In this document: piece by piece, positions 1-64,000 of the stretch | How the letters are laid out: the number at the start of each line of letters is the position of its first letter | Position numbering within the stretch: the stretch's first letter is position 1 | Assembly: GCA_021795965.1 (NCBI GenBank) | Contig: JAJYOU010000006.1 | Location: 1 to 64,000, forward strand | From: Chloroflexota bacterium | GTDB taxonomy: Bacteria > Chloroflexota > Anaerolineae > Anaerolineales > Villigracilaceae | Length of the DNA stretch: 64,000 bases | Direction of reading: 5' to 3' | The notes under the pieces: model-generated | The model's database searches: none | What the model was told of the DNA's origin: nothing | The model's input: the letters and a program-made list of their open reading frames with translations, nothing else | Position numbers and translations under genes: made by a program

Positions 1-237
1 GATGGCATTGAAGGTGGTTATATTACCAAGGGAACTCTTCAGTACATCACTGCCAGTATGGTCATGGTTGCTTCAATCCTGGTCTGGTTACATTTCACTT
101 CCCAATCCAGCATCTGGCTGCAGGGTTTGGGAGGAGTGTTACTGGGCAGTCTCTTCTACGGAGCAGGGCTAATCCTTTTGAAGGTCTCCGAAGTTCAGTC
201 TGTCTTTCGTTTTTTGAAAAATCGCCTGGCAGGATGA
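1..237 (+). CDS. C-terminal end of a MurJ-like lipid II flippase (5' truncated by window)
   Basis: The frame is open from base 1 to a TGA at 235-237 and gives 78 residues. Two hydrophobic segments are visible (around residues 17-32 and 39-60), followed by a short basic tail. The arrangement of a GIEG-like loop, two final membrane helices and a basic end resembles the C-terminus of MurJ/MVF-family lipid II flippases, which export the peptidoglycan precursor. Only the tail is present, so the assignment rests on resemblance and no catalytic residue can be checked. Another polytopic polysaccharide exporter is possible. It converges on the DUF212 gene. Confidence 0.5.
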   Translation, partial: DGIEGGYITKGTLQYITASMVMVASILVWLHFTSQSSIWLQGLGGVLLGSLFYGAGLILLKVSEVQSVFRFLKNRLAG

Positions 238-297
238 TGCCACATGGCGGAGCATTTTTTAAATCCTTCAATCGTTAATTTCAGCCAGATCTATTTC

Positions 298-750
298 CTA
301 TCCAACAATTTTCCAGTAAAGAATTCCCACGGCCAACCCCAGGATAATCCCCCCCAAAACCTCCATGGGTGTATGCCCAAGGACTTCTCGAAGCTGTTTG
401 TCAGAAATCGGGTGACCTGAAAAAAGTTCGTTGATTAATAAATTGATTTTTTCGGCATGTCTGCCTGCTTCACGACGAACTCCGGCTGAGTCGTAAATGA
501 CAATCAGGGTCATCGCAATCGCAAGCGCAAAAGTAGCCGAATTAAATCCTTCATGCAGCCCAATCCCGGTTGTCACGCCCACCATGAGAGATGAATGCGA
601 ACTGGGCATCCCGCCTGCGCTGAAAAGGTAACCCCAATTCCATTTGCCTTTTCGAAAGTATTCAATCGGCACCTTGAGAGTTTGAGCAAAAAACCAGGCA
701 ACACAAGCAGTAAGTAAAGCTGGGTTGTCAAGTAAACCTGAGAGAGGCAT
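298..750 (-). CDS. DUF212 / divergent PAP2-family membrane protein
   Basis: This 150-residue membrane protein has the hallmark of the DUF212 family (YuiD-like, related to acid phosphatases and vanadium haloperoxidases): GGMPSSHSS near residues 46-54, followed by a conserved YDSAGVRREAGRHA stretch and a C-terminal GHTPMEVLGG motif before the last helix. The family is a divergent PAP2 relative; the substrate is unknown. The start follows xseB at once (TAA at 752-754), with an AGGA ribosome-binding site inside the end of xseB. It is therefore the last gene of an xseA-xseB-DUF212 transcript. Family assignment is secure; biochemical role is not. Confidence 0.85.
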   Translation of the reverse strand: MPLSGLLDNPALLTACVAWFFAQTLKVPIEYFRKGKWNWGYLFSAGGMPSSHSSLMVGVTTGIGLHEGFNSATFALAIAMTLIVIYDSAGVRREAGRHAEKINLLINELFSGHPISDKQLREVLGHTPMEVLGGIILGLAVGILYWKIVG

Positions 751-751
751 A

Positions 752-982
752 TTAATCCTGTCTTTCGTGTTCAGAGGAGTCAGCCGGGGTCAGCTGACGG
801 ATTTTTAATTCAGCTTTTTCCAGCAGGCTGGCGCAGTGAGCTGCGAGAATCTGGCCGCGTTCATAGAGCTGCAGAGATTCTTCCAGGGGATGTCCTTCGC
901 TCTCCAAAGCTGCGACGATCGTTTCCAGCTCGGCAAACGCCACTTCATAGGATAGTTCCTGATTTTTGGCAGATGGGGACAT
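752..982 (-). CDS. xseB: Exodeoxyribonuclease VII small subunit
   Basis: The product is 76 residues, normal for XseB. It contains the family core YEVAFAELETIVAALESEG followed by LEESLQLYERGQ, the helical hairpin through which several small subunits bind one XseA in the exonuclease VII complex. The complex degrades single-stranded DNA from both ends into short oligonucleotides. The ATG overlaps the TAA stop of xseA by one base (TAATG), and a GGAGGAA ribosome-binding site lies in the xseA tail, so translation is probably coupled. The protein is cytoplasmic. Confidence 0.93.
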   Translation of the reverse strand: MSPSAKNQELSYEVAFAELETIVAALESEGHPLEESLQLYERGQILAAHCASLLEKAELKIRQLTPADSSEHERQD

Positions 983-2220
983 TACACTTCCTCCATTTTT
1001 GATTTTTTTACCATCACATCCAGCTCTCCCGCGGCAAGCCGGATATTCAAAGCCGACCCAACCGGAGCCTGGCTGGCATTATAAATTAATTGACCATCCT
1101 CTGCCCGGGAAACGAGTGCATATCCACGTTTCAAGATACCCAGCGGGCTGAGTGTTTCCAGCCGCAGACTCAACCCTTTTAGACGGGTGGATGCCAGCAT
1201 CATCTGGTGCAAGACTGCATTTTGCGCTCTTTGTTGAAAATCATCGATTTGTTGAATTTCATTCAAAAGGCGGCGGGCCGGAGAATAAAACCCCAGTTCT
1301 TTCTTGAGCGCTGTCAGGTCCATCCGGTCAGCGCTGATCTGGCGGTTGATCAATTCATCGATCCGTTGACGGTAAACTTCTAAATTGCTGTAAAGATCTG
1401 CCGTGGTGATCGGAGTTGCAAGCTCCGCTGCTGCAGTCGGAGTGGGCGCTCGCCGGTCTGCCGCGAAATCCACCAGGGTGAAATCGGTCTCGTGACCCAC
1501 CCCGCTGATAACCGGCACCTGCGAAGATGCGACTGCCCGTACCACGCGTTCATCATTAAATGCCCACAAATCTTCGATCGAGCCGCCGCCGCGTGCCAGC
1601 AAAATTACATCGGGTTGAGCACTAGAGTTGAGCAATTGGATCGCTTCGACCAGCGCCCTGGGTGCTTCGTTCCCTTGCACTGGCGAAGCTGCCAGCGCCA
1701 CCGTTGCCAGAGGCAGGCGCCGCCGCAGTGTGTTTAGCATGTCTTGCAGGGCTGCACCGCTTGCTGAGGTGACAATCCCGATAATCTGTGGAAGTTCAGG
1801 GAGAGCTCTTTTTCGATCCGGGTCAAACAATCCTTCGGCTTCCAGCATTGCTTTCAGCCTCAGGAATTCAGCATATAAAGCTCCTTCGCCGCCTGGACGT
1901 AAAAAATCGACCACGAGCTGGTATTGACCATTGATTTCATAAACTGTGAGTTTTCCATGCACATCCACATGCATGCCGTCCTGCAATGTGATTCCCCGGA
2001 AACGGTAGGCATCGCCCTTCCACATGACACAGCGCAGGGAAGCCCCCCCATCCTTCAGGGTAAAATAAATATGCCCTGATACCGGACGCGAGATATTGGA
2101 AATTTCTCCCTGAACCCACGCATCCGCGAGGGCAGGATCCCCTTCCAAAAGCCTGCGAACCCGCCGGGTAAACTCGGTGACTGTAAAGCTGGGAGTTGCA
2201 AAAAGGGCTGACTGGAACAT
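982..2220 (-). CDS. xseA: Exodeoxyribonuclease VII large subunit
   Basis: This is the 412-residue catalytic subunit of exonuclease VII. The N-terminal OB fold (VQGEISNISRPVSGHIYFTLKD, split here as VQGEISNISRP then SGHIYFTLKD) is followed by the nuclease domain with IIGIVTSASGAALQD, DVILLARGGGSIEDLWAFNDE and ISGVGHETDFTLVDFAADRRAPTPTAAAE regions, all typical. A C-terminal coiled segment ends in the GYALV motif. The frame stays open upstream to a TTG near 2376, but the extra 52 residues do not resemble the family and overlap the divergent lipoprotein gene; the ATG at 2218-2220 puts the OB fold at the usual place. No clear ribosome-binding site precedes it. Confidence 0.93.
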   Translation of the reverse strand: MFQSALFATPSFTVTEFTRRVRRLLEGDPALADAWVQGEISNISRPVSGHIYFTLKDGGASLRCVMWKGDAYRFRGITLQDGMHVDVHGKLTVYEINGQYQLVVDFLRPGGEGALYAEFLRLKAMLEAEGLFDPDRKRALPELPQIIGIVTSASGAALQDMLNTLRRRLPLATVALAASPVQGNEAPRALVEAIQLLNSSAQPDVILLARGGGSIEDLWAFNDERVVRAVASSQVPVISGVGHETDFTLVDFAADRRAPTPTAAAELATPITTADLYSNLEVYRQRIDELINRQISADRMDLTALKKELGFYSPARRLLNEIQQIDDFQQRAQNAVLHQMMLASTRLKGLSLRLETLSPLGILKRGYALVSRAEDGQLIYNASQAPVGSALNIRLAAGELDVMVKKSKMEEV

Positions 2221-2351
2221 TCTGGGGGCTTCTTTTTCGCTCAAACTTAGTGCAGGAAATTTTGGATGATGTACAATACAGTCAGGAAATTTCTCAGAAG
2301 ATGGTAAATCGACCGAATTTAATGACCGGTTCAACCTCTTGAAAATTGCAA

Positions 2352-3380
2352 ATGAAAATTTATTTGAATAAATCAATCCTTCGAAAAGGTTTTACAGTTT
2401 CATTGATGGTGGTTTTAAGCGCCTGCCAGATTTCCCGGAGTCCTGCTCCCACGATTGCGCCAGATGTATTTTACACCCAAGCCGCAGCAACCATCATGTT
2501 TTACCTGTCTCAAACCATCCAGCCAAAACCCAGCCAGACCCCAATCCCATCGACCACCAGCCTCATACCGAGCGTCACCCCGATCTCAGGCTTGGCAGCT
2601 CCTGCTCTGGAAACTGCATCTCTAACCAGATCGGCGCCGCCGGCTTTCCCAAGTGCTACTTCCATCATCATCGATCCGTCAACCGCTCATGGTTGTTACA
2701 ACGCAACCTTTATTTCTGATGTGACCATTCAATACTCCCCGATATTTATTCCAGGCAGTCACTTTACCAAGACCTGGAAAATATTAAATTCTGGCAGTTG
2801 CGACTGGTCGAGAAACATCCAAATTATTTTCGCCGGTGGGGACCGCTTTGGTGCAGATTCCACTGTGATTGACCAGAAGGTGGCTGCAGGTGAAATGGCG
2901 AATATTTCCCTGAATATGATTGCGCCCCAGATGACTGGACTGGTTACCAGCACCTGGCAGCTTGCTACTGAGACAGGCAAACCTTTTGGACCAGTCTTAT
3001 CTGTTGTGATCAACCTTTTGGAAAACCCGGATGCAACCCTCGCCATGGGATGTTTGAACTCGGCACTGATCAAGGATGTTACGATCCCGCCTGGCACCGA
3101 AGTAACACCCGGAGCCAATTTTACGAAGACTTGGCGCTTGAAAAACACGGGCTCCTGCACCTGGACCAAGAATTTTAAAATCACTCATATTGGCGATGAA
3201 ACTTTTGGAGTCATTGCTGGCTTGATTGGACAGGCAGTCGCACCGGGGAATAATATTGAAATTTCACTCGACATGACCGCTCCTGGTTCACCCGGTATTT
3301 TTTCTTCAGCCTGGCAACTGGCAACGGATGATAATCGATTGTTTGGTCAACTTTTTGCCTTTTCAATCGTAGTCAGGTAA
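2352..3380 (+). CDS. Lipoprotein with two NBR1-like (four-tryptophan) Ig domains
   Basis: The 342-residue product starts with a lipoprotein signal peptide (lipobox LSAC, lipidated Cys at residue 25) and a Ser/Thr/Pro-rich linker to about residue 110. Two tandem domains follow, about 113-221 and 230-340. Each starts with a Cys (GCYNA, GCLNS) and carries FTKTW, the Cys-x-Trp of SGSCDW or TGSCTW, and a final W in STWQLA or SAWQLA. This spacing matches the NBR1 central Ig-like (FW) domain, which is common in secreted Chloroflexota proteins. The function is unknown; surface binding is an inference. The start is ATG 2352; a TTG six bases earlier is possible. It is divergent from xseA. Confidence 0.8.
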   Translation: MKIYLNKSILRKGFTVSLMVVLSACQISRSPAPTIAPDVFYTQAAATIMFYLSQTIQPKPSQTPIPSTTSLIPSVTPISGLAAPALETASLTRSAPPAFPSATSIIIDPSTAHGCYNATFISDVTIQYSPIFIPGSHFTKTWKILNSGSCDWSRNIQIIFAGGDRFGADSTVIDQKVAAGEMANISLNMIAPQMTGLVTSTWQLATETGKPFGPVLSVVINLLENPDATLAMGCLNSALIKDVTIPPGTEVTPGANFTKTWRLKNTGSCTWTKNFKITHIGDETFGVIAGLIGQAVAPGNNIEISLDMTAPGSPGIFSSAWQLATDDNRLFGQLFAFSIVVR

Positions 3381-3401
3381 CAAGATCGGAGAACAAAAAA
3401 C

Positions 3402-3902
3402 ATGAGACACATGTGGGCAAACTGGCGAATGAAATATATTAACAGCGCGGGTCAGGAAACTGGCTGCATTTTCTGCAGTGCCCTCGCCAAAACCGACGAT
3501 AGCAGCAATCTGATTGCACTACGCGGTCAACGTGCCTTTATCATCCTGAATAAATTCCCCTACACCAGCGGGCATGTCATGGTTGCGCCTTTTGCACACG
3601 AACCTGGAATCGAAGACCTCGATCCGCCAACCCGGGCGGAATTGATGGAATTATCCTCCCTTTGCATGACCGCACTGCGGCATGTTTATCACCCGCAGGC
3701 TTTTAACCTGGGTGCGAATATTGGTGAAGCCGCTGGCGCCGGGGTTCCGGGGCATGTCCATCTTCATATCGTACCGCGCTGGAACGGGGACACGAACTTT
3801 ATGTCCTCAATCGGCGAGGTTCGTGTCCTGCCCGAAGATCTGGAAACCACCTATCGACGAATTAAAACCGAATTAATTCGAATGAGTGATCTCCAAAAAT
3901 AG
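3402..3902 (+). CDS. HIT-family hydrolase / Ap4A phosphorylase-like
   Basis: The 166-residue protein shows the histidine-triad signature GHVHLHIVPRW near residues 124-134, in which the middle His attacks the alpha-phosphate of a nucleotide. Upstream are the CIFC pair (CxxC, often a zinc site in this subgroup), the FIILNKFPYTSGHVMVAP strand and LMELS. The N-terminal MWANWRMKYI matches the WxPWRxxY start of the actinobacterial/Chloroflexota Ap4A phosphorylase-like subgroup, supporting the ATG at 3402. It probably acts on dinucleoside polyphosphates or adenylylated molecules in the cytoplasm. It lies 21 bases after the NBR1-like lipoprotein gene and may be cotranscribed with it. Confidence 0.88.
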   Translation: MRHMWANWRMKYINSAGQETGCIFCSALAKTDDSSNLIALRGQRAFIILNKFPYTSGHVMVAPFAHEPGIEDLDPPTRAELMELSSLCMTALRHVYHPQAFNLGANIGEAAGAGVPGHVHLHIVPRWNGDTNFMSSIGEVRVLPEDLETTYRRIKTELIRMSDLQK

Positions 3903-4129
3903 CAATGGTACGACTCCTGATAATGATAGGTATCTTCTATGCATTTGCGATGATAACCAGCCTGCCTTTTCATATCCTTGAATAAGTTGAACTCCATGGA
4001 AATTTCCTGGAGCGCCCATATCTGTCGCTGGATGGCGGAAATCTCACTCACTCCGCTTCCATTACCCCAAGTTAAAATACTGGATCCAACTTTACCTGGC
4101 ACGAAAGAGTTTGTTTAATAAATACGAGC

Positions 4130-5806
4130 ATGAAACCATTTCCCTTGTTCTTGGCTTTTCTCACTGGTTGCCTGGTCTTCTCGAGCTGTCAGGCTGGAGA
4201 AATTCAACACCCTCAAACCCCCACGACCCATTCGCCGCTTTCTTCATCAACCCACCAGGCAAGTTCCTCTCCTGTTCCATCATCCACCCAAATACCCACT
4301 GTCAACCCCACGGGCACCCCCACCGCCCAGCCTCGTCTGACTCTTTCTCCCTCCGGACCTGACCTGGACCAGTTCAGCCCTAAGGTAAATCCCCTGACCT
4401 CCTTGCAGCAGGAGGATCCTTCCCTGCTCAATTTCCCGGCTGTTCTGGTTTCGATCAGCAACATGCCCGTCACAGCACGCCCTCAAGCTGGCACTAGTTT
4501 TGCGCCCTGGATTTACGAAATGTTCATCGGCGAAGGTACAACCCGCTTCATGGGCGTTTTTTATGGGGATTTACCCCGTCGCATTCCCAATGACCCTGGA
4601 GACTGCCCGCTGAATACTGTAATTTTCCAGCCAAAAGGAAGCTGGGTTGGAAACCGGGTCTGGCTTGATGAAAATAAAAATGGCATCCAGGAACCCTGGG
4701 AAGCAGGTATCGGCGGAATTTGTATTTCTCTCGAGGATGAGCAAAGCGCGAAAATAATTGGGAGCACAAGTACTGATTCCAACGGATATTATGCCTTCGA
4801 CACTTCATTACTTCAACCTGGGGGAAAATATGATCTTGTGATGGAACTGCCCTCTGCTTACCAATTTACTTTGCCCCATGTTGGTAACGATGACCAGGAT
4901 AGCGACGCAGATCCCACTTCCGGCAGGATATCTTTTACCAATTCAAATCAAATTGAAACCAACTTGGATGTGGGGCTGGTGCTGACGAAACCTGGACCGG
5001 TAATTGTTGCATCTTCTGATATCGCGCCTGAACGCACCTATGTCGGTCCAATCCGGAGCGGCAGGCTGACATATAACGATTTTGTGGAAATGTACCCGGC
5101 TGGCTGCCTGGTTTATGCCAGCGCCGGAAATGGGATCCGTCAGCGCCTGGAAGGGTGCGAGATAATTTTTGGCGAGCAGCCTTTGCAAAGCCCGAACACG
5201 GCACTCCTCGATGTCGGTCATCTCAAAGAGCTGGCGCAAAAAAACAAGGTTGCGAATCAGCCAGTAAATTACTCTGGCAACCTTTTTGACCCCAACCCTC
5301 CGGACGGTGGTCTGCCAGCAACTTCCCTCTGGACATATTTTCATGCCTTCTCACAGTCCTTCTGGCAGTTCAACCCGGTCTCAGGCAGTTACCTGCGTCT
5401 GACAGATGACGGGGATGGCAAAGGGATTTTCCACCCGGATACGGACCGACTGACCGGCAGACAGCTTGAGTTTGAAAATATCGCCATCATCCTGGCAGAT
5501 TATCAGGTTTTCAGGCACGGTCAGTACGACATCAATCTTTGCTGCGGACTGGAAGGTTACGCCTATCTCTTCCGCGATGGACAAATGTATAAAATTAGAT
5601 GGTCCACGAATAACGGTAGCTGGGAAAAAACAAGCGGTTTACGCCGGCCCCTGCATTTCACCACGGTCGACAAGCAGCCATTTCCCCTCAAACCAGGTCG
5701 CACCTGGGTCAGCATCATGACATTGAATTCCTTTGTCCGGGAGTCGAACCCGGGTCAGTGGCAGGCTAATTTTTCCATGCCGAATGATTACGCTCCCCCC
5801 GATTAG
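4130..5806 (+). CDS. Lipoprotein: DUF3048 (YerB-like) domain interrupted by an SdrD-B domain
   Basis: The 558-residue product has a lipoprotein signal (FSSC, Cys20) and a Ser/Thr/Pro linker to about residue 95. The DUF3048 N-terminal domain begins at about 103 (RPQAGTS 118-124, GEGTTRF 134-140). It is interrupted at about 171-285 by a complete SdrD-B/Cna-B-like domain (GNRVWLDENKNGIQEPWEAG and SNGYYAF). DUF3048 then resumes with GPIRSGR at 306-312 and ends in a C-terminal domain (FRDGQMYKIRW, PLKPGRTWVSI). DUF3048 proteins are secreted and of unknown function. The insertion reads as one continuous frame. The ATG at 4130 gives the proper signal peptide; no Shine-Dalgarno sequence is evident. 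Confidence 0.82.
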   Translation: MKPFPLFLAFLTGCLVFSSCQAGEIQHPQTPTTHSPLSSSTHQASSSPVPSSTQIPTVNPTGTPTAQPRLTLSPSGPDLDQFSPKVNPLTSLQQEDPSLLNFPAVLVSISNMPVTARPQAGTSFAPWIYEMFIGEGTTRFMGVFYGDLPRRIPNDPGDCPLNTVIFQPKGSWVGNRVWLDENKNGIQEPWEAGIGGICISLEDEQSAKIIGSTSTDSNGYYAFDTSLLQPGGKYDLVMELPSAYQFTLPHVGNDDQDSDADPTSGRISFTNSNQIETNLDVGLVLTKPGPVIVASSDIAPERTYVGPIRSGRLTYNDFVEMYPAGCLVYASAGNGIRQRLEGCEIIFGEQPLQSPNTALLDVGHLKELAQKNKVANQPVNYSGNLFDPNPPDGGLPATSLWTYFHAFSQSFWQFNPVSGSYLRLTDDGDGKGIFHPDTDRLTGRQLEFENIAIILADYQVFRHGQYDINLCCGLEGYAYLFRDGQMYKIRWSTNNGSWEKTSGLRRPLHFTTVDKQPFPLKPGRTWVSIMTLNSFVRESNPGQWQANFSMPNDYAPPD

Positions 5807-5863
5807 GTTAGCCTTAAATCCTCCAATTTGTGATAATCATTGCTTAAAATAACGAGGATCTGA

Positions 5864-6043
5864 AAACCCTCTAACCATAAAACTGCAGGTTGGTCGCTCC
5901 GCCAATATGGCCGCGTCGACCCAAATACCGTCCTGGACTTCGTCAACCAGGCAGATTTGAACCCCCTCAGCCGCAGGGAAGCTCTCAAATGGTTCGCGAA
6001 CCACAGGTCAAATCCTCAATCCATCTCCCCTTTTAATAATTGA
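5864..6043 (+). other. Possible decayed coding fragment without a start codon
   Basis: Between the DUF3048 gene and the thiolase gene, frame 2 is open from just after a TGA at 5861 to a TGA at 6041 (59 codons). The translation has a protein-like composition, with segments VDPNTVLDFVNQADLNPLS and RREALKWFANHR. It contains no ATG, GTG or TTG. I do not recognise the family. It may be a remnant of a lost gene or a chance open frame. Confidence 0.2.
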
Positions 6044-6066
6044 CTCTACCGGGTGGTTATTGGTCT

Positions 6067-6072
6067 TATAAT
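6067..6072 (+). promoter_or_regulatory. Probable -10 element of the thiolase gene
   Basis: A perfect TATAAT lies 34 bases before the thiolase ATG, leaving room for a short leader that contains the GGAGGA ribosome-binding site. A TTGACT at 6040-6045 is 21 bases upstream, too far for a standard -35 spacing, so the -35 is uncertain. Confidence 0.4.
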
Positions 6073-6106
6073 TAATGGACAATCTGAGTATTCTCTTGGA
6101 GGAATA

Positions 6107-7309
6107 ATGAGCAAAGATACTGAAGTGGTCATATTGAGTTCTGTCCGCACCCCTATTGGTAAATTTCTGGGTTCATTAAGCAGTCTGACTGCACCCAGGT
6201 TGGGAGCGGTTGTCATTAAAAATGCTGTTGAACGTGCCGGGTTAAAAAACCTGAAAGAAATCGATGAAATCTTCATGGGGAATGTTGTCCAGGCTGGGGT
6301 TGGACAGGCACCTGCGCGACAAGCTGGGATATTCGCAGGAATTCCAGCCTCTGTCAGTGCAACCACATTAAATAAGGTTTGCGGCTCCGGCTTGAAATCA
6401 GCCATGACCGCCGCCCAGGCAATCCGAGCCAATGATGGACAACTCTTCATTGCTGGCGGCATGGAATCCATGTCTCGCGCCCCTTTTTTACTGCCAGGCA
6501 GGAACGGCGAACTGCGCTATGGAAATGTGGAAATGAAGGATGCCCTGCTGCAGGATGGCTTATGGGATCCTTTCGAAAACTGGGGGATGGGAAATGCTGC
6601 TGATTTCATCGCGGATGAATTTGAGGTCTCCCGTGCCGCCATGGATCAATTCTCGTTGGAAAGCCACCAGAAGGCGATCGCCGCGATGGATGCCGGCAAG
6701 TTCAAAGCTGAGATTGTCCCCGTCGAAATACCCGGCAGAAAAGGTGAAGTGACGATCGTTTCTTCCGATGAAGGTCCTCGGCGCGATGCCAGCCTGGAAT
6801 CCCTCTCGAGATTAAAACCCGCCTTCCGCCCTGATGGAAAAGTAAGCGCGGGGAATTCTTCCACGTTGAATGACGGCGCTTCGGCAATGGTTATCAGCAG
6901 TCGCTCCTACGCGGAAAAAAACAATCTCAAACCGCTTGCGAGAATTGTCGCTTATGGTCAGGCGGCAGTTGAACCAAAATATTTATTTGGCGCGCCCGCA
7001 CTCGCCATCCCCAAAGTCCTTGCAAAAGCTGGTTGGACATTGCAGGATGTGGATCTGATTGAATTGAATGAAGCTTTTGCAGCCCAAGTTTTGGCGAACG
7101 GTTATGCATTACAGGACCAGGGTTGGGACTGGAAAAAGGTCAACGTACACGGCGGAGGTGTTTCCCTGGGTCATCCGATCGGCGCGAGCGGCTCACGCAT
7201 CGTGGCGACCTTGATTTATGCCCTCATCGATCGCGGTCTGCAGCGTGGAATTGCAAGCTTGTGCCTCGGCGGTGGTGAAGCAGTTGCCATGGCTCTTGAA
7301 ATTGAATGA
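6107..7309 (+). CDS. Acetyl-CoA acetyltransferase (thiolase)
   Basis: The 400-residue protein has all thiolase signatures: the nucleophilic Cys92 in LNKVCGSGLKSA, the NEAFA motif, GHPIGASGSR with the catalytic His, and CLGGGEAVAM with the second catalytic Cys. It catalyses the reversible condensation of two acetyl-CoA, or cleavage of 3-ketoacyl-CoA. The frame opens 54 bases upstream, but the ATG at 6107 is preceded by a strong TTGGAGGAATA ribosome-binding site and gives the usual start. No other beta-oxidation or polyhydroxybutyrate genes are adjacent, so the direction in vivo is open. Confidence 0.93.
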   Translation: MSKDTEVVILSSVRTPIGKFLGSLSSLTAPRLGAVVIKNAVERAGLKNLKEIDEIFMGNVVQAGVGQAPARQAGIFAGIPASVSATTLNKVCGSGLKSAMTAAQAIRANDGQLFIAGGMESMSRAPFLLPGRNGELRYGNVEMKDALLQDGLWDPFENWGMGNAADFIADEFEVSRAAMDQFSLESHQKAIAAMDAGKFKAEIVPVEIPGRKGEVTIVSSDEGPRRDASLESLSRLKPAFRPDGKVSAGNSSTLNDGASAMVISSRSYAEKNNLKPLARIVAYGQAAVEPKYLFGAPALAIPKVLAKAGWTLQDVDLIELNEAFAAQVLANGYALQDQGWDWKKVNVHGGGVSLGHPIGASGSRIVATLIYALIDRGLQRGIASLCLGGGEAVAMALEIE

Positions 7310-7364
7310 GAATATTTTCAGTCTTTGGGACGAAATTCGTCGGTCCTGTTGAATTGGAGAATTT

Positions 7365-7850
7365 ATGAACAACAAGGAACGCAAGCAAAAAATTGAACTT
7401 TATGGAAAAGGGTTTAATTTATTAACTCGGGCTCTTAAGGATATTCCAACCAAAGCCTGGAAATTCAAACCAGACCCGGCTGAATGGAGCATTCACGAAA
7501 TCATCATTCACCTGGCTGATAGTGAGGTCATTGCCGCCATGCGCGCCCGATTGCTGGCAGCCGAACCTGGGCGTCAATTAATGGCATATGACCAGGATAA
7601 ATGGGCGACCGGGCTGAATTACCAGGACCAGGAACTGGAGAATGCGCTCAAGCTGCTCAAGCAGGTCCGGAAATTCACCTATCAATGGTTGCTCACCCTG
7701 CCGGAGAGCGTCTTTGAAAACTCAGTGGTTCATCCCGAATCCGATTTGCCCTATACTTTTGAAAAATGGTTAACAATTTATTCCGGTCATTTACCTGGTC
7801 ACGTAGATCAAATTAATAATAACTTCGAACTTTGGAAAAAACAGCATTAA
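7365..7850 (+). CDS. DinB-like (DinB_2) family protein
   Basis: The 161-residue helical protein fits the DinB/YfiT four-helix-bundle superfamily. The HLADSE motif near residues 45-50 and the C-terminal YSGHLPGHVDQI supply the His ligands typical of the metal site. Bacterial members include thiol-dependent transferases, but most are uncharacterised, so no substrate is proposed. GGAG precedes the ATG by six bases. It lies between the thiolase and a GMC oxidoreductase on the same strand, with short gaps. Confidence 0.82.
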   Translation: MNNKERKQKIELYGKGFNLLTRALKDIPTKAWKFKPDPAEWSIHEIIIHLADSEVIAAMRARLLAAEPGRQLMAYDQDKWATGLNYQDQELENALKLLKQVRKFTYQWLLTLPESVFENSVVHPESDLPYTFEKWLTIYSGHLPGHVDQINNNFELWKKQH

Positions 7851-7909
7851 TTTAAGCATTTCTTTGCCATCGCAATTAATTCTTAAATCAACCTGGAGAG
7901 TACAACCCG

Positions 7910-9532
7910 ATGACCGAAGTATTTGATTTTGTGATTATTGGTTCTGGTTTTGGCGGCAGTGTTTCTGCCATGCGATTAACCGAAAAAGGGTATTCGGTAC
8001 TTGTCCTCGAAAAAGGGAAACGCTACAACGAAAACGATTTTGCAAAGACAAACTGGCAATATTGGAAGTACCTTTGGGCGCCATTTATCCGCGCATTTGG
8101 CATCCTTCAAATCAGCATCCTGAAGGGGGTCATGGTTTTACATGGCGCTGGTGTCGGTGGCGGCAGCTTGGGATATGCCAACGTCCTTGAAATTCCAAAC
8201 GAACAGGCTTTCGCCTCGCCGCCCTGGAAAACTCCCATTAATTGGGGGGAGGTTCTCACTCCGCATTACGTGACTGCAAAAAAAATGCTGGGCGCTGCCC
8301 GAAATCCCCGCCTTTGGAAAGCTGATGAAGTACTGCAGGAAATGGCTCGCGAGCGAGGAATGGAGAGCACTTTCCGCGCCACTGAAGTCGGAGCCTTTTT
8401 TGGTGGGTCGGGTGTGATTGTCCCGGATCCGTATTTTGGCGGAGCTGGGCTGCCCCGCGCTGGTTGCAAGCATTGCGGCGGCTGCATGGTGGGATGCCGG
8501 CACAATGCGAAAAACACTCTGCCCAAAAACTATTTATTTTTTGCTGAAAAATTCGGTGCGAAGGTTCTGCCCGAAATGGAAGTGCTGAATGTTAGACCCC
8601 ACCTCACAAATGGCGAAGCTGGCTACGAAGTTTCCTACCGCTCTTCCACTAAAATCTGGTCGTCCCGCCAAAAAGTTCAGGCGAAAAATGTCATCTTTTC
8701 GGCTGGGGTTATGGGAACTGTCAAACTGTTGCTCCAGTTAAAAAACCGAACCGGCTCCCTGCCAAAACTTTCTCAGCATGTGGGTGAAATGATTCGCACG
8801 AACAGTGAAGCCCTGCTCGGATCAATCGGCAAAAGTTCTGAAATCAACTACTCTGAAGGGGTTTCAATCTCATCGATTTTCAACGCTGATGAAATCACCC
8901 GGGTGGAACCCGTGCGATATCCCGATGGCTCCTCCCTCATGCGGTTTATTTCTGCCCCGTTGATCAACCTTGATACGGGAATCTTCATGCGCTTGCTTGC
9001 GTCCCTTGGATGGATGATTCGCCATCCAATTGATTTTGCCAGGACCACGTTCCTACCGGGTTGGGCGCATAACGGTACCATCCTCTTAATCATGCAGCAC
9101 TCCGATAACCGGATGAACTTCCGTCTTGGTCGAAGTCCATGGACTCTTTGGCGAAAAAGCCTGGTTGCAGAACAGCAACCCGGATTTGAAGTCCACGCCC
9201 AGGTTAAAGGCTCGCATGAACTCACCCGTGATTTCGCCCGGCGCACGAACGGTGTTCCAATGGGTTCCCTGGGCGAGAATCTCCTCAATATGCCAACCAC
9301 CGCCCACATCCTGGGAGGGACGCCGATTGGGAAGGATGCCGGGGAAGGAGTGGTGGGATTGAACTTTGAAGTCCACAATTACCCGGGACTTTTCGTGATA
9401 GATGGTTCCATCATGCCTGCCAACCCGGGTGTGAACCCAAGCCTGACCATCACCGCCCTGGCAGAATATGCAATGAGCCAGGTCGCACCCAAAAACAACA
9501 ATATACACACAAAACTGCCAATGGGTCGATAA
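7910..9532 (+). CDS. GMC-family FAD-dependent oxidoreductase (cholesterol-oxidase-like)
   Basis: The 540-residue protein starts with an FAD-binding Rossmann motif, [17 protein letters not shown] at residues 7-23, with LVLEKGKRY closing the fold. HGAGVGGGSLGYAN is the GMC signature region. A CKHCGGCMVGCRHNAKN cluster near residues 189-204 has four Cys. The C-terminus carries the typical FVIDGSIMPANPGVNPSLTITALAEYAM. The overall plan resembles cholesterol-oxidase-like GMC oxidoreductases, which oxidise alcohol groups; the substrate is not predictable. The Cys cluster could bind metal or an iron-sulfur centre (inference). The start is preceded by GGAGAG. Confidence 0.87.
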   Translation: MTEVFDFVIIGSGFGGSVSAMRLTEKGYSVLVLEKGKRYNENDFAKTNWQYWKYLWAPFIRAFGILQISILKGVMVLHGAGVGGGSLGYANVLEIPNEQAFASPPWKTPINWGEVLTPHYVTAKKMLGAARNPRLWKADEVLQEMARERGMESTFRATEVGAFFGGSGVIVPDPYFGGAGLPRAGCKHCGGCMVGCRHNAKNTLPKNYLFFAEKFGAKVLPEMEVLNVRPHLTNGEAGYEVSYRSSTKIWSSRQKVQAKNVIFSAGVMGTVKLLLQLKNRTGSLPKLSQHVGEMIRTNSEALLGSIGKSSEINYSEGVSISSIFNADEITRVEPVRYPDGSSLMRFISAPLINLDTGIFMRLLASLGWMIRHPIDFARTTFLPGWAHNGTILLIMQHSDNRMNFRLGRSPWTLWRKSLVAEQQPGFEVHAQVKGSHELTRDFARRTNGVPMGSLGENLLNMPTTAHILGGTPIGKDAGEGVVGLNFEVHNYPGLFVIDGSIMPANPGVNPSLTITALAEYAMSQVAPKNNNIHTKLPMGR

Positions 9533-9590
9533 AAACAGTCAGCCTTGAAACGTTGCTATAATAAAATTAAAGGGGACCATCCTTTTTGAA

Positions 9591-10289
9591 ATGAATTTAC
9601 CTCTCAAGCGTTTAAATTATGCCTGGCTCTTATTTGATGCCGATGATACGCTTTTTGATTTCCCCAGGGCAGAAGCAAACGCGCTGAAATGGACGCTCGA
9701 AACAAGCGGGATTCCATTTCGAGCGGAATACTTTCCGCTTTATTCCCGGATTAATCAACAAGTCTGGAAAGATTTTGAAAAAGGTCAGGTCAAAGTCGCA
9801 GAATTGCGCGTTCAAAGGTTCCGCCAGTTTCTTAAAGAAGCCCATCTCACTGGCGATCTGCAAAAGATCAGCGAGCTTTTCCTGTCAAATCTCGCGCTTG
9901 GTACGGACCTGATCGAGCACGCTGATGAAGTGATCCATACCCTCAAGGCTCATTATCCTCTTGCCTTGGTGACCAATGGCTTGCATGATGTCCAGCGTCC
10001 GCGGCTTGAAGCCTCCGCCCTGAAGGATTGTTTTGAGCATGTTTTTATTTCCGAAGAAATCGGTTACGCCAAACCGGCACGAGAATTCTTTGAGCGCGTC
10101 TTTGTGACCCTGGGTTTCCCAGCCAGGGAGGATGTTCTGATCATTGGAGATAGTTTGAGCTCAGATATGCTCGGTGGAATTAATTACGGCATGGATACCT
10201 GCTGGTTTAACCCCAAAAAGGAAGCAACTGATTTGCCGGTCACTTTCCAGATCTCCGACCTGGATGAACTGCAGGAAATATTGCTCTAA
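9591..10289 (+). CDS. YjjG-like HAD-family nucleotidase
   Basis: The 232-residue protein contains the HAD motifs: LFDADDTLFDF with the nucleophilic Asp (motif I), LVTNG (II), a Lys in GYAKPAREFFERVF (III) and IIGDSLSSDMLGG (IV). Length, the C1-type helical cap and the sequence PAREFFERVF resemble YjjG-type 5'-nucleotidases that dephosphorylate non-canonical pyrimidine nucleotides. A TATAAT at 9557-9562 is a likely -10 element. The ATG at 9591 fits the usual start a few residues before motif I. Other phosphomonoester substrates are possible. Confidence 0.83.
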   Translation: MNLPLKRLNYAWLLFDADDTLFDFPRAEANALKWTLETSGIPFRAEYFPLYSRINQQVWKDFEKGQVKVAELRVQRFRQFLKEAHLTGDLQKISELFLSNLALGTDLIEHADEVIHTLKAHYPLALVTNGLHDVQRPRLEASALKDCFEHVFISEEIGYAKPAREFFERVFVTLGFPAREDVLIIGDSLSSDMLGGINYGMDTCWFNPKKEATDLPVTFQISDLDELQEILL

Positions 10290-10441
10290 ATTTTATCCAT
10301 GTAACCATTTCGTTTTTTGCGGCGTTTTCAACCTGGAAAACGGATGGTTTAAATTGATTCTGCCAGGGGGAATCTATTAAGGCTTGGGATTAACAAGATT
10401 CGGGAAGCGAAACCTCGCGCGCTTGGGTCTCATTTCACGGT

Positions 10442-10447
10442 TACAAT
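10442..10447 (+). promoter_or_regulatory. Putative leaderless -10 element for the pseudouridine synthase gene
   Basis: TACAAT ends exactly 6 bases before the ATG at 10454, and no Shine-Dalgarno sequence is present. Transcription would start at or near the start codon. No good -35 is seen at 16-18 bases. Confidence 0.4.
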
Positions 10448-10453
10448 AAACTC

Positions 10454-11128
10454 ATGAAACCCTTTCGCATCAAAGACGCTGTAATTTATCAGGATGATGA
10501 GATCTGTGTCATCAACAAACCTGCAGATTTATCGGTTCTGCCGGATGGATGGCAGCCAGATTCACCCTTCCTGCTCAAATTATTGCGGGAAAAATTCCCC
10601 GGAATGATGGTTGTTCACCGGCTGGATAAAATCACGAGCGGGGTGATTGTCTTCGCCTGCACAGCTGAGGCACACCGCAATTTAAATATTCAATTCGAAC
10701 GCCATTCCATCCAAAAAATTTATCATGCCATCTGTGAGAACACCCCGAAATGGGATGAGCATACCGCCCGTCATAAGCTTCGCGTAAATATCGGGCACAA
10801 TCACCGTACGGCGGTGGATAACGGCAGGGGGAAACCAGCAGAAACCCGCTTCACAATCCTTGAAAGGATGAGAGGCTACACCCTGCTCGAAGCTTCACCC
10901 GCAACTGGTCGCACACACCAGATTCGAGTCCACGCCATGGCGCTGGGTTATCCGCTCCTGGGTGATACATTTTACGGCGCTGCTCCCAGCGAGTTGATCG
11001 ATCGTCCAGCTTTGCATGCACATACCCTGACTTTTACCCACCCGGGCTGCGGAGAACCGGTCACTTTCAACGCAGCTTATCCTCAGGATTTTCAAAACGC
11101 ACTCGATAAAATTAGAGCCGGTCATTAG
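10454..11128 (+). CDS. RluA-family pseudouridine synthase
   Basis: The 224-residue protein has the catalytic motif VVHRLDKITSGVIVFA near residues 54-69, whose Asp isomerises uridine in RNA, and the conserved GRTHQIRVHAMALGYPLLGD near residues 153-172. There is no S4 domain, and the protein is shorter than RluC/RluD, resembling stand-alone RluA-type enzymes. The RNA target (rRNA or tRNA) cannot be deduced. The stop codon TAG lies in the loop of the downstream terminator hairpin. Confidence 0.9.
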   Translation: MKPFRIKDAVIYQDDEICVINKPADLSVLPDGWQPDSPFLLKLLREKFPGMMVVHRLDKITSGVIVFACTAEAHRNLNIQFERHSIQKIYHAICENTPKWDEHTARHKLRVNIGHNHRTAVDNGRGKPAETRFTILERMRGYTLLEASPATGRTHQIRVHAMALGYPLLGDTFYGAAPSELIDRPALHAHTLTFTHPGCGEPVTFNAAYPQDFQNALDKIRAGH

Positions 11129-11144
11129 CCGGCTCTAATTTTTT
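11111..11144. terminator. Bidirectional terminator between the pseudouridine synthase and DUF1015 genes
   Basis: An 11-bp perfect stem (ATTAGAGCCGG / CCGGCTCTAAT) closes a 7-base loop and is followed by a T run at 11139-11144. On the other strand the stem is followed by AATTTTATC, so it can serve both converging genes. The TAG of the forward gene lies in the loop, and the reverse gene stops at 11143. Confidence 0.85.
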
Positions 11145-12456
11145 AGATAATTTTTCGACCTTCCATGTAAAAGCGCTTTTCATGCGCTTCTCCCATCGAG
11201 AAGGTTTTGCGCGGAAGTGCACCATCCAGGATGACCGTCTTGAATAAGTCTGATTTATGCATGCCAGGCAGGTAATATCCCACGTTGCCAGGCTGGCTGC
11301 CAAGTTGGACGGTCACACTTGAACCATGGACATAATCAATCTTCTCCGCTCCACCTGCTTTTAGAAAATCATCGAGGAATGCCTGTAAGGTGCCAACGGG
11401 TAGATTGGAAGATGGGTTTGAAATTTCGATGACCCCAAAGGACTGGCCTGCCCCGATCAGACCAATGGACTGGCGTGAGCCGGCGGTGGAATCGACCTGT
11501 TTGATCATTTCTTCCGCAGTGTCAACCGTTCGAAGGTTGAATTTTTCTCCAAAATAGGAACGCATTTCAGCAATCAAATCTTTTTTCAACCCGAAGAGAA
11601 CCCGGTGGATTGGTTCGAACTCAAGCGCCTCGTCATGAACATTTTCAATTTCCACCAGTGCATAGCGGGATGGATGGTTCATACCCACTTTTGCTTTATT
11701 TTTTTCCCAGATGGCTTTGGCAGTTGCCAGCGAATGGTTGCCATCGCCCATCGCAAATAAAAGCACAGGTTGATCTTTAACCTCGTATTTTGCAGAAAAA
11801 ACTTCGGGCTTTGCCAGGGAACGAATGGCAGAGATGACCTGCTGCTCCAGTTTCTCGCTGACATGGTATCCAGTCAGGTGACCACTCCCGAGCATCAGGT
11901 CGAAGCTGTAAATCTGCTCCAAATCTTTTTTCGCCGCTTCGAGCGGTTCAATCACAGTTCTCTCCGGGTCGTCGATCAGCACAAGAATGTGTGGAAACTC
12001 GAGCGATGCTCCTTCACGAATTTTCATGCGCGGGGGTAAACGTTCGATAATGGTGCCTTCGGTTGCGCGGATCAGGCTCGAAGAGCCCTTTGCAAAATCA
12101 TAATGCTCCAGGTCGAGTGCCAGGATCAGCCCCTTGCGCGTGCGGCCATCCACACTGCGCTCGACATAAATTAACCCTTCGCGAGGTTCGATGATCTTCT
12201 CCTCGAGGACAGTTCGCATCGCAGCCTGGATTTTTTGAATTCTCTCCGGCTCCTCCTGGGATCCCAAAAATACTTCGGGCAGGGTCAGGTTAAAGGTCGA
12301 TGGGCTATCCCCAACAATTTGTTCAACTTTTTGCCAGTATTCAGGCTGCGAAGTGAATTGGTCGCAGGCGATGACCGCCCATTTGGTCAGGTTGGTGCCG
12401 CGCCTCGGCAGATAAATATCGGGAATCAGGACACCAACATCATTAATCACCTTCAT
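11143..12456 (-). CDS. DUF1015 family protein
   Basis: The 437-residue cytoplasmic protein matches the DUF1015 family in length and motifs: the N-terminal WAVIACDQFTSQPEYW, and GDGNHSLATAKAIWE near residue 238, which carries the conserved GDGNHS. No biochemical function is established for the family. In many genomes a DUF1015 gene lies beside serine biosynthesis genes; here it is directly downstream of serA on the same strand, which supports a functional link (inference). A strong GCGGAGG ribosome-binding site precedes the ATG. Confidence 0.88.
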   Translation of the reverse strand: MKVINDVGVLIPDIYLPRRGTNLTKWAVIACDQFTSQPEYWQKVEQIVGDSPSTFNLTLPEVFLGSQEEPERIQKIQAAMRTVLEEKIIEPREGLIYVERSVDGRTRKGLILALDLEHYDFAKGSSSLIRATEGTIIERLPPRMKIREGASLEFPHILVLIDDPERTVIEPLEAAKKDLEQIYSFDLMLGSGHLTGYHVSEKLEQQVISAIRSLAKPEVFSAKYEVKDQPVLLFAMGDGNHSLATAKAIWEKNKAKVGMNHPSRYALVEIENVHDEALEFEPIHRVLFGLKKDLIAEMRSYFGEKFNLRTVDTAEEMIKQVDSTAGSRQSIGLIGAGQSFGVIEISNPSSNLPVGTLQAFLDDFLKAGGAEKIDYVHGSSVTVQLGSQPGNVGYYLPGMHKSDLFKTVILDGALPRKTFSMGEAHEKRFYMEGRKII

Positions 12457-12478
12457 TGAACCTCCGCTTGTGCTTAAT

Positions 12479-12510
12479 AAATATGGGCGACCTGCAGGTC
12501 GCCCATATTT
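12479..12510 (-). terminator. 32-bp perfect palindrome acting as serA terminator
   Basis: Positions 12479-12494 and 12495-12510 are exact reverse complements (half-site AAATATGGGCGACCTG). In reverse-strand RNA it lies 4 bases past the serA stop and would form a 14-bp stem with a 4-base loop, ending in a run of U and A. It is 22 bases upstream of the DUF1015 start codon. Confidence 0.7.
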
Positions 12511-12513
12511 CGT

Positions 12514-13422
12514 TTACTTGATGGTTTTGGAAAATTCGATCAATTTATCAGCCACTTCAGCCGCAACACGACCCTGTGCTTCTTTGGTTGCAGCACCAAT
12601 ATGCGGAGATCCAATCACGTTTGGCAGTTTGAGCAGCTTCCAATCGGAGGGTGGTTCTTCAGCGTAGACATCCAAAGCCGCCCCGGCAACCTTGCCGCTG
12701 GAAAGCGCTTCAAAAAGAGCTTCTTCGTTGATGATGCCGCCGCGGGCGCAGTTGACGATGCGAACACCACTTTTCATTTTTCCGAACTCAGCCTTGCCGA
12801 TCATCCCTGCTGATTCCTTCGTTTTAGGTAAATGCAGGCTGATGTAGTCAGCTTGCTCAAGCAATTCGTCTAGGTTCGCAACAAGTTTAATGCCATTCAG
12901 GGCTTTCACATATGGATCATACGCAATCACTTTCATTCCCAGGGCAGCAGCGCGCGAAGCGACCGCCTTGCCGATATTGCCCACACCGATCAAGCCCAGA
13001 GTTTTTCCGCCAATCTCATCCCCTTCAAAGGCTTTCTTTTCCCATTTTTCAGCTTTCATGGTGGAAGTTGCCTGGAAGATTGAACGAGCCAATGCCAGCA
13101 TATATCCGATGGTCAATTCGGCGACCGAATCCGAAGAAGCCAGCGGAGTGTTCATCACGGCAATTCCTTTGGACCGGGCGAATTCAACATCAATCGTATC
13201 CAGACCAACGCCACCGCGCACAATCACTTTTAAATTTGGGCAGACTTCCAGGAGCGGTTGGCGCACCTTTGTCCGGCTGCGCACCACCATCCCATCATAA
13301 GCCGGTAAAACTTCCGGCAGTTCTTCGGGGGAAATATCGAAGCGGGTATCCACGGTTAGACCAGCAGCTCGCATCCGTTCAATAGCCTCGGACTCGGTTT
13401 TATCACAAACTAATATCTTCAT
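12514..13422 (-). CDS. serA: D-3-phosphoglycerate dehydrogenase, short form without ACT domain
   Basis: This 302-residue D-2-hydroxyacid dehydrogenase has the NAD-binding motif GLIGVGNIGKAVASRAAALG, the catalytic Arg in IVNCARGGIINEEAL, the Glu of ALDVYAEEPP and the His of GSPHIGAAT. It oxidises 3-phosphoglycerate, the first step of serine synthesis. The divergent serC gene 257 bases away encodes the next enzyme, which supports this substrate over other hydroxyacids. It ends after the catalytic core and lacks the C-terminal ACT domain through which many SerA enzymes sense serine. AGGAG precedes the ATG. Confidence 0.88.
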   Translation of the reverse strand: MKILVCDKTESEAIERMRAAGLTVDTRFDISPEELPEVLPAYDGMVVRSRTKVRQPLLEVCPNLKVIVRGGVGLDTIDVEFARSKGIAVMNTPLASSDSVAELTIGYMLALARSIFQATSTMKAEKWEKKAFEGDEIGGKTLGLIGVGNIGKAVASRAAALGMKVIAYDPYVKALNGIKLVANLDELLEQADYISLHLPKTKESAGMIGKAEFGKMKSGVRIVNCARGGIINEEALFEALSSGKVAGAALDVYAEEPPSDWKLLKLPNVIGSPHIGAATKEAQGRVAAEVADKLIEFSKTIK

Positions 13423-13586
13423 TTTTTCTCCTAAAATCCCAATTTATATGATGATCGTTTGGATTAAATCAGTTGGTTCCTTGAGGACAAGTGGTTCGCA
13501 CAATTAAGATTCTACCAATCGGTAGGGGGTGTGTCAATTGTGAAATTTTTGGTAAACTCAATTAATTCGTCAGGTCCGGTGAGGAT

Positions 13587-13592
13587 TATAAT
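13587..13592 (+). promoter_or_regulatory. Possible -10 element for serC
   Basis: A perfect TATAAT lies 87 bases upstream of the serC ATG within the serA-serC intergenic region. No convincing -35 is at the right spacing. A small hairpin-like CTACC-AATC-GGTAG at about 13513-13526 lies upstream and could be an operator. Confidence 0.35.
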
Positions 13593-13679
13593 TGGTGTGA
13601 ATGGGAGACGTTGAAACTCATTCGAAGAAGATAATTCTCGGAATAGATGCCCTAAAAATTTAAATAAGGAGTCAAGTCA

Positions 13680-14777
13680 ATGTCTGAAGTAAAACGCGCC
13701 CATAATTTTAATGCAGGTCCATCCATCCTGCCGCTTCCTGTGTTGGAGCAGGCTCAACAGGAATTGCTTGATTTCAAAGGCACCGGCATGTCTGTCATGG
13801 AAATCAGTCACCGCTCCAAGGAATTTGAAGCTGTAATTGGTGAGGCGGAACAGGATTTACGAACTCTGATGGGAATTCCCTCTCATTACAAAGTTCTATT
13901 CCTGCAGGGCGGAGCCACCCTGCAATTCTCCATGATCCCGATGAATCTTCGCCCTGCGGGTAAATCTGCCGATTACGTTGTCACCGGTTCCTGGAGTAAA
14001 AGTGCGCTCAAGGAAGCTCAGAAATTAGGTGCTTCCAGGGTCGCCTACAGCGGTGAAACAGGCAATTTCAAGCATGTGCCGGCACAAACTGAACTCACTC
14101 TCGACCCGGAAGCTGCCTATCTCTACTTTACTTCCAATGAGACTATTCATGGTGTGGAATTCAAGGGCGAACCCACTCCTCCAGCGAACGTCCCGCTTTT
14201 TGTGGATACCTCATCAGACTTTATCAGCCGTCCAATCGATGTCTCCAAATATGGGCTCTTGTACGCTGGCGCCCAGAAAAACGCCGGTCCGGCAGGCGTG
14301 GTGGTCACGATTATCCGCGAGGATCTTCTCGAGCGAGTCCCTGCCAACCTTCCCGTAATGCTCGATTACAAAACCATGGTGGCAGGCGGCTCCATGCATA
14401 ACACTCCACCCTGTTTCGCGATTTACATCGTTGGGCTGGTCTTCAAATGGGCACTCAAAATCGGTGGATTGCCTGAAATCCAGCGCCGCAACGAAGCCAA
14501 GGCAAATATCATTTACAAAGCCATTGACGAAAGTGGTGGATTCTATAAAGGACACGCCGAGCCCGGCAGCCGTTCAAACATGAACGTCACCTTCCGGCTG
14601 CCCAGCGAAGAACTTGAAAACAACTTTGCCTCGGAAGCCAAAAAATTAAACATGATTGGTCTCAAGGGTCACCGTTCGGTGGGTGGTATGCGCGCATCCA
14701 TCTACAACGCTCTGCCGCTTGAATCGGCGCAGGCATTGGTGGCATTCATGCGCGAGTTCCAGCGAAAGAACGGATAA
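13680..14777 (+). CDS. serC: Phosphoserine aminotransferase
   Basis: This 365-residue class V aminotransferase starts with the SerC hallmark AHNFNAGPSILPLPVL. It has ISHRSKEF, and the PLP-binding Lys lies in LLYAGAQKNAGPAGV. It transfers an amino group from glutamate to 3-phosphohydroxypyruvate, giving phosphoserine. RSVGGMRASIYNALP near the C-terminus is also characteristic. AAGGAGTC precedes the ATG. With divergent serA it forms a serine-synthesis pair; serB is not in the window. Confidence 0.95.
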   Translation: MSEVKRAHNFNAGPSILPLPVLEQAQQELLDFKGTGMSVMEISHRSKEFEAVIGEAEQDLRTLMGIPSHYKVLFLQGGATLQFSMIPMNLRPAGKSADYVVTGSWSKSALKEAQKLGASRVAYSGETGNFKHVPAQTELTLDPEAAYLYFTSNETIHGVEFKGEPTPPANVPLFVDTSSDFISRPIDVSKYGLLYAGAQKNAGPAGVVVTIIREDLLERVPANLPVMLDYKTMVAGGSMHNTPPCFAIYIVGLVFKWALKIGGLPEIQRRNEAKANIIYKAIDESGGFYKGHAEPGSRSNMNVTFRLPSEELENNFASEAKKLNMIGLKGHRSVGGMRASIYNALPLESAQALVAFMREFQRKNG

Positions 14778-14785
14778 TTTGAATA

Positions 14786-14817
14786 ACACCCCCGGTTTAT
14801 TCTTAAGCCGGGGGTGT
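14786..14817 (+). terminator. GC-rich hairpin between serC and the next gene
   Basis: ACACCCCCGG (14786-14795) pairs with CCGGGGGTGT (14808-14817). Inner pairs extend the stem to about 14 bp around a 4-base loop. It begins 9 bases after the serC stop and is followed by CAAAAAAA rather than U residues, so it is not a classical intrinsic terminator. It may attenuate transcription or stabilise the serC mRNA end. Confidence 0.4.
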
Positions 14818-14831
14818 CAAAAAAAATAATC

Positions 14832-15203
14832 ATGACAGACGATCTCGAATTTTTCTTTCCTGAATTAAACCCTGCCGAACCAGGTAACCTTCCTTTACCT
14901 CCGGGTGAAATGCGTATTAAAGAAGTCAGAGTGGAGCCGGTTTTGGATGACGGACCGGTGCGCCTGAGAGTTTATCTGGAAACTACGGCTTTCCAACAGC
15001 GCCCATACCTGGAAGCAACTCTTTTTAATAAGCAAGGTCAAGAAGTGGCATCTGTCAGCATCATTGAGCCGATGCAGAGGAAGAATGTCTTTACCATGCA
15101 TGTGCGCGGTGCCCAACAAAGAGGGGCATTCAGCCTGCAATCACGCTTGTTCTACCCTGATCAACCTGATTCAGACCATCTACAGATTGAATTTGAAATT
15201 TAA
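14832..15203 (+). CDS. Conserved-looking hypothetical protein, 123 aa
   Basis: I do not recognise the family. The product is acidic and soluble without a signal peptide, and its pattern suggests a beta-sandwich: RIKEVRVEPVLDDGPVRLRVYLE, then PYLEATLFNKQGQEVASVSI. It resembles small all-beta cytoplasmic proteins. A GTG at 14814 also opens the frame, but it lies inside the GC-rich hairpin; ATG 14832 is preferred. It lies between serC and an M23 lipoprotein and may be transcribed with serC by read-through. Confidence 0.6.
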   Translation: MTDDLEFFFPELNPAEPGNLPLPPGEMRIKEVRVEPVLDDGPVRLRVYLETTAFQQRPYLEATLFNKQGQEVASVSIIEPMQRKNVFTMHVRGAQQRGAFSLQSRLFYPDQPDSDHLQIEFEI

Positions 15204-16074
15204 GTCAGAATTTATTTCCTCTCTTCGAATCACTTTCTTAAAAAAGACAGTTCTTAAAATATTTGGTGTTATCTTCTTTTTAATTTCCATCGGATGTACG
15301 GAGATCACAACCACCATCCCTTTGACGGGTTCGACTCCATCCTTGTCTCCTGTTTCAGTTCCAACGCGATCTCAATCCCCATCTTTTTCCTCCACTACAT
15401 TTACGGCGGTACCATCTGCTACCCTGGATATTTCAAGCCGCAATCCTGCCACACATATCGCTGATCAGGGGGTTTGTTCCCCTTTGGCTGATGTGCCTTT
15501 AATCGGGTTAAAAGCAATTATCACCCAACCTTTCATCATGCCCGGAATTCATGAAGATGGTTCATTTCTGGATAGTGGCCACCATGGTTTGGACCTTGGC
15601 TCTTATGACATTTCTGGAAAACAAGCCCGCGGTCAGCCCGTATCAGTGGCGCTTGCAGGTCGGATTTCAAGCGTCATTTATGACCGTCCTCCTTACGGGA
15701 ACATGATCATGGTTGAAACTCCTTTTGAGTCAATCCCGCCCGCTTTGGTGACCAGCCAATCCATCCCCAAAGGTGATTCCGTCTACACACTTTATGCACA
15801 TTTACAGAATCCACAATTTTTCCAGTTGGAACAAAAAGTGGAATGTGGGCAGCATCTTGCTGAAACAGGCATGACTGGCGCCACTGGCGGGCCTCACCTT
15901 CATTTTGAAACTCGCTGGGGCCCTCCAAATACTGAATTTCCCGTCATGGCGTCTTATGGCACCGATATAAAGGATGAAGAGAAGAAATATTATTATCTCT
16001 GGCGCAACAGCGGAGTCTATCATGTTTTTGATCCGATGGAATTGCTTTCTCCCTTGGATTTTATTGCCCATTAA
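15193..16074 (+). CDS. LytM/M23-family peptidase, probable lipoprotein
   Basis: The product contains an M23 (LytM) domain: HHGLDLGSYD (H-x3-D zinc motif), VYTLYAHL and GGPHLHFETRWG (HxH), all metal-binding residues present. Such enzymes cut peptidoglycan cross-bridges or regulate amidases. No ATG lies close before the hydrophobic segment KIFGVIFFLISIGC. The best start is TTG 15193, which overlaps the previous stop by 11 bases and gives 293 residues with a basic n-region and a weak lipobox (SIGC). A start further upstream is possible. A Ser/Thr/Pro linker follows the signal. Confidence 0.75.
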   Translation: MKFKSEFISSLRITFLKKTVLKIFGVIFFLISIGCTEITTTIPLTGSTPSLSPVSVPTRSQSPSFSSTTFTAVPSATLDISSRNPATHIADQGVCSPLADVPLIGLKAIITQPFIMPGIHEDGSFLDSGHHGLDLGSYDISGKQARGQPVSVALAGRISSVIYDRPPYGNMIMVETPFESIPPALVTSQSIPKGDSVYTLYAHLQNPQFFQLEQKVECGQHLAETGMTGATGGPHLHFETRWGPPNTEFPVMASYGTDIKDEEKKYYYLWRNSGVYHVFDPMELLSPLDFIAH

Positions 16075-16116
16075 TTTCATTTTTGCATACTGATTTAAAG
16101 CCCGGTTTGGATAGGA

Positions 16117-16122
16117 TACAAT
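16117..16122 (+). promoter_or_regulatory. Putative leaderless -10 element for the TolB-like lipoprotein gene
   Basis: TACAAT ends 8 bases before the ATG at 16131, and no Shine-Dalgarno sequence is visible. A weak TTTAAA lies 17 bases upstream at 16094-16099. Confidence 0.35.
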
Positions 16123-16130
16123 TAGTCTTG

Positions 16131-17957
16131 ATGAAACCCACCCTTCCTCGCCTGGCAGTTATCTTTCTCATCCTGACCTTTATCAGCGCCTGTAATCCGT
16201 CTTCGCTCGATCAAACCCGTAAAACTGACGAACCGCTGCCTGCAACTCGATCTCCCTCACCTTCTCCATCAGCACGCCTGACCTCCACGATCACACCCAC
16301 ACCGGCCCCAAATAAAACTGCGCAGGTCTTCATTCTTTCCATGGATGATAACGGCTACGACCATTTATTTGCCTATTCGCCTGAAAAATTACTTCCTGTT
16401 CGTCTGACGAATGGACTCTGGGATGATGTCTCGCCAGCCATCAGTGCTGACGGCAGCCAGATAGCTTTTGCATCCAATCGCAATGCATACTGGGATTTAT
16501 ACACATTAAACCTGACCAACGGCAAAATCAGCAGGCTGACTGACACTCCAGAATTTGACGGCAGCCCTGCCTGGTCGCCAGATGGTCTATGGATTGCTTT
16601 TGAAACATTGTCTGGAAATCAATTAAATATTCATATTCTCTCTGTAAGCAACCCAACAAAAATTTTACCTCTGACAGGTGATCCGATTGCTTTTGACCAG
16701 CAGCCAAGCTGGTCTCCGCTTGGCAGGGAGATTGCCTTTGTTTCCAATCGAAGTGGTGACAATGAAATTTGGATTGCCGATCTGGACAAACCACTGGAAA
16801 ACCGTTTCAGCAAAATCAGTCAACTTCCCTTCAGCAAAAACACCCATCCAAAATGGTCTCCAGATGGCAGCCAGCTGGCGTGGGTGTCCCACGCAGATGG
16901 ACAGCCGGATCAGATTTATGTATGGGATAAAACCAAACCAGAACAATTGCCGCGCGTGCTGGCAACTGGCGATTGGCCAGTCTGGAATGCTTCCGGTAAT
17001 CAAATCGCCACACGGTTGACCGCACCCAACCAAAATTATCTGGTTGCCTATGCCATGGATGGAAAGTTAACTCTTCCGCCAACCCGTCTTGGCGAGCTTG
17101 CCGGTCTGGACTGGCACCTGGAGCATCTAACCAATTTAACCAATATTTTTCGTCAGAAGGCAAGTATTTCTCCAACCCCACTCAGACAGGTCGAGAATTC
17201 TCTCCCCAGTCCAAATGCCGGTCAGAGAGCCTCCATCATTAAACTACAGGATGTTGATGCTCCGCAACCTTACCTGCTGGATACGGTCAGTGAATCCTTT
17301 CAAGCGTTAAGAAAGCGGGTTATCAACGACACCGGTTGGGATGCGTTGGCAAGCCTCGAAAACGCGTTTGTGCCCATCACATCCAAACTCGATCCGGGCA
17401 GGGGACAGGATTGGCTTTACACCGGTCGCGCTTTTGCAATCAATCCACTCACCATCAATGCGAATTGGATGGCAGTCGAACGGGAAGACCTGGATGGCAA
17501 GACGTACTGGCGTATTTTCCTGCGCACTGTTGCCCAGGACGGCTCGCAGGGAGAGCCTCTCACCCTTCGCCCCTGGGATCTGACTTCCCGTTATGATATG
17601 GACCCAGCTCCCTATGACCAGGGTGGAAAATATTCCAGCGAGATTCCACCTGGTTACTGGGTGGATCTGACATCCCTGGCGCTTAAATATGGCTGGGAAC
17701 GAATTCCGGCTCTGGAAAACTGGCGCGCTTATTATGAAGGGGCGAGATTTAATGAATTCGTCTTGAGAGATGGATTGGATTGGACTACCGCCATGCTCCA
17801 GGTTTACCCCTGGGAGATCTTTATCACCCCAACCGCTATACCAACACCCACAAATACCGCCACCTCCACTCCGTGGTGGTACCATCCTTACTTATCGCCC
17901 ACTCCAACCATGACCGTGACGTTAACCAATCGTCCTACTTACACTCCCGCGCCATGA
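16131..17957 (+). CDS. TolB-like beta-propeller (PD40) lipoprotein
   Basis: The 608-residue protein has a lipoprotein signal (ISAC, Cys21) and a Ser/Thr/Pro linker. At least four PD40/WD40-like blades follow, each with a SPDG-type turn: SADGSQIAFASNRN, SPDGLWIAFET, SPLGREIAFVSNRSGDNEIW and SPDGSQLAWVS. The middle and C-terminal part (about 370-570) is not recognised, and the last 40 residues are a Thr/Pro-rich tail with WWYHPY. It is probably an exposed binding or scaffold protein. ATG 16131 is preferred over an upstream TTG because it gives the proper signal. Its stop overlaps the next ATG (ATGA), implying coupling to the M23 gene. Confidence 0.78.
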   Translation: MKPTLPRLAVIFLILTFISACNPSSLDQTRKTDEPLPATRSPSPSPSARLTSTITPTPAPNKTAQVFILSMDDNGYDHLFAYSPEKLLPVRLTNGLWDDVSPAISADGSQIAFASNRNAYWDLYTLNLTNGKISRLTDTPEFDGSPAWSPDGLWIAFETLSGNQLNIHILSVSNPTKILPLTGDPIAFDQQPSWSPLGREIAFVSNRSGDNEIWIADLDKPLENRFSKISQLPFSKNTHPKWSPDGSQLAWVSHADGQPDQIYVWDKTKPEQLPRVLATGDWPVWNASGNQIATRLTAPNQNYLVAYAMDGKLTLPPTRLGELAGLDWHLEHLTNLTNIFRQKASISPTPLRQVENSLPSPNAGQRASIIKLQDVDAPQPYLLDTVSESFQALRKRVINDTGWDALASLENAFVPITSKLDPGRGQDWLYTGRAFAINPLTINANWMAVEREDLDGKTYWRIFLRTVAQDGSQGEPLTLRPWDLTSRYDMDPAPYDQGGKYSSEIPPGYWVDLTSLALKYGWERIPALENWRAYYEGARFNEFVLRDGLDWTTAMLQVYPWEIFITPTAIPTPTNTATSTPWWYHPYLSPTPTMTVTLTNRPTYTPAP

Positions 17958-19066
17958 GAAAATTTTTGGTTTTATTCTGGCTTATTGCCTGGACACTATC
18001 TGGCTGTGGTGCCGATTTGGAAAATAAACAAACCGGGAAACCTCTGAATGATATCCATGAGCCGGTTCGAAATATTTTGCCTCTTGCCACGGTTCCTCCC
18101 CAAAACGAAATCGCTTGTCCAAATGCGGATTGTGTCGCACCGCGACAAGACTCTAATAATAATCTTCCCATCAGGTTGAGTTTACCAACCCCTGGGAAGG
18201 AACCGGTTTCAGTCTGGCGACCACCTCAGTATCCCGTCCCACTCGCCAGGGGCAAATTTGACCATTTTTACTTCGCCAGGCCTATCGCAGCAGATGTGAT
18301 CAACTGGCCTGTCGCAAATTATCGTTATGGAGGGACCGAGTTAAGCCCTGGAATCACCCATACCGGGGTGGATATACCCGCAAACGAAGGAACCCCGGTC
18401 TTGGCTGCTGGACCAGGCGTTGTAACCTGGGCAGGTTGGGGTCTTTTCAGCAGTTCCCCCGGGAACGTCAAGGACCCATATGGTATTGCTATCGCCATCC
18501 GGCATGATTTTGGTTATCATGGGACAAATCTCTTTACCGTCTATGCGCACCTTTCTGCCACCTGCGTTTCAGTTGGACAAAGGGTCAATACCGGTGAGAA
18601 GATTGGAGAGGTGGGAGATACAGGCTTCACAACCGGAGCTCATCTTCATTTCGAACTTCGTTACGGAAAAGATTCTTATTTTTACACTCGAAACCCCGAG
18701 CTTTGGCTCGCACCACCCCAAGGTTGGGGTGTGCTGGCTGGACGTGTGATGTCACTCGATAAATCTCTGGCGACAAGCAAGGTCGTGTACATTCGTTCCT
18801 TGGAAACAAACCAGCAATGGATGGTCAATACCTACGGTCCTGAGGCGGTGAACTCTGATGATAATTATGGTGAAAATATGGTTATCAGTGACCTTCCGGC
18901 TGGTCAGTATGAAATCAAAATATCCGTTTCTCCTCCCAAAATTGATATTACCCAAATCACGGTTCGTCCCGGGCAGGTTTCATTTTTTGTTTATCGTGAT
19001 AAATTCGGTTTTCTCAGCGTCGATCCAGACTCAAATACACTGCCCGTACTGACCAATAAGCACTGA
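17954..19066 (+). CDS. LytM/M23-family peptidase lipoprotein
   Basis: The 370-residue protein has a clean lipoprotein signal (LSGC, Cys18) and a complete M23 domain: THTGVDIPANEG, VYAHLSAT and GAHLHFELRYG, with all zinc ligands. The C-terminal 100 residues form a separate beta domain resembling carboxypeptidase-regulatory/Cna-B-like folds (GRVMSLDKSLATSKVVYIRS, then LPAGQYEIKISV). It is expected to act on peptidoglycan at the cell surface. The ATG overlaps the preceding stop in ATGA. It is the second M23 gene within 3 kb, on the other side of the TolB-like gene. Confidence 0.85.
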   Translation: MRKFLVLFWLIAWTLSGCGADLENKQTGKPLNDIHEPVRNILPLATVPPQNEIACPNADCVAPRQDSNNNLPIRLSLPTPGKEPVSVWRPPQYPVPLARGKFDHFYFARPIAADVINWPVANYRYGGTELSPGITHTGVDIPANEGTPVLAAGPGVVTWAGWGLFSSSPGNVKDPYGIAIAIRHDFGYHGTNLFTVYAHLSATCVSVGQRVNTGEKIGEVGDTGFTTGAHLHFELRYGKDSYFYTRNPELWLAPPQGWGVLAGRVMSLDKSLATSKVVYIRSLETNQQWMVNTYGPEAVNSDDNYGENMVISDLPAGQYEIKISVSPPKIDITQITVRPGQVSFFVYRDKFGFLSVDPDSNTLPVLTNKH

Positions 19067-19114
19067 GTACCGATCAGGTAGTAAAGAATTTTTATAAAAG
19101 AGGTCATCAAGCCC

Positions 19115-19142
19115 TTGACGCACTGAACATTTGTGCTAGACT
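19115..19142 (+). promoter_or_regulatory. recA promoter with an embedded LexA-like box
   Basis: TTGACG (19115-19120) and TAGACT (19137-19142) have a 16-base spacer. Inside it, GAACATTTGTGC at 19125-19136 differs by one base from the GAAC-N4-GTTC consensus known for Gram-positive LexA/DinR. Binding there would block RNA polymerase. Confidence 0.5.
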
Positions 19143-19191
19143 ATGATAAACTTTTATCTTTTTAGTTCCCTCAATTTTTCTGGAGAATAAT

Positions 19192-20277
19192 ATGGCTCGT
19201 AAAACACAGGAACTCCTCCCAGCCGTACGTCAGGAAGACAGCGCTAAAAAAACTGTGCTGGACAAAGCTGTCAGCGATATCATTAAGCGCTATGGTGATG
19301 GTTCGATCATGCGCCTTGGCGAAGCACACAGCATGGTTGTAGATTCAATTCCGACCGGGTCACTCTCCCTCGACCTGGCATTGGGGGTTGGCGGTATTCC
19401 ACGTGGACGCATCACTGAAATCTATGGTCCCGAATCTTCCGGGAAAACCACCATCTGTCAGCATATCGTGGCAGAAGCTCAAAAATTAGGGGGCACTGCC
19501 GCCTATATTGACATGGAACACGCCCTCGACCCAGCCTACGCAGCCAGGTGCGGCGTGGATATTGATAACCTGCTGGTTTCACAGCCGGATACCGGCGAAC
19601 AGGCTCTTGAAATTACCGAGACGCTCGTTCGCTCGGGAGCGGTGGATATCGTGGTGGTGGACTCTGTCGCTGCGCTCGTACCCCGCGCAGAACTTGAAGG
19701 AGACATGGGAGATGCTACCATGGGCGTCCAGGCCCGTTTGATGTCACAGGCTCTGCGAAAGCTTTCTGGTGCCATTAACCAGACCAAAACCTGTGTCATT
19801 TTTACCAACCAGTTACGTCAGAAAATTGGCGTCATGTTTGGGAACCCTGAAACCACAACAGGGGGTCAGGCTCTCAAGTTTTATGCATCAGTTCGCCTGG
19901 ATGTGCGTCGGATCCAGGCCATCAAACTGGGCGAAGAAGTCATTGGTAATCGAACCCGCGTCAGGGTCGTCAAGAATAAAGTGGCTCCTCCTTTTCGCAC
20001 TGCCGAATTTGACATCATGTTCAACGAAGGAATTTCCAAATCAGGCGACATGCTCGACCTCGCCACCAAGCTGGAAATCATCACCAAACGCGGGGCATTC
20101 TTCTCGTACGGCGATATTCGCATCGGTCAAGGACGTGAAAATTCCAAAGAATATTTGCGCCTGAACCCTGATCTTTCAAATGAGATTGAATCCGTCATTC
20201 GTCAAAAAGCACTTGGCGGCGATCTAATTCTTCCGATTGATACCTCCGGGGATGACAATGCCGAGGTTGAAGATTAA
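19192..20277 (+). CDS. recA: Recombinase A
   Basis: The 361-residue protein is a full-length RecA: Walker [10 protein letters not shown], the [13 protein letters not shown] segment, the [13 protein letters not shown] Walker B region, the LMSQALRKL loop and the [19 protein letters not shown] sequence. It polymerises on single-stranded DNA to drive homologous recombination and stimulates LexA self-cleavage. No intein is present. The start has GGAG nine bases upstream. The C-terminus is acidic ([10 protein letters not shown]). A LexA-like box in the promoter suggests SOS control. Its 3' end overlaps the next gene by about 20 bases. Confidence 0.98.
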
Positions 20278-20944
20278 TCAACTCCACGCGGGTAAGTCCA
20301 GGAGTGTTGCAAAATACGCAACACGATTTTTGTGCTGCGTATTTTTATTTTCATTGCTCCTGAGCGCCTGCAGTGCAGCACCCAGCCCGACCCCTTTTAT
20401 TGCCCCGCGCAGTATCAGGATTGCACCGTCGGAAACCCTCAGTCCAGTCAACCCAACCGTCTCAGTCGCAGGCAACCCTTCCGTTTCGCCAGGGGTCACA
20501 CCCGGCTCGAGTTTGCAAAACCTGCTAACACTCCCGCCAAACCCAGAAATCACGCTGACTGCAGCGGCGCCATCTGCCACAGCCACCGGTTCAAACCGCT
20601 TGCCCTGCTCAGATGCTTTGATTTACATCGATGATCTAACTTATCGGGATGGGACGATTGTAGGACCGGGTCAGCCAATCGAAAAACAATGGAAAGTGAA
20701 AAACAATGGTTCCTGTGATTGGGATGAGCGCTACAAGTTTAAACTCTCCCCTGGCGACCTTGCCCTGGGTGCCCCGCAAGAAATTGCTCTGACCCCAACC
20801 CTTGCGGATACACTGGCTGTCATCACCATTAATTTTATCGCCCCGCTCGAACCGGGAAATTATCGCACCAGCTGGCGGGCATACAATGCCGAAGGAGTGG
20901 CTTTTGGTGATGCGCTGACCATGGATATTAACGTCAGCCAATAA
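20258..20944 (+). CDS. Lipoprotein with one NBR1-like Ig domain
   Basis: The 228-residue product has a basic n-region, hydrophobic [10 protein letters not shown], lipobox LSAC, a Ser/Thr/Pro linker and one NBR1-like four-tryptophan domain (about 115-228: [15 protein letters not shown], later YRTSWRAYN). It is related to the protein at 2352. The start is uncertain: ATG 20258 follows GGGG by four bases and overlaps recA by 20 bases; ATG 20252 and a TTG at 20330 are alternatives. Two mutually exclusive hairpins lie within the signal-peptide coding region, so expression may depend on read-through from recA. Confidence 0.75.
20304..20351 (+). promoter_or_regulatory. Two overlapping, mutually exclusive hairpins after recA
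   Basis: Hairpin A pairs GTGTTGC (20304-20310) with GCAACAC (20318-20324), followed by GATTTTT. Hairpin B pairs AAAATACGCA (20311-20320) with TGCGTATTTT (20336-20345), extended by CAC/GTG past one mismatch and followed by a U-rich stretch. They share 20318-20324, so only one can form. This is the layout of an attenuator, or two overlapping recA terminators. Confidence 0.5.
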
Positions 20945-21029
20945 TCTTTTCACGGCGACTTTTTTCATTGAAAGCCCTTCCAAGGGAATATTGTTCACAA
21001 ATTAATAAAACCGTTGCTTTAGTTCTTGA

Positions 21030-22220
<1,191 letters not shown>

Positions 22221-22238
22221 AAGAAAGCAGGAATCAAT

Positions 22239-23066
22239 ATGAATTTCTTTAATGCAGTCATCCTGGGGATTATCCAGGGTCTCACCGAGTTCATCCCGGT
22301 TTCCTCTACAGCCCATTTGCTCATTGCTGAATACTTGATGAAAATTCCAGCAGATACCGCCAGCCTGGCTTTCAGTGTCATTATCCAGCTCGGAACCACC
22401 CTGGCGCTGGTCCTGTATTTTTGGAAGGACCTCGTTGCCATTTTCATGGAAACTCTGACCCATCTCAAAGGGCTTGGAAATTTCAAGGGACTTCCCGAAA
22501 ACGCCAAGCTGGGCTGGTATATTATCATTGCCACCATCCCGGCGCTCCTGGCAGGATATTTCTTCAAAAAGCTGGTGGATGTGCTCTACACCCAGCAGTT
22601 GATCGAAGCTTCCATCCGGTTGTTCTCAGCAGCCATCCTGATGGCGTTGGCAGAATTTTTCGCATCGCGCAAGCGCAAGCTGGATTCAATGAACTGGTTG
22701 GATGCCCTGATCATCGGCATCATGCAAATCATTGCCGTCCTGCCGGGTGCATCCCGCAGCGCAACCACCATCAGCGGCGGTTTGTTGAGAGGGTTTGACC
22801 GTCCATCAGCTGCCCGTTTCTCCTTCCTGATGTCTGTTCCAGTCATGATTGCGGCTGGCGCTTACGAAATGTTGGATGTTCTCAAGCTGCCCAATCTCAA
22901 TCAGCTGATCCCGCTTGTTCTGACAGGTTTTGTGTTTGCCGCAATTGTCGGCTGGTTTTCAATTCGCTGGCTGCTGGCATACCTCAATAAAAATTCGCTC
23001 TATGCTTTCGTGATTTATTGTGCTGCTGCAGGTTTCATTTGCCTTGGTCTCCAGTTTATTAAATAA
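22239..23066 (+). CDS. uppP: Undecaprenyl-diphosphatase
   Basis: The 275-residue polytopic membrane enzyme carries the two BacA/UppP signatures: QGLTEFIPVSSTAHLLI at residues 13-29 (with the Q/ExxxE acidic motif) and PGASRSATTISGGLLRGF near residue 170. It dephosphorylates undecaprenyl diphosphate to recycle the carrier lipid for cell-wall synthesis. GCAGGA precedes the ATG. It lies 18 bases after tgt and is probably cotranscribed. Confidence 0.96.
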   Translation: MNFFNAVILGIIQGLTEFIPVSSTAHLLIAEYLMKIPADTASLAFSVIIQLGTTLALVLYFWKDLVAIFMETLTHLKGLGNFKGLPENAKLGWYIIIATIPALLAGYFFKKLVDVLYTQQLIEASIRLFSAAILMALAEFFASRKRKLDSMNWLDALIIGIMQIIAVLPGASRSATTISGGLLRGFDRPSAARFSFLMSVPVMIAAGAYEMLDVLKLPNLNQLIPLVLTGFVFAAIVGWFSIRWLLAYLNKNSLYAFVIYCAAAGFICLGLQFIK

Positions 23067-23097
23067 TTTTTTGGTGCTTGCAGAGGCGTGAACTGCG

Positions 23098-23103
23098 TAA
23101 AAT
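23098..23103 (+). promoter_or_regulatory. Putative leaderless -10 element for the small PBP-like lipoprotein gene
   Basis: TAAAAT ends 6 bases before the ATG at 23110, in a 43-base gap with no Shine-Dalgarno sequence and no clear -35. Confidence 0.35.
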
Positions 23104-23109
23104 TGAACC

Positions 23110-23748
23110 ATGAAAAAAGTCATCTTGCTGATGATCCTGGCGTTAAGTACAGCCTGCTCGCCCCCGGTTACTCTTCAATCCACGCCAGAGGCGATCAGGA
23201 TTTTTGCATCCGATATTACCCAACCCTGGCTGCAGACCTCCTATGATTGCGCGCGAACGCTGCAGATTGTCCTCTACCGGGCTGATAGCCCAGCTGAAGC
23301 GCAAATCAATATCCGGCTGGGTGAACCACAATCGCTAAATTCACTGGCTTTTCAGATTGGTCAGGATGACTTGTTGGTGGTGACCAATCCACAAAACCCG
23401 GCAAAAAATCTCAGCCCGGCGCAGGTTCGGAAAATTTTCTCTCAAACCTCTGACGAGGAAACCCTCGTCTGGGTATTTGCACCCGAATCAGATGTTCAAG
23501 AAATTTTTTCCCGGGAAGTTCTGCAGGATTCGCGCGTGACTTCCCTCGCCAGGCTTGCGCTCAGTCCCGAGCAAATGCAGGCTGCCATCGGAAAGGATCA
23601 AAATTCGGTTGGAATTTTGACCAGGCACTGGTTGACCAACTCCCAACAGGTTGTCTTTTCCATCGATAACATCCCTGTTTTGGCATTGACACCGTCTGAG
23701 CCGGTTGGGGCGATCAAAAATTTGATCGCCTGCTTACAAAAGAAATAA
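23110..23748 (+). CDS. Small PstS-like (phosphate-binding superfamily) lipoprotein
   Basis: The 212-residue protein has a lipoprotein signal ending at Cys16 (STAC). The segment DLLVVTNPQNPAKNLSPAQVRKIFSQT resembles the AVIVNPENPVNQLTLQQLSDIYSG part of PstS encoded at 49851, so it belongs to the PBP-like phosphate-binding superfamily. It is about 80 residues shorter than PstS and lacks its N-terminal GSDT and GGGSGTG anion-binding loops, so phosphate binding is doubtful. It may be a sensor or have another ligand. It lies between uppP and an acyl-CoA ligase, without transporter genes. Confidence 0.65.
   Translation: MKKVILLMILALSTACSPPVTLQSTPEAIRIFASDITQPWLQTSYDCARTLQIVLYRADSPAEAQINIRLGEPQSLNSLAFQIGQDDLLVVTNPQNPAKNLSPAQVRKIFSQTSDEETLVWVFAPESDVQEIFSREVLQDSRVTSLARLALSPEQMQAAIGKDQNSVGILTRHWLTNSQQVVFSIDNIPVLALTPSEPVGAIKNLIACLQKK
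23709..23730 (+). repeat. Perfect inverted repeat at the end of the PBP-like lipoprotein gene
   Basis: GGCGATCAAA (23709-23718) and TTTGATCGCC (23721-23730) flank two A residues within the last coding codons. No T run follows, so it is not a standard terminator; it may stabilise the mRNA 3' end. Confidence 0.4.
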
Positions 23749-23843
23749 AACCAGTCAAACACCAGACCGATGGATTGCTGGCTCGTTTTTTGGAAATTGG
23801 TTATCGCTATATTCGATGAAGAATAACCACTTAGGAGCTGAAG

Positions 23844-25829
23844 ATGGGTAATTCTTTTGATTTTGGCGGGGAGATTGTCTGGCGCCCGACGAACGCCATC
23901 GTGGAACAAGCACGCCTGACCGGTTTTATGCATGCGAATAACATCCCAGATTATGACACTTTAATGAACCGCTCAGTCGCTGACGTGTCCTGGTTCACTG
24001 AAGCAGTCTTGGAATTTCTGGACATCCAGTTTTACCAACCCTATTCGCAGGTTGTCGACCTGAAGGATGGCATCCAGTTCCCCCGCTGGTGTGTGGACGG
24101 GAAAATGAACATCGTCCACAATTTGCTGGATAAATATGTCATCCAACAAAACAGGACCCAGCTCAATCAAAAAGCCCTGATGTGGGAAGGTGAAGGGGAC
24201 ATCCGGCGCAGCCTGACGTATCTCGAGCTTTACCACGCCACGAACAAGGCTGCCAACGCACTCCGCAGCCTCGGTATAGGCAAGGGCGATGGAGTTGGTT
24301 TGTATATGCCCATGACACCCGAAATTGTGATTGCCATGCTTGCAATCGCAAAAATTGGCGGCATAATCCTGCCGCTCTTCAGCGGGTATGGTGCAGGAGC
24401 AATCGTCAACCGGATGGAGGATGCGAAAGCACGAGTCCTCTTCACTGCTGATGGAATGCTGCGCGGCGGCAAGTATATCGAAATGAAAAAGGTTGCTGAC
24501 GAAGCTGCAGCCCAGCTGCCAGATCTGAAACACCTCGTGGTTTTACAGCGAACCGGTCAAAAAATCCAGATGACTCCTGGGCGCGATCACTGGTGGCATG
24601 AACTGGTTGACCAGCAGCCCCTCGAAGCCAGCACCGAAATCACCTCAGCAGAAGATGTTCTGATGCTGATATATACAAGCGGAACAACCGGAAAACCTAA
24701 AGGCGCCGTCCACACCCACTGCGGTTTCCCGGTCAAAGCAGCCCAGGACATGGCTTTTGGCACGGATGTCCGCCGGGGCGACGTCATTTATTGGATGACC
24801 GATATGGGTTGGATGATGGGTCCGTGGCTGGTGTTCGGTTCGCTTCTGCTGGGTGCCACGATGTTCATGTATGATGGCGCCCCTGACTACCCTGGACCCG
24901 AATGTTTATGGAAACTGGTTGAAGAAAACAGGATCAACCAGCTCGGGATCTCGCCAACTTTGATCCGCACCCTCATCCCGCATGGGGATGACATCCCCGC
25001 CCGTTACGATCTCACCTCGTTGAAATGTTTCGCCTCCACGGGTGAACCCTGGAACCCTACCCCCTGGATGTGGCTCTTCGAAAAAGTGGGCAAGAAAGCC
25101 CTGCCGATCATCAATTATTCGGGCGGAACGGAAATTTCCGGCGGTATCTTAATGGGCAACCCCCTCCTGCCGCTCAAACCCGGGGCATTTTCGGCTGCCT
25201 GCCCGGGGATGGATGCCGATGTTTTTGACGAAAACGGATCACCAGTCCGTGGACAGGTCGGCGAACTGGTCATTAAAGCTCCCTGGATTGGTATGACTCG
25301 CGGCTTCTGGAAAGATCCCTCGCGTTACCTTGAGACCTACTGGTCGCGCTGGAAGAATACCTGGGTCCACGGGGATTTTGCCGCCATCGATTCAGATGGT
25401 ATGTGGTATATCCTCGGCCGGTCGGATGACACTTTAAAAATCGCAGGGAAACGACTTGGACCCGCTGAAATCGAATCGGCCCTGGCAAACCATCCCTGGG
25501 TGGTGGAATCCGCCGCAATCGGTGTGCCGGATCCAATCAAGGGTACAGCCCTGGTGATTTTTTGCGTACCGCGGCATGCGGCTGGCTCCAACCAGGCTGG
25601 AAATTCAAATCCCGAGACGATCCGTCAGGAGCTGGTCCAGATGATTATCAAACAAATGGGGAAGCCGCTCGCACCAAAGGCGTTGTACTTTGTGACCGAC
25701 CTTCCGAAAACAAGGAATGCGAAGGTCATGCGCCGGATGATCCGGGCTGCCTACCTTGGTCTGGATCTGGGCGATACCAGTTCATTGGTCAATCCTGATG
25801 TCCTGGATGAAATCCGCCATGTCCATTGA
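23844..25829 (+). CDS. Acetyl-CoA synthetase-like AMP-forming acyl-CoA ligase
   Basis: The 661-residue enzyme has an ACAS-type N-terminal region (SWFTEAVLEFLDIQF), the AMP-binding P-loop YTSGTTGKPKGAVHTHCG near residue 276, STGEPWNPTPWMW with the Trp typical of acetate-size pockets, YSGGTEISGG, the hinge GRSDDTLKIAGKRLGPAEIE and the C-terminal catalytic Lys in TRNAKVMRR. It forms acyl-CoA from a short carboxylate, ATP and CoA through an acyl-adenylate. Acetate is the best guess; propionate or another short acid cannot be excluded. AGGAG precedes the ATG. Confidence 0.88.
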   Translation: MGNSFDFGGEIVWRPTNAIVEQARLTGFMHANNIPDYDTLMNRSVADVSWFTEAVLEFLDIQFYQPYSQVVDLKDGIQFPRWCVDGKMNIVHNLLDKYVIQQNRTQLNQKALMWEGEGDIRRSLTYLELYHATNKAANALRSLGIGKGDGVGLYMPMTPEIVIAMLAIAKIGGIILPLFSGYGAGAIVNRMEDAKARVLFTADGMLRGGKYIEMKKVADEAAAQLPDLKHLVVLQRTGQKIQMTPGRDHWWHELVDQQPLEASTEITSAEDVLMLIYTSGTTGKPKGAVHTHCGFPVKAAQDMAFGTDVRRGDVIYWMTDMGWMMGPWLVFGSLLLGATMFMYDGAPDYPGPECLWKLVEENRINQLGISPTLIRTLIPHGDDIPARYDLTSLKCFASTGEPWNPTPWMWLFEKVGKKALPIINYSGGTEISGGILMGNPLLPLKPGAFSAACPGMDADVFDENGSPVRGQVGELVIKAPWIGMTRGFWKDPSRYLETYWSRWKNTWVHGDFAAIDSDGMWYILGRSDDTLKIAGKRLGPAEIESALANHPWVVESAAIGVPDPIKGTALVIFCVPRHAAGSNQAGNSNPETIRQELVQMIIKQMGKPLAPKALYFVTDLPKTRNAKVMRRMIRAAYLGLDLGDTSSLVNPDVLDEIRHVH

Positions 25830-26025
25830 TAAGTTCGTGACCTGCCGCGAATATTAGGCAGGATATTCTTCAAAATGCGTTTAAAAACCGGGAGCACTGT
25901 CCGCTCAGGTACAGGTTGCGATTGCTCAGCGTCTTGCAGCAGGCTCCATCAGGTTGCCCATCTGCCAGTAAAAACTTAACCCGGGAATCCATCCACCAAT
26001 GCGGCAATAATTCAGAGGAGAATTT

Positions 26026-27063
26026 ATGGAATTGATCGATTTGCGTTCAGATACCGTCACCAAGCCGACACCCGCCATGCGCGAAGCAATGGCAAAAGCA
26101 GAGGTTGGAGACGATGTGTATGGTGATGACCCGACCATCAACCGCCTGCAGGAAATGGCTGCGGCAAAGCTCGGGAAGGAAGCTGGCCTTTATGTTCCAT
26201 CGGGCACCATGGGCAACCTGGCTGCCATTCTCACTCACTGCAACCGCGGGGATGAAGTCATCATGGGGAAACACGCTCACACCTTCCTGCATGAAGGTGG
26301 TGGAATTTCCACGTTGGGAGGAGTCAGCTCCTGCCAACTCGAAGAGCAGAAGGATGGCTCGCTGGCACTTGAGGAGGTCGAGGCAGCAATCCGCGAGGAT
26401 GATATTCATGAGCCGGTTACACGCCTGATTGAAATTGAAAATACTCATAATGCCCGCGGCGGCGTTTTTCAAACCCCTGAGTATGTTCAAAAATTGACGG
26501 ATTTCGCACATGAGCGCGGCTTGATCGTGCACATGGACGGCGCCCGGGTATTTAATTCGGCTGTAGCCCAGGGGATCGATGCCCGCCGTCTGACAGAACC
26601 GGTTGATTCGGTCACATTTTGCCTGAGCAAGGGATTGGGTGCCCCGGTGGGATCGGTCCTCTGCGGCAGCCGTGAATTTATCAAAAAAGCCACCCGCATG
26701 CGCAAACATTTGGGCGGTGGAATGCGCCAGGCTGGCATCATTGCGGCAGCCGGGATCGTCGCGCTCGAAAGCATGGTGGACCGTCTGGCTGAAGATCATC
26801 AAAGGGCAAAAGTACTGGCTCAGAGACTCAGCTCCATTCCTGGTATTAAATTAAATCCATCCGTACCCGCCACCAACATGATATTTTTTGACCTGGCAGA
26901 CACCATCCAGCTGACAACCGCTCAAATCGAACAAAAGCTGGCAGAACAGGGCATCCTGATCATGTCCAGCGGTCCCAGGCGTTTCAGGCTGGTCACTCAC
27001 TATATGATCGATGATCAAGCACTCGAAAAAACAGTTTCCGCACTTCGCGAAACTTTGCAATAA
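26026..27063 (+). CDS. ltaE: Low-specificity L-threonine aldolase
   Basis: The 345-residue fold-type I PLP enzyme starts with [19 protein letters not shown], the signature of threonine aldolases, followed by [10 protein letters not shown]. The PLP Lys lies in [19 protein letters not shown] near residue 200. It cleaves L-threonine or L-allo-threonine to glycine and acetaldehyde. CAGAGGAG precedes the ATG, and a strong terminator follows the stop. The gene appears to be transcribed alone. Confidence 0.92.
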
Positions 27064-27067
27064 CCTG

Positions 27068-27102
27068 ATGAGGGCGCTTGAATATCAGCGCCCTCATTTT
27101 TT
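27068..27102 (+). terminator. Intrinsic terminator of the threonine aldolase gene
   Basis: An 11-bp perfect stem (ATGAGGGCGCT / AGCGCCCTCAT) with an 8-base loop is followed by TTTTTT, starting 5 bases after the stop codon. Confidence 0.92.
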
Positions 27103-27245
27103 CCCTTCCCCTTCGCTTCTTCAATCCCTTTTCGATTCGTTTACACTTTTTGTTTTGTTAACGAATTGGTTTCCACCATCATTCGCCAGGTGAATCCAGG
27201 TCATAAATTTCCTTACAGATTAAAAAATCGATGCAAAGTAATCTT

Positions 27246-27276
27246 TTGCGGTTCATTCTCGTTTATCGGGTATAAT
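27246..27276 (+). promoter_or_regulatory. Possible promoter of the purine nucleoside phosphorylase gene
   Basis: The 275 bases between the aldolase terminator and the PNP start hold a perfect TATAAT at 27271-27276 with TTGCGG 19 bases upstream at 27246-27251. I see nothing else in this stretch. Confidence 0.4.
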
Positions 27277-27377
27277 TTTTATCATAAGAGTCCTTTTTTT
27301 CACAAATCAGTGTTTTAGAATCAGTGCTTGAAATCAATGATCACCAGACTGGAATTCCATGGGTTTTTTACCTCAAT

Positions 27378-28226
27378 ATGAATAATCAACCTTTCATTTC
27401 ATTGGACCAAATTGATGAGGTTGCAAATCGCATCCGAATTGGGACGAAATATCGTCCCAAAATCGGTCTCATTCTCGGATCAGGGCTGGGAGAGTTGGCA
27501 GATTCAATTGAGAACCCGGATTTTTTCCCATTCAAAGACCTGCCATTCTGGCCGCAATCGACCGTTCGAGGACATACTGGCCGCTTGGTAGTTGGGAATC
27601 TTGAAAATCAGAGCCTGCTCGTGATGCAGGGTCGAATTCATTTTTATGAGGGTTATTCAATGTCCCAGGTGACTATGCCCATCCGGGTCATGCAGCGCTT
27701 GGGAATTGAAATTTTGATCGTCACCAATGCGGCCGGTGGTATCAACCCTGATTTTGTCCCAGGGGATTTGATGCTGATCACTGATAACCTCAACCTGATC
27801 GGAATGATGGGCTTCAATCCCTTGATTGGACCCAACCTGGATGAACTCGGTCCACGCTTTCCAGATATGAGTCAGGCTTATGATCGTGCCTTGATGGAAA
27901 CGAGTCGCCAGGCTGCATTTGAGACAGGTATCAGCCTGCACGAAGGAGTTTACGCCGGGTTGAGCGGTCCTTCTTTTGAAAGCCCTGCCGACCTGCGCTT
28001 CCTGCGCGCAAGCGGCGCTGATGCAGTCGGCATGTCAACCGTTGCAGAAGTCATCGTTGCGCGGCATGCTGGCACACGCTGCCTGGGATTTTCGGGAATC
28101 AGCAATAAAGCCAATTTAGACGGGAACACCGTGACCACCCACGAAGAAGTTTTGGAAGCCGGCCGCGTGATTGGTCCAAAACTTGAAAAAATCCTGCGCT
28201 CAATTTTACGCAAGATCAGCCTGTAA
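27378..28226 (+). CDS. Purine nucleoside phosphorylase
   Basis: The 282-residue enzyme belongs to the trimeric PNP/MTAP family: IGLILGSGLGELAD phosphate loop, VRGHTGRLVVG, VMQGRIHFYEGYSM, VTNAAGGINPDF and ADAVGMSTVAEVIVARHAG. The Glu of YAGLSGPSFESPAD and the Asn of GISNKAN are the usual purine-binding residues. It cleaves purine nucleosides with phosphate to base and ribose-1-phosphate. TTG 27324 would add 18 residues; ATG 27378 is the typical start, though neither has a good ribosome-binding site. Confidence 0.92.
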   Translation: MNNQPFISLDQIDEVANRIRIGTKYRPKIGLILGSGLGELADSIENPDFFPFKDLPFWPQSTVRGHTGRLVVGNLENQSLLVMQGRIHFYEGYSMSQVTMPIRVMQRLGIEILIVTNAAGGINPDFVPGDLMLITDNLNLIGMMGFNPLIGPNLDELGPRFPDMSQAYDRALMETSRQAAFETGISLHEGVYAGLSGPSFESPADLRFLRASGADAVGMSTVAEVIVARHAGTRCLGFSGISNKANLDGNTVTTHEEVLEAGRVIGPKLEKILRSILRKISL

Positions 28227-28253
28227 TTATCCTTGCTTGATTGAGTTTCTTTT

Positions 28254-28931
28254 GTGGATGCACTCTATCGGTTCTTCGTCCAATTTGAATTATATATTTA
28301 TCTCACCCTCGCCATTGGAGCCATCTTTTCCGCACGCTCCCTTTGGAAAGTATGGGTGGAATGGCGAACGTCGGTCTTCGGACTCGAAAAAGAACTGTCA
28401 TTTCAGAAAGTCCGAATTTATGGTTCTTTATTTATCCTGCTCATGATGATCGGTTTAACCCTGTTTTGTCTGGTCACATTCGTTGTGCCCTTTCTTCCAT
28501 CCACGACCTTTAGAATGACACCAACTGCAAATTTATTACAGACACCCGCAGCAACTCTTTCGGCGCAGGACCTGACTGCACAAATCGGGTCACCCGTGGC
28601 AACCGTTTTTGCCGGAAGCCCAGGCTGCATCGCTGAACAGGTTTTCATCTCATCTCCTCTACCTGGCAGTAATGTAAAAGGTAAAATCATCCTTACCGGT
28701 ACGGTCAATGTACCAAGTTTTGGTTTTTTCAAGTATGAATATGCTTCGATTGGCAGCGATAACTGGACAACCATCGCAGCCAAAGATCAAATTGTCAAAA
28801 ACGGTGATTTAGGCGCATGGGACACCTCCCAAATGACGCCTGGTGATTACCAGTTGCGCTTACTGGTTACAGATAACCTTGGGAAAGCTCTTCCCCCCTG
28901 CATTTTACAAATTCACGTTCTTGCCCCCTAA
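28254..28931 (+). CDS. Membrane protein with extracellular Ig-like domain, function unknown
   Basis: I do not recognise a named family. The 225-residue product starts at GTG 28254. It has two membrane segments (about 11-29 and 56-80), an Ala/Thr/Pro-rich spacer and a C-terminal beta domain (about 123-225) with IFISS-like entry, GKIILTGTVNVPSFGFFKYEYAS split by a turn, and DTSQMTPGDYQLRLLVTD. That domain resembles Ig-like domains of secreted Chloroflexota proteins. Two Cys residues could form a disulfide. It lies between PNP and a GNAT, eight bases before the GNAT start. Confidence 0.6.
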   Translation: MDALYRFFVQFELYIYLTLAIGAIFSARSLWKVWVEWRTSVFGLEKELSFQKVRIYGSLFILLMMIGLTLFCLVTFVVPFLPSTTFRMTPTANLLQTPAATLSAQDLTAQIGSPVATVFAGSPGCIAEQVFISSPLPGSNVKGKIILTGTVNVPSFGFFKYEYASIGSDNWTTIAAKDQIVKNGDLGAWDTSQMTPGDYQLRLLVTDNLGKALPPCILQIHVLAP

Positions 28932-28939
28932 AAAAAATT

Positions 28940-29419
28940 ATGGCTGATATAGAGATTAGAAATACTGTTTCCACCGATCTGGCCCGCCTTTCAGCGCTGG
29001 ATCATTCCATTGATACCGATTACGTCTGGCAGTTGGATTTACACCGTGAAACTGGACAGGTGGAAGTGTCTTTACGCGAGGTGCGCCTGCCCAGAACCAT
29101 CCGGCTTGAACATCCGCGCCCTGCCAGCGAACTGGCTGATACCTGGCATCTGCGTCCCATGCTGAGCGCAATGATCGGGTTGGAAGCGGTTGCCTACGTG
29201 CGATTTAGCGATGTGATCATGCCGCATGCCGTCTGGATTACTGATGTGGTCGTTGGAAAACCAATGCGCGGTCAGGGGCTGGCCAGGAAATTGATTAACT
29301 CAGCCGAGGCTTGGGGAATTCAACGCGGTCTTCGCAAGGTGGTGATTGAAGTTCAATCCAAAAATGCGCCAGCCGTGCGAATGATCCAGAAATTGGGTTT
29401 TGAGTTGCTGCGGTTATAA
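28940..29419 (+). CDS. GNAT-family N-acetyltransferase
   Basis: The 159-residue protein carries the GNAT acetyl-CoA loop in VVGKPMRGQGLARKLINSAEAW (RGQGLA) and the C-terminal VVIEVQSKNAPAVRMIQKLGF, where Asn and the FEL end match motif B. The substrate is unknown. The ATG follows the preceding stop by eight bases, so it is likely cotranscribed with the membrane protein. A hairpin terminator follows. Confidence 0.87.
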   Translation: MADIEIRNTVSTDLARLSALDHSIDTDYVWQLDLHRETGQVEVSLREVRLPRTIRLEHPRPASELADTWHLRPMLSAMIGLEAVAYVRFSDVIMPHAVWITDVVVGKPMRGQGLARKLINSAEAWGIQRGLRKVVIEVQSKNAPAVRMIQKLGFELLRL

Positions 29420-29434
29420 TGATCAATATTATGT

Positions 29435-29459
29435 AACCCATGATGTGGGTTTATTTTTT
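29435..29459 (+). terminator. Intrinsic terminator after the GNAT gene
   Basis: AACCCA and TGGGTT form a 6-bp stem with a 5-base loop, followed by TATTTTTT. It starts 15 bases after the stop codon. Confidence 0.65.
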
Positions 29460-29624
29460 GCCCGATCACTTTAAATTGGTTGTGTTTGAAAAAATTCCTG
29501 GAAAAGACTCACCCGAGTTGAATCGTTTCAGGAAATCATGGGGAATCTGCTCCGCTAAATTAAGGAATAAGTTCATTTTTATTTGTAGGTTGCTTCAGAA
29601 ACTATTTGGAAGGTCCAGGTTTAA

Positions 29625-31544
29625 ATGTTTACTGGTTGGTTAATCACTCTTATTACGGGGATAAAGACGATCAATCAAATACTCACGGCGGGGATTGCCA
29701 TCACCGCCTTTTCTTTGCTTATCTACGCGCTGACATTCAATTTACTAGACCGGGTGGCACGATCCTTTGCGACGATCATGCTCTCTGTTGTGATTATTTT
29801 CACCTGTGAAGCCATTCAAAGTACAGAACAAATCCAGCCGCTGGTTGAATTATTTTTAAGACTGCAGTGGGTGGGATTGATATTTCTACCTGCCTCTTAT
29901 TTACATTTATCAGATGCCCTGCTGGTGACCGCCGGACGTCCATCCCGCGGCCGCCGCAGGTTTTTTATCTGGGCAGTTTATTTCGTTTCAACTGGATTCC
30001 TGATCATGCTCGCAGCAGGAAAACTGGTAGGGCCAATGATGTCCACTTCTGAGCCCGCCCCTTACCTGCAGCGGACGCTTTGGAGTGGTATTTTTACCTT
30101 GTATTATCTTGCCACCATGCTTCTGGCAGGGCTGAACTTTATCCGTGCTTACAGGCGCATGCTAACCCGCTCCGGACGAAGGCGTATGCTCTACCTGATG
30201 GCGGGTGCCACTGCACCAGCGCTTGGCACTTATCCTTATCTTTTATTCGGCTCATCCATCGCTGCCCGTTTTCCTCTGGTTTTCTGGACAGCTGCCACCC
30301 TCAGCAATTTCCTGGTCGGTGGTTTAATCATCGTCATGGCTTACGCCGTGGCTTTCTTCGGTGTTTCATGGCCAGACCGGGTGGTAAAAAGCCGCTTGTT
30401 TAAATGGATCATGCGCGGACCGTTAACCGCCTCCCTCGCACTGGGTGTATTAACCGTTATCCGCCGCATGGGTGAGTTGGTCGGGTTGCCGTATAACGCC
30501 CTGGTTCCAGTCAGCATGGTGGCAACCGTTCTAATCATGGAACATTCAATCACCCTGCTGGCGCCAATCTGGGAAAGAACCTTGTTCTTCGGCAACGACC
30601 GTGCCGAACTGCTCCCTTTGCAAAATATTGACGAGCGGCTGCTCACCCGAGATGACATGCGTCAATTTTTAGAGGCAATCCTGGCGGCAGTCCGTGACTA
30701 TATGCATTCACCCTCTGCCTTCGTGGCTGCCCTCGACGACACCCACCTGACCATGTTGATCAACGCTGGAAATCCATTCCAGAATAAAGATCAATTATCC
30801 GAGGTGCTTGAGGAAGTCAAATCCGACGGTACCAAAGAATTTCTTTGGAATAATACCTGGATTCTTCCCCTCCACGCCCGCCGCTCATCAGAATTCGATC
30901 TTGATCAAAAACCTCCTCTCCTTGGATTGCTGGGCGTGACCCGAACTACTGCCTTTCAGCTTGAACCAGACCAGCGCCAGGCTTTATGGCACCTGGCAGA
31001 TCGGGTATCGATTGCACTCGAAGATCGTTTACTTCAGCAGAGGATTTTCCGTTCTCTGGAAGCGATCGAACCGCAGATGGAAATGATCCAACGCATACGA
31101 GCTCTCGGCCGTTACGACAGCACCACCGCCCTCACAGAAGAGATAACTCCCAGCTCTGCCATCAACGAACAGGTCCGCGATGCCTTAAATCATTATTGGG
31201 GCGGGCCCAAACTCACTGATTCCCCCCTAATGAATTTACATGTGATCCGGGAAACTGCAAGAAACGAATTTGATGGCAATATGCCGAATGCCCTGCGTGC
31301 CATTCTGAAAAAAGCCGTGGACCACGTCAAGCCGGATGGTGAACGTCGTTTCACCAGTGAATGGATTTTATATAATATTCTTGAGTTAAAGTTCATCGAA
31401 GGTCTCAAAGTTCGTGAAGTGGCCCAACGTCTGGCGATGTCTGAAGCTGATCTTTATCGGAAGCAGCGTATCGCCGTCGAAGAGGTTGCAAAAGCTATTC
31501 TTGACATGGAATCGAATTTTAACTCCCGCTTGGAGGTGAATTAA
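29625..31544 (+). CDS. Polytopic membrane receptor with C-terminal HTH-like region
   Basis: The 639-residue protein has about eight hydrophobic segments in its first 320 residues, resembling the 7TM sensor regions of some histidine kinases. A cytoplasmic GAF-like region follows (about 340-490: FLEAILAAVRDYMHSPSAF, then LWHLADRVSIALEDRLLQ). No kinase H, N or G box is seen. The end (about 570-635) includes RRFTSEWILYNILELKFIEG and VREVAQRLAMSEADLYRKQR, an HTH-like segment. This suggests a membrane-bound transcription regulator, which is inference. Its stop overlaps the start of the S1 gene (TAATG), with a ribosome-binding site inside its end. Confidence 0.6.
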   Translation: MFTGWLITLITGIKTINQILTAGIAITAFSLLIYALTFNLLDRVARSFATIMLSVVIIFTCEAIQSTEQIQPLVELFLRLQWVGLIFLPASYLHLSDALLVTAGRPSRGRRRFFIWAVYFVSTGFLIMLAAGKLVGPMMSTSEPAPYLQRTLWSGIFTLYYLATMLLAGLNFIRAYRRMLTRSGRRRMLYLMAGATAPALGTYPYLLFGSSIAARFPLVFWTAATLSNFLVGGLIIVMAYAVAFFGVSWPDRVVKSRLFKWIMRGPLTASLALGVLTVIRRMGELVGLPYNALVPVSMVATVLIMEHSITLLAPIWERTLFFGNDRAELLPLQNIDERLLTRDDMRQFLEAILAAVRDYMHSPSAFVAALDDTHLTMLINAGNPFQNKDQLSEVLEEVKSDGTKEFLWNNTWILPLHARRSSEFDLDQKPPLLGLLGVTRTTAFQLEPDQRQALWHLADRVSIALEDRLLQQRIFRSLEAIEPQMEMIQRIRALGRYDSTTALTEEITPSSAINEQVRDALNHYWGGPKLTDSPLMNLHVIRETARNEFDGNMPNALRAILKKAVDHVKPDGERRFTSEWILYNILELKFIEGLKVREVAQRLAMSEADLYRKQRIAVEEVAKAILDMESNFNSRLEVN

Positions 31545-32542
31545 TGGTAGTTTCAAGCAAACCCCAACCGTTTGACCTTTCCGAATCTGAAAAGGAAGAG
31601 TTTCCCAATGCAAAACACGATGAAGGCTGGTGGGAATCGGTCCTCGCTGAGGAATCGCAGTATTCGAATGGGAACCATGCCCAGGCGCCAGCGCTTGAAG
31701 TGACTGATACCCGGAAAACTCCCCAGGTGGACACGGTGGAAGATTTACCTCCGCTCGACTGGGAACTCGCAGAGACTATCTACAAGCAGGATCAGATTAT
31801 TAACCTGAATGTGATGGGATACAACCGTGGTGGGCTGCTGGTCAAAAATGACAGGTTGCATGGTTTTGTTCCTTACTCACACCTGGTGGATATGACCTGC
31901 CAGACTGATGCTGAAAGGGAGAACTTCCTGGCAGAGTTCGTTGGAAAAGAGCTTCGGCTGAAAGTGATCGAATTTGTTCCAGAGGAAGGCCGGGTGGTTT
32001 TCTCAGAAAGAGCAGCCCGCGCCGATGCCGGCAAAAGAACAGAACTTTTTTCCGCCCTCCACACCGGTGAAATAACCTCTGGGGAGGTGACCAACATTAC
32101 CGATTTCGGCGCTTTTATCGACCTTGGTGGGGTGGAAGGTCTGATCCACATCTCAGAGCTTTCCTGGTGTCGCGTAATCCACCCCTCGTATATTTTGAAG
32201 TTGGGTCAAATCGTCAACGTCAAGGTAATTGACATCCTCCCGGAACGTTGCCGGATTGCCTTAAGTCTAAAACGCCTCCAAGCCAACCCATGGGATAACA
32301 TCCAATCCCGCTATGCAATTGGTGACATTGTTCCTGCAATTATTTCAAGTGTTGTATCATTTGGCGTTTTTGCGCGTCTGGAAGAAGGTCTCGAAGGATT
32401 GGTGCATATCTCAGAAATCAAACTAAACGGTGCTTCGGTGCGCGAAACCTTTTCCGAAGGGCAAAAAATAACCGTCCGCATTCTTCATATGGAACCTGAA
32501 CACCAACGCCTCGGGCTGAGCCTGAAACTGGACAACAAATGA
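31544..32542 (+). CDS. S1 RNA-binding domain protein (RpsA-like, three S1 repeats)
   Basis: The 332-residue protein has an acidic N-terminal tail (about 1-75) and three S1 domains: a divergent one (IINLNVMGYNRGGLLVKND, then LHGFVPYSH), a canonical one (GEITSGEVTNITDFGAFIDL, EGLIHISELSW) and a second canonical one (IVPAIISSVVSFGVFARLE, EGLVHISEI). It resembles the short S1-like proteins of Chloroflexota and Gram-positive bacteria that bind mRNA or the ribosome. GGAGGTGA precedes the ATG. Start and stop overlap both neighbours (TAATG and ATGA), so translation is coupled with the receptor and FtsK genes. Confidence 0.85.
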   Translation: MVVSSKPQPFDLSESEKEEFPNAKHDEGWWESVLAEESQYSNGNHAQAPALEVTDTRKTPQVDTVEDLPPLDWELAETIYKQDQIINLNVMGYNRGGLLVKNDRLHGFVPYSHLVDMTCQTDAERENFLAEFVGKELRLKVIEFVPEEGRVVFSERAARADAGKRTELFSALHTGEITSGEVTNITDFGAFIDLGGVEGLIHISELSWCRVIHPSYILKLGQIVNVKVIDILPERCRIALSLKRLQANPWDNIQSRYAIGDIVPAIISSVVSFGVFARLEEGLEGLVHISEIKLNGASVRETFSEGQKITVRILHMEPEHQRLGLSLKLDNK

Positions 32543-34752
32543 GCGATAAAAACAATTTTGAGACTGAAAACCCTCCCCGCGCTGGTCTTGACCTGCTGGA
32601 TTGGATCCAGGGGATTCAAAACCATTTCGGACGGTTTGTTTTTGACATAGGCGGAGTTCTGCTTTTCGCATTTGCCTTCATGACACTTCTGGCTCTCATG
32701 GGCTGGACAGACGGTTCCATCCTGACCCCCTGGGCTCTGACACTCTGGCGCTGGCTGGGTTATGGTTCGCCTCTTGTCGGCATCGCTGCTTTGGTCGGCG
32801 GATTGTGGTTAATGCGCAGACCCATTCACGGGGAAAGAAAAATCTTTTGGGGGCGGGTTGTCGCCCTGGAAGCAGCTATTGCCTCTTTATTAACCCTCAT
32901 GGCAATTTTTGGCGGCACCTCGATTGATCGCGCTGAGGCTGGCACGGATGGCGGCTACATTGGCTGGAGCCTGGCCCTGGTCTTTGGACGCTTGATTCCA
33001 AATAACGTTTTGTTGGGTCTTTTCGTGTTCCTCTGCTTCCTGGTTTTTGTTGTTCTTGGTTTTAACTTTCTACCAGTCATCGAAAATTTCCTCTGGAAAA
33101 TGGCAGGAGATCAACCCCATCATCCTCCAGCGCAGACGCAGGCTGACGAATTAGCCTCACTTCAGCCCCTGGTGGAATCGCCCTCTCCAACTACGACCTC
33201 AGTTGCCTCATCCAAAAAAGCCGCTGCACCCCTTCCAGTAGAATTTCGCAAGAATTTTAAAATCGCGCCGGAACCTGAAGAAAAACCTTCCGAACCGCTT
33301 CCGCGCAGTGAAAGCCTGCCCCCATTCAGCATGTTGATTGGAGATCAGACTTCCCGTCCGGATGAAAACCACATCAACATGACCGCTGGTCTGATCGAAA
33401 AGACTCTTTCTGAATTCGGGATACCCGCAAAGGTGGTCGGTTTTCGCATCGGACCAACCGTGACACAGTTCGCTGTCCAACCAGGGTTTATCAAAAAACC
33501 AGGCAGCAATGAAACTGATTCCATTCAAATGAAAGTCCGGGTGGCACAAATCGCGTCCCTGCAAAAAGACCTGGCGCTGGCGATTTCTGCTCAACGTTTG
33601 AGAATCGAAGCCCCTGTGCCCGGGCGCTCCTATGTCGGGATTGAAGTACCCAATCTACATTCTTCATTAGTGCGTTTGCGCCCCTTACTGGAAAGTGAAC
33701 CCTTTAGAAAACTGAACGCCCCATTGGCATTTGCCCTTGGACGGGATGTTTCCGGACAACCGCTCGTGGCAGATTTATCGCGGATGCCGCATTTGCTGGT
33801 CGCAGGTCAAACTGGGTCGGGTAAATCGATTTTCATTGCCGCTCTGGCTGCCTGCTTGGCCATGAATAATGATCCAGCCGATTTGCGCCTGGTCATGATT
33901 GATGTCAAGATGGTCGAGCTGCTTCGTTTCAACGGACTCAGACATTTGCTGGGCAAGGTCGAGACCGATGTTCAGCGTATTCTGGGCGTTTTACGCTGGT
34001 TGGTGAACGAAATGGATCACCGTTATCGACTGCTGGAAAGTGTTCATGCGCGCGACATTGTTGCTTACAACCGCAGGTCGAAAAACCACCTGCCGCGCAT
34101 CGTCATGATTATTGATGAACTGGCAGATTTAATGATGTCAGCGCCAGATCAGACCGAACATCATCTGGTGAGGTTGGCTCAGATGGCGCGGGCGGTCGGA
34201 ATTCACATGGTGGTTGCCACCCAGCGCCCCAGCACGGATGTTGTGACTGGTTTGATCAAAGCCAACTTCCCGGCACGCCTGGCTTTTTCGGTGGCTTCTG
34301 GCATCGACAGCCGGGTGATTTTGGATAGCGTGGGGGCGGAATCTCTCCTTGGGAAAGGTGACATGCTTTTCCTGAACCCTGAAGTGGGCAACCCAATCCG
34401 TGCCCAGGGGGTCTGGGTGACTGACCAGGAAATTGAACGAATCATTGCTTTCTGGCAAAAAACCAGTGCTGCCTCCAGTCAGATCGCCCCATGGGAAACA
34501 CTCCTCAGCGAACCCGACGAAAACAGCGATGACCAGCTCGTGGACCAGGCGATCGAAGTCGTTCGATCCTCCCAGCGGGCGAGTGCATCTCTAATTCAAA
34601 GAAAACTTAAAATAGGCTATCCCCGAGCTGCTCGTCTGCTCGACCAGCTCGAGGAGATGGGCATAGTCGGTCCTTCTCTCGGCGGCGGTCGTGAAAGAGA
34701 CGTCCTCGTCGGGCCAAACAATACTGAAAACTCTGATGAACAGGATGAATAG
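32539..34752 (+). CDS. ftsK: FtsK/SpoIIIE-type DNA translocase
   Basis: The 737-residue protein has four to five membrane segments in its first 180 residues, an acidic/Pro linker and the translocase motor: Walker A VAGQTGSGKSIFIAALA near residues 426-442, Walker B RIVMIIDELADLMM, and VATQRPSTDVVTGLIKANFP. The C-terminal winged-helix gamma domain (ASLIQRKLKIGYPRAARLLD) reads DNA polarity sequences. It pumps chromosomal DNA at the division septum. It starts inside the S1 stop codon (ATGA). At 737 residues it is compact compared with E. coli FtsK and close to SpoIIIE. Confidence 0.95.
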   Translation: MSDKNNFETENPPRAGLDLLDWIQGIQNHFGRFVFDIGGVLLFAFAFMTLLALMGWTDGSILTPWALTLWRWLGYGSPLVGIAALVGGLWLMRRPIHGERKIFWGRVVALEAAIASLLTLMAIFGGTSIDRAEAGTDGGYIGWSLALVFGRLIPNNVLLGLFVFLCFLVFVVLGFNFLPVIENFLWKMAGDQPHHPPAQTQADELASLQPLVESPSPTTTSVASSKKAAAPLPVEFRKNFKIAPEPEEKPSEPLPRSESLPPFSMLIGDQTSRPDENHINMTAGLIEKTLSEFGIPAKVVGFRIGPTVTQFAVQPGFIKKPGSNETDSIQMKVRVAQIASLQKDLALAISAQRLRIEAPVPGRSYVGIEVPNLHSSLVRLRPLLESEPFRKLNAPLAFALGRDVSGQPLVADLSRMPHLLVAGQTGSGKSIFIAALAACLAMNNDPADLRLVMIDVKMVELLRFNGLRHLLGKVETDVQRILGVLRWLVNEMDHRYRLLESVHARDIVAYNRRSKNHLPRIVMIIDELADLMMSAPDQTEHHLVRLAQMARAVGIHMVVATQRPSTDVVTGLIKANFPARLAFSVASGIDSRVILDSVGAESLLGKGDMLFLNPEVGNPIRAQGVWVTDQEIERIIAFWQKTSAASSQIAPWETLLSEPDENSDDQLVDQAIEVVRSSQRASASLIQRKLKIGYPRAARLLDQLEEMGIVGPSLGGGRERDVLVGPNNTENSDEQDE

Positions 34753-34850
34753 AAGTACAATTCAGCAGTTATTTTTTAAATAATTCTTCCCCTCAATGAA
34801 AAGGTACATCCAATTCGTCGGTGGGCATGACATGAAAGGAAGTTTACTGG

Positions 34851-35483
34851 ATGGAAGATATAAAAACGAATCACAGGACCAGAACTTTTACGGATTTTAT
34901 GCGGGGTCTGTTCAAAGGTGTTCTTGAACCCGTTGGAAATTTTTTGAATAAAATCGGCCTGACACCCAACATGATGACCATGCTCGGTCTCCTGGGAAAC
35001 ATGTTCGGCGCATGGTTCTTGTCACAGGGGAACATGGTCCTCGGGGGTCTGTTTGTCCTGATTTGCACCCCCTTCGACGCCCTGGATGGAACCATGGCGC
35101 GTTTGCGCGGCGAAGCCAATGATTTTGGCGCTTTTGTAGATTCTGTCACAGATCGTTATTCTGAGCTTTTCATTCTGGGCGGATTGTCCTATCATTTCAT
35201 CACGACAGGTGATCATCTTTCGACATTTATCGTCTATGCAGCAGCGGCTGGTTCCATCTTGGTTTCTTACGTGAAAGCCCGCGCTGATTCCCTCCATTTT
35301 GACGCCAACGTTGGTATTTTGACCCGAATGGAACGTTATCTTGTCATCGCTCCGCTTTTACTGATCAACCAGCCTGTGCTGGCGATCTGGATCGTCGCAA
35401 TCCTGGCAAACATCACCGCTTTGCAGCGATTTTGGAAAGTTCGGCAGCAGGCGCACCAGCGCGTCGAAGAACAGCTCCTTTAG
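34851..35483 (+). CDS. CDP-alcohol phosphatidyltransferase
   Basis: The 210-residue membrane enzyme has the family motif DALDGTMARLRGE-x5-GAFVDSVTDRYSE near residues 79-105, with all Asp residues of DG-AR-G-D-D present. It transfers a phosphatidyl group from CDP-diacylglycerol to an alcohol such as glycerol-3-phosphate or inositol phosphate. The motif and length resemble actinobacterial phosphatidylinositol-phosphate synthase-like enzymes as much as PgsA, so the acceptor is left open. AAAGGAAG lies before the ATG. lgt follows 80 bases later. Confidence 0.88.
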   Translation: MEDIKTNHRTRTFTDFMRGLFKGVLEPVGNFLNKIGLTPNMMTMLGLLGNMFGAWFLSQGNMVLGGLFVLICTPFDALDGTMARLRGEANDFGAFVDSVTDRYSELFILGGLSYHFITTGDHLSTFIVYAAAAGSILVSYVKARADSLHFDANVGILTRMERYLVIAPLLLINQPVLAIWIVAILANITALQRFWKVRQQAHQRVEEQLL

Positions 35484-35563
35484 ATTCATCTCCCGGGTGA
35501 TTTAATTGATAGAAAAAGATTCGGGCTGGCGCAGTCATAAAGAAATTAACGGAGAATTATCCA

Positions 35564-36394
35564 ATGCAATTCGCTTTTGATGGTATTCATTTCCTGTTCT
35601 GGGGTCAGCAATTTACAATTTATTATTACGGCATCATCTTGATGACTGGCGCCGTGGCAGGAGCCTGGTTGGCAAATCAGGAAGCCGTGAGACGCGGCCA
35701 TGATGGAGAGATCATCTGGGACATGCTCATCTGGCTGATCGTGGGGGGGATTATCGGTGCGCGACTCTGGCATGTCTTCACCCCTTCCCCTTCGCTGATC
35801 GCCCAGGGAATTGATACTCATTATTATTTGACCCATCCGCTCGACATGATCAATTTGCGCCGCGGCGGATTGGGAATTCCTGGGGCTGTGATCGGTGGTC
35901 TGATCACGATGTATTTCTTCTGCAAAAAACGCAAACTTAACCTCATGGAATGGATCGATATTTCGGTGCCTGGTCTGGCATTGGGTCAGGCAATCGGGCG
36001 CTGGGGCAATTATTTTAACCAGGAGCTTTACGGCGGCCCCACCAACTTGCCGTGGAAAATTTATATCGATCCTCAACACCGCCTGGCTGGTTTTACTGAC
36101 AAGGAATATTATCATCCCCTCTTCTTGTACGAATCCATCTGGAACCTCGCCAATATGGCGCTCCTGATCTGGCTCACCCGCCGCTTCCCAAATAAATTAA
36201 AAACAGGGGATTTGCTGCTGGTCTACCTGGTTGTGTATCCAACCGGGAGGTTTTTACTGGAATTTTTGCGGCTGGATGCCTCACAGCTGGGTGGAATCAA
36301 TGCCAACCAAACCCTGATGGCCATCGTGGCGGTCTGCGCAATTGCTGCCCTACTTTGGCGTCACCGGCCTCTTAAACAATCAACCCAATCTTAA
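35564..36394 (+). CDS. lgt: Prolipoprotein diacylglyceryl transferase
   Basis: The 276-residue polytopic enzyme contains IGRWGNYFNQELYGGPT, the Lgt signature with the essential Arg and Asn/Gln residues, plus RRGGLGIPGAVIGG and the C-terminal PTGRFLLEFLR. It transfers diacylglycerol from phosphatidylglycerol to the lipobox Cys of prolipoproteins. At least eight genes in this window encode such substrates. GGAGAA precedes the ATG. The 3' end lies 37 bases before the ABC ATPase start. Confidence 0.96.
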   Translation: MQFAFDGIHFLFWGQQFTIYYYGIILMTGAVAGAWLANQEAVRRGHDGEIIWDMLIWLIVGGIIGARLWHVFTPSPSLIAQGIDTHYYLTHPLDMINLRRGGLGIPGAVIGGLITMYFFCKKRKLNLMEWIDISVPGLALGQAIGRWGNYFNQELYGGPTNLPWKIYIDPQHRLAGFTDKEYYHPLFLYESIWNLANMALLIWLTRRFPNKLKTGDLLLVYLVVYPTGRFLLEFLRLDASQLGGINANQTLMAIVAVCAIAALLWRHRPLKQSTQS

Positions 36395-36431
36395 ACAGGA
36401 ATCCCACCCAGATCTTATCCATGACCCGTAC

Positions 36432-37361
36432 ATGATCGAATGTGAAGACCTGAGTAAAAACTTTGACTCTTTTAAAGCCGTCGACGGCATTTCGCTGCGC
36501 GTCAAACCGGGGGAAATACTCGCGCTTCTAGGACAAAATGGGGCGGGAAAAACCACAACGGTTCGAATGTTGAACTCAGTTCTGACGCCAACCAGGGGTT
36601 GGGCACGGGTTGCAGGCTTTGATACGGTCAATGACCCTGTCAACGTGCGCTCTTCTGTCGGTGTTTTGACAGAAATGCACGGGTTGTATGGTCGCATGAC
36701 AGGTTTTGAGTACCTGGAGTTTTTTGGAAAAGTCTATAATTTGGATAAAACCCGAAGAGAACAACGCTCCAGGGAGCTTTTGGAATATTTTGGCATGGCT
36801 TCTGACGGTTTTCGCAGAACAGGGGAATATTCCAAGGGAATGCGCCAAAAAATATCCCTAGCCCGCGCTTTGATTCACGACCCCCCCGTTCTTTTGCTTG
36901 ACGAACCTACCTCTGCCATGGACCCGGAAAGCGCCCAGCTGGTTCGCCAGGAAATCGGGCGGCTGCGCTCTTCGCAGCGTTCCATCATCATTTGCACCCA
37001 CAACCTCCTCGAAGCAGAATTACTTGCCGACCAGATTGCGATCATGTTCCATGGACGAATTTTACTCAAAGGCTCCCTGGAAGAATTGCGCGATCAACTG
37101 CTTGGCTCACCAGTCTACGAGATCAGCCTTGCAGGTACCTTCCGTTTGGAGGATCTCAAGTTTCCCCCGGGGAGCAGTTTGCAGGAATTCCACGAGAAAA
37201 GTTTTCGCTACCAGGTCAGTGACCCGGCTTCAATCAACCCTATCATCCTCCAACAATTATTTAACCTGGGCATACCGGTCATCTCTGTTCAGGAAATTCC
37301 TCGTTCCCTGGAAAAGATTTACCTGGAAGCCATGCGCCTGGCTGGACAAGGACTCTTATGA
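36432..37361 (+). CDS. ABC exporter ATP-binding protein (NatA-like)
   Basis: The 309-residue ATPase has Walker A LLGQNGAGKTTTVRML, signature YSKGMRQKISLARAL, Walker B PPVLLLDEPTSAMDP and the H-loop CTHNLLEAE. It belongs to the DRA/Nat-type exporter subfamily. The C-terminal 90 residues form the usual extra domain of this group. The frame opens earlier (36342), but the 30 added residues overlap lgt; ATG 36432 (MIECEDLSKNF) is the standard start. It overlaps the permease gene in ATGA, forming a two-gene exporter. Confidence 0.9.
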   Translation: MIECEDLSKNFDSFKAVDGISLRVKPGEILALLGQNGAGKTTTVRMLNSVLTPTRGWARVAGFDTVNDPVNVRSSVGVLTEMHGLYGRMTGFEYLEFFGKVYNLDKTRREQRSRELLEYFGMASDGFRRTGEYSKGMRQKISLARALIHDPPVLLLDEPTSAMDPESAQLVRQEIGRLRSSQRSIIICTHNLLEAELLADQIAIMFHGRILLKGSLEELRDQLLGSPVYEISLAGTFRLEDLKFPPGSSLQEFHEKSFRYQVSDPASINPIILQQLFNLGIPVISVQEIPRSLEKIYLEAMRLAGQGLL

Positions 37362-38905
37362 AGTGGCTTAAACCAGCCTGGGTTGTGGCACAACGCGAAT
37401 TAATCGATCACCTGCGAGATTGGCGCATCCTTGCGCCAATGATCATCTTGACCCTGGTCTTCCCCTATCTGATGACCCTGGCTGCCAAGGTTTCCATCCA
37501 GTACATCAACAAGTATGGCGGTAATCTGATTGCCAGCCGCATGCTGCCGTTCCTGATCCTGGTCGTCGGCTATTTTCCCGTGACTATTTCGTTGGTGGTC
37601 GCATTGGAAGCCTTCGTCGGCGAAAAAGAACGCGGAACCATCGAACCGCTGCTTGCCAGCCCGCTGTCAGATGAGCAGCTTTACCTGGGAAAATTAATCG
37701 CCGGGACTCTCGTGCCCATCACGGTCAGCTTTACCGGGATTGGCTTTTATATGGCAGGACTGGCGTGGCAGGGAATTGCCTGGCCGGAAGCAAGTTTCAT
37801 TTTCCAGACCCTGGCACTGACGGCTGTTCAAACCCTCCTGATGGTGAGCGCCGCAATCGTCATTTCCACCCAATCGACAACCGTCCGGGCCGCCAACCTC
37901 CTGGCATCTTTTATTATTATCCCTGTCGCGGCACTCATCCAGGGAGAGAGCATCATGATGTTTTGGGGTAACTCGGATATCCTTTGGCTGGCGGTTCTTG
38001 GCGTTTCGATCATGTCCCTGCTCACCATTCGCCTGGGAATCATTCACTTTAAACGGGAAAACTTGTTAGGGCGTGAAATTGACGTCCTCAATTGGAGCTG
38101 GGTCTGGCAGACTTTCCGCAGAACATATTCCAGTGAAACCCGCCAATTTTTCAGTCTATGGTCATTCCAACCTTTAAAAAATGTGGAACAGGAAAACGGC
38201 GACCAAAATAAAGATCGATCCCCTGGGGGGACTGTCCGGGAAGGCTTAAACCGCATCTTGCATTGGTATCGAGTGGATTTGATGGACACCTTGCAACGCC
38301 TGGCGCCGACCATCTGGGTGGTTCTGGTGATTGGAATTATGGCAGTTCTGGCGGGTTATATTTTTGTCCAAACCAGGGTCAACCAGACCGTTCTAACCGA
38401 TGCGCAGTTCAACCAGACCATCAATTCGATTCGCGGAATCATGCAGAACAGCCTTGGCAGCGGGATCACGACCAAAATGATTTTCTGGCACAATTTGCAG
38501 GCTGAGCTGATCATTTTACTGCTTGGTGTTTTTACCTTCGGTATATTAAGTATTGTGGTTTTTATCGGTAATTTTGCCCTGATCGGTGGCATTTTAGGAG
38601 TCTTGCCGGCAGTTGGGCTTTCGCCCTGGCTGGTTTTTATCAGTGGAATCCTTCCACATGGCATTTTTGAGATGACATCCATTATTCTCCTCAGCGCTGC
38701 CATGCTGCACCTTGGCTTGCGCCTGGTAACACCCGAAAAAGGGCGTTCAATCGGAGAGACACTGATCATGTCCCTGGCTGATGTAACAAAATTATTGATT
38801 GGTATTTGTATCCCCTTCCTGATTCTGGCGGCTGTTATCGAAGCAAACATCACCCCCCGTTTATTAATCACAGCAGTCGGACATTATTTTAACCTCCAAC
38901 CCTGA
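37358..38905 (+). CDS. ABC-2 type permease (NatB-like)
   Basis: The 515-residue membrane protein matches ABC-2 permeases: an N-terminal VVAQRELIDHLRDWRI amphipathic stretch, a helix, then EAFVGEKERGTIEPLLASPLSDEQLYLGK, the hallmark coupling-region motif of NatB-type permeases. About nine membrane segments are visible, with a large loop (about 235-310) in the middle, and a second half similar to stage-II-sporulation-M-like (SpoIIM/DUF95) proteins (GILPHGIFEMTSIILLSAA). Both halves are in one frame, suggesting a fusion of ABC-2 and SpoIIM-like domains. The substrate is unknown. Confidence 0.82.
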   Translation: MKWLKPAWVVAQRELIDHLRDWRILAPMIILTLVFPYLMTLAAKVSIQYINKYGGNLIASRMLPFLILVVGYFPVTISLVVALEAFVGEKERGTIEPLLASPLSDEQLYLGKLIAGTLVPITVSFTGIGFYMAGLAWQGIAWPEASFIFQTLALTAVQTLLMVSAAIVISTQSTTVRAANLLASFIIIPVAALIQGESIMMFWGNSDILWLAVLGVSIMSLLTIRLGIIHFKRENLLGREIDVLNWSWVWQTFRRTYSSETRQFFSLWSFQPLKNVEQENGDQNKDRSPGGTVREGLNRILHWYRVDLMDTLQRLAPTIWVVLVIGIMAVLAGYIFVQTRVNQTVLTDAQFNQTINSIRGIMQNSLGSGITTKMIFWHNLQAELIILLLGVFTFGILSIVVFIGNFALIGGILGVLPAVGLSPWLVFISGILPHGIFEMTSIILLSAAMLHLGLRLVTPEKGRSIGETLIMSLADVTKLLIGICIPFLILAAVIEANITPRLLITAVGHYFNLQP

Positions 38906-39669
38906 TGGCAAAACTGATTGTTCTTGGGTCCTCGAATGCCATACCAACACAGGGTCATGAAAACACCCATTTTGTATTTCGTATTCCGGGAAGAATCATA
39001 TTGGTCGATTGCGGTCCCAACCCGATTGTTCGCCTCGAACAGGTTTCTATCGATCCCTGCCAGGTTACTGATATCTTCCTGACCCATTTTCACCCCGATC
39101 ACACTGCCTCCCTGCCATTATTCCTGATGGACTTGTGGCTGATGAAGCGAAAGCAATCGCTGACCATCTATGGATTGGATTACACAATCGACCGCGTGGA
39201 AGCAATGATGGATCTTTATGGCTGGCGGGAATGGTCTGGTTTATTCGAGATCAAATTGGTTCGCATCCCTTCTGCAAAGAAAATCATCGCCCTCGAAGAT
39301 GACAGCCTGCGTGTTTCCGCTTCTCCCGTGAAACATTTCATCCCCAATATTTGCCTGAGGTTTGACCTGAAACAGGAAAAGAAGAGTTTCGCTTACTCTT
39401 CTGACACTGAGCCCTGCCAGGCGGTTGTGGAAATTTCCAGGGATGTGGATATCCTCATTCACGAATGCGCCAATACGCCCGGTCATTCGTCAGCCGCCCA
39501 GGCGGGTGAAATTGCCCAAAAAGCAGGTGCCCGATCCTTGTACCTGATCCACTATCCGGGCAACATTTCAAATGGGGAAGATATGCTTGTCAAAGCCAGT
39601 CAAACTTACCCTGGTCCGGTAAAACTGGCGTTGGATTTTATGGAAATTGCTTTAGAAGCTGATTTGTGA
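38905..39669 (+). CDS. Metallo-beta-lactamase-fold hydrolase (RNase Z-like)
   Basis: The 254-residue protein has the MBL zinc motif LTHFHPDHTASLPLF (HxHxDH), later YSSDTEPC with the bridging Asp, and IHECANTPGHSSAAQAGEIA. LIHYPG provides the last His. The pattern is close to the RNase Z/ElaC superfamily branch, but the tRNase exosite is not evident, so tRNA processing is not claimed. The ATG overlaps the preceding TGA (TGATG), coupling it to the exporter genes. Confidence 0.86.
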   Translation: MAKLIVLGSSNAIPTQGHENTHFVFRIPGRIILVDCGPNPIVRLEQVSIDPCQVTDIFLTHFHPDHTASLPLFLMDLWLMKRKQSLTIYGLDYTIDRVEAMMDLYGWREWSGLFEIKLVRIPSAKKIIALEDDSLRVSASPVKHFIPNICLRFDLKQEKKSFAYSSDTEPCQAVVEISRDVDILIHECANTPGHSSAAQAGEIAQKAGARSLYLIHYPGNISNGEDMLVKASQTYPGPVKLALDFMEIALEADL

Positions 39670-39738
39670 GAAAATTAACTTAAGCTTATCCTTTCACTCG
39701 GCACGCTTCTAAAAAAACATTCAAAGATCAAGGTGAAT

Positions 39739-40500
39739 ATGATGCGTACTCCAATGGTTGCAGGAAACTGGAAAATGAATAAAACGGTCGCTGAAGCCCG
39801 CGATCTGGTTTCAGTGATGGGCAGGGATTTAAATAATATCAAAAATGTGGAAAAGGTGCTCTGTCCGCCTTACATTTCTCTCGTCGCAGTGGCGAACTTG
39901 CTTGGGGGAACCGACCTGGGTCTTGGTGCCCAAAATATGCATTGGGAAGATAAAGGCGCTTTCACCGGCGAAGTTTCTCCCATCATGGTCAAGGAATTCT
40001 GTCAATACGTCATCCTTGGACATTCAGAGCGGCGTACTTATTTTGGCGAAACGGATGCGACCGTCAACAAAAAAGTCCTTGCCGCTCAGAAGCACGGGTT
40101 AATCCCCATCGTTTGTATTGGTGAGACCCTGGCAGAATACGAAGCCGGGAAAACCGCCGAAATCGTCCACCGCCAGGCGCTCGAAAGTCTGAAAGGGATT
40201 GATCCTGCCTTCGCATCCAAAATTGTAGTGGCTTATGAACCAGTCTGGGCAATCGGTACTGGGCGGGCATCCTCCCCTGAAAATGCTGAAACAGTTCATC
40301 GCGATGTGGTGCGCTCAGCCTTGAAAGATCTATTTGGCACAGAAACCGCTCTTTCCATCCGCATCCTTTACGGCGGTTCAGTCACGGCTGCAAATGCCGC
40401 AGATTTCTTCAAAGAAATCGATATCGACGGCGCCCTTGTTGGCGGTGCCAGCTTAAAAGCCGAGGATTTCGTCGCAATCACGAGAGCAGCGTCAAAATAG
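39739..40500 (+). CDS. tpiA: Triosephosphate isomerase
   Basis: The 253-residue enzyme has all catalytic residues: Asn/Lys in VAGNWKMNKT, the His of YVILGHSERR and the Glu of VVAYEPVWAIGTG, plus the phosphate loop YGGSVTAANA and DGALVGGASL. It interconverts glyceraldehyde-3-phosphate and dihydroxyacetone phosphate in glycolysis. AAGGTG lies six bases before ATG 39739; a second ATG follows at once, and a GTG at 39733 also opens the frame. No other glycolytic genes are adjacent. Confidence 0.97.
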   Translation: MMRTPMVAGNWKMNKTVAEARDLVSVMGRDLNNIKNVEKVLCPPYISLVAVANLLGGTDLGLGAQNMHWEDKGAFTGEVSPIMVKEFCQYVILGHSERRTYFGETDATVNKKVLAAQKHGLIPIVCIGETLAEYEAGKTAEIVHRQALESLKGIDPAFASKIVVAYEPVWAIGTGRASSPENAETVHRDVVRSALKDLFGTETALSIRILYGGSVTAANAADFFKEIDIDGALVGGASLKAEDFVAITRAASK

Positions 40501-40564
40501 ACTCACAAACCTTTCAGCCCGCAGACCGTTTTTTTGGGCACAATTTGATGAGATAATGACCTGA

Positions 40565-41323
40565 ATGCAGATATCATTTGATGGTCTGGTTTGGCTGTTA
40601 ATCACCCTCGGGCTTTTGTTTATACTGCAGCGCCAATTGCATCGCGAGATCCAGGCAATTTTTCTGATCATCACCAGGAATCAGGATATTACCATCTGGG
40701 TATTTTCCCTCCTCTTTTTCCCAGGGGTATTTTTGCATGAGTTCAGCCACCTGGTGATGGCGAAATTATTAAGAGTTCGTACCGGCAGTTTTTCCCTCCT
40801 GCCCAGACCAATGCCCGATGGACACCTGCAAATGGGTTATGTCGAAGCTGCCACCACCGATGTTTTTCGAGATTCACTCGTCGGTTTGGCGCCCCTCATC
40901 AGCGGGATGCTGTTTATCGCCCTGGCGGTGATTCCACACCTGCAGCTGACCACTATGTGGGAAAGCTTGAACCAGTCCCAATGGCAGGTTTTTTTGAAGG
41001 AATTTGAGGTCCTTCCTTCAATCCCTGATTTCTGGCTCTGGTTTTATGGAACCTTTGCAATCTCCTCCACCATGCTGCCATCCGAATCCGACCGGCACGC
41101 CTGGCTCCCAGTTTTATTGACGGCAATCGTGCTCCTGGCAACGGCTGTTTTGGCTGGCGCGGGACCTTGGATGCTGGATATTCTCGCGACACCGTTTAAC
41201 CAGTTTTTAAGGGGAACTGCCCTGGTACTGCTGGTCAGCGTCATCATCCACGTTCTCTTGATCATTCCCCTCGCCCTGATTCATCTTTTGTTATCTCACC
41301 TGACTGGTTTGGATGTCAAATAG
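40565..41323 (+). CDS. M50-like membrane metallopeptidase family protein
   Basis: The 252-residue polytopic protein has HEFSHLVMAKLL near residues 58-69 inside a membrane segment, the HExxH zinc motif of intramembrane proteases, plus five other hydrophobic segments. The usual second motif (NPDG) is not found; a conserved-looking TMLPSESDRHAW near residue 180 may supply the third ligand. Proteolytic activity is therefore possible but unproven. A GATAAT ends seven bases before the ATG and no ribosome-binding site is visible. The gene converges on the MFS transporter gene. Confidence 0.65.
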   Translation: MQISFDGLVWLLITLGLLFILQRQLHREIQAIFLIITRNQDITIWVFSLLFFPGVFLHEFSHLVMAKLLRVRTGSFSLLPRPMPDGHLQMGYVEAATTDVFRDSLVGLAPLISGMLFIALAVIPHLQLTTMWESLNQSQWQVFLKEFEVLPSIPDFWLWFYGTFAISSTMLPSESDRHAWLPVLLTAIVLLATAVLAGAGPWMLDILATPFNQFLRGTALVLLVSVIIHVLLIIPLALIHLLLSHLTGLDVK

Positions 41324-41375
41324 GCGCTGTTCTCTAATTCTTTTGCCAACCTGCCTGTTTTGTGAATTGATGGGA

Positions 41376-42581
41376 TCAGGAAATTGCTTTCAGACTCGCT
41401 TTTGAATGTCTTTTTCCTGCATTTACCAGTGTGAGATATGCACCCAGATCAAAAATCAAACTCCCCAAAACGATCAGGATGATGGATTTTGCCCCGGAAA
41501 AATCAATTAAATGACCCACCAGCCAGGGCAGTATCATCGCGCCCAGGCTATCGCCCAGCAAAACAACTGAACTGATACGGGCAGTCATTGGGATGGATTG
41601 ACCCGATAGAGAAAAGCCCATCGGCCAGAGGGGTGCCAGGCAAAAACCCAGGATGATAGTCGCAATCCAGAGCAGGTTTGCAGAAGCTGGCGCCAGGTTT
41701 AAGATCGTCAAAATTGAAATGGCACCTACCAACGCAATTGGAATCACCTGGCGGGGAGTGGTGTGGATGGCAGCAGGGATCGATAACAAACGACCCATCG
41801 TGAAAGCCAACCAAAAACCGGAAGTCAGGAAGGCGGAACTCGATGCATTTAATATGCTGAGAGTGGATGCATACGTATAGATCCAGCCGCCAAAAGTAAT
41901 CTCAGCTCCTACATAGAAAAAGAGATAGAGCGCTGCTGATATGACCAGCACGGAAAAAATCGATACCCGCGATCCTTGCTCATCATTTTGCAGATGAACG
42001 GGCTTTGGATTCCCCGGAAGAAAAATCGTTCGCACTCCCATTAATATCCCGAAAATCCCAATCCCCCAAAATGCCCATTGATACCCATTTGGAATGGTGA
42101 TCAATCTGCCAACAATCAACGGGGAAACAAACGCCCCTAAACCAAAGCAAAAGTGCAAAGTATTTATGAAAAGTCCTGCCTTCTCGCGGTGAGTCCACAC
42201 AAGCAGCGTATTTACCCCCAGGATCAAGCCTTCAGCCATTCCTTTAACTAGGATGATTGCCATCAGCCACCAGAACCCGGTCGAAAACGGGATCAGCATG
42301 ATTAGACAACCACCCACCAGTTGACCCATTCCCACCACCAGGTGACCTCTAAAACGTTCCATCCAACGCCCACCAAGGAGGGTGCCGATGGTAAATCCCA
42401 GGGATCCAATTAAAAATATGTTCCCCATTTGTCCGATACTGACTTTGATTTGCTGCGCCACAGATGGCAACGTGGGACCATTGATCCCGGTTGACAACCC
42501 AAGGTAGATGAATAAAAAATAATATTGGATGGTTTGGGCGATTGATTCCTGTTCGAGAAACCTGGAGATCCGGTTGGGCAA
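41376..42581 (-). CDS. Major facilitator superfamily transporter
   Basis: The 401-residue protein has about twelve hydrophobic segments and the MFS loop 2-3 motif in GGRWMERFRGHLVVG. GPTLPSVAQQ in helix 1-2 and the symmetric second half fit the superfamily. The solute is not predictable from the sequence. The start is TTG 42581 with a strong GAGGAGAAATAAT upstream. It is divergent from nrdR, 470 bases away. Confidence 0.85.
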   Translation of the reverse strand: MPNRISRFLEQESIAQTIQYYFLFIYLGLSTGINGPTLPSVAQQIKVSIGQMGNIFLIGSLGFTIGTLLGGRWMERFRGHLVVGMGQLVGGCLIMLIPFSTGFWWLMAIILVKGMAEGLILGVNTLLVWTHREKAGLFINTLHFCFGLGAFVSPLIVGRLITIPNGYQWAFWGIGIFGILMGVRTIFLPGNPKPVHLQNDEQGSRVSIFSVLVISAALYLFFYVGAEITFGGWIYTYASTLSILNASSSAFLTSGFWLAFTMGRLLSIPAAIHTTPRQVIPIALVGAISILTILNLAPASANLLWIATIILGFCLAPLWPMGFSLSGQSIPMTARISSVVLLGDSLGAMILPWLVGHLIDFSGAKSIILIVLGSLIFDLGAYLTLVNAGKRHSKASLKAIS

Positions 42582-42934
42582 ATTATTTCTCCTCGAAAAT
42601 TACTTAACACGAAAACTCTTTAAAAAAAAAGTATTTTAGCGCAAAACCTCAAAATACCCGCTTGTATCGAGCAATCGATTTCGTCTCTTTTGATACCTTC
42701 AAATGATAATTCCTATATTTATTAAAACCCTCATTTCACACCAGGAGACCTGCCCATCCAACTGCCCAATCGAATGTTAGGAAAATCGATTGTCTATCTG
42801 GCAGGGATTGAATAATTATAGGATAATCCGTCTCCAATCCAGACACTTTCAGATCAAATATAACTTCACCTGACGTTGATTTCCCTGACGCGGAAAGATA
42901 TTACAAAATATTTGAAATCTCTAATGTAATTATC
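42582..42934. other. Non-coding stretch between the MFS and nrdR genes
   Basis: About 350 AT-rich bases separate the MFS start from the nrdR promoter. I find no convincing open frame, tRNA or riboswitch. An ATTGAATAATTATAGGATAATCC region at about 42805-42828 is promoter-like without a clear pair of hexamers. This is the longest gene-free stretch in the window. Confidence 0.4.
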
Positions 42935-42963
42935 TTGAATCTGAGCGCTTCAAATGGTAAAAT
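42935..42963 (+). promoter_or_regulatory. Probable nrdR-nrdJ promoter
   Basis: TTGAAT (42935-42940) and TAAAAT (42958-42963) are separated by exactly 17 bases, about 90 bases upstream of the nrdR ATG. Downstream in the leader are two similar 12-mers, CACCAAATGTGG (43007-43018) and CAACAAATGTTC (43022-43033). Confidence 0.5.
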
Positions 42964-43051
42964 TTTTTCATCACGTCGCAAGATAGGGGAGTGTTTCTCC
43001 AAAAAACACCAAATGTGGCGGCAACAAATGTTCTAATGATTGAGGTGATTT

Positions 43052-43504
43052 ATGCGCTGCCCGTATTGTCAATATTCTGAATCTAAAGTGATCGATACAT
43101 CCCATGATACGCACGGTGGAATACGCCGGCGGCGGGAATGTTTAAGCTGCGGGCAGCGGTTTAGTTCATATGAAAGACCAACCCTGGCTACACCCCTTCT
43201 AATTAAGCGGGATGGCACGCGGGAAGAATTTGATCGCGAGAAACTGGCTCGCGGACTGCGGATGTCCTGCACCAAGAGACCTGTTTCTGCCTCAGATATA
43301 GAAGGACTGGTTGGAAAAATTGAATCTGAACTGCAAAAAATGGGTAAATTGGAAATCCCATCCCGGGTTGTCGGGGATATGGTCATTAGCGGGTTGAAGG
43401 AACTCGATCAAATCGCATACATTCGTTATGCAATCGTTTATCTACGCCTGGATGACTTGCACGCGCTGCGAAATGTAATCGACCGCCTGTTATTGGAATC
43501 ATAA
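43052..43504 (+). CDS. nrdR: Transcriptional repressor NrdR
   Basis: The 150-residue protein has the N-terminal zinc ribbon [16 protein letters not shown] and [16 protein letters not shown], followed by the ATP-cone domain ([21 protein letters not shown]) that senses ATP/dATP. It represses ribonucleotide reductase genes. GAGGTGA precedes the ATG. Its position directly upstream of nrdJ fits autoregulated control of the reductase. Confidence 0.97.
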
Positions 43505-43553
43505 ATCACCCCCAAAATTTCCTAATTTTATTAGTTTAATCAGGAGAATTTCC

Positions 43554-46157
43554 ATGGTTGCAAGTACTCTCAAATCCAGGCACGAAAGTCAACCCACCCC
43601 AGCCATTCCAAAAGATCTTCCCAGGGTAGATCTGACTCCAAATGCCCGCCAGGTTCTCATCCGGCGCTACGTTCGCCGCGGGGATGATGGAAATCCTGCA
43701 GAAAGCATCGAAGCCATGTTCTGGCGGGTCGCCTACCATGTCGCAAAGGCTGAAGAGCAATGGGGCGGAAACACCATTGCCCGCGCGCGTGAGTATTATC
43801 TCCTGTTGACTGAAAAGAAATTTTTTCCTAATTCCCCCACTTTTACCGGCGCCGGAACCCCCCTCGGACAACTGGCTGCCTGCTTTGTATTACCTATTTC
43901 AGATGACATGGGACGTGACTCAGCCGGGATTTTTCAATCTCTGCGCGATGCAGCCCTTATCCAGCAGACTGGTGGCGGAAATGGATTCTCTTTTTCACGT
44001 TTACGCCCTAAGGGTGGTTTGGTAAAAACCTCCTCCGGTCAGGCTACTGGGCCCGTTGGTTTCATGCGAGTCTATGACCATGCCTTTGGTGAAATTGCCC
44101 AGGGGGGCACCCGTCGCGGTGCCAACATGGGTGTTCTCAGGATCGATCATCCGGATATTGAAGATTTTATCGTCTCCAAAACTAGTGAAAACGCCATCAC
44201 GAATTTTAATATCTCTGTGGGTATTACTGATGCTTTCATGCAAGCTGTGATGGAAGATCAGGACTGGGACTTGGTTTTCCCTGATATCGCCTCACCTGCC
44301 TACCGTACTTTCCACGGCACCATCGACCAGGCTCGGGAGCAGGGAATTCCGATTAAAGTTCATAAGACCGTTAGAGCCCGCGATCTTTTTGAAAAGATCA
44401 TCAGGCAGGCACACCACAATGGCGAACCCGGTGTGTTATTCCTGGATGCTGCCAACCGTCAGAACCCTGTCCCCCATCTTTATCCTCTCGAATCCACCAA
44501 CCCCTGTGGTGAACAATGGCTGGGACCCTACGAAAACTGCTGCCTGGGTTCTATCAACCTGGCACAACACCTCGGACCCAAAGGAACGGTGGATTGGGAA
44601 GCGCTCCGTAAAACCATTATTCTTTCAACCTATTTCCTGGATGATGTGGTCGAAGCCAATGCTTACGTCCCCGCCGTCCCGCAGTTGAAGGAAGCCGCTC
44701 AACGTGCCAGGCGCATCGGGCTGGGTTTAATGGGACTCAGTGATTTGATGTACCACGTGGGTGTGCGTTATGGTTCGCCCGAAGGCCAGGACTTTGCTGG
44801 TCAGGTGATGGAATTTATCCGCTATCACTGCATGCAAACTTCAATTGAGATGGCTCAAAATCGTGGTCCCTTCCCCGCAATTTCCGGTTCCCTCTATGAC
44901 CCTGATGATCTTCACTGGCGCGCCCCCTCAGCCTTGACTCCGAATCAGGGAAATTGGCATCGCCCCGAATTGGATTGGCAGGTTATCGTCGATGGGATTA
45001 AAGCCCATGGCATTCGCAACGCTGCCCAAACAACCGTTGCACCGACAGGAACCATCGCGACAGTTGCTGGCTGCGAAGGATATGGCTGTGAACCAGTCTT
45101 CGCCCTTGCGTATTTTCGTCACGTCAATGACAACGGCAAGGATTTGCAATTAACTTATGGATCACCAGCCTTCGAAGAGGCGCTCATCAAAGCTGGGCTG
45201 AATGAAAAATCCCGCCAAGCAATTTTCGAAGAAGTAATGCGGCACGGCACCTGCCAGCATATCCGGGAAGTTCCTGAAAAGATTCGGCAAGTATTCGTCA
45301 CAGCTGGAGATGTCAGCGCCGAAGAACATGTTCGCATGGCAGGCGCGCTCCAGGCTTTTGTGGATAACTCAATTTCCAAAACCATCAACTTTCCTGAAGG
45401 TGCCACTGAGCAGGAAGTTGCCGAGGCTTACCTCTTAGCCTGGGAGCTGGGTGCAAAAGGGATCACGGTCTACATTACCGGTTCCCGCGATAAGGTTGTT
45501 CTGGAAACGCAGGCAACCGTTGAAAAGAAACAAATTGCCGCACCCGTGGAAAAAACAATGCCAGTCCCTCAGGAACAAAAGGTGATCTGGCATGAAACCA
45601 AGAAACCGCGGCCGCGCTCTCTGCATGGCACCACTTACACCATAGACACCCCTCTCGGGAAAGCGTTCGTGACCGTAAATGCGAACGGCGGCAACCAGCC
45701 TTTTGAAGTTTTTGTCAACACCTCCAAAGCCGGGTCTGATACTGCTTCAGTCTCTGAGGCGATTGGACGCTTGATCTCTTACGTTTTGAGACTGGCTTCC
45801 CCGGTCGCACCGCTCGATCGTTTACGGGAAGTGGTCAGCCAACTGACAGGTATCGGCGGCGGACGTTCCCTCGGTTATGGACCGCACCGGGTGCGTTCTC
45901 TGCCTGATGGGGTCGGGCAGGTTCTGGATGAGTTTGTCCGCTCTCAAGATCAGTCACAAGGCACAGACCCAAACCCGGGCAGTCTGTTGCTGGCTTCAAA
46001 CGAAAATCCAGCTGCAAAACCCAGCCCAAATTTCGAAACTCTGACGCATTTGCCTGTCATGAAAATTGGTGATCTTTGCCCGGAATGCGGCGAAGCAGCT
46101 GTGGTCAATGAAGAAGGCTGTCGCAAGTGTTATGCCTGCGGCTATAGTGAGTGTTAA
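43554..46157 (+). CDS. nrdJ: Adenosylcobalamin-dependent (class II) ribonucleotide reductase
   Basis: The 867-residue enzyme reduces ribonucleotides using a B12 radical and needs no oxygen. Visible features are [24 protein letters not shown] with the first active-site Cys, [13 protein letters not shown], the [21 protein letters not shown] radical-site region and [18 protein letters not shown]. The C-terminus has a TSCPD-type domain (about 690-790) and a Cys-rich tail ([19 protein letters not shown]) that carries the redox-active/zinc cysteines. No intein interrupts it. AGGAGAA precedes the ATG. No nrdAB or nrdD is seen in the window. Confidence 0.96.
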
Positions 46158-46177
46158 TTAGCTTGTTCCGCTTGCCA

Positions 46178-46216
46178 AAAAAGGATGCCGCGTGAAAAAA
46201 TCACGGCATCCTTTTT
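46178..46216. terminator. Bidirectional terminator between nrdJ and the pullulanase gene
   Basis: AAAAAGGATGCCG (46178-46190) pairs with CGGCATCCTTTTT (46204-46216), with further partial pairing inside. A flanking A run on the left and T run on the right give a U tract on both strands. It serves nrdJ (stop at 46157) and the converging pullulanase gene (stop at 46237). Confidence 0.9.
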
Positions 46217-46236
46217 CATTTAATCCTGTTTTTTTC

Positions 46237-48897
46237 TTATTTCTTCCTGAGTACGAAAACAGCCGTTGTCCTTCCGGGGATGATAAATTCGCCTTTCGAG
46301 GAATTAAATTTTGCTTCCATCAGGGCTGTATCCACCGAGGCAGCCTGAACCGGGTGCAATTCAAATTCCCGGTCGACAAAGGCTTCGTCTGAAATTGAAG
46401 TCGTCCAGGGGCGGGAATTTACACAAAAAACAATGGATTGGTAAATTGGGTCAATCTGGTCAACATCTTCAAGGCAGCCCGTGATTAATCCGGGTATTTG
46501 TCCGTAGCCGTTGTTCCTGAAAGTGAGGCAGCGCTGAACTGCCTCGGCCGAGTCCAAATGGAAAAGTCTGGAACTCTTTCGGATTTGTAAATATTCCTGA
46601 AAAACCTGTCCAGCGAAAGAAATCTCTGCCCTGCCCGGTCGCAACGCTGGATTTGCCAGCATCGGACCATACAAATACCAGTTCTCGCGGCCTTCCCGCG
46701 GAAGTCCTGCCCCCCAGTTATTACTTTGATAGGTCCAATCCAATCGATTAAACCAGTCGCCTGAATTGTAGGAATTACGATTCAATGATTTCGAGCGCAA
46801 AATATCATCACCGGCATGGAAAAATGGGATCCCCTGGCTAAATGCAACCAGGCTCAATGCCAGGTTGTTCATGCGAACTTTATCCTGCAAGGAAAGCGCT
46901 GGGGAGGATTTAATCTGGATGATATCCCATAAAGTTTCATTATCGTGAGCTGAGATATAAACAACATTTTCCTGTGGATCGAGGGTGTATCCTGCTGGTG
47001 TCCCATGGTAATAAACATCCCGGGCGCGAACGGTTTGACCACTGCCGCGAACAATTTCATAGTCTTGCAAATTTCCAGCCATGGAGATACGAATCAGGTC
47101 AGTATAGTCGAACAGCATCCATTTTTGACTTTCAGAATCGCGTCGTTCTTCATGGTTGGGTTGTAAATATAAACCGGTAGTAAAACCCTGCTCTTGGATG
47201 TGTCCGAACGGGTTTCCTCCGCGAACTGCATCGCGCATCCGATCATTGAAGACACCAATACCGGTCCCTGCGATGTTCGCCTGGACGGCATTTACCCCAC
47301 GGGCGTTATTGGCTACCTCTCCAAAATTCCAGCCTTCGCCGTAAACATAGATCTTCCTGCCGTCCACCCCGTCTTTTTCAAGGGTCAGACTGTCGAGCGC
47401 CGCGCGCACTGCGCGCATATCTTCCAACATATGATGCCCCATCAGGTCAAATCGGAACCCATCAACTTTATATTCCTTCGCCCAAATCAGCAGGGAATCA
47501 ATTATCAACTTGAGCATCATGGTATGTTCACTGGCGGTGTTTGAACAACAGCTGCTTCGCTCCACCTGTCCCTCAGCATCCAGGCGATGGTAATAGCCGG
47601 GTACCACTTTGTCCAGAACAGATTTTTCTTCCAGACCACTAGCCATGGTATGGTTGAATACCATGTCCATCACCACCCTTAACCCATTTTGGTTAAGAGC
47701 CTGCACCATTTGGCGAAATTCGGTGATCCGGACCGCTCCATCAGGATTGGTTGCATAGCTGCCCTCAGGTGTATTGAAGTGAAATGGATCGTAACCCCAG
47801 TTGTAAGGCAGGTAAGCCTGGTTGGCATTCAGGATTTGCTGCTGTTGGTCTGAATTCGGCGGAAATTTAGCCATTTCGCTGGCTTTTAGCATCTTCCAGG
47901 TGGTTTTATCATCATTTACACTCGCAAAATCAAAAACCGGCAGCAAATGCAGGTGGGTTAATCCACTTTTCGCCAGCTTCCTAAGATGCTTCATCCCATC
48001 AGAATCGCTGATCGTAAACGCTTGGTACGTCCCCCGAAAATTTGCCGGAACACTCTCATCAAACGCGCTGAAATCACGAATGTGCATCTCGTAAATGACA
48101 ATATCTTTAAGGCTTTCAAGGGCAGGCTTGGAAAGACTGTCCCAGCCTGGCGGCTTGAGGGAAGGATCTTCCAGGTTCACAATCTGGCTGCGGCGGCTGT
48201 TCGTCGATAAACTCAGTGAATAGGGATCAGTGACCAGGTTTTTTTCAAACCTGCCGGTTGAGGGAACAAAAACCTCCACCTCATAAAGATAATATTTCCA
48301 TTGCCAGGATTCATCTCCCCTGATGCTCCAGACTCCCGTTTCAGCATTCCATTTCATGGGCAGTTTTTCGCCTGAACTGGTGCAGGAATTTGGAAAAAGG
48401 ACAAGTTTGACCATCCTGGCGCTGGGCGCCCAAATCTTTAAAATTGGGTTTTGCCCATCGCAGGAAACCCCCAATGTTTCAGTACATGGATAAAGTTCAT
48501 CCAGCACACCTGGAATCTGTATCCCGCTGACTTCCAAAAGGTGACCGGCACCGTTTTTAACGGCTATCACCATCTGTCCCTTTAAAGCATTCTGGATCCG
48601 CTTCAGGCTGCCTTCAGGTATTTTTAATGCCGTGTAATTTGCTAAATGAGGGAATTTGCTGCGAATTTTTGGACTGGCTCCTGTCGGCACGTAATCTAGC
48701 TTGATCTCTCTCCCGCATAATATTCCCTCCGGTGTGACTTCAAGAGAGGCAGTAGGTGAAAAATATAAGGAATATTGAAAAAAAGGGGAGCCTTCAACTT
48801 TCCACAAAATTGTTCGAGAATCAACCCAATGTGATTTTAACCTGGCCAGCCTGGGATCCTGCAGCCTGGTTTGTCTGAGCGCTGTTTCTTTATTCAT
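46237..48897 (-). CDS. pulA: Type I pullulanase (alpha-1,6-glucan debranching enzyme)
   Basis: The 886-residue GH13 enzyme has the pullulanase hallmark YNWGYDPFHFNTPEGSYATN, the beta-4 motif VDGFRFDLMGHH with the nucleophilic Asp, VYGEGWNFGEV with the acid/base Glu, and YISAHDNETLWD with the third carboxylate. A CBM48-like domain precedes the barrel (about 140-250). No signal peptide is visible, so it likely acts inside the cell on glycogen or imported glucans. GGAAG lies five bases before the ATG. Confidence 0.93.
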   Translation of the reverse strand: MNKETALRQTRLQDPRLARLKSHWVDSRTILWKVEGSPFFQYSLYFSPTASLEVTPEGILCGREIKLDYVPTGASPKIRSKFPHLANYTALKIPEGSLKRIQNALKGQMVIAVKNGAGHLLEVSGIQIPGVLDELYPCTETLGVSCDGQNPILKIWAPSARMVKLVLFPNSCTSSGEKLPMKWNAETGVWSIRGDESWQWKYYLYEVEVFVPSTGRFEKNLVTDPYSLSLSTNSRRSQIVNLEDPSLKPPGWDSLSKPALESLKDIVIYEMHIRDFSAFDESVPANFRGTYQAFTISDSDGMKHLRKLAKSGLTHLHLLPVFDFASVNDDKTTWKMLKASEMAKFPPNSDQQQQILNANQAYLPYNWGYDPFHFNTPEGSYATNPDGAVRITEFRQMVQALNQNGLRVVMDMVFNHTMASGLEEKSVLDKVVPGYYHRLDAEGQVERSSCCSNTASEHTMMLKLIIDSLLIWAKEYKVDGFRFDLMGHHMLEDMRAVRAALDSLTLEKDGVDGRKIYVYGEGWNFGEVANNARGVNAVQANIAGTGIGVFNDRMRDAVRGGNPFGHIQEQGFTTGLYLQPNHEERRDSESQKWMLFDYTDLIRISMAGNLQDYEIVRGSGQTVRARDVYYHGTPAGYTLDPQENVVYISAHDNETLWDIIQIKSSPALSLQDKVRMNNLALSLVAFSQGIPFFHAGDDILRSKSLNRNSYNSGDWFNRLDWTYQSNNWGAGLPREGRENWYLYGPMLANPALRPGRAEISFAGQVFQEYLQIRKSSRLFHLDSAEAVQRCLTFRNNGYGQIPGLITGCLEDVDQIDPIYQSIVFCVNSRPWTTSISDEAFVDREFELHPVQAASVDTALMEAKFNSSKGEFIIPGRTTAVFVLRKK

Positions 48898-48981
48898 CGT
48901 TCTTCCAAAAGAGATTTTTTAGACGCTAATAGTATCAACAATGAGCGTAAAAATGGAAACATTAAAAAGAATTAAGGATGA

Positions 48982-49005
48982 TGGAATGTTGCCCCTTTCA
49001 TTCCA
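48982..49005 (-). terminator. Weak hairpin after the divergent pstB
   Basis: TGGAATG and CATTCCA form a 7-bp stem with a 10-base loop. On the reverse strand it lies about 25 bases past the pstB stop, with CTTTTTAATG further on. No immediate U run, so termination is uncertain. Confidence 0.35.
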
Positions 49006-49030
49006 TTCCTGCTGCGTCGTGCAATTAAAT

Positions 49031-49795
49031 CTAACCCATTTTGCCGGTAATGTAGGATTCGGTCAATTCCTGGCTGGGACGCGTGAAGATTTCCGTGGTT
49101 AGTGAAAATTCAACCAGTTTTCCCAACCAAAAGAGGCCGGTATAATCTGAAACACGGGCGGCTTGTTGCATGTTGTGCGTCACGATCACGATGGTATAGT
49201 CCTGTTTCAATTCCTGGATAAGATCTTCAATCCGCAAAGTTGCGATCGGGTCCAACGCAGAAGTAGATTCATCCATCAAGATCACGCTCGGTTTTGTGGC
49301 GAGCACCCGTGCGATACAAAGGCGCTGTTGCTGACCCAGGGTAAGACTGAGTGCATCCTTGTGCAAATTAGAACTGACATCTTCCCATAACGCGGCGCGC
49401 TTCAGGCTGTTCTCGACCGTTTCTTCGAGTTCAGATTTATCCTTGACCATTCCGAGCACCCTCGGACCAAACGCGACATTATCAAAAATGGATTGAGGAA
49501 AAGGATTTGGTTTCTGGAAAACCATCCCCACCCGCTGACGCAAATCCACCACATCGACGGTATCTGAATAAATATCCACCCCGTTTAATAACACCTGGCC
49601 TTCCAAATGAGTGTTTTGGATCGTATCGTTCATGCGATTCAGGCAGCGCAAAAAGGTGGACTTTCCACATCCAGAAGGACCTATCAGGGCGGTTACCTGG
49701 TTTTGTTGAACTTCCATGGAAATATCATCCAGCGCCTGGGAACGCCCATAATAAAAATTCAGATTGCGAACAGAGTAGGCTGGGGGTAGAGTCAT
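49031..49795 (-). CDS. pstB: Phosphate transport ATPase PstB, variant with degenerate signature motif
   Basis: The 254-residue ATPase is clearly PstB ([46 protein letters not shown]). Walker A 39-47, Q-loop Gln94, Walker B Asp175-Glu176 and switch His207 are intact. Two positions deviate: the signature reads LTLGQQQR (residues 151-158) instead of LSGGQQQR, and the motif after Walker B is DESTSALDP rather than DEPTSALDP. It is transcribed divergently from pstS, and a second PstB is in the pstSCA operon. A heterodimer of the two is proposed (inference). Confidence 0.9.
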
Positions 49796-49802
49796 ATTTT
49801 GA

Positions 49803-49831
49803 ATTTTACTTGATTATTAGCCCACTGTTAA
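49803..49831 (-). promoter_or_regulatory. Promoter of the divergent pstB gene, apparently leaderless
   Basis: On the reverse strand TTAACA (49826-49831) is followed after 17 bases by TAAAAT (49803-49808), which ends 7 bases before the ATG. There is no Shine-Dalgarno sequence. TTAACA also resembles the TTAACA-type half-sites of Gram-positive Pho boxes. Confidence 0.5.
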
Positions 49832-49840
49832 CGATATAAT
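49810..49840 (+). promoter_or_regulatory. Promoter of the pstS operon, apparently leaderless or nearly so
   Basis: A perfect TATAAT (49835-49840) ends 10 bases before the pstS ATG, with TTGATT 19 bases upstream (49810-49815). It overlaps the oppositely directed pstB promoter; each -35 lies in the spacer of the other promoter. Confidence 0.55.
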
Positions 49841-49850
49841 CGCCTCACGT

Positions 49851-50735
49851 ATGGATAGAAAAATATTCGTGTTTTTGCTCAGCATTTCCATCCTCTTGTC
49901 GGCTTGCAGTTCATCCTCAACAAGCTCGGTTTCTGGTGGTTCAACCACAGCAGGGGCTTATATTGAAAATAAAGGTTCTGATACGATCGTGAACCTGGCA
50001 CTGGCATGGGCTGAAAAATACCAGACCGAACATCCTGATATCCGGATTTCGGTCACCGGGGGCGGTTCCGGGACGGGAATTGCCGCCTTGATCAACGGGA
50101 CCGTGGATATCGCGAATGCCTCACGTCAAATCAGTCCAGACGAAATATCACAGGCAGAAGCCAAGGGCATAAAACCGGTCGAACATGTCATCGCCAGGGA
50201 TGCCATTGCGGTGATTGTCAATCCGGAGAACCCGGTCAACCAGCTGACTCTCCAACAGTTATCCGATATTTACAGTGGAAAGTATAAAAATTGGAAAGAG
50301 CTGGGTGGCGATGACCGTCCCATCGTGCGCCTTTCGCGTGAAACGAATTCAGGAACGCATGTCTATTTCCTCGAAACAGTCCTGAGACTTGGGAAAAAAA
50401 ACAATAAAACTCTCTTTTCGATGGATACGCTGCTTTTACCTTCATCGGAAGGCATTATTAATGAACTGCGCTCGAATCCAAATGCCATTGGTTATGATGG
50501 TCTGGGCTATGTACCGAAAGATTTGAAAGTCATCGCGGTTTCCAAAGCGCTGGATAGTCCTTTTATCCTTCCCTCGATTAAAACCGTGAATGATAAGAGT
50601 TATGCCATTGCTCGAGACCTGTACATGTATACCGCGGGAGAAGTGACTGGTGCAAAAAAAGATTACCTCGACTGGATTTTATCCGCAGAAGGCCAACAAA
50701 TTGTCGCAGATTTGGGTTTTGTACCGATAAAGTAA
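49851..50735 (+). CDS. pstS: Phosphate-binding lipoprotein PstS
   Basis: The 294-residue lipoprotein has lipobox LSAC (Cys19), a Ser/Gly-rich linker and the PBP fold with phosphate loops: ENKGSDTIVNLALAWAE, VTGGGSGTGIAALINGTVDIANASR and RETNSGTHVYFLETVL. It captures phosphate at the cell surface for the PstCA channel. No ribosome-binding site precedes the ATG; a TATAAT 10 bases upstream implies a very short or absent leader. It heads pstS-pstC-pstA-pstB-phoU. Confidence 0.95.
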   Translation: MDRKIFVFLLSISILLSACSSSSTSSVSGGSTTAGAYIENKGSDTIVNLALAWAEKYQTEHPDIRISVTGGGSGTGIAALINGTVDIANASRQISPDEISQAEAKGIKPVEHVIARDAIAVIVNPENPVNQLTLQQLSDIYSGKYKNWKELGGDDRPIVRLSRETNSGTHVYFLETVLRLGKKNNKTLFSMDTLLLPSSEGIINELRSNPNAIGYDGLGYVPKDLKVIAVSKALDSPFILPSIKTVNDKSYAIARDLYMYTAGEVTGAKKDYLDWILSAEGQQIVADLGFVPIK

Positions 50736-50739
50736 ATTT

Positions 50740-51636
50740 ATGGAATCCAACTTAAACTGGAAAGAATACGTAATTACACGTGCAATCCGCGCAGCAGGAT
50801 ACTCAACCATTTTGTTTGTGGTGCTGATTTTTTATTTCCTGCTGGTGGAAGGACTGCCCACACTGGCGGAAGTTCCCCTTTCGAACCTTTTTTCCATTCG
50901 CTGGTATCCCATTGAACAATATTTTGGCATTCTTCCACTGATCAGCGGTTCCATCATCGTGACGTTGGGGTCTGCAATCGTTGCGGTTCCTCTGGGCATC
51001 GGCACAGCAGTTTTTATCTCAGAAATATCCCCGCGCTGGGCTCGCGAAATCTTAAAACCGCTCGTCGAACTTCTCGGCGGTTTGCCTTCAGTGGTTCTGG
51101 GTTTTCTGGGAATTCTGATCCTTGCCCCCTACCTGAGGGTCTTGTTGAACCTGCCAACTGGGCTGACCGCCCTGACCGGTTCGCTTCTCCTGGGAGGGAT
51201 CGCCCTGCCGACAGTTGTGACTATTGCGGAAGATGCATTGGATGCCGTTCCCCGCGCCTACCGTGAAGGAGCCTGGGCCTTGGGTGCCACCCGCTGGCAG
51301 ACCATCTGGCGGGTCACTCTCCCGGCAGCCCGTTCCGGTGTGCTGACAGCAGTCATGCTAGGAATAGGGCGCGCCATCGGCGAAACCATGACCGTCATGA
51401 TGGTCACAGGAAATGCCCCAGTCATGGCGCTTTCACTCAGCGCAATCTTCTCGCCTGTACGCACCATGACCTCCACCATCGCCGCCGAAATGGGCGAGGT
51501 CTCGAATGGAAGTGTTCACTACCACACCCTGTTTTTCATCGGCATGGTCCTTTTTATCATTTCCCTGATTGTAAACGTCACAGCTTCAGCAGTTGTATTT
51601 CGATCTCAAAAACGTGCCGAGAAAGTACTGTCCTAG
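50740..51636 (+). CDS. pstC: Phosphate ABC transporter permease PstC
   Basis: The 298-residue permease has six membrane segments and the EAA coupling loop AYREGAWALGATRWQTIWRVTLPAARSG in its cytoplasmic part, together with GGLPSVVLGFLG and GRAIGETMTVMMVTGN, which are PstC features. It forms the phosphate channel with PstA. It starts four bases after the pstS stop. The N-terminal domain is shorter than in E. coli PstC. Confidence 0.95.
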   Translation: MESNLNWKEYVITRAIRAAGYSTILFVVLIFYFLLVEGLPTLAEVPLSNLFSIRWYPIEQYFGILPLISGSIIVTLGSAIVAVPLGIGTAVFISEISPRWAREILKPLVELLGGLPSVVLGFLGILILAPYLRVLLNLPTGLTALTGSLLLGGIALPTVVTIAEDALDAVPRAYREGAWALGATRWQTIWRVTLPAARSGVLTAVMLGIGRAIGETMTVMMVTGNAPVMALSLSAIFSPVRTMTSTIAAEMGEVSNGSVHYHTLFFIGMVLFIISLIVNVTASAVVFRSQKRAEKVLS

Positions 51637-51680
51637 CCTGATTCTTCAAGAACCGCTTCACATAATCCATTGAATAACGC

Positions 51681-52547
51681 ATGATGACGAAAAAACCACT
51701 CTTCAATCGCAACCTTACTCAAAAATTGGGTTTCTCGCTGCTTACCCTGATGGCTGCCATGACAGTCATCCCCATTATTGTGGTCGTGGTTTATATCATT
51801 TACGCAGGAGGCGGAGCAGTCAACTGGGAGTTTTTGTCCGGGCTGCCTCACGATGGGATGCGCCAGGGTGGCATTATGCCGGCGATTGTCGGAACGTTTT
51901 ATCTTACCCTGGGTACGGCAGCGTTTTCAGTCCCGATTGGGATCGCCGCCGCAGTTTATCTATCTGAATACGCTCCAGATAACTGGTGGACTCGCCTGAT
52001 CCGGATTGCGATTATCAATCTTTCCGGAATTCCTTCGGTGGTCTATGGTTTGTTTGGACTGGGTTTATTCGTCCTTTTCCTTAAATTTGGCACCAGCATC
52101 CTCTCTGCCTCCCTGACTCTTTCGATCATGACTTTGCCTGTGATCATTTCCACTTCAGAGGAAGCCCTGCGTTCGGTCCCCCAATCCTTTAGAACCGTTT
52201 CCATCTCCCTCGGTGCAACCCGCTGGCAGACGATCCGCAGAATCGTTTTACCTGAAGCCCTGCCTGGCATCATCACTGGAGTCATCCTGGGGCTGGAAAG
52301 AGCCGCAGGAGAAACAGCACCCATCCTTTTCACCGGGGCAGCTTTTTTCCTCCCGCGCCTGCCGCACTCCATTTTTGATGCAACCATGGCTTTGCCCTAT
52401 CACCTCTTTGTAATCTCAACCCAGATCCCCGAGATGCCCTTTCAAATCCAGTACGGCACCGCCCTGGTTCTGATCATATTTGTACTGGGCATGAATATCT
52501 TCGCAACCATCATCCGCTCAAGAGCAAGAGCACGCAGACAGTGGTAA
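51681..52547 (+). CDS. pstA: Phosphate ABC transporter permease PstA
   Basis: The 288-residue permease has six membrane segments, SGIPSVVYGLFGLGLFV, and the EAA loop SFRTVSISLGATRWQTIRRIVLPEALPG, with GLERAAGETAPILFTGAAF and MPFQIQYGTALVL characteristic of PstA. It pairs with PstC. The start is the first of two ATGs in ATGATGACG. It is 44 bases after pstC. Confidence 0.95.
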   Translation: MMTKKPLFNRNLTQKLGFSLLTLMAAMTVIPIIVVVVYIIYAGGGAVNWEFLSGLPHDGMRQGGIMPAIVGTFYLTLGTAAFSVPIGIAAAVYLSEYAPDNWWTRLIRIAIINLSGIPSVVYGLFGLGLFVLFLKFGTSILSASLTLSIMTLPVIISTSEEALRSVPQSFRTVSISLGATRWQTIRRIVLPEALPGIITGVILGLERAAGETAPILFTGAAFFLPRLPHSIFDATMALPYHLFVISTQIPEMPFQIQYGTALVLIIFVLGMNIFATIIRSRARARRQW

Positions 52548-52578
52548 GAATTACCAGCCTGCTCAATGGAAAATAATT

Positions 52579-53337
52579 GTGAACGAAAAAATTGTCATTG
52601 AAAATCTCAGCTTGCAATACGATGATGGCACCGAATCGCTTCGTAATATAAGCCTTGGAATCCCAGAAAATGCCATCACGGTTTTATTTGGTCCGGCTGG
52701 TGGAGGTAAATCCAGCCTGCTGCGCTGCCTGAATCGCTTAAATGATCTCTCAGAAGTAAAAACCATGAGCGGGCGCATCTGGCTCGATGGTGAAAATATC
52801 CTTGACCCGAAAACCGATGTCATTCGCCTGCGCCGGAAGGTGGGGATGGTTTTTGCCCGGCCTGTAGTGCTCCCGATGTCCATACGCAGCAATATTACCT
52901 ACGGTCTGGAAGTGATGGGAGAGAAACGCCGCTCCAGACTGGAAGAAGCGGTTGAACGTTCTCTGATACAAGCCGCACTTTGGGAAGAAGTCAAAGATCG
53001 CTTGAATGACCCAGCCATTGCCCTCTCCGGCGGTCAACAGCAGCGATTATGCGTGGCGCGCTCCCTGGCGCTTGAGCCGGAAGTCATCCTGTTGGATGAA
53101 CCCACCTCCGGCTTGGATCCAATCTCCACCAGTAAAGTTGAAGCTTCCCTCCAGGAAATCAAAAAAAATTATTCCATCATCCTTGTCCCCCATTCCGTTC
53201 AGCAGGCAGCCCGAACAGCTGATTTTGCGGCATTCTTTTTACAGGGCGAGCTGGTGGAATACGCGCAAGGGAAAACCATTTTTACCGCTCCAACCGATAA
53301 ACGCACTGAAGATTACGTCACGGGTAGATTCGGATAA
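52579..53337 (+). CDS. Second PstB-type ATPase, Q-loop glutamine replaced
   Basis: The 252-residue protein aligns with PstB throughout. The signature LSGGQQQR (149-156), Walker B Asp173-Glu174 (ILLDEPTSGLDP) and His205 are present. Walker A reads GPAGGGKSS (38-46) rather than GPSGCGKST, and the Q-loop reads GMVFARP, putting Ala93 where the nearly invariant Gln belongs. It starts at GTG 52579. Its position between pstA and phoU is that of the canonical pstB. With the divergent PstB it could form a heterodimer in which this subunit supplies the intact signature. Confidence 0.88.
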   Translation: MNEKIVIENLSLQYDDGTESLRNISLGIPENAITVLFGPAGGGKSSLLRCLNRLNDLSEVKTMSGRIWLDGENILDPKTDVIRLRRKVGMVFARPVVLPMSIRSNITYGLEVMGEKRRSRLEEAVERSLIQAALWEEVKDRLNDPAIALSGGQQQRLCVARSLALEPEVILLDEPTSGLDPISTSKVEASLQEIKKNYSIILVPHSVQQAARTADFAAFFLQGELVEYAQGKTIFTAPTDKRTEDYVTGRFG

Positions 53338-53370
53338 AACTATTCCTTTTTATCAAGAGCGAGGTCATTA

Positions 53371-54048
53371 ATGTTACGGAAAAATTTCGAATTTGAGATC
53401 CAGCATTTAAAAGATGAGATCATCCTGCTCGGCAGCCTGGTTGAGAAAAATGTCATCGATGCTGTTGACGCTTTGAAAAAAAGAGATATGGCTGCTTCTG
53501 AACGAGTAATTGAGCTGGATCAACAAATCAACAACAAGCGCTTTGAGCTTGAAAATCAAGTCATGATCGTGATTGCCACTCAACAACCCCTGGCCCATGA
53601 TCTCCGTCTGCTCGCTTCCTATTTCGAGGTTATCAGCGAATTGGAACGCATGGGAGATTATGCCAAAGGGATTGGCGTCATCAACATTCGCATTGGCGAG
53701 CAGCCCTTGCTTAAACCGCTGGTGGATATTCCCCGCATGGCAGAAAAAGGTGCCAGCATGCTCCACCGGGCACTCCTGGCTTTTGTAAATGAAGATGCAA
53801 ATACTGCCAGATCCATTCCCCAGGAAGATGACGATGTTGATAATCTTTACATCCAGGTATACCGAGAACTGATGACCTTCGTTATGGAGGACCCAAAAAA
53901 TATTGAACGCGCCAACTGGCTGCTATGGGTAGCTCATAACCTGGAGCGCTTTTCTGATCGGGTTACCAATATCTGCGAACGAACAGTCTTTATTGTGACG
54001 GGTGAATTAACTGAGATTGACAGCGATCCAGATCATAAAAATCACTAA
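53371..54048 (+). CDS. phoU: Phosphate signalling protein PhoU
   Basis: The 225-residue all-helical protein shows the two PhoU repeats, with RVIELDQQINNKRFELE and LRLLASYFEVISELERMGDYAKGI in the first and ERANWLLWVAHNLERFSDRVTNICE in the second (E/D-x3-D metal motifs). It modulates Pst activity and phosphate signalling. It lies 33 bases after the second pstB, and an intrinsic terminator follows. No phoR/phoB pair is adjacent. Confidence 0.95.
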   Translation: MLRKNFEFEIQHLKDEIILLGSLVEKNVIDAVDALKKRDMAASERVIELDQQINNKRFELENQVMIVIATQQPLAHDLRLLASYFEVISELERMGDYAKGIGVINIRIGEQPLLKPLVDIPRMAEKGASMLHRALLAFVNEDANTARSIPQEDDDVDNLYIQVYRELMTFVMEDPKNIERANWLLWVAHNLERFSDRVTNICERTVFIVTGELTEIDSDPDHKNH

Positions 54049-54168
54049 AGAGTTCCCCGCCTTGTAGAACCATTTCTTACCTTAAAAACCATCCCACTCT
54101 TCAGAATCGTCTTTTCCTCAAGTTGGACGGGTTCAAACAAGGATTTCCCCAATCCTTTAAATCAAATG

Positions 54169-54194
54169 CCCGGGTCAGGCTGACCCGGGTTTTT
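54169..54194 (+). terminator. Intrinsic terminator of the pst-phoU operon
   Basis: CCCGGGTC (54169-54176) pairs with GACCCGGG (54182-54189) around a short loop and is followed by TTTTT. It is 120 bases after the phoU stop; the bases between hold nothing I recognise. Confidence 0.88.
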
Positions 54195-54384
54195 GTGGAC
54201 AATTCCCTTGGATCCGGCTCCAACAGGTTACCATATTTAATTGGTTACCCAATCCTTCCGGAAGTATTTTCACTAAAAACAATCCTCGAATTGACCCGCT
54301 GTCAGCCAGCACAATGGCTCTCAGATCCTTATCGAAAATACGTAAAATTACACTCTTGCAAGCTTGCCTGTTGGATTGGTTGCA

Positions 54385-54413
54385 TTTACACATAAATGCC
54401 TTCCATGTATAAT
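54385..54413 (+). promoter_or_regulatory. Promoter of the PATAN-GTPase cluster
   Basis: TTTACA (54385-54390) and TATAAT (54408-54413) are 17 bases apart, close to the consensus. Transcription would start about 40 bases before the ATG at 54462, which has its own GAGG ribosome-binding site. Confidence 0.7.
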
Positions 54414-54461
54414 CCTTTTCACAATTCCAACCAGTTCCAAATCCTGTTCTTCGAGGCGTAT

Positions 54462-55280
54462 ATGGCTCTCCGGGGCAACTTGCGTGATTTCACGGTTACA
54501 CAATTGCTGAACCTGATCAACCTAGCCCATAAAAGTGGAACACTGGTCATTGATGGCTCAAACGAAACCGCCCAGATAAGTTTTCGGGACGGGAAACTTG
54601 CCTATGCCCAAATAGGTCAGGAGGACAACCACCTTGCTGCGATCCTGCATCGATTCAAACGCTTATCTGCCGGTCAACTGCGAGCAATTCATCTTCGGGC
54701 AGATCATTTAAACGATAAAGAGTTAGGCCTGCTTCTGATTAACGCTGGTTACATTAGCCAGGAAGAAATTCTGAGTTTGCTGCAGAGCTACTTTATTGAC
54801 GTGGTCAGACGTTTGTTCAAATGGGTCGATGGGGCTTTCCAGTTTGAATACAATTTGCATCCACCCGCAGACCGCATTCCAATTCGACTCGATCTGGAAA
54901 ACTTGATAATCGAAGGCGCACGCCAGCTGCGCGAATGGGAGCAGCTCCGCGAGGAAATACCTAGCTTAGAAATGGGACTGAAATTTCTTGACCGTCCTGA
55001 AACTTCCATCCAGAAGATGAACCTGAGTTTGGAAGAATGGCGAGTTGTTTCTTACATCAATCCCAAAAACACCATTAAACAAATCGCCTCAGTCACAAAA
55101 TTGAATGACATGGAAATCCGGCGCATTATTTATGGATTGCTGCAAGCTGGTCTGGTAGAAGTAGTTCGCCAGGGAAGCACACCTCGAGTTGAAATCCTGC
55201 GATCACCTGTGACTCCGCTCTTCAAGGAAAAACAAATTTCCTTGGTCCAGCGGCTCATTACGAGAATTCGATCAATCTAA
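54462..55280 (+). CDS. DUF4388 (PATAN) domain protein
   Basis: The 272-residue cytoplasmic protein opens with MALRGNLRDFTVTQLLNLI and HKSGTLVIDG, ISFRDGKLAYAQ, typical of the DUF4388/PATAN domain found beside bacterial small GTPases and response regulators. A helical middle part and a C-terminal winged-helix-like segment (IKQIASVTKLNDMEIRRIIY, LLQAGLVEVV) follow. The frame opens at 54396, but ATG 54462 has a GAGG six bases upstream and starts at the domain edge. It heads a cluster with a CvnD-like GTPase and two response regulators; a role as adaptor is inference. Confidence 0.82.
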   Translation: MALRGNLRDFTVTQLLNLINLAHKSGTLVIDGSNETAQISFRDGKLAYAQIGQEDNHLAAILHRFKRLSAGQLRAIHLRADHLNDKELGLLLINAGYISQEEILSLLQSYFIDVVRRLFKWVDGAFQFEYNLHPPADRIPIRLDLENLIIEGARQLREWEQLREEIPSLEMGLKFLDRPETSIQKMNLSLEEWRVVSYINPKNTIKQIASVTKLNDMEIRRIIYGLLQAGLVEVVRQGSTPRVEILRSPVTPLFKEKQISLVQRLITRIRSI

Positions 55281-55304
55281 AAACATGCCTGAGGCAGCCA
55301 AAAG

Positions 55305-55847
55305 ATGCAGACCGTAAAAATGGTGGTGACAGGCCCTTTCAGCGCCGGGAAGACTCAGTTTATTCGCTCGGTAAGCGAGATTGATGTTGTCGCCACCGAG
55401 CGTAAAATCTCCACTCCTGATGAACGTGCCATCAAACAAGCCACCACTGTGGCAATGGATTTTGGCCGCATCACCGTGGATAATGACCTGGTCTTATACC
55501 TCTTTGGAACCCCCGGACAAAAACGGTTTGATTTTATGTGGGAAATCCTGTCTGAAGGGATGTTGGGGTTTATTGTGATGATTGACAGCACCCGCCCGGA
55601 AACCTTCCGGGAGGGGCGATCCATCCTCGAGACTTTTCGTGCCTACGCTCCCACCCCTTATGTTGTGGCAGCCAATAAACAGGATGAACCCGATGCCTGG
55701 GAGCTTGAAGACATGAGGAATGCCCTGCGCCTCTCTCCAAATATTAAACTTTTACCTTGTGTTGCAACCCAAAAAGAAGCAGTCAAAAATGTGCTGCTTG
55801 AACTTCTTTACAGCATCCTGTTAGAGATGGATGGTTCTGAAAAATAA
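55305..55847 (+). CDS. CvnD/MglA-like small GTPase
   Basis: The 180-residue P-loop GTPase has G1 GPFSAGKT (10-17), a G2-type Thr in KQATTVAMDFG, G3 FGTPGQKRF (67-75; Gly replaces the usual Asp of DxxG) and G4 NKQD (124-127). The FGTPGQ version of G3 is typical of the CvnD-like conservon GTPases of actinobacteria and related Ras-like bacterial GTPases. It probably switches a signalling path in the cytoplasm. It follows the PATAN gene by 24 bases. Confidence 0.87.
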   Translation: MQTVKMVVTGPFSAGKTQFIRSVSEIDVVATERKISTPDERAIKQATTVAMDFGRITVDNDLVLYLFGTPGQKRFDFMWEILSEGMLGFIVMIDSTRPETFREGRSILETFRAYAPTPYVVAANKQDEPDAWELEDMRNALRLSPNIKLLPCVATQKEAVKNVLLELLYSILLEMDGSEK

Positions 55848-55865
55848 CCGACTGGGATAATCACT

Positions 55866-56663
55866 GTGTCTTCTATTACAACCGATCAAGGCATCATTCA
55901 TTATGAAGTATTAGGGCACGGTCGTCCGGTAATTTTGCTGCACGGCTGGCTCGGCTCCTGGGGCTTGTGGCAGGAGTCAATGGCGTACCTGAGTCAGTTT
56001 TATCGCACTTATGCACTGGATTTTTGGGGATTCGGAGAATCGGGTAAAAAAAGGGATTCTTACGCGATCCAGGATTTTGTTTTACTTGTTGACCAGTTCA
56101 TGGAAAGATTGGGGATCGATCAGGCTCCGCTGGTCGGACACAGCATGGGGGGAACGGTTAGCCTATCGGTTGCAGCCCAATTTCCCCATCGAACTCCAAA
56201 AGTTGTCGTAATCAGTTCACCCATCGTCGGATCCTCACTTTCTCTGCCTTTGAAGCTGGCGGGAAATCAGTTTGTATCGGCGCTGCTCTTCAAAATGATG
56301 TGGGCCTTCCGCGCAGGGCTCAAGATCGCCGCGCCTACCCTCTGTTCGGATCCGAATTTTCCAGAAATGATCAGTCGCGATCTGACTAGCACCACCGTGG
56401 ATTCGTTTTCAAGAAGTATTTCGTCATTGCGTCGCACCGATCTCCGCCCACTCCTGCCCAATCTAAAAATTCCGATCATGGGGATGTACGGCGATCGGGA
56501 TAACCTCCTTGATCCCCGGCAGCGACAAATCCTGTTAAACGGAGTTCCTCACGCGAAAATTGTCCGCTGGCAAAATGCCCGGCATTTTGTAATGCTGGAC
56601 GAACCAAAGGATTTCAAGGAAAAGTTAAAATCATTCCTGGATGAAGGAGTCCCATCCGTTTGA
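55866..56663 (+). CDS. Alpha/beta-hydrolase
   Basis: The 265-residue protein has the oxyanion region VILLHGWLGSWGLW, the nucleophile elbow LVGHSMGGTVSLS (Ser), an Asp in MGMYGDRDNLLDP and the His of NARHFVMLDEP, a complete catalytic triad. It is a typical alpha/beta-hydrolase of unknown substrate. The start is GTG 55866, 18 bases after the GTPase gene, so it is part of the same transcript. Its link with signalling genes is unexplained. Confidence 0.87.
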   Translation: MSSITTDQGIIHYEVLGHGRPVILLHGWLGSWGLWQESMAYLSQFYRTYALDFWGFGESGKKRDSYAIQDFVLLVDQFMERLGIDQAPLVGHSMGGTVSLSVAAQFPHRTPKVVVISSPIVGSSLSLPLKLAGNQFVSALLFKMMWAFRAGLKIAAPTLCSDPNFPEMISRDLTSTTVDSFSRSISSLRRTDLRPLLPNLKIPIMGMYGDRDNLLDPRQRQILLNGVPHAKIVRWQNARHFVMLDEPKDFKEKLKSFLDEGVPSV

Positions 56664-56672
56664 TGGATCAAT

Positions 56673-57575
56673 ATGGCTAAACCGCGAATATTAATTACCG
56701 AAGATGATGTGGAAATCTCAGATATGCTGAAATTCTATTTCAGTGAAATCGGCTTTGAGGTTGAAATTGCCCTGCGCGGGTCGGAAGTGCTTGAAAAAAC
56801 CCGGCACTCGCTGCCCCAATTGATCATCCTCGACATCATCCTGCCAGATTTTGATGGCTTTGAGGTCTGCCGCAGGTTGCGCAAGAATACGCGCACGAGC
56901 CATATACCGGTCATTTTTTTAACACAAAAGGATGAACGCTCCGATCGTTTAAAGGGATTGGAGCTGGGCGCCGACGACTACATCACGAAGCCTTTTGATA
57001 TTGAAGAGCTCAAGCTGCGGGTTCTGGGTGCCATTCGACGTGCTGAACGGGAAAGCTTAACCGATCCGCGTTCTGGACTGCCCGCAGGGAGATTGATCGA
57101 GGAACACCTCAGACGAATAATCCGGGCTCAAGGCTGGGCATTGCTTGATATTCGACTGAATAATTTTGACTCCTTCTCAGATGTTTACGGTTTTGTTGCC
57201 GGAGATGAGGTATTGCGTTTTTCGGGGAAATTAATTGGCGAAGTCCTGGATGAACTGGGAACCCCTGACGATTTTATCGGGCATGCCGGAGGCGACAACT
57301 TCATCATCATCACTTCGGAAAATGCCGCTGAACCAATTCGTCAAGAGCTGAAAGATCGTTTCCCCGCAGAAATAAAAACTCATTACAATTTTATCGATCG
57401 ATCCCAGAATTACCTGGTTGTGCCCGTCAAGGATGGAAAAACAGAACAGAGACCCTTGATTTCCATCTCGGTTGGTGTGATCTATTCGTCGCAGCATTCT
57501 TTTTCAGATATACGGGAAATTACAGAAATGGGCGCAGAAGCTCGTCGCCAGGATAACCCTGAATCGCAATCCTGA
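56673..57575 (+). CDS. Response regulator with degenerate GGDEF-like domain
   Basis: The 300-residue protein has a receiver domain (acidic pair D11/D12, phospho-acceptor Asp54 in IILDIILPDFDG, Lys in DDYITKPF) followed by a GGDEF-like domain (about 128-290). The active-site motif reads GGDNF (206-210), and the metal-binding region reads LDIRLNNF instead of D-x-D-x-F, so diguanylate cyclase activity is unlikely. It may serve as a dead output or interaction domain. It starts nine bases after the hydrolase gene. Confidence 0.83.
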   Translation: MAKPRILITEDDVEISDMLKFYFSEIGFEVEIALRGSEVLEKTRHSLPQLIILDIILPDFDGFEVCRRLRKNTRTSHIPVIFLTQKDERSDRLKGLELGADDYITKPFDIEELKLRVLGAIRRAERESLTDPRSGLPAGRLIEEHLRRIIRAQGWALLDIRLNNFDSFSDVYGFVAGDEVLRFSGKLIGEVLDELGTPDDFIGHAGGDNFIIITSENAAEPIRQELKDRFPAEIKTHYNFIDRSQNYLVVPVKDGKTEQRPLISISVGVIYSSQHSFSDIREITEMGAEARRQDNPESQS

Positions 57576-57753
57576 TTTTGAAGGGTGGCTGGTTTTCTGC
57601 GTTCGTCCCTGCTGAAAAATGGGTTTCACGCCCTGATCATCATCAAATCTTTTGATTTAACCTAAAGCAGAATCCCCTGGAGAGTTTCAGATCAATCTTT
57701 AGAACGAAATTTATTTTCATCCATTTTCTCTTTCCCGTTGATCAGGAAAAATC

Positions 57754-58128
57754 GTGGCTAAAATTGTAATTTCTGAAGATGAACCTGATATCCAGGAACT
57801 GATAGCCTTTTCGCTGCGCCTTGCAGGTCATGAAGTCATTGCGGCAAGCAATGGGCAGGAAGCTCTGGACCTGACCCAGAAGGAACATCCAGACCTGGTC
57901 CTGCTGGATGTGCGCATGCCTTGTTTAACCGGCTATGATGTCTGCCACAAAATTAAGGCAGATCCGAAGATCTCTCATATTCCGGTGGTTTTCCTTTCCG
58001 CCAAAGGACAGAAATTTGAGATTGAGCAGGGATTGGCTGCAGGTGCCGACGAATATCTTTTGAAACCATTCACCCCGAAAGAATTGTGCACACGAGTTAA
58101 ATCCATTCTCGCAAATTATGAAAAATAA
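57754..58128 (+). CDS. Single-domain response regulator
   Basis: The 124-residue protein is a complete receiver domain alone (CheY-like): acidic residues in SEDEPDIQEL, phospho-acceptor Asp52 in VLLDVRMP, and Lys in EYLLKPFTPKEL. It has no output domain, so it must act by protein contact. The start is GTG 57754 with AGGA upstream. The 178 bases before it hold nothing I recognise. No histidine kinase is in the window. Confidence 0.9.
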   Translation: MAKIVISEDEPDIQELIAFSLRLAGHEVIAASNGQEALDLTQKEHPDLVLLDVRMPCLTGYDVCHKIKADPKISHIPVVFLSAKGQKFEIEQGLAAGADEYLLKPFTPKELCTRVKSILANYEK

Positions 58129-58195
58129 AACCTGCTTTCGAGGCATGTTTTGTTAAGTAATTGCTGGATCGGGTGTCTGTTTGCGGGATAACCCT

Positions 58196-59539
58196 CTACC
58201 AGACCTGCTGAAGGTTGGGGTTATCCAAATGTTTTCGACCGATTTTTGCCATATCCACCCATTCTCCGTTTACTTTTATACGCACCACGTCTGCAGTAAA
58301 ATCAGATACGGTTGCGCCGTTGTTGTTAAAAAGATACGAACCAACGGCATAAATATCGACCGGCACGCCCAGCTTTTCAAAACGCTTTATTTTTTCAGGG
58401 GCAAAACCACCCGAGACGACAATCTTGACGTTTTGACAGTACTCTTTCGCCACAGATTTCCATTTTTTTGATAAATCCCAGCTCTCCCAGGCTGAATCCA
58501 GTGCCTGGCGAACATTGAAAACCAGGCGGGGGTTCACACCCAGGTCAAGAGCAGGGTCCCCTAGCGGGGTGACTGATTCATCCCGAATGCTTGCGCTGGT
58601 ATCCAGTCTGACTCCGTACAGCTTGTATTTTTCAGCTTCGTTGTGATCACCCAGTTCCAGCATGCGGCGATACTCGGAAAACATGGCATCCTGGACGCGC
58701 AGCGAATCCCTCACTGAATGATTATTGAAATCTACCAGTGCAATTCGCGGAATGTTGACGGGAAGAATGCGGGAAAAAGCCATCATCACTTCAGCAGTAT
58801 CGCCCAGGAAACTGGCGATGGCTGCGTGCGCCACCGTTCCACCGCCTGCACCTCCCCACCAGTCGCCCTGGGCATCCGTGGAGATAAAAGGTCCCAGGTC
58901 GCTGGCATGATCATAATTAAACCGCTGAAGGGCAATATTATACGCATACCCATCCGCTGCCTGAACTTCATGCAAATCGAACCTTGCCGGGAAAAATAGG
59001 ACGGGTTTACCGCCTGCCGCCACAAAAGTCTCGTAGACATTAGTCGCAATCCGGCTGGAACGGGTCAATATGCCCAAGGTGGGCGTTTCAAGCAAGGCAA
59101 AATCGCGGTAACGTCCCCGAACCCGCAGGACAGGCTGCACCCGCATTGGGTCGCCATCAGATTTGACGATATCGCCATCCTGGACAGCCATTACTTCCAG
59201 CCTGTCGGAAGTGTTGATGAATTGATCACCTTCAAAATAACCAGTGCATAGTTTCAGCATTTCGAGGGCTTTATCCACTCCAACCACGATTGTGGTACCT
59301 GCCCGCCGGGTGAACCACTGCATTTCGACTTCCATGTCACCGACTGGTATTTGATCCACCAGGCTGGTCGCTGGTAAATTGGGGTACTTGCCCGCATAAA
59401 GATATTTTTCTGCAGAAAGCACCAGTAACATCCGGTTGATATTTGCAAAATATTTATCCGAATACCAACCCTGGCGCATTCGATCGATATCAAGTTTGAA
59501 AGTTTTATTCGTTAGACGTTTCCCATCAAATAGCGACAT
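58196..59539 (-). CDS. pncB: Nicotinate phosphoribosyltransferase
   Basis: The 447-residue protein is a NAPRTase: DRMRQGWYSDKYFANINRML at the start, PTLGILTRSSRIATN, GDWWGGAGGGTVAHA and the phosphate-binding region VKIVVSGGFAPEKIKRFE. It makes nicotinate mononucleotide from nicotinate and PRPP in the Preiss-Handler route to NAD. AAAGG lies before the ATG. It follows the nicotinamidase gene by 61 bases on the same strand, so the two form a nicotinamide salvage pair. Confidence 0.92.
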   Translation of the reverse strand: MSLFDGKRLTNKTFKLDIDRMRQGWYSDKYFANINRMLLVLSAEKYLYAGKYPNLPATSLVDQIPVGDMEVEMQWFTRRAGTTIVVGVDKALEMLKLCTGYFEGDQFINTSDRLEVMAVQDGDIVKSDGDPMRVQPVLRVRGRYRDFALLETPTLGILTRSSRIATNVYETFVAAGGKPVLFFPARFDLHEVQAADGYAYNIALQRFNYDHASDLGPFISTDAQGDWWGGAGGGTVAHAAIASFLGDTAEVMMAFSRILPVNIPRIALVDFNNHSVRDSLRVQDAMFSEYRRMLELGDHNEAEKYKLYGVRLDTSASIRDESVTPLGDPALDLGVNPRLVFNVRQALDSAWESWDLSKKWKSVAKEYCQNVKIVVSGGFAPEKIKRFEKLGVPVDIYAVGSYLFNNNGATVSDFTADVVRIKVNGEWVDMAKIGRKHLDNPNLQQVW

Positions 59540-59600
59540 GGTTGCCTTTATTTTGGTTGATCAAAATATGAAAGAAGCAGGCGCAAACACGCGGGTAATC

Positions 59601-60716
59601 TTACCAGTTCTCGATGAGACTGGTCGACTGAACAAGGTGCATTCCCGCTTCAGAAAATTTTGTAAATTGAGCATTTGCAGAATCTGTATAATCCATGAGT
59701 CCGGGAACGACCACCGCTGAAGTGCAGTCTTCAAGCAGGTATATTTTTTGAGCAAGCATTGGATCCACTTCTTGAATATCAGTCAGTAAATCTTCCACCG
59801 TCCAGGAAACACAGTGGCTTTTTGCCTGTCCGGCGATGATCATCCGGTCCACTTTTTTTAATTTTTCCAAAATTTTAAAGTTATGGTGTCCGAGGGATTC
59901 GCCTTTCGGGCCATTAAGGACCTCCGGACCGAGGACCGAATAATTTTCGGTAAAAGGGTTATTACCCTTGATAATAAATTCGGGCTGCGATAAACGCACG
60001 CTGGAATGAAAGAATATTGCCTCTTCGATTGCAGAAACCAGGGCATGTCCAATTCCGCCCAGCATGGCGTGATGCGGCCAGATCGTCAGTTCGTACTTTC
60101 CATTTTCGGCAAGAGTCTCTGCATAATGCAGCACCAACCTCTGTCCATATTCTGCAGTGATGCCGAGCTGCCCTGCCAGGGCTGGGTTGAATTTCCACTT
60201 GCCCGCTACCAGGTCTTCCAGGTGAATATTGGTATAAGGAGCCGGATTTTCCCCCAGGGAATTCACGAAAAACAAAGGGTGAAAAATCTGAAAGATGTAG
60301 TGTGTGTCCAGCGTGGCGCTAATGGATGTGATGGAAGATAAATTGTGATAGATAAACGCACAAAGACGCCGGTTATCATCCACCGCGCCATTACCACTCC
60401 GCCCACCGACATAAAGTTCAAATCCGGGGATGCAAAAAGTATTTTGTACATCCACCAGTAATAACCAGGTGGATTGCTGGTCTGCGGATGACGGGGTTAT
60501 TCCATGTTTTGTGCGGAATGATCCTGCCACCTGGAAAAGGTTCTCATAATCGACCCGATAAACCTGGGTCAGAGAGTCAGGTTTATAAAATTCAGAAAGT
60601 GGAAGCAACCGGAAATCTCCAGTCTGATGTTTGGTTCTATTGGATGTGTAAGTTTCAGGTGCTCTATCGAAGAAAGAAAAAATGCTTTTTCCGTTAGATA
60701 ATTCCAGTTCAAACAC
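59601..60716 (-). CDS. pncA: Nicotinamidase (isochorismatase family), long form
   Basis: The 371-residue product has a complete nicotinamidase site: Asp of LLLVDVQNTF, metal ligands in TLDTHY and the IWPHHAM motif, Lys of FIIKGNNPFTENYS and the nucleophilic Cys of GQAKSHCVSW. It would convert nicotinamide to nicotinate for the downstream PncB. It is much longer than typical PncA (about 200 residues), with an N-terminal extension of about 75 and insertions. The frame opens at 60797, but GTG 60716 (overlap of eight bases with the preceding stop) is the preferred start. Confidence 0.8.
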   Translation of the reverse strand: MFELELSNGKSIFSFFDRAPETYTSNRTKHQTGDFRLLPLSEFYKPDSLTQVYRVDYENLFQVAGSFRTKHGITPSSADQQSTWLLLVDVQNTFCIPGFELYVGGRSGNGAVDDNRRLCAFIYHNLSSITSISATLDTHYIFQIFHPLFFVNSLGENPAPYTNIHLEDLVAGKWKFNPALAGQLGITAEYGQRLVLHYAETLAENGKYELTIWPHHAMLGGIGHALVSAIEEAIFFHSSVRLSQPEFIIKGNNPFTENYSVLGPEVLNGPKGESLGHHNFKILEKLKKVDRMIIAGQAKSHCVSWTVEDLLTDIQEVDPMLAQKIYLLEDCTSAVVVPGLMDYTDSANAQFTKFSEAGMHLVQSTSLIENW

Positions 60717-62076
60717 GCCTGGATCGCGGGTTTTTTTTCTTTGACCCCACGAAAGCCGGGGCGGTAATAGTGACGATGTTACTGATCCGCTCGTCACGCA
60801 GCCGGGTGAGAATCCGCTCGTCTACGTCCTTGAGCATTTCCACCGCCACGGTGATCACTGTCGGCAGGTTGCTGTTATAACGATAGTTTAAAAGCTGGTA
60901 AAGCTTTTCTTTCGCCCAGGGGGTGGAAGATTGGGATCCAAGGTCATCCAAAACCAGGAGTGAAGCCACTCTGAAATCCTCGAAGCGCCGGTCATAACTG
61001 ACTCCTGAATTGGGATTATACGTAGCGCGAAGATGGTCCAACAAATCGGGCACCAGGACAACCATGGGCGGTTCGCCATTTTCCGCACAATAATTGGCAA
61101 TGGCAGCCCCCAGGTGGGTTTTTCCGCTGCCGTAAGGACCTGTTAAAACCAGCCAGCCATGCGGGTTATCCGCAAAGGTTTTGGCTTCTTTAAGGGCATG
61201 TTCAAGCGACTTAATTTCATCCGGTTTGAGGTCTTCATGCTGCCTGAGTGAAAAATTAGTAAATTTTTTGTCAGCAAGCAAATCCAGGGTGGAAAGTTCG
61301 GATTGTTTTATTTCGGTGATTGGGCGGCGGTAATCCGGTGCATTAATCTTGAGGATCGAGACGAGCTCCGGATCCTGCAGCCTGGATCGAATGCGAGGAT
61401 CAATATCTTCAATCGTCATATTGGTAGTGACAACCAGGGGAAGTTTATTGATGTAGCGAAAGTTAATGATTTGGAAGAGTTTTTCCTGCGCCCAGGCGGT
61501 CGTATTTTGCGTGCCAAAATCATCCAGCACCAGTAAATCTGCGCTCCGAATTTGATCAAACCTTTCTTCAAAGGAGGTGTCTGTGTGGTCGTAAGCAAAC
61601 CGCAGGGAATCCAGCAGGTCGGGCACAGTCAGGAATAGGGTTGGCACACCCATCTGAACAGAATAATTGGCAATTGCCGCAGCCAGGTGCGTTTTTCCAC
61701 AGCCATAGGAACCCTGCATCAAAAACCAGCCACGCAGATCCTGTGCGTACTGCCTGGCATGGTTGAAACTCCATTCGAGTGAATTGGCATGTCTCTCCGC
61801 CAGACCGGTTCGTCCGCGGGGTTGGAATGTTTCGAAGGTGAGTTCTTTTAATTCATCGAGGCGGCTGAATGAAAACAGTCGGTTACGAATCTGCTCAGTC
61901 ACAGATGGGCGGCGGCAATCACAGATGGTAATTTTTCCAAAATCCGGGTGTCCAACCGGCAGATCCTGGCGCAGATAACCCGACCCGCCACAAAGCGGAC
62001 AATCTGGTTTCCCCAACAGACCCGGGTCAGTGTTTGGGTTTGAGGAATTCTTCGACTTTTCGGGTGACGACGTCAC
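60709..62076 (-). CDS. DnaC/DnaI-like helicase loader with two fused AAA+ modules
   Basis: Numbering from GTG 62076 (455 residues). An N-terminal CPLC-x22-CDC cluster (C26, C29, C52, C54) resembles the DnaI/DnaC zinc domain. Module 1: Walker A GSYGCGKT (122-129), Walker B LLVLDD (181-186), sensor-1 TTN (219), RIRSRL (228-233). Module 2: Walker A GPYGSGKT (313-320), LLVLDD (373-378), ITVA at sensor 1 (408-411, Asn lost), RILTRL (421-426). Known loaders have one AAA+ module. It lies downstream of dnaB and a DnaD-like gene. The frame is open up to an ATG at 62175, which would overlap the DnaD gene by 149 bases; TTG 62016 is another start. Confidence 0.82.
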   Translation of the reverse strand: MTSSPEKSKNSSNPNTDPGLLGKPDCPLCGGSGYLRQDLPVGHPDFGKITICDCRRPSVTEQIRNRLFSFSRLDELKELTFETFQPRGRTGLAERHANSLEWSFNHARQYAQDLRGWFLMQGSYGCGKTHLAAAIANYSVQMGVPTLFLTVPDLLDSLRFAYDHTDTSFEERFDQIRSADLLVLDDFGTQNTTAWAQEKLFQIINFRYINKLPLVVTTNMTIEDIDPRIRSRLQDPELVSILKINAPDYRRPITEIKQSELSTLDLLADKKFTNFSLRQHEDLKPDEIKSLEHALKEAKTFADNPHGWLVLTGPYGSGKTHLGAAIANYCAENGEPPMVVLVPDLLDHLRATYNPNSGVSYDRRFEDFRVASLLVLDDLGSQSSTPWAKEKLYQLLNYRYNSNLPTVITVAVEMLKDVDERILTRLRDERISNIVTITAPAFVGSKKKNPRSRRV

Positions 62077-62695
62077 CGCGAGTTTCCTCAGTGTTTGGTC
62101 GATTCTGCTTTTCGGCACGGCCTTCTTCCTTCCAGCGGCGCAGGATTGCGTCGATATATTTCCAGTTGCGTACATTTGATTTTAAGGATTGTTCCATCGC
62201 ATCTGCAATCCACCCGTCTGGATATGCCTTTTCTGCATCATTTAGCATATCCGCGATCATGGGAGTGATCGGTCCAATGTTTTCCTCATACAATTTATAA
62301 ATATTGGAGGTCTCTCGCGGAGGATGCGAGGACCGGGCTGCAGCCCGCCAATCTCTATTCTGCATTGCCTGGGCGGCAGTTCTTCCAAGAGGTGAGTTGA
62401 GAAAATAAAAACCTCCTTCAGCATTCTTCACCATCAAAAGCGTACCACGCTCGACCGCTTTTTCAAGTCCGCGATCCAAATCATCCGAGGAGATGCCTTT
62501 CATGAAATCCTCATCTTCCACGATTTCACTCCGGCAAATCTGACGAAAAGCACCTTCGATATGCTCAATGCGCCACAAAACATAAAGCGTGACCTTGAGT
62601 TCATTCAAATCATTAATCTCACCCAGAAGCCGGAAAAGGCTGTCTGGTATCCGGGTGAATGATTCGTTCGCGGTAAATCCTTCAAAAACTGTCAT
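62027..62695 (-). CDS. DnaD-domain replication initiation protein
   Basis: The 222-residue protein has an N-terminal winged-helix-like part (RIPDSLFRLLGEINDLNELK, LDRGLEKAVERGTLLMV) and a C-terminal DnaD/DnaB2 domain: NIYKLYEENIGPITPMIAD, then WIADAMEQSLKSNVRNWKY and IDAILRRWKEEG with the YxxxI-like motif. DnaD proteins remodel DNA and help load the replicative helicase in Gram-positive bacteria. ATG 62695 is preferred over the TTG at 62701. It lies between dnaB and the double-AAA+ loader gene. Confidence 0.88.
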   Translation of the reverse strand: MTVFEGFTANESFTRIPDSLFRLLGEINDLNELKVTLYVLWRIEHIEGAFRQICRSEIVEDEDFMKGISSDDLDRGLEKAVERGTLLMVKNAEGGFYFLNSPLGRTAAQAMQNRDWRAAARSSHPPRETSNIYKLYEENIGPITPMIADMLNDAEKAYPDGWIADAMEQSLKSNVRNWKYIDAILRRWKEEGRAEKQNRPNTEETRGDVVTRKVEEFLKPKH

Positions 62696-62701
62696 CAACA
62701 A

Positions 62702-64000
62702 TTACACCTTGGAAAGATCAACCCTGCGGGTGGCTGCATTTTCAAATTTTGTGAGGTTGCTCCTAAAAATCAAATCAATCTGACCCGTTGGTCCATTTCG
62801 ATGTTTTGCAACCTTTAAATGGGTGACATTTGCCATGGTGGGATCTTTTTCTTCGCGGTAAATGAACATCACAATATCTGCATCCTGCTCGAGTGAGCCC
62901 GATTCGCGCAAATCCGAAAGCTGAGGTTCCTTGTCTGCGCGTTGCTCAACCGCACGCGAAAGCTGGGCGGCAGCCATCAGAGGCACATTGATCTCACGCG
63001 CCAGCTGCTTGAGAGAACGTGAGATATACGATACTTCCTGGACGCGGTTATCATTTCGGGTTTCTGAGGACATTAACTGCAAATAATCGAGGATGATCAA
63101 ATCGATGCCATATTCCATATGCAGACGGCGGCATTTTGTCCGCAGCTGGAGGGGAGTCAATGCCGGAGTATCATCGAGGTAGATCCGGGTATCCCCCAGT
63201 ACCTCAATGGCGTGGTTGAACACAGGCCAATCGTCATCGGTAAGTTTTCCAGTGCGCAAACGCTGAGAATCAATTCCAGTTTGCTGGGCAATCAAGCGCT
63301 GGACAACCTGTTCATTCGACATTTCCAGCGAAAACACAGCCACCCTTTTTTTATGGACCAGTGCAGCATTAAGCGTCATGGTCAGCATCAAGGCAGTTTT
63401 ACCCGTTCCCGGTCGACCGGCCGTGATCAACAAATCTGAAGGCTGCAGCCCACCCAACATTTTATCCAGATCGGTAAATCCTGTCGGCACCCCAACAATT
63501 TCATCACCGCGCCGGTACAATTCATCGATATGATCGTAAAAATCGGAAAGAACATCCCGAATTGGAAGGACATCATGCCGCAATCTTCTTTCACCCACAT
63601 TGAAGATGGCTTTTTCAGCTTCCCCCATAACGGTATTGATGGCTTCTTTTTCATCATAAGCCAGCGTGGCAATGCTGTTTGCCGCAGTTAATAGTTTCCT
63701 GCGGATGGAGGTCCCTTCGATTATTTTGCCGTAAGCTTCAGCATGCAACGTGGTTGGAACCTGGTTTAAGAGTGCAGTCAGGTAGGCTGGTCCACCGATT
63801 TCTTCCAGCCGGTTCATATCTTCGAGCTCTTCGGTCACTGTCAGGCTGTCAATCGGAACCCTGCGTTCTTGCAAACGAACATAGGCTTCCCAGATAAATC
63901 GCAAGCGGTGGATATAAAAATCTTCCGGCTGTAAAAATTGAGCAAGGTCAAAATAAACTTCAGGATTGATCAGCACTGCTCCGATGACGGCTTCTTCAGC
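62702..64000 (-). CDS. dnaB: Replicative DNA helicase DnaB (5' end beyond window)
   Basis: The frame continues to the right edge (AEEAVIGAVLINPEVYFD), so at least the first ten or so residues are missing. The N-terminal domain (LQPEDFYIHRLRFIWEAY) is followed by the RecA-like motor: Walker A AGRPGTGKTALML, FSLEMSNEQVVQRL, DLIILDYLQLM and LSDLRESGSLEQDADIVMFIYR. It unwinds DNA at the fork as a hexamer. No intein is present in the visible part. It leads a dnaB-DnaD-loader-pncA-pncB gene row. Confidence 0.96.
   Translation of the reverse strand, partial: AEEAVIGAVLINPEVYFDLAQFLQPEDFYIHRLRFIWEAYVRLQERRVPIDSLTVTEELEDMNRLEEIGGPAYLTALLNQVPTTLHAEAYGKIIEGTSIRRKLLTAANSIATLAYDEKEAINTVMGEAEKAIFNVGERRLRHDVLPIRDVLSDFYDHIDELYRRGDEIVGVPTGFTDLDKMLGGLQPSDLLITAGRPGTGKTALMLTMTLNAALVHKKRVAVFSLEMSNEQVVQRLIAQQTGIDSQRLRTGKLTDDDWPVFNHAIEVLGDTRIYLDDTPALTPLQLRTKCRRLHMEYGIDLIILDYLQLMSSETRNDNRVQEVSYISRSLKQLAREINVPLMAAAQLSRAVEQRADKEPQLSDLRESGSLEQDADIVMFIYREEKDPTMANVTHLKVAKHRNGPTGQIDLIFRSNLTKFENAATRRVDLSKV

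Follow-up and report, generated by a model that had tools for sequence, protein, structure and literature searches.

The gene at 4130-5806 on the forward strand of a 64,000-nucleotide stretch of Chloroflexota DNA (contig JAJYOU010000006.1, positions 1 to 64,000; hereafter the window) raises the question of whether an SdrD_B domain can be built into the middle of a DUF3048 domain and, if so, what it might do there. The original prediction, made from the sequence letters alone, held that a complete SdrD-B-like domain interrupts the DUF3048 domain of a lipoprotein within one frame, and that this points to adhesin-like surface display. The architectural part of this claim was borne out, while the functional part stood only in so far as it concerns exposure outside the cytoplasm.

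An SdrD_B domain within the YerB fold

The gene starts with ATG and encodes a predicted lipoprotein of 558 residues. Within this single open reading frame, Pfam matched the domains in the order DUF3048, SdrD_B and DUF3048_C. The N-terminal DUF3048 profile aligned at residues 89-152 (profile positions 1-64 of 148) and again in a second stretch; SdrD_B aligned at residues 173-282, with profile positions 3-111 of 112 (E 1.4e-24), and DUF3048_C at residues 410-527. The protein belongs to both families: PF11258 and PF17479 were matched at 42.4 and 50 bits against curated cut-offs of 25, and PF17210 at 86.9 bits against a cut-off of 29.7. The inserted domain, at about residues 170-288, is as complete as had been claimed.

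The motifs on the two sides of the insert normally lie close together, as predicted. For comparison, uninserted DUF3048 proteins from 30 loci of the same class were searched by motif, and 25 of them could be read; the spacing from TRF to G-x-[IV]-RS-x-R was 12 residues in 23 proteins, 13 in one and 16 in one, versus 165 residues from TRF to GPIRSGR in the window protein. TRF lies at 138-140 and GPIRSGR exactly where it had been placed, at 306-312; RPQAGTS starts at R117, one residue off the predicted 118. The uninterrupted hairpin between TRF and GP.RS.R, which is usual in DUF3048 though not definitional, is absent here, and the window protein is a structural variant of the family with the same fold.

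Sequence comparison with solved structures assigned the middle of the protein to the B domains of staphylococcal SdrD and UafA and the remainder to YerB of Bacillus subtilis (2psb). When a profile of 59 relatives was used, YerB chain residues 16-78 and 76-298 fell on the two flanks of the insert with no gap, and the alignment located the insertion point between FYG[DQ] and VGPIRS. We then have the AlphaFold2 model, built from 91 aligned sequences, 87 of which contain both domains. It reached a mean pLDDT of 91.2 and a pTM of 0.86, with the insert determined as well as the host. In this model, strand 137-144 leads into the insert, whose strands run from 172 to 285, and the host continues at strand 304-306. 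Model residues 84-544 showed the YerB fold (VIA-align against 2psb: Z 30.2, rmsd 2.5, 271 of 290 residues), and residues 169-286 matched 3irp and 10ps with Z 17. As modelled, therefore, the YerB fold of the host closes around the SdrD_B domain, and this is a true insertion, placed at the tip of the hairpin that joins strands 137-144 and 304-306. A serial order of the domains was ruled out by the same closure, seen in the 2psb alignment, AlphaFold2 and VIA-align. A chance match, an assembly accident or a fusion of open reading frames was ruled out because more than 100 genomes and 87 of the 91 aligned proteins share the architecture.

We also modelled an uninserted tandem paralogue (L078:5515-6765). 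Its YerB fold was the same (Z 30.5 against 2psb), and the linker that occupies the insertion site was modelled with low confidence. Searched against known structures, this model had 2psb as its sole match, both in Foldseek (one at E <0.001) and in VIA-align (one of 995 chains at Z >=2).

The layout of the parts is given in Table 1. Lipid would be attached at Cys20, judging from the lipobox-like sequence. We infer exposure outside the cytoplasm, the likely location of the window protein, because the signal peptide is accompanied by this lipobox-like cysteine, which 84 of the 87 inserted proteins retain. The tether that follows is predicted by AlphaFold2 to be disordered and is the least conserved part of the protein (0.29).

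Table 1. Parts of the DUF3048/SdrD_B protein and the gene directly upstream, in window coordinates.
Feature	Position	Strand	Basis
HIT-family gene, directly upstream	3402..3902	+	Pfam HIT, E 3.4e-13
Predicted signal peptide with lipobox-like end ..FSSC, Cys20	4130..4189	+	sequence; model helix 5-17
Ser/Thr/Pro-rich tether, residues 21-74	4190..4351	+	pLDDT mostly <50 for residues 21-59
DUF3048/YerB, first piece, residues 86-147 (RPQAG, TRF, strand 137-144)	4385..4570	+	Pfam, alignment, model
Entry linker, residues 148-169, with Cys159	4571..4636	+	Cys159 conserved (86 of 87 inserted proteins)
Inserted SdrD_B domain, residues 170-288	4637..4993	+	Pfam, fold match, invariant acidic positions
Details of the insert: putative Ca-type loop D180-E191, D257-S-D259, D280; Cys198			
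Exit linker, residues 289-302	4994..5035	+	alignment; conservation 0.33
DUF3048/YerB resumed, residues 303-408 (VGPIRSGR, Cys326, Cys343)	5036..5353	+	2psb alignment, VIA-align range 84..544
DUF3048_C part of the YerB domain, residues 409-548	5354..5773	+	Pfam 410-527

Distribution, neighbourhood and history

How widely the insertion occurs was examined at several depths. Within the window's family, 102 of 152 genomes had a match unbroken across the insert, and five more (G004, G037, G049, G069, G151) had fragments ending within it. In a class sample, insert-spanning matches occurred in 22 of 25 genomes of this family and in none of 371 others among the matches listed; these counts were made by eye, and the insert-spanning matches score far above the weakest match listed. 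A phylum sample, which partly overlaps the class sample and was likewise counted by eye, gave 19 of 20 genomes inside the family and 0 of 330 outside at E 1e-20. Of 298 genomes sampled in the window's class, 263 had DUF3048 itself. In a search with PF11258, all matches listed (to about E 4e-30) were single continuous matches. A scan of species genomes, by which alone bacteria outside Chloroflexota were covered for the combination, returned 175 matched stretches, of which 150 were relatives; the 80 of these that were kept and inspected all came from Chloroflexota or taxa within it. An insertion general to DUF3048 was thus ruled out by the class, phylum and PF11258 samples, as the original prediction required, and the distribution in the family together with the absence elsewhere in the samples makes the insert a trait of one clade: it is not a singleton, nor is it a property of DUF3048 as a whole. 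The prediction had also called the combination undescribed. We too found the nested combination of DUF3048 and SdrD_B nowhere in the open-licence literature. Within the window's family, the insert is nevertheless the norm and no rarity.

Of the 80 loci, 67 contain the HIT-family gene. A strict distance rule places it immediately ahead of the DUF3048 gene, in the same orientation, in at least 57 of these; among the 10 that fail the rule, several have open frames that overlap. Other frequent neighbours were genes that we take, from their sequences, to be xseA (55 of 80 loci) and a thiolase (44), as well as a counterpart of the protein at 301-789 (51). Between xseA and the HIT gene, the window also encodes a putative lipoprotein (2346-3380, forward strand) with an N_BRCA1_IG Pfam match in two stretches; just 6 of the 80 related loci have it, and the window has a weaker relative at 20228-20941.

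Sixteen of the 80 loci carry at least two DUF3048 genes, and in 12 of these all copies are inserted. The inserted copies form two paralogue groups within the window's family, often in tandem. In the other four loci (L078, L079, L099, L105) an uninserted copy directly precedes an inserted one; three of them (L078, L079, L105) share the order xseA, NBR1-type Ig lipoprotein, HIT, uninserted DUF3048, inserted DUF3048. The insert is dispensable for the YerB part, since the four uninserted copies, close tandem relatives, do without it. A remnant of an uninserted copy was sought in the window between the HIT and DUF3048 genes, and nothing above chance was found there. The window's genome is about 62% complete, with one DUF3048 gene seen. 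Outside the window, on contig C30 of the same genome (G000, C30:122494-122709, L188), a 288-residue frame contains a second, partial SdrD_B match covering 71 of 112 positions.

Phylogeny was used to ask how often the insert was gained or lost. The host-domain tree requires two changes of insert state, and in a quick tree the uninserted tandem copies were nested among inserted rows with supports of 84 and 92, neither of them starred. In the AU test, a single clade of inserted proteins was not rejected (p 0.587) and had the higher likelihood. The outgroup of the host tree consisted of 19 uninserted rows from 39 loci, the GP.RS motif having missed proteins with GS.RS. The uninserted tandem copies may either have lost the insert or have branched off earlier. 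As for the insert itself, a single branch separated 47 of the 87 insert domains from 20 other SdrD_B domains, with a support of 88, which is below the tool's mark of 95, and with short fragments as three of the 20 comparison domains. The simplest history is one old capture followed by duplication and vertical descent; the domain was probably captured once from SdrD_B modules of the large multidomain proteins that are common in these bacteria.

Two further variants were encountered. Proteins of about 740 residues (L132:5260-7461 and L140:5239-7467) have a FecR domain fused ahead of DUF3048 and SdrD_B at the N terminus; the FecR match in L132 is slightly below the curated cut-off, and a protein in L114 is of similar length. 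In a sister family, a DUF3048 protein (L070:991-2289) has a longer hairpin loop without the insert, possibly an intermediate state before insertion.

Conservation of the insert and its possible role

The insert is conserved almost as strongly as its host. Mean pairwise identity reached 0.48 in the insert and 0.53 in the core, and the two correlated over 3741 pairs (r 0.76). Six residues of the insert (D180, E191, N218, G219, D280 and G282) are invariant in all 87 inserted proteins; position 182 holds Asn (82 proteins) or Asp (5), and D257 and D259 are kept in 84 and 82, respectively. In the host, R117, R139, R309, S310, R312, N450 and W491 are invariant in the same 87 proteins. PMC6232131 describes three bound Ca2+ ions in Sdr B domains and, for the B domain of SdrG, a Ca3 site whose ligands are aspartates from the first and the last strand. 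The conserved residues of the insert, among them D180, E191 and D280, fit these calcium sites when matched by alignment, and the acidic positions of the insert may accordingly be read as candidate Ca2+ ligands.

A second putative stabilising feature is a disulphide between Cys159 of the entry linker and Cys198, which is conserved in 85 of 87 inserted proteins. The pair is specific to the insert: none of the other full-length SdrD_B domains compared has a cysteine at the position of Cys198, and Cys159 lies outside the compared stretch. One protein, identical in L082 and L010, retains Cys159 and has Ala at 198, contrary to a strict pair, which we counted against the role proposed below. The degenerate insert of L099 (5622-7250), next to the uninserted copy at 4304-5590, matches only positions 4-71 of 112 of the SdrD_B profile and has lost both cysteines.

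Taken together, the reading we favour, at a probability of roughly 60%, is that of a lipid-anchored protein with an intact YerB domain, to which a rigid Ig module stabilised by Ca2+ and a disulphide adds an accessory contact within the envelope. Ca2+, the disulphide and tethering at both ends would hold the insert rigidly beside an unchanged YerB domain. YerB would perform its own job in the envelope, and the Ig module would position it on, or reach to, a partner in the wall, the S-layer or the membrane.

Four other readings had to be weighed against the same data. The one originally proposed is adhesin-like display, in which the Ig module itself would attach to the surface of a host, a mineral or a cell, with YerB serving as its carrier. 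Kinship to the B domains of Staphylococcus SdrD and UafA argues for it, as does a predicted extracytoplasmic lipoprotein with a long disordered tether. According to PMC6232131, however, Sdr B domains are spacers that join the ligand-binding A region to the wall and do not bind the ligand themselves, and the window protein has a single B domain and no A region by Pfam; moreover, the host fold is unlikely to be a mere carrier because it keeps its invariant residues. We therefore regard the adhesin reading as unlikely, and only the exposure outside the cytoplasm is retained from it.

The insert could instead act as a regulatory lid, with its Ca2+ state or a ligand of the Ig module altering access to the arginine cluster of YerB. 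It does sit within a hairpin whose two strands bear the invariant R139 and R309, and the pTM of the model suggests a defined relative orientation of the two domains. Strand counting nevertheless pairs R139 with R309 across the two strands, some five residues short of the hairpin tip; at that distance the insert would not have to reach or block them, and the uninserted tandem copies have the same arginines. Such a lid seems to us quite improbable. We would put slightly less weight still on a Ca2+-dependent, disulphide-locked Ig switch or docking arm, through which extracellular Ca2+ or an envelope polymer would control YerB activity; if it existed, the tandem loci would offer a ready-made comparison of inserted and uninserted copies, with and without the arm.

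Finally, the insert might be a neutral passenger, a domain without function of its own that was acquired by a permissive loop. This would suit the uninserted tandem copies in 4 of 80 loci, the persistence of a cysteine-less insert in L099 and the already longer loop in the sister family. It fits poorly with an insert that is near the core in conservation, has acidic positions invariant in 87 of 87 proteins and is retained in two paralogue groups, and we hold it to be very unlikely.

Comparison with known systems

The literature offers little on the host. A lipoproteome paper lists DUF3048 as a lipoprotein of unknown function, and YerB appears in lists of Firmicutes sporulation genes. PMC10849945 has a yerB under cell adhesion (COG1470); we set this aside, as membership in the DUF3048 family is not established there. 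In the open-licence literature, we found no experiment on the window protein or on YerB function, and nothing on Chloroflexi together with 'SdrD B-like'. DUF3048/YerB is widespread, yet no assigned function or other structural relative was found for it.

Among adhesins, the likeness is confined to the B-type stretch. No A region of the MSCRAMM/Sdr type was matched by Pfam or NCBIfam, and the NCBIfam models of SdrC and SdrD, with cut-offs of 1700 and 2500 bits, scored no more than 49 and 47. SD repeats and an LPXTG sortase motif are absent from the 558-residue translation, which ends in ..FSMPNDYAPPD.

Compared with YerB of B. subtilis (2psb), which papers also name a lipoprotein, the window protein has the same fold over nearly its full length and the same RPQ.G, TRF and GP.RS.R motifs. 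The two strands are joined by a direct hairpin in YerB, where the window protein carries some 155 additional residues, and the pair Cys326/Cys343 is characteristic of the window's group, in contrast to YerB. The uninserted tandem paralogues are 39-42% identical to the window protein and keep Cys326/Cys343; 18 to 40 residues of low-complexity linker stand where the Ig domain would sit. A lineage with an added folded module, in which some genomes also have uninserted sisters, therefore offers a natural comparison for the location and contacts of this protein.

The insert, in turn, has the same fold as the SdrD_B domains (PF17210) of SdrD (4jdz, 10ps) and UafA (3irp), with Z 16-17 at about 30% identity, and has in common with the B domains of SdrD and UafA the D-x-N-x-NG-x-Q loop and the terminal D-x-G. 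Unlike the B domains of Staphylococcus, it has two extra cysteines and resides in a predicted lipoprotein. Whereas those domains follow the A region in series, the window protein has a single B domain nested in an unrelated domain. The B-type Ig domain appears here as a nested insert instead of a serial spacer.
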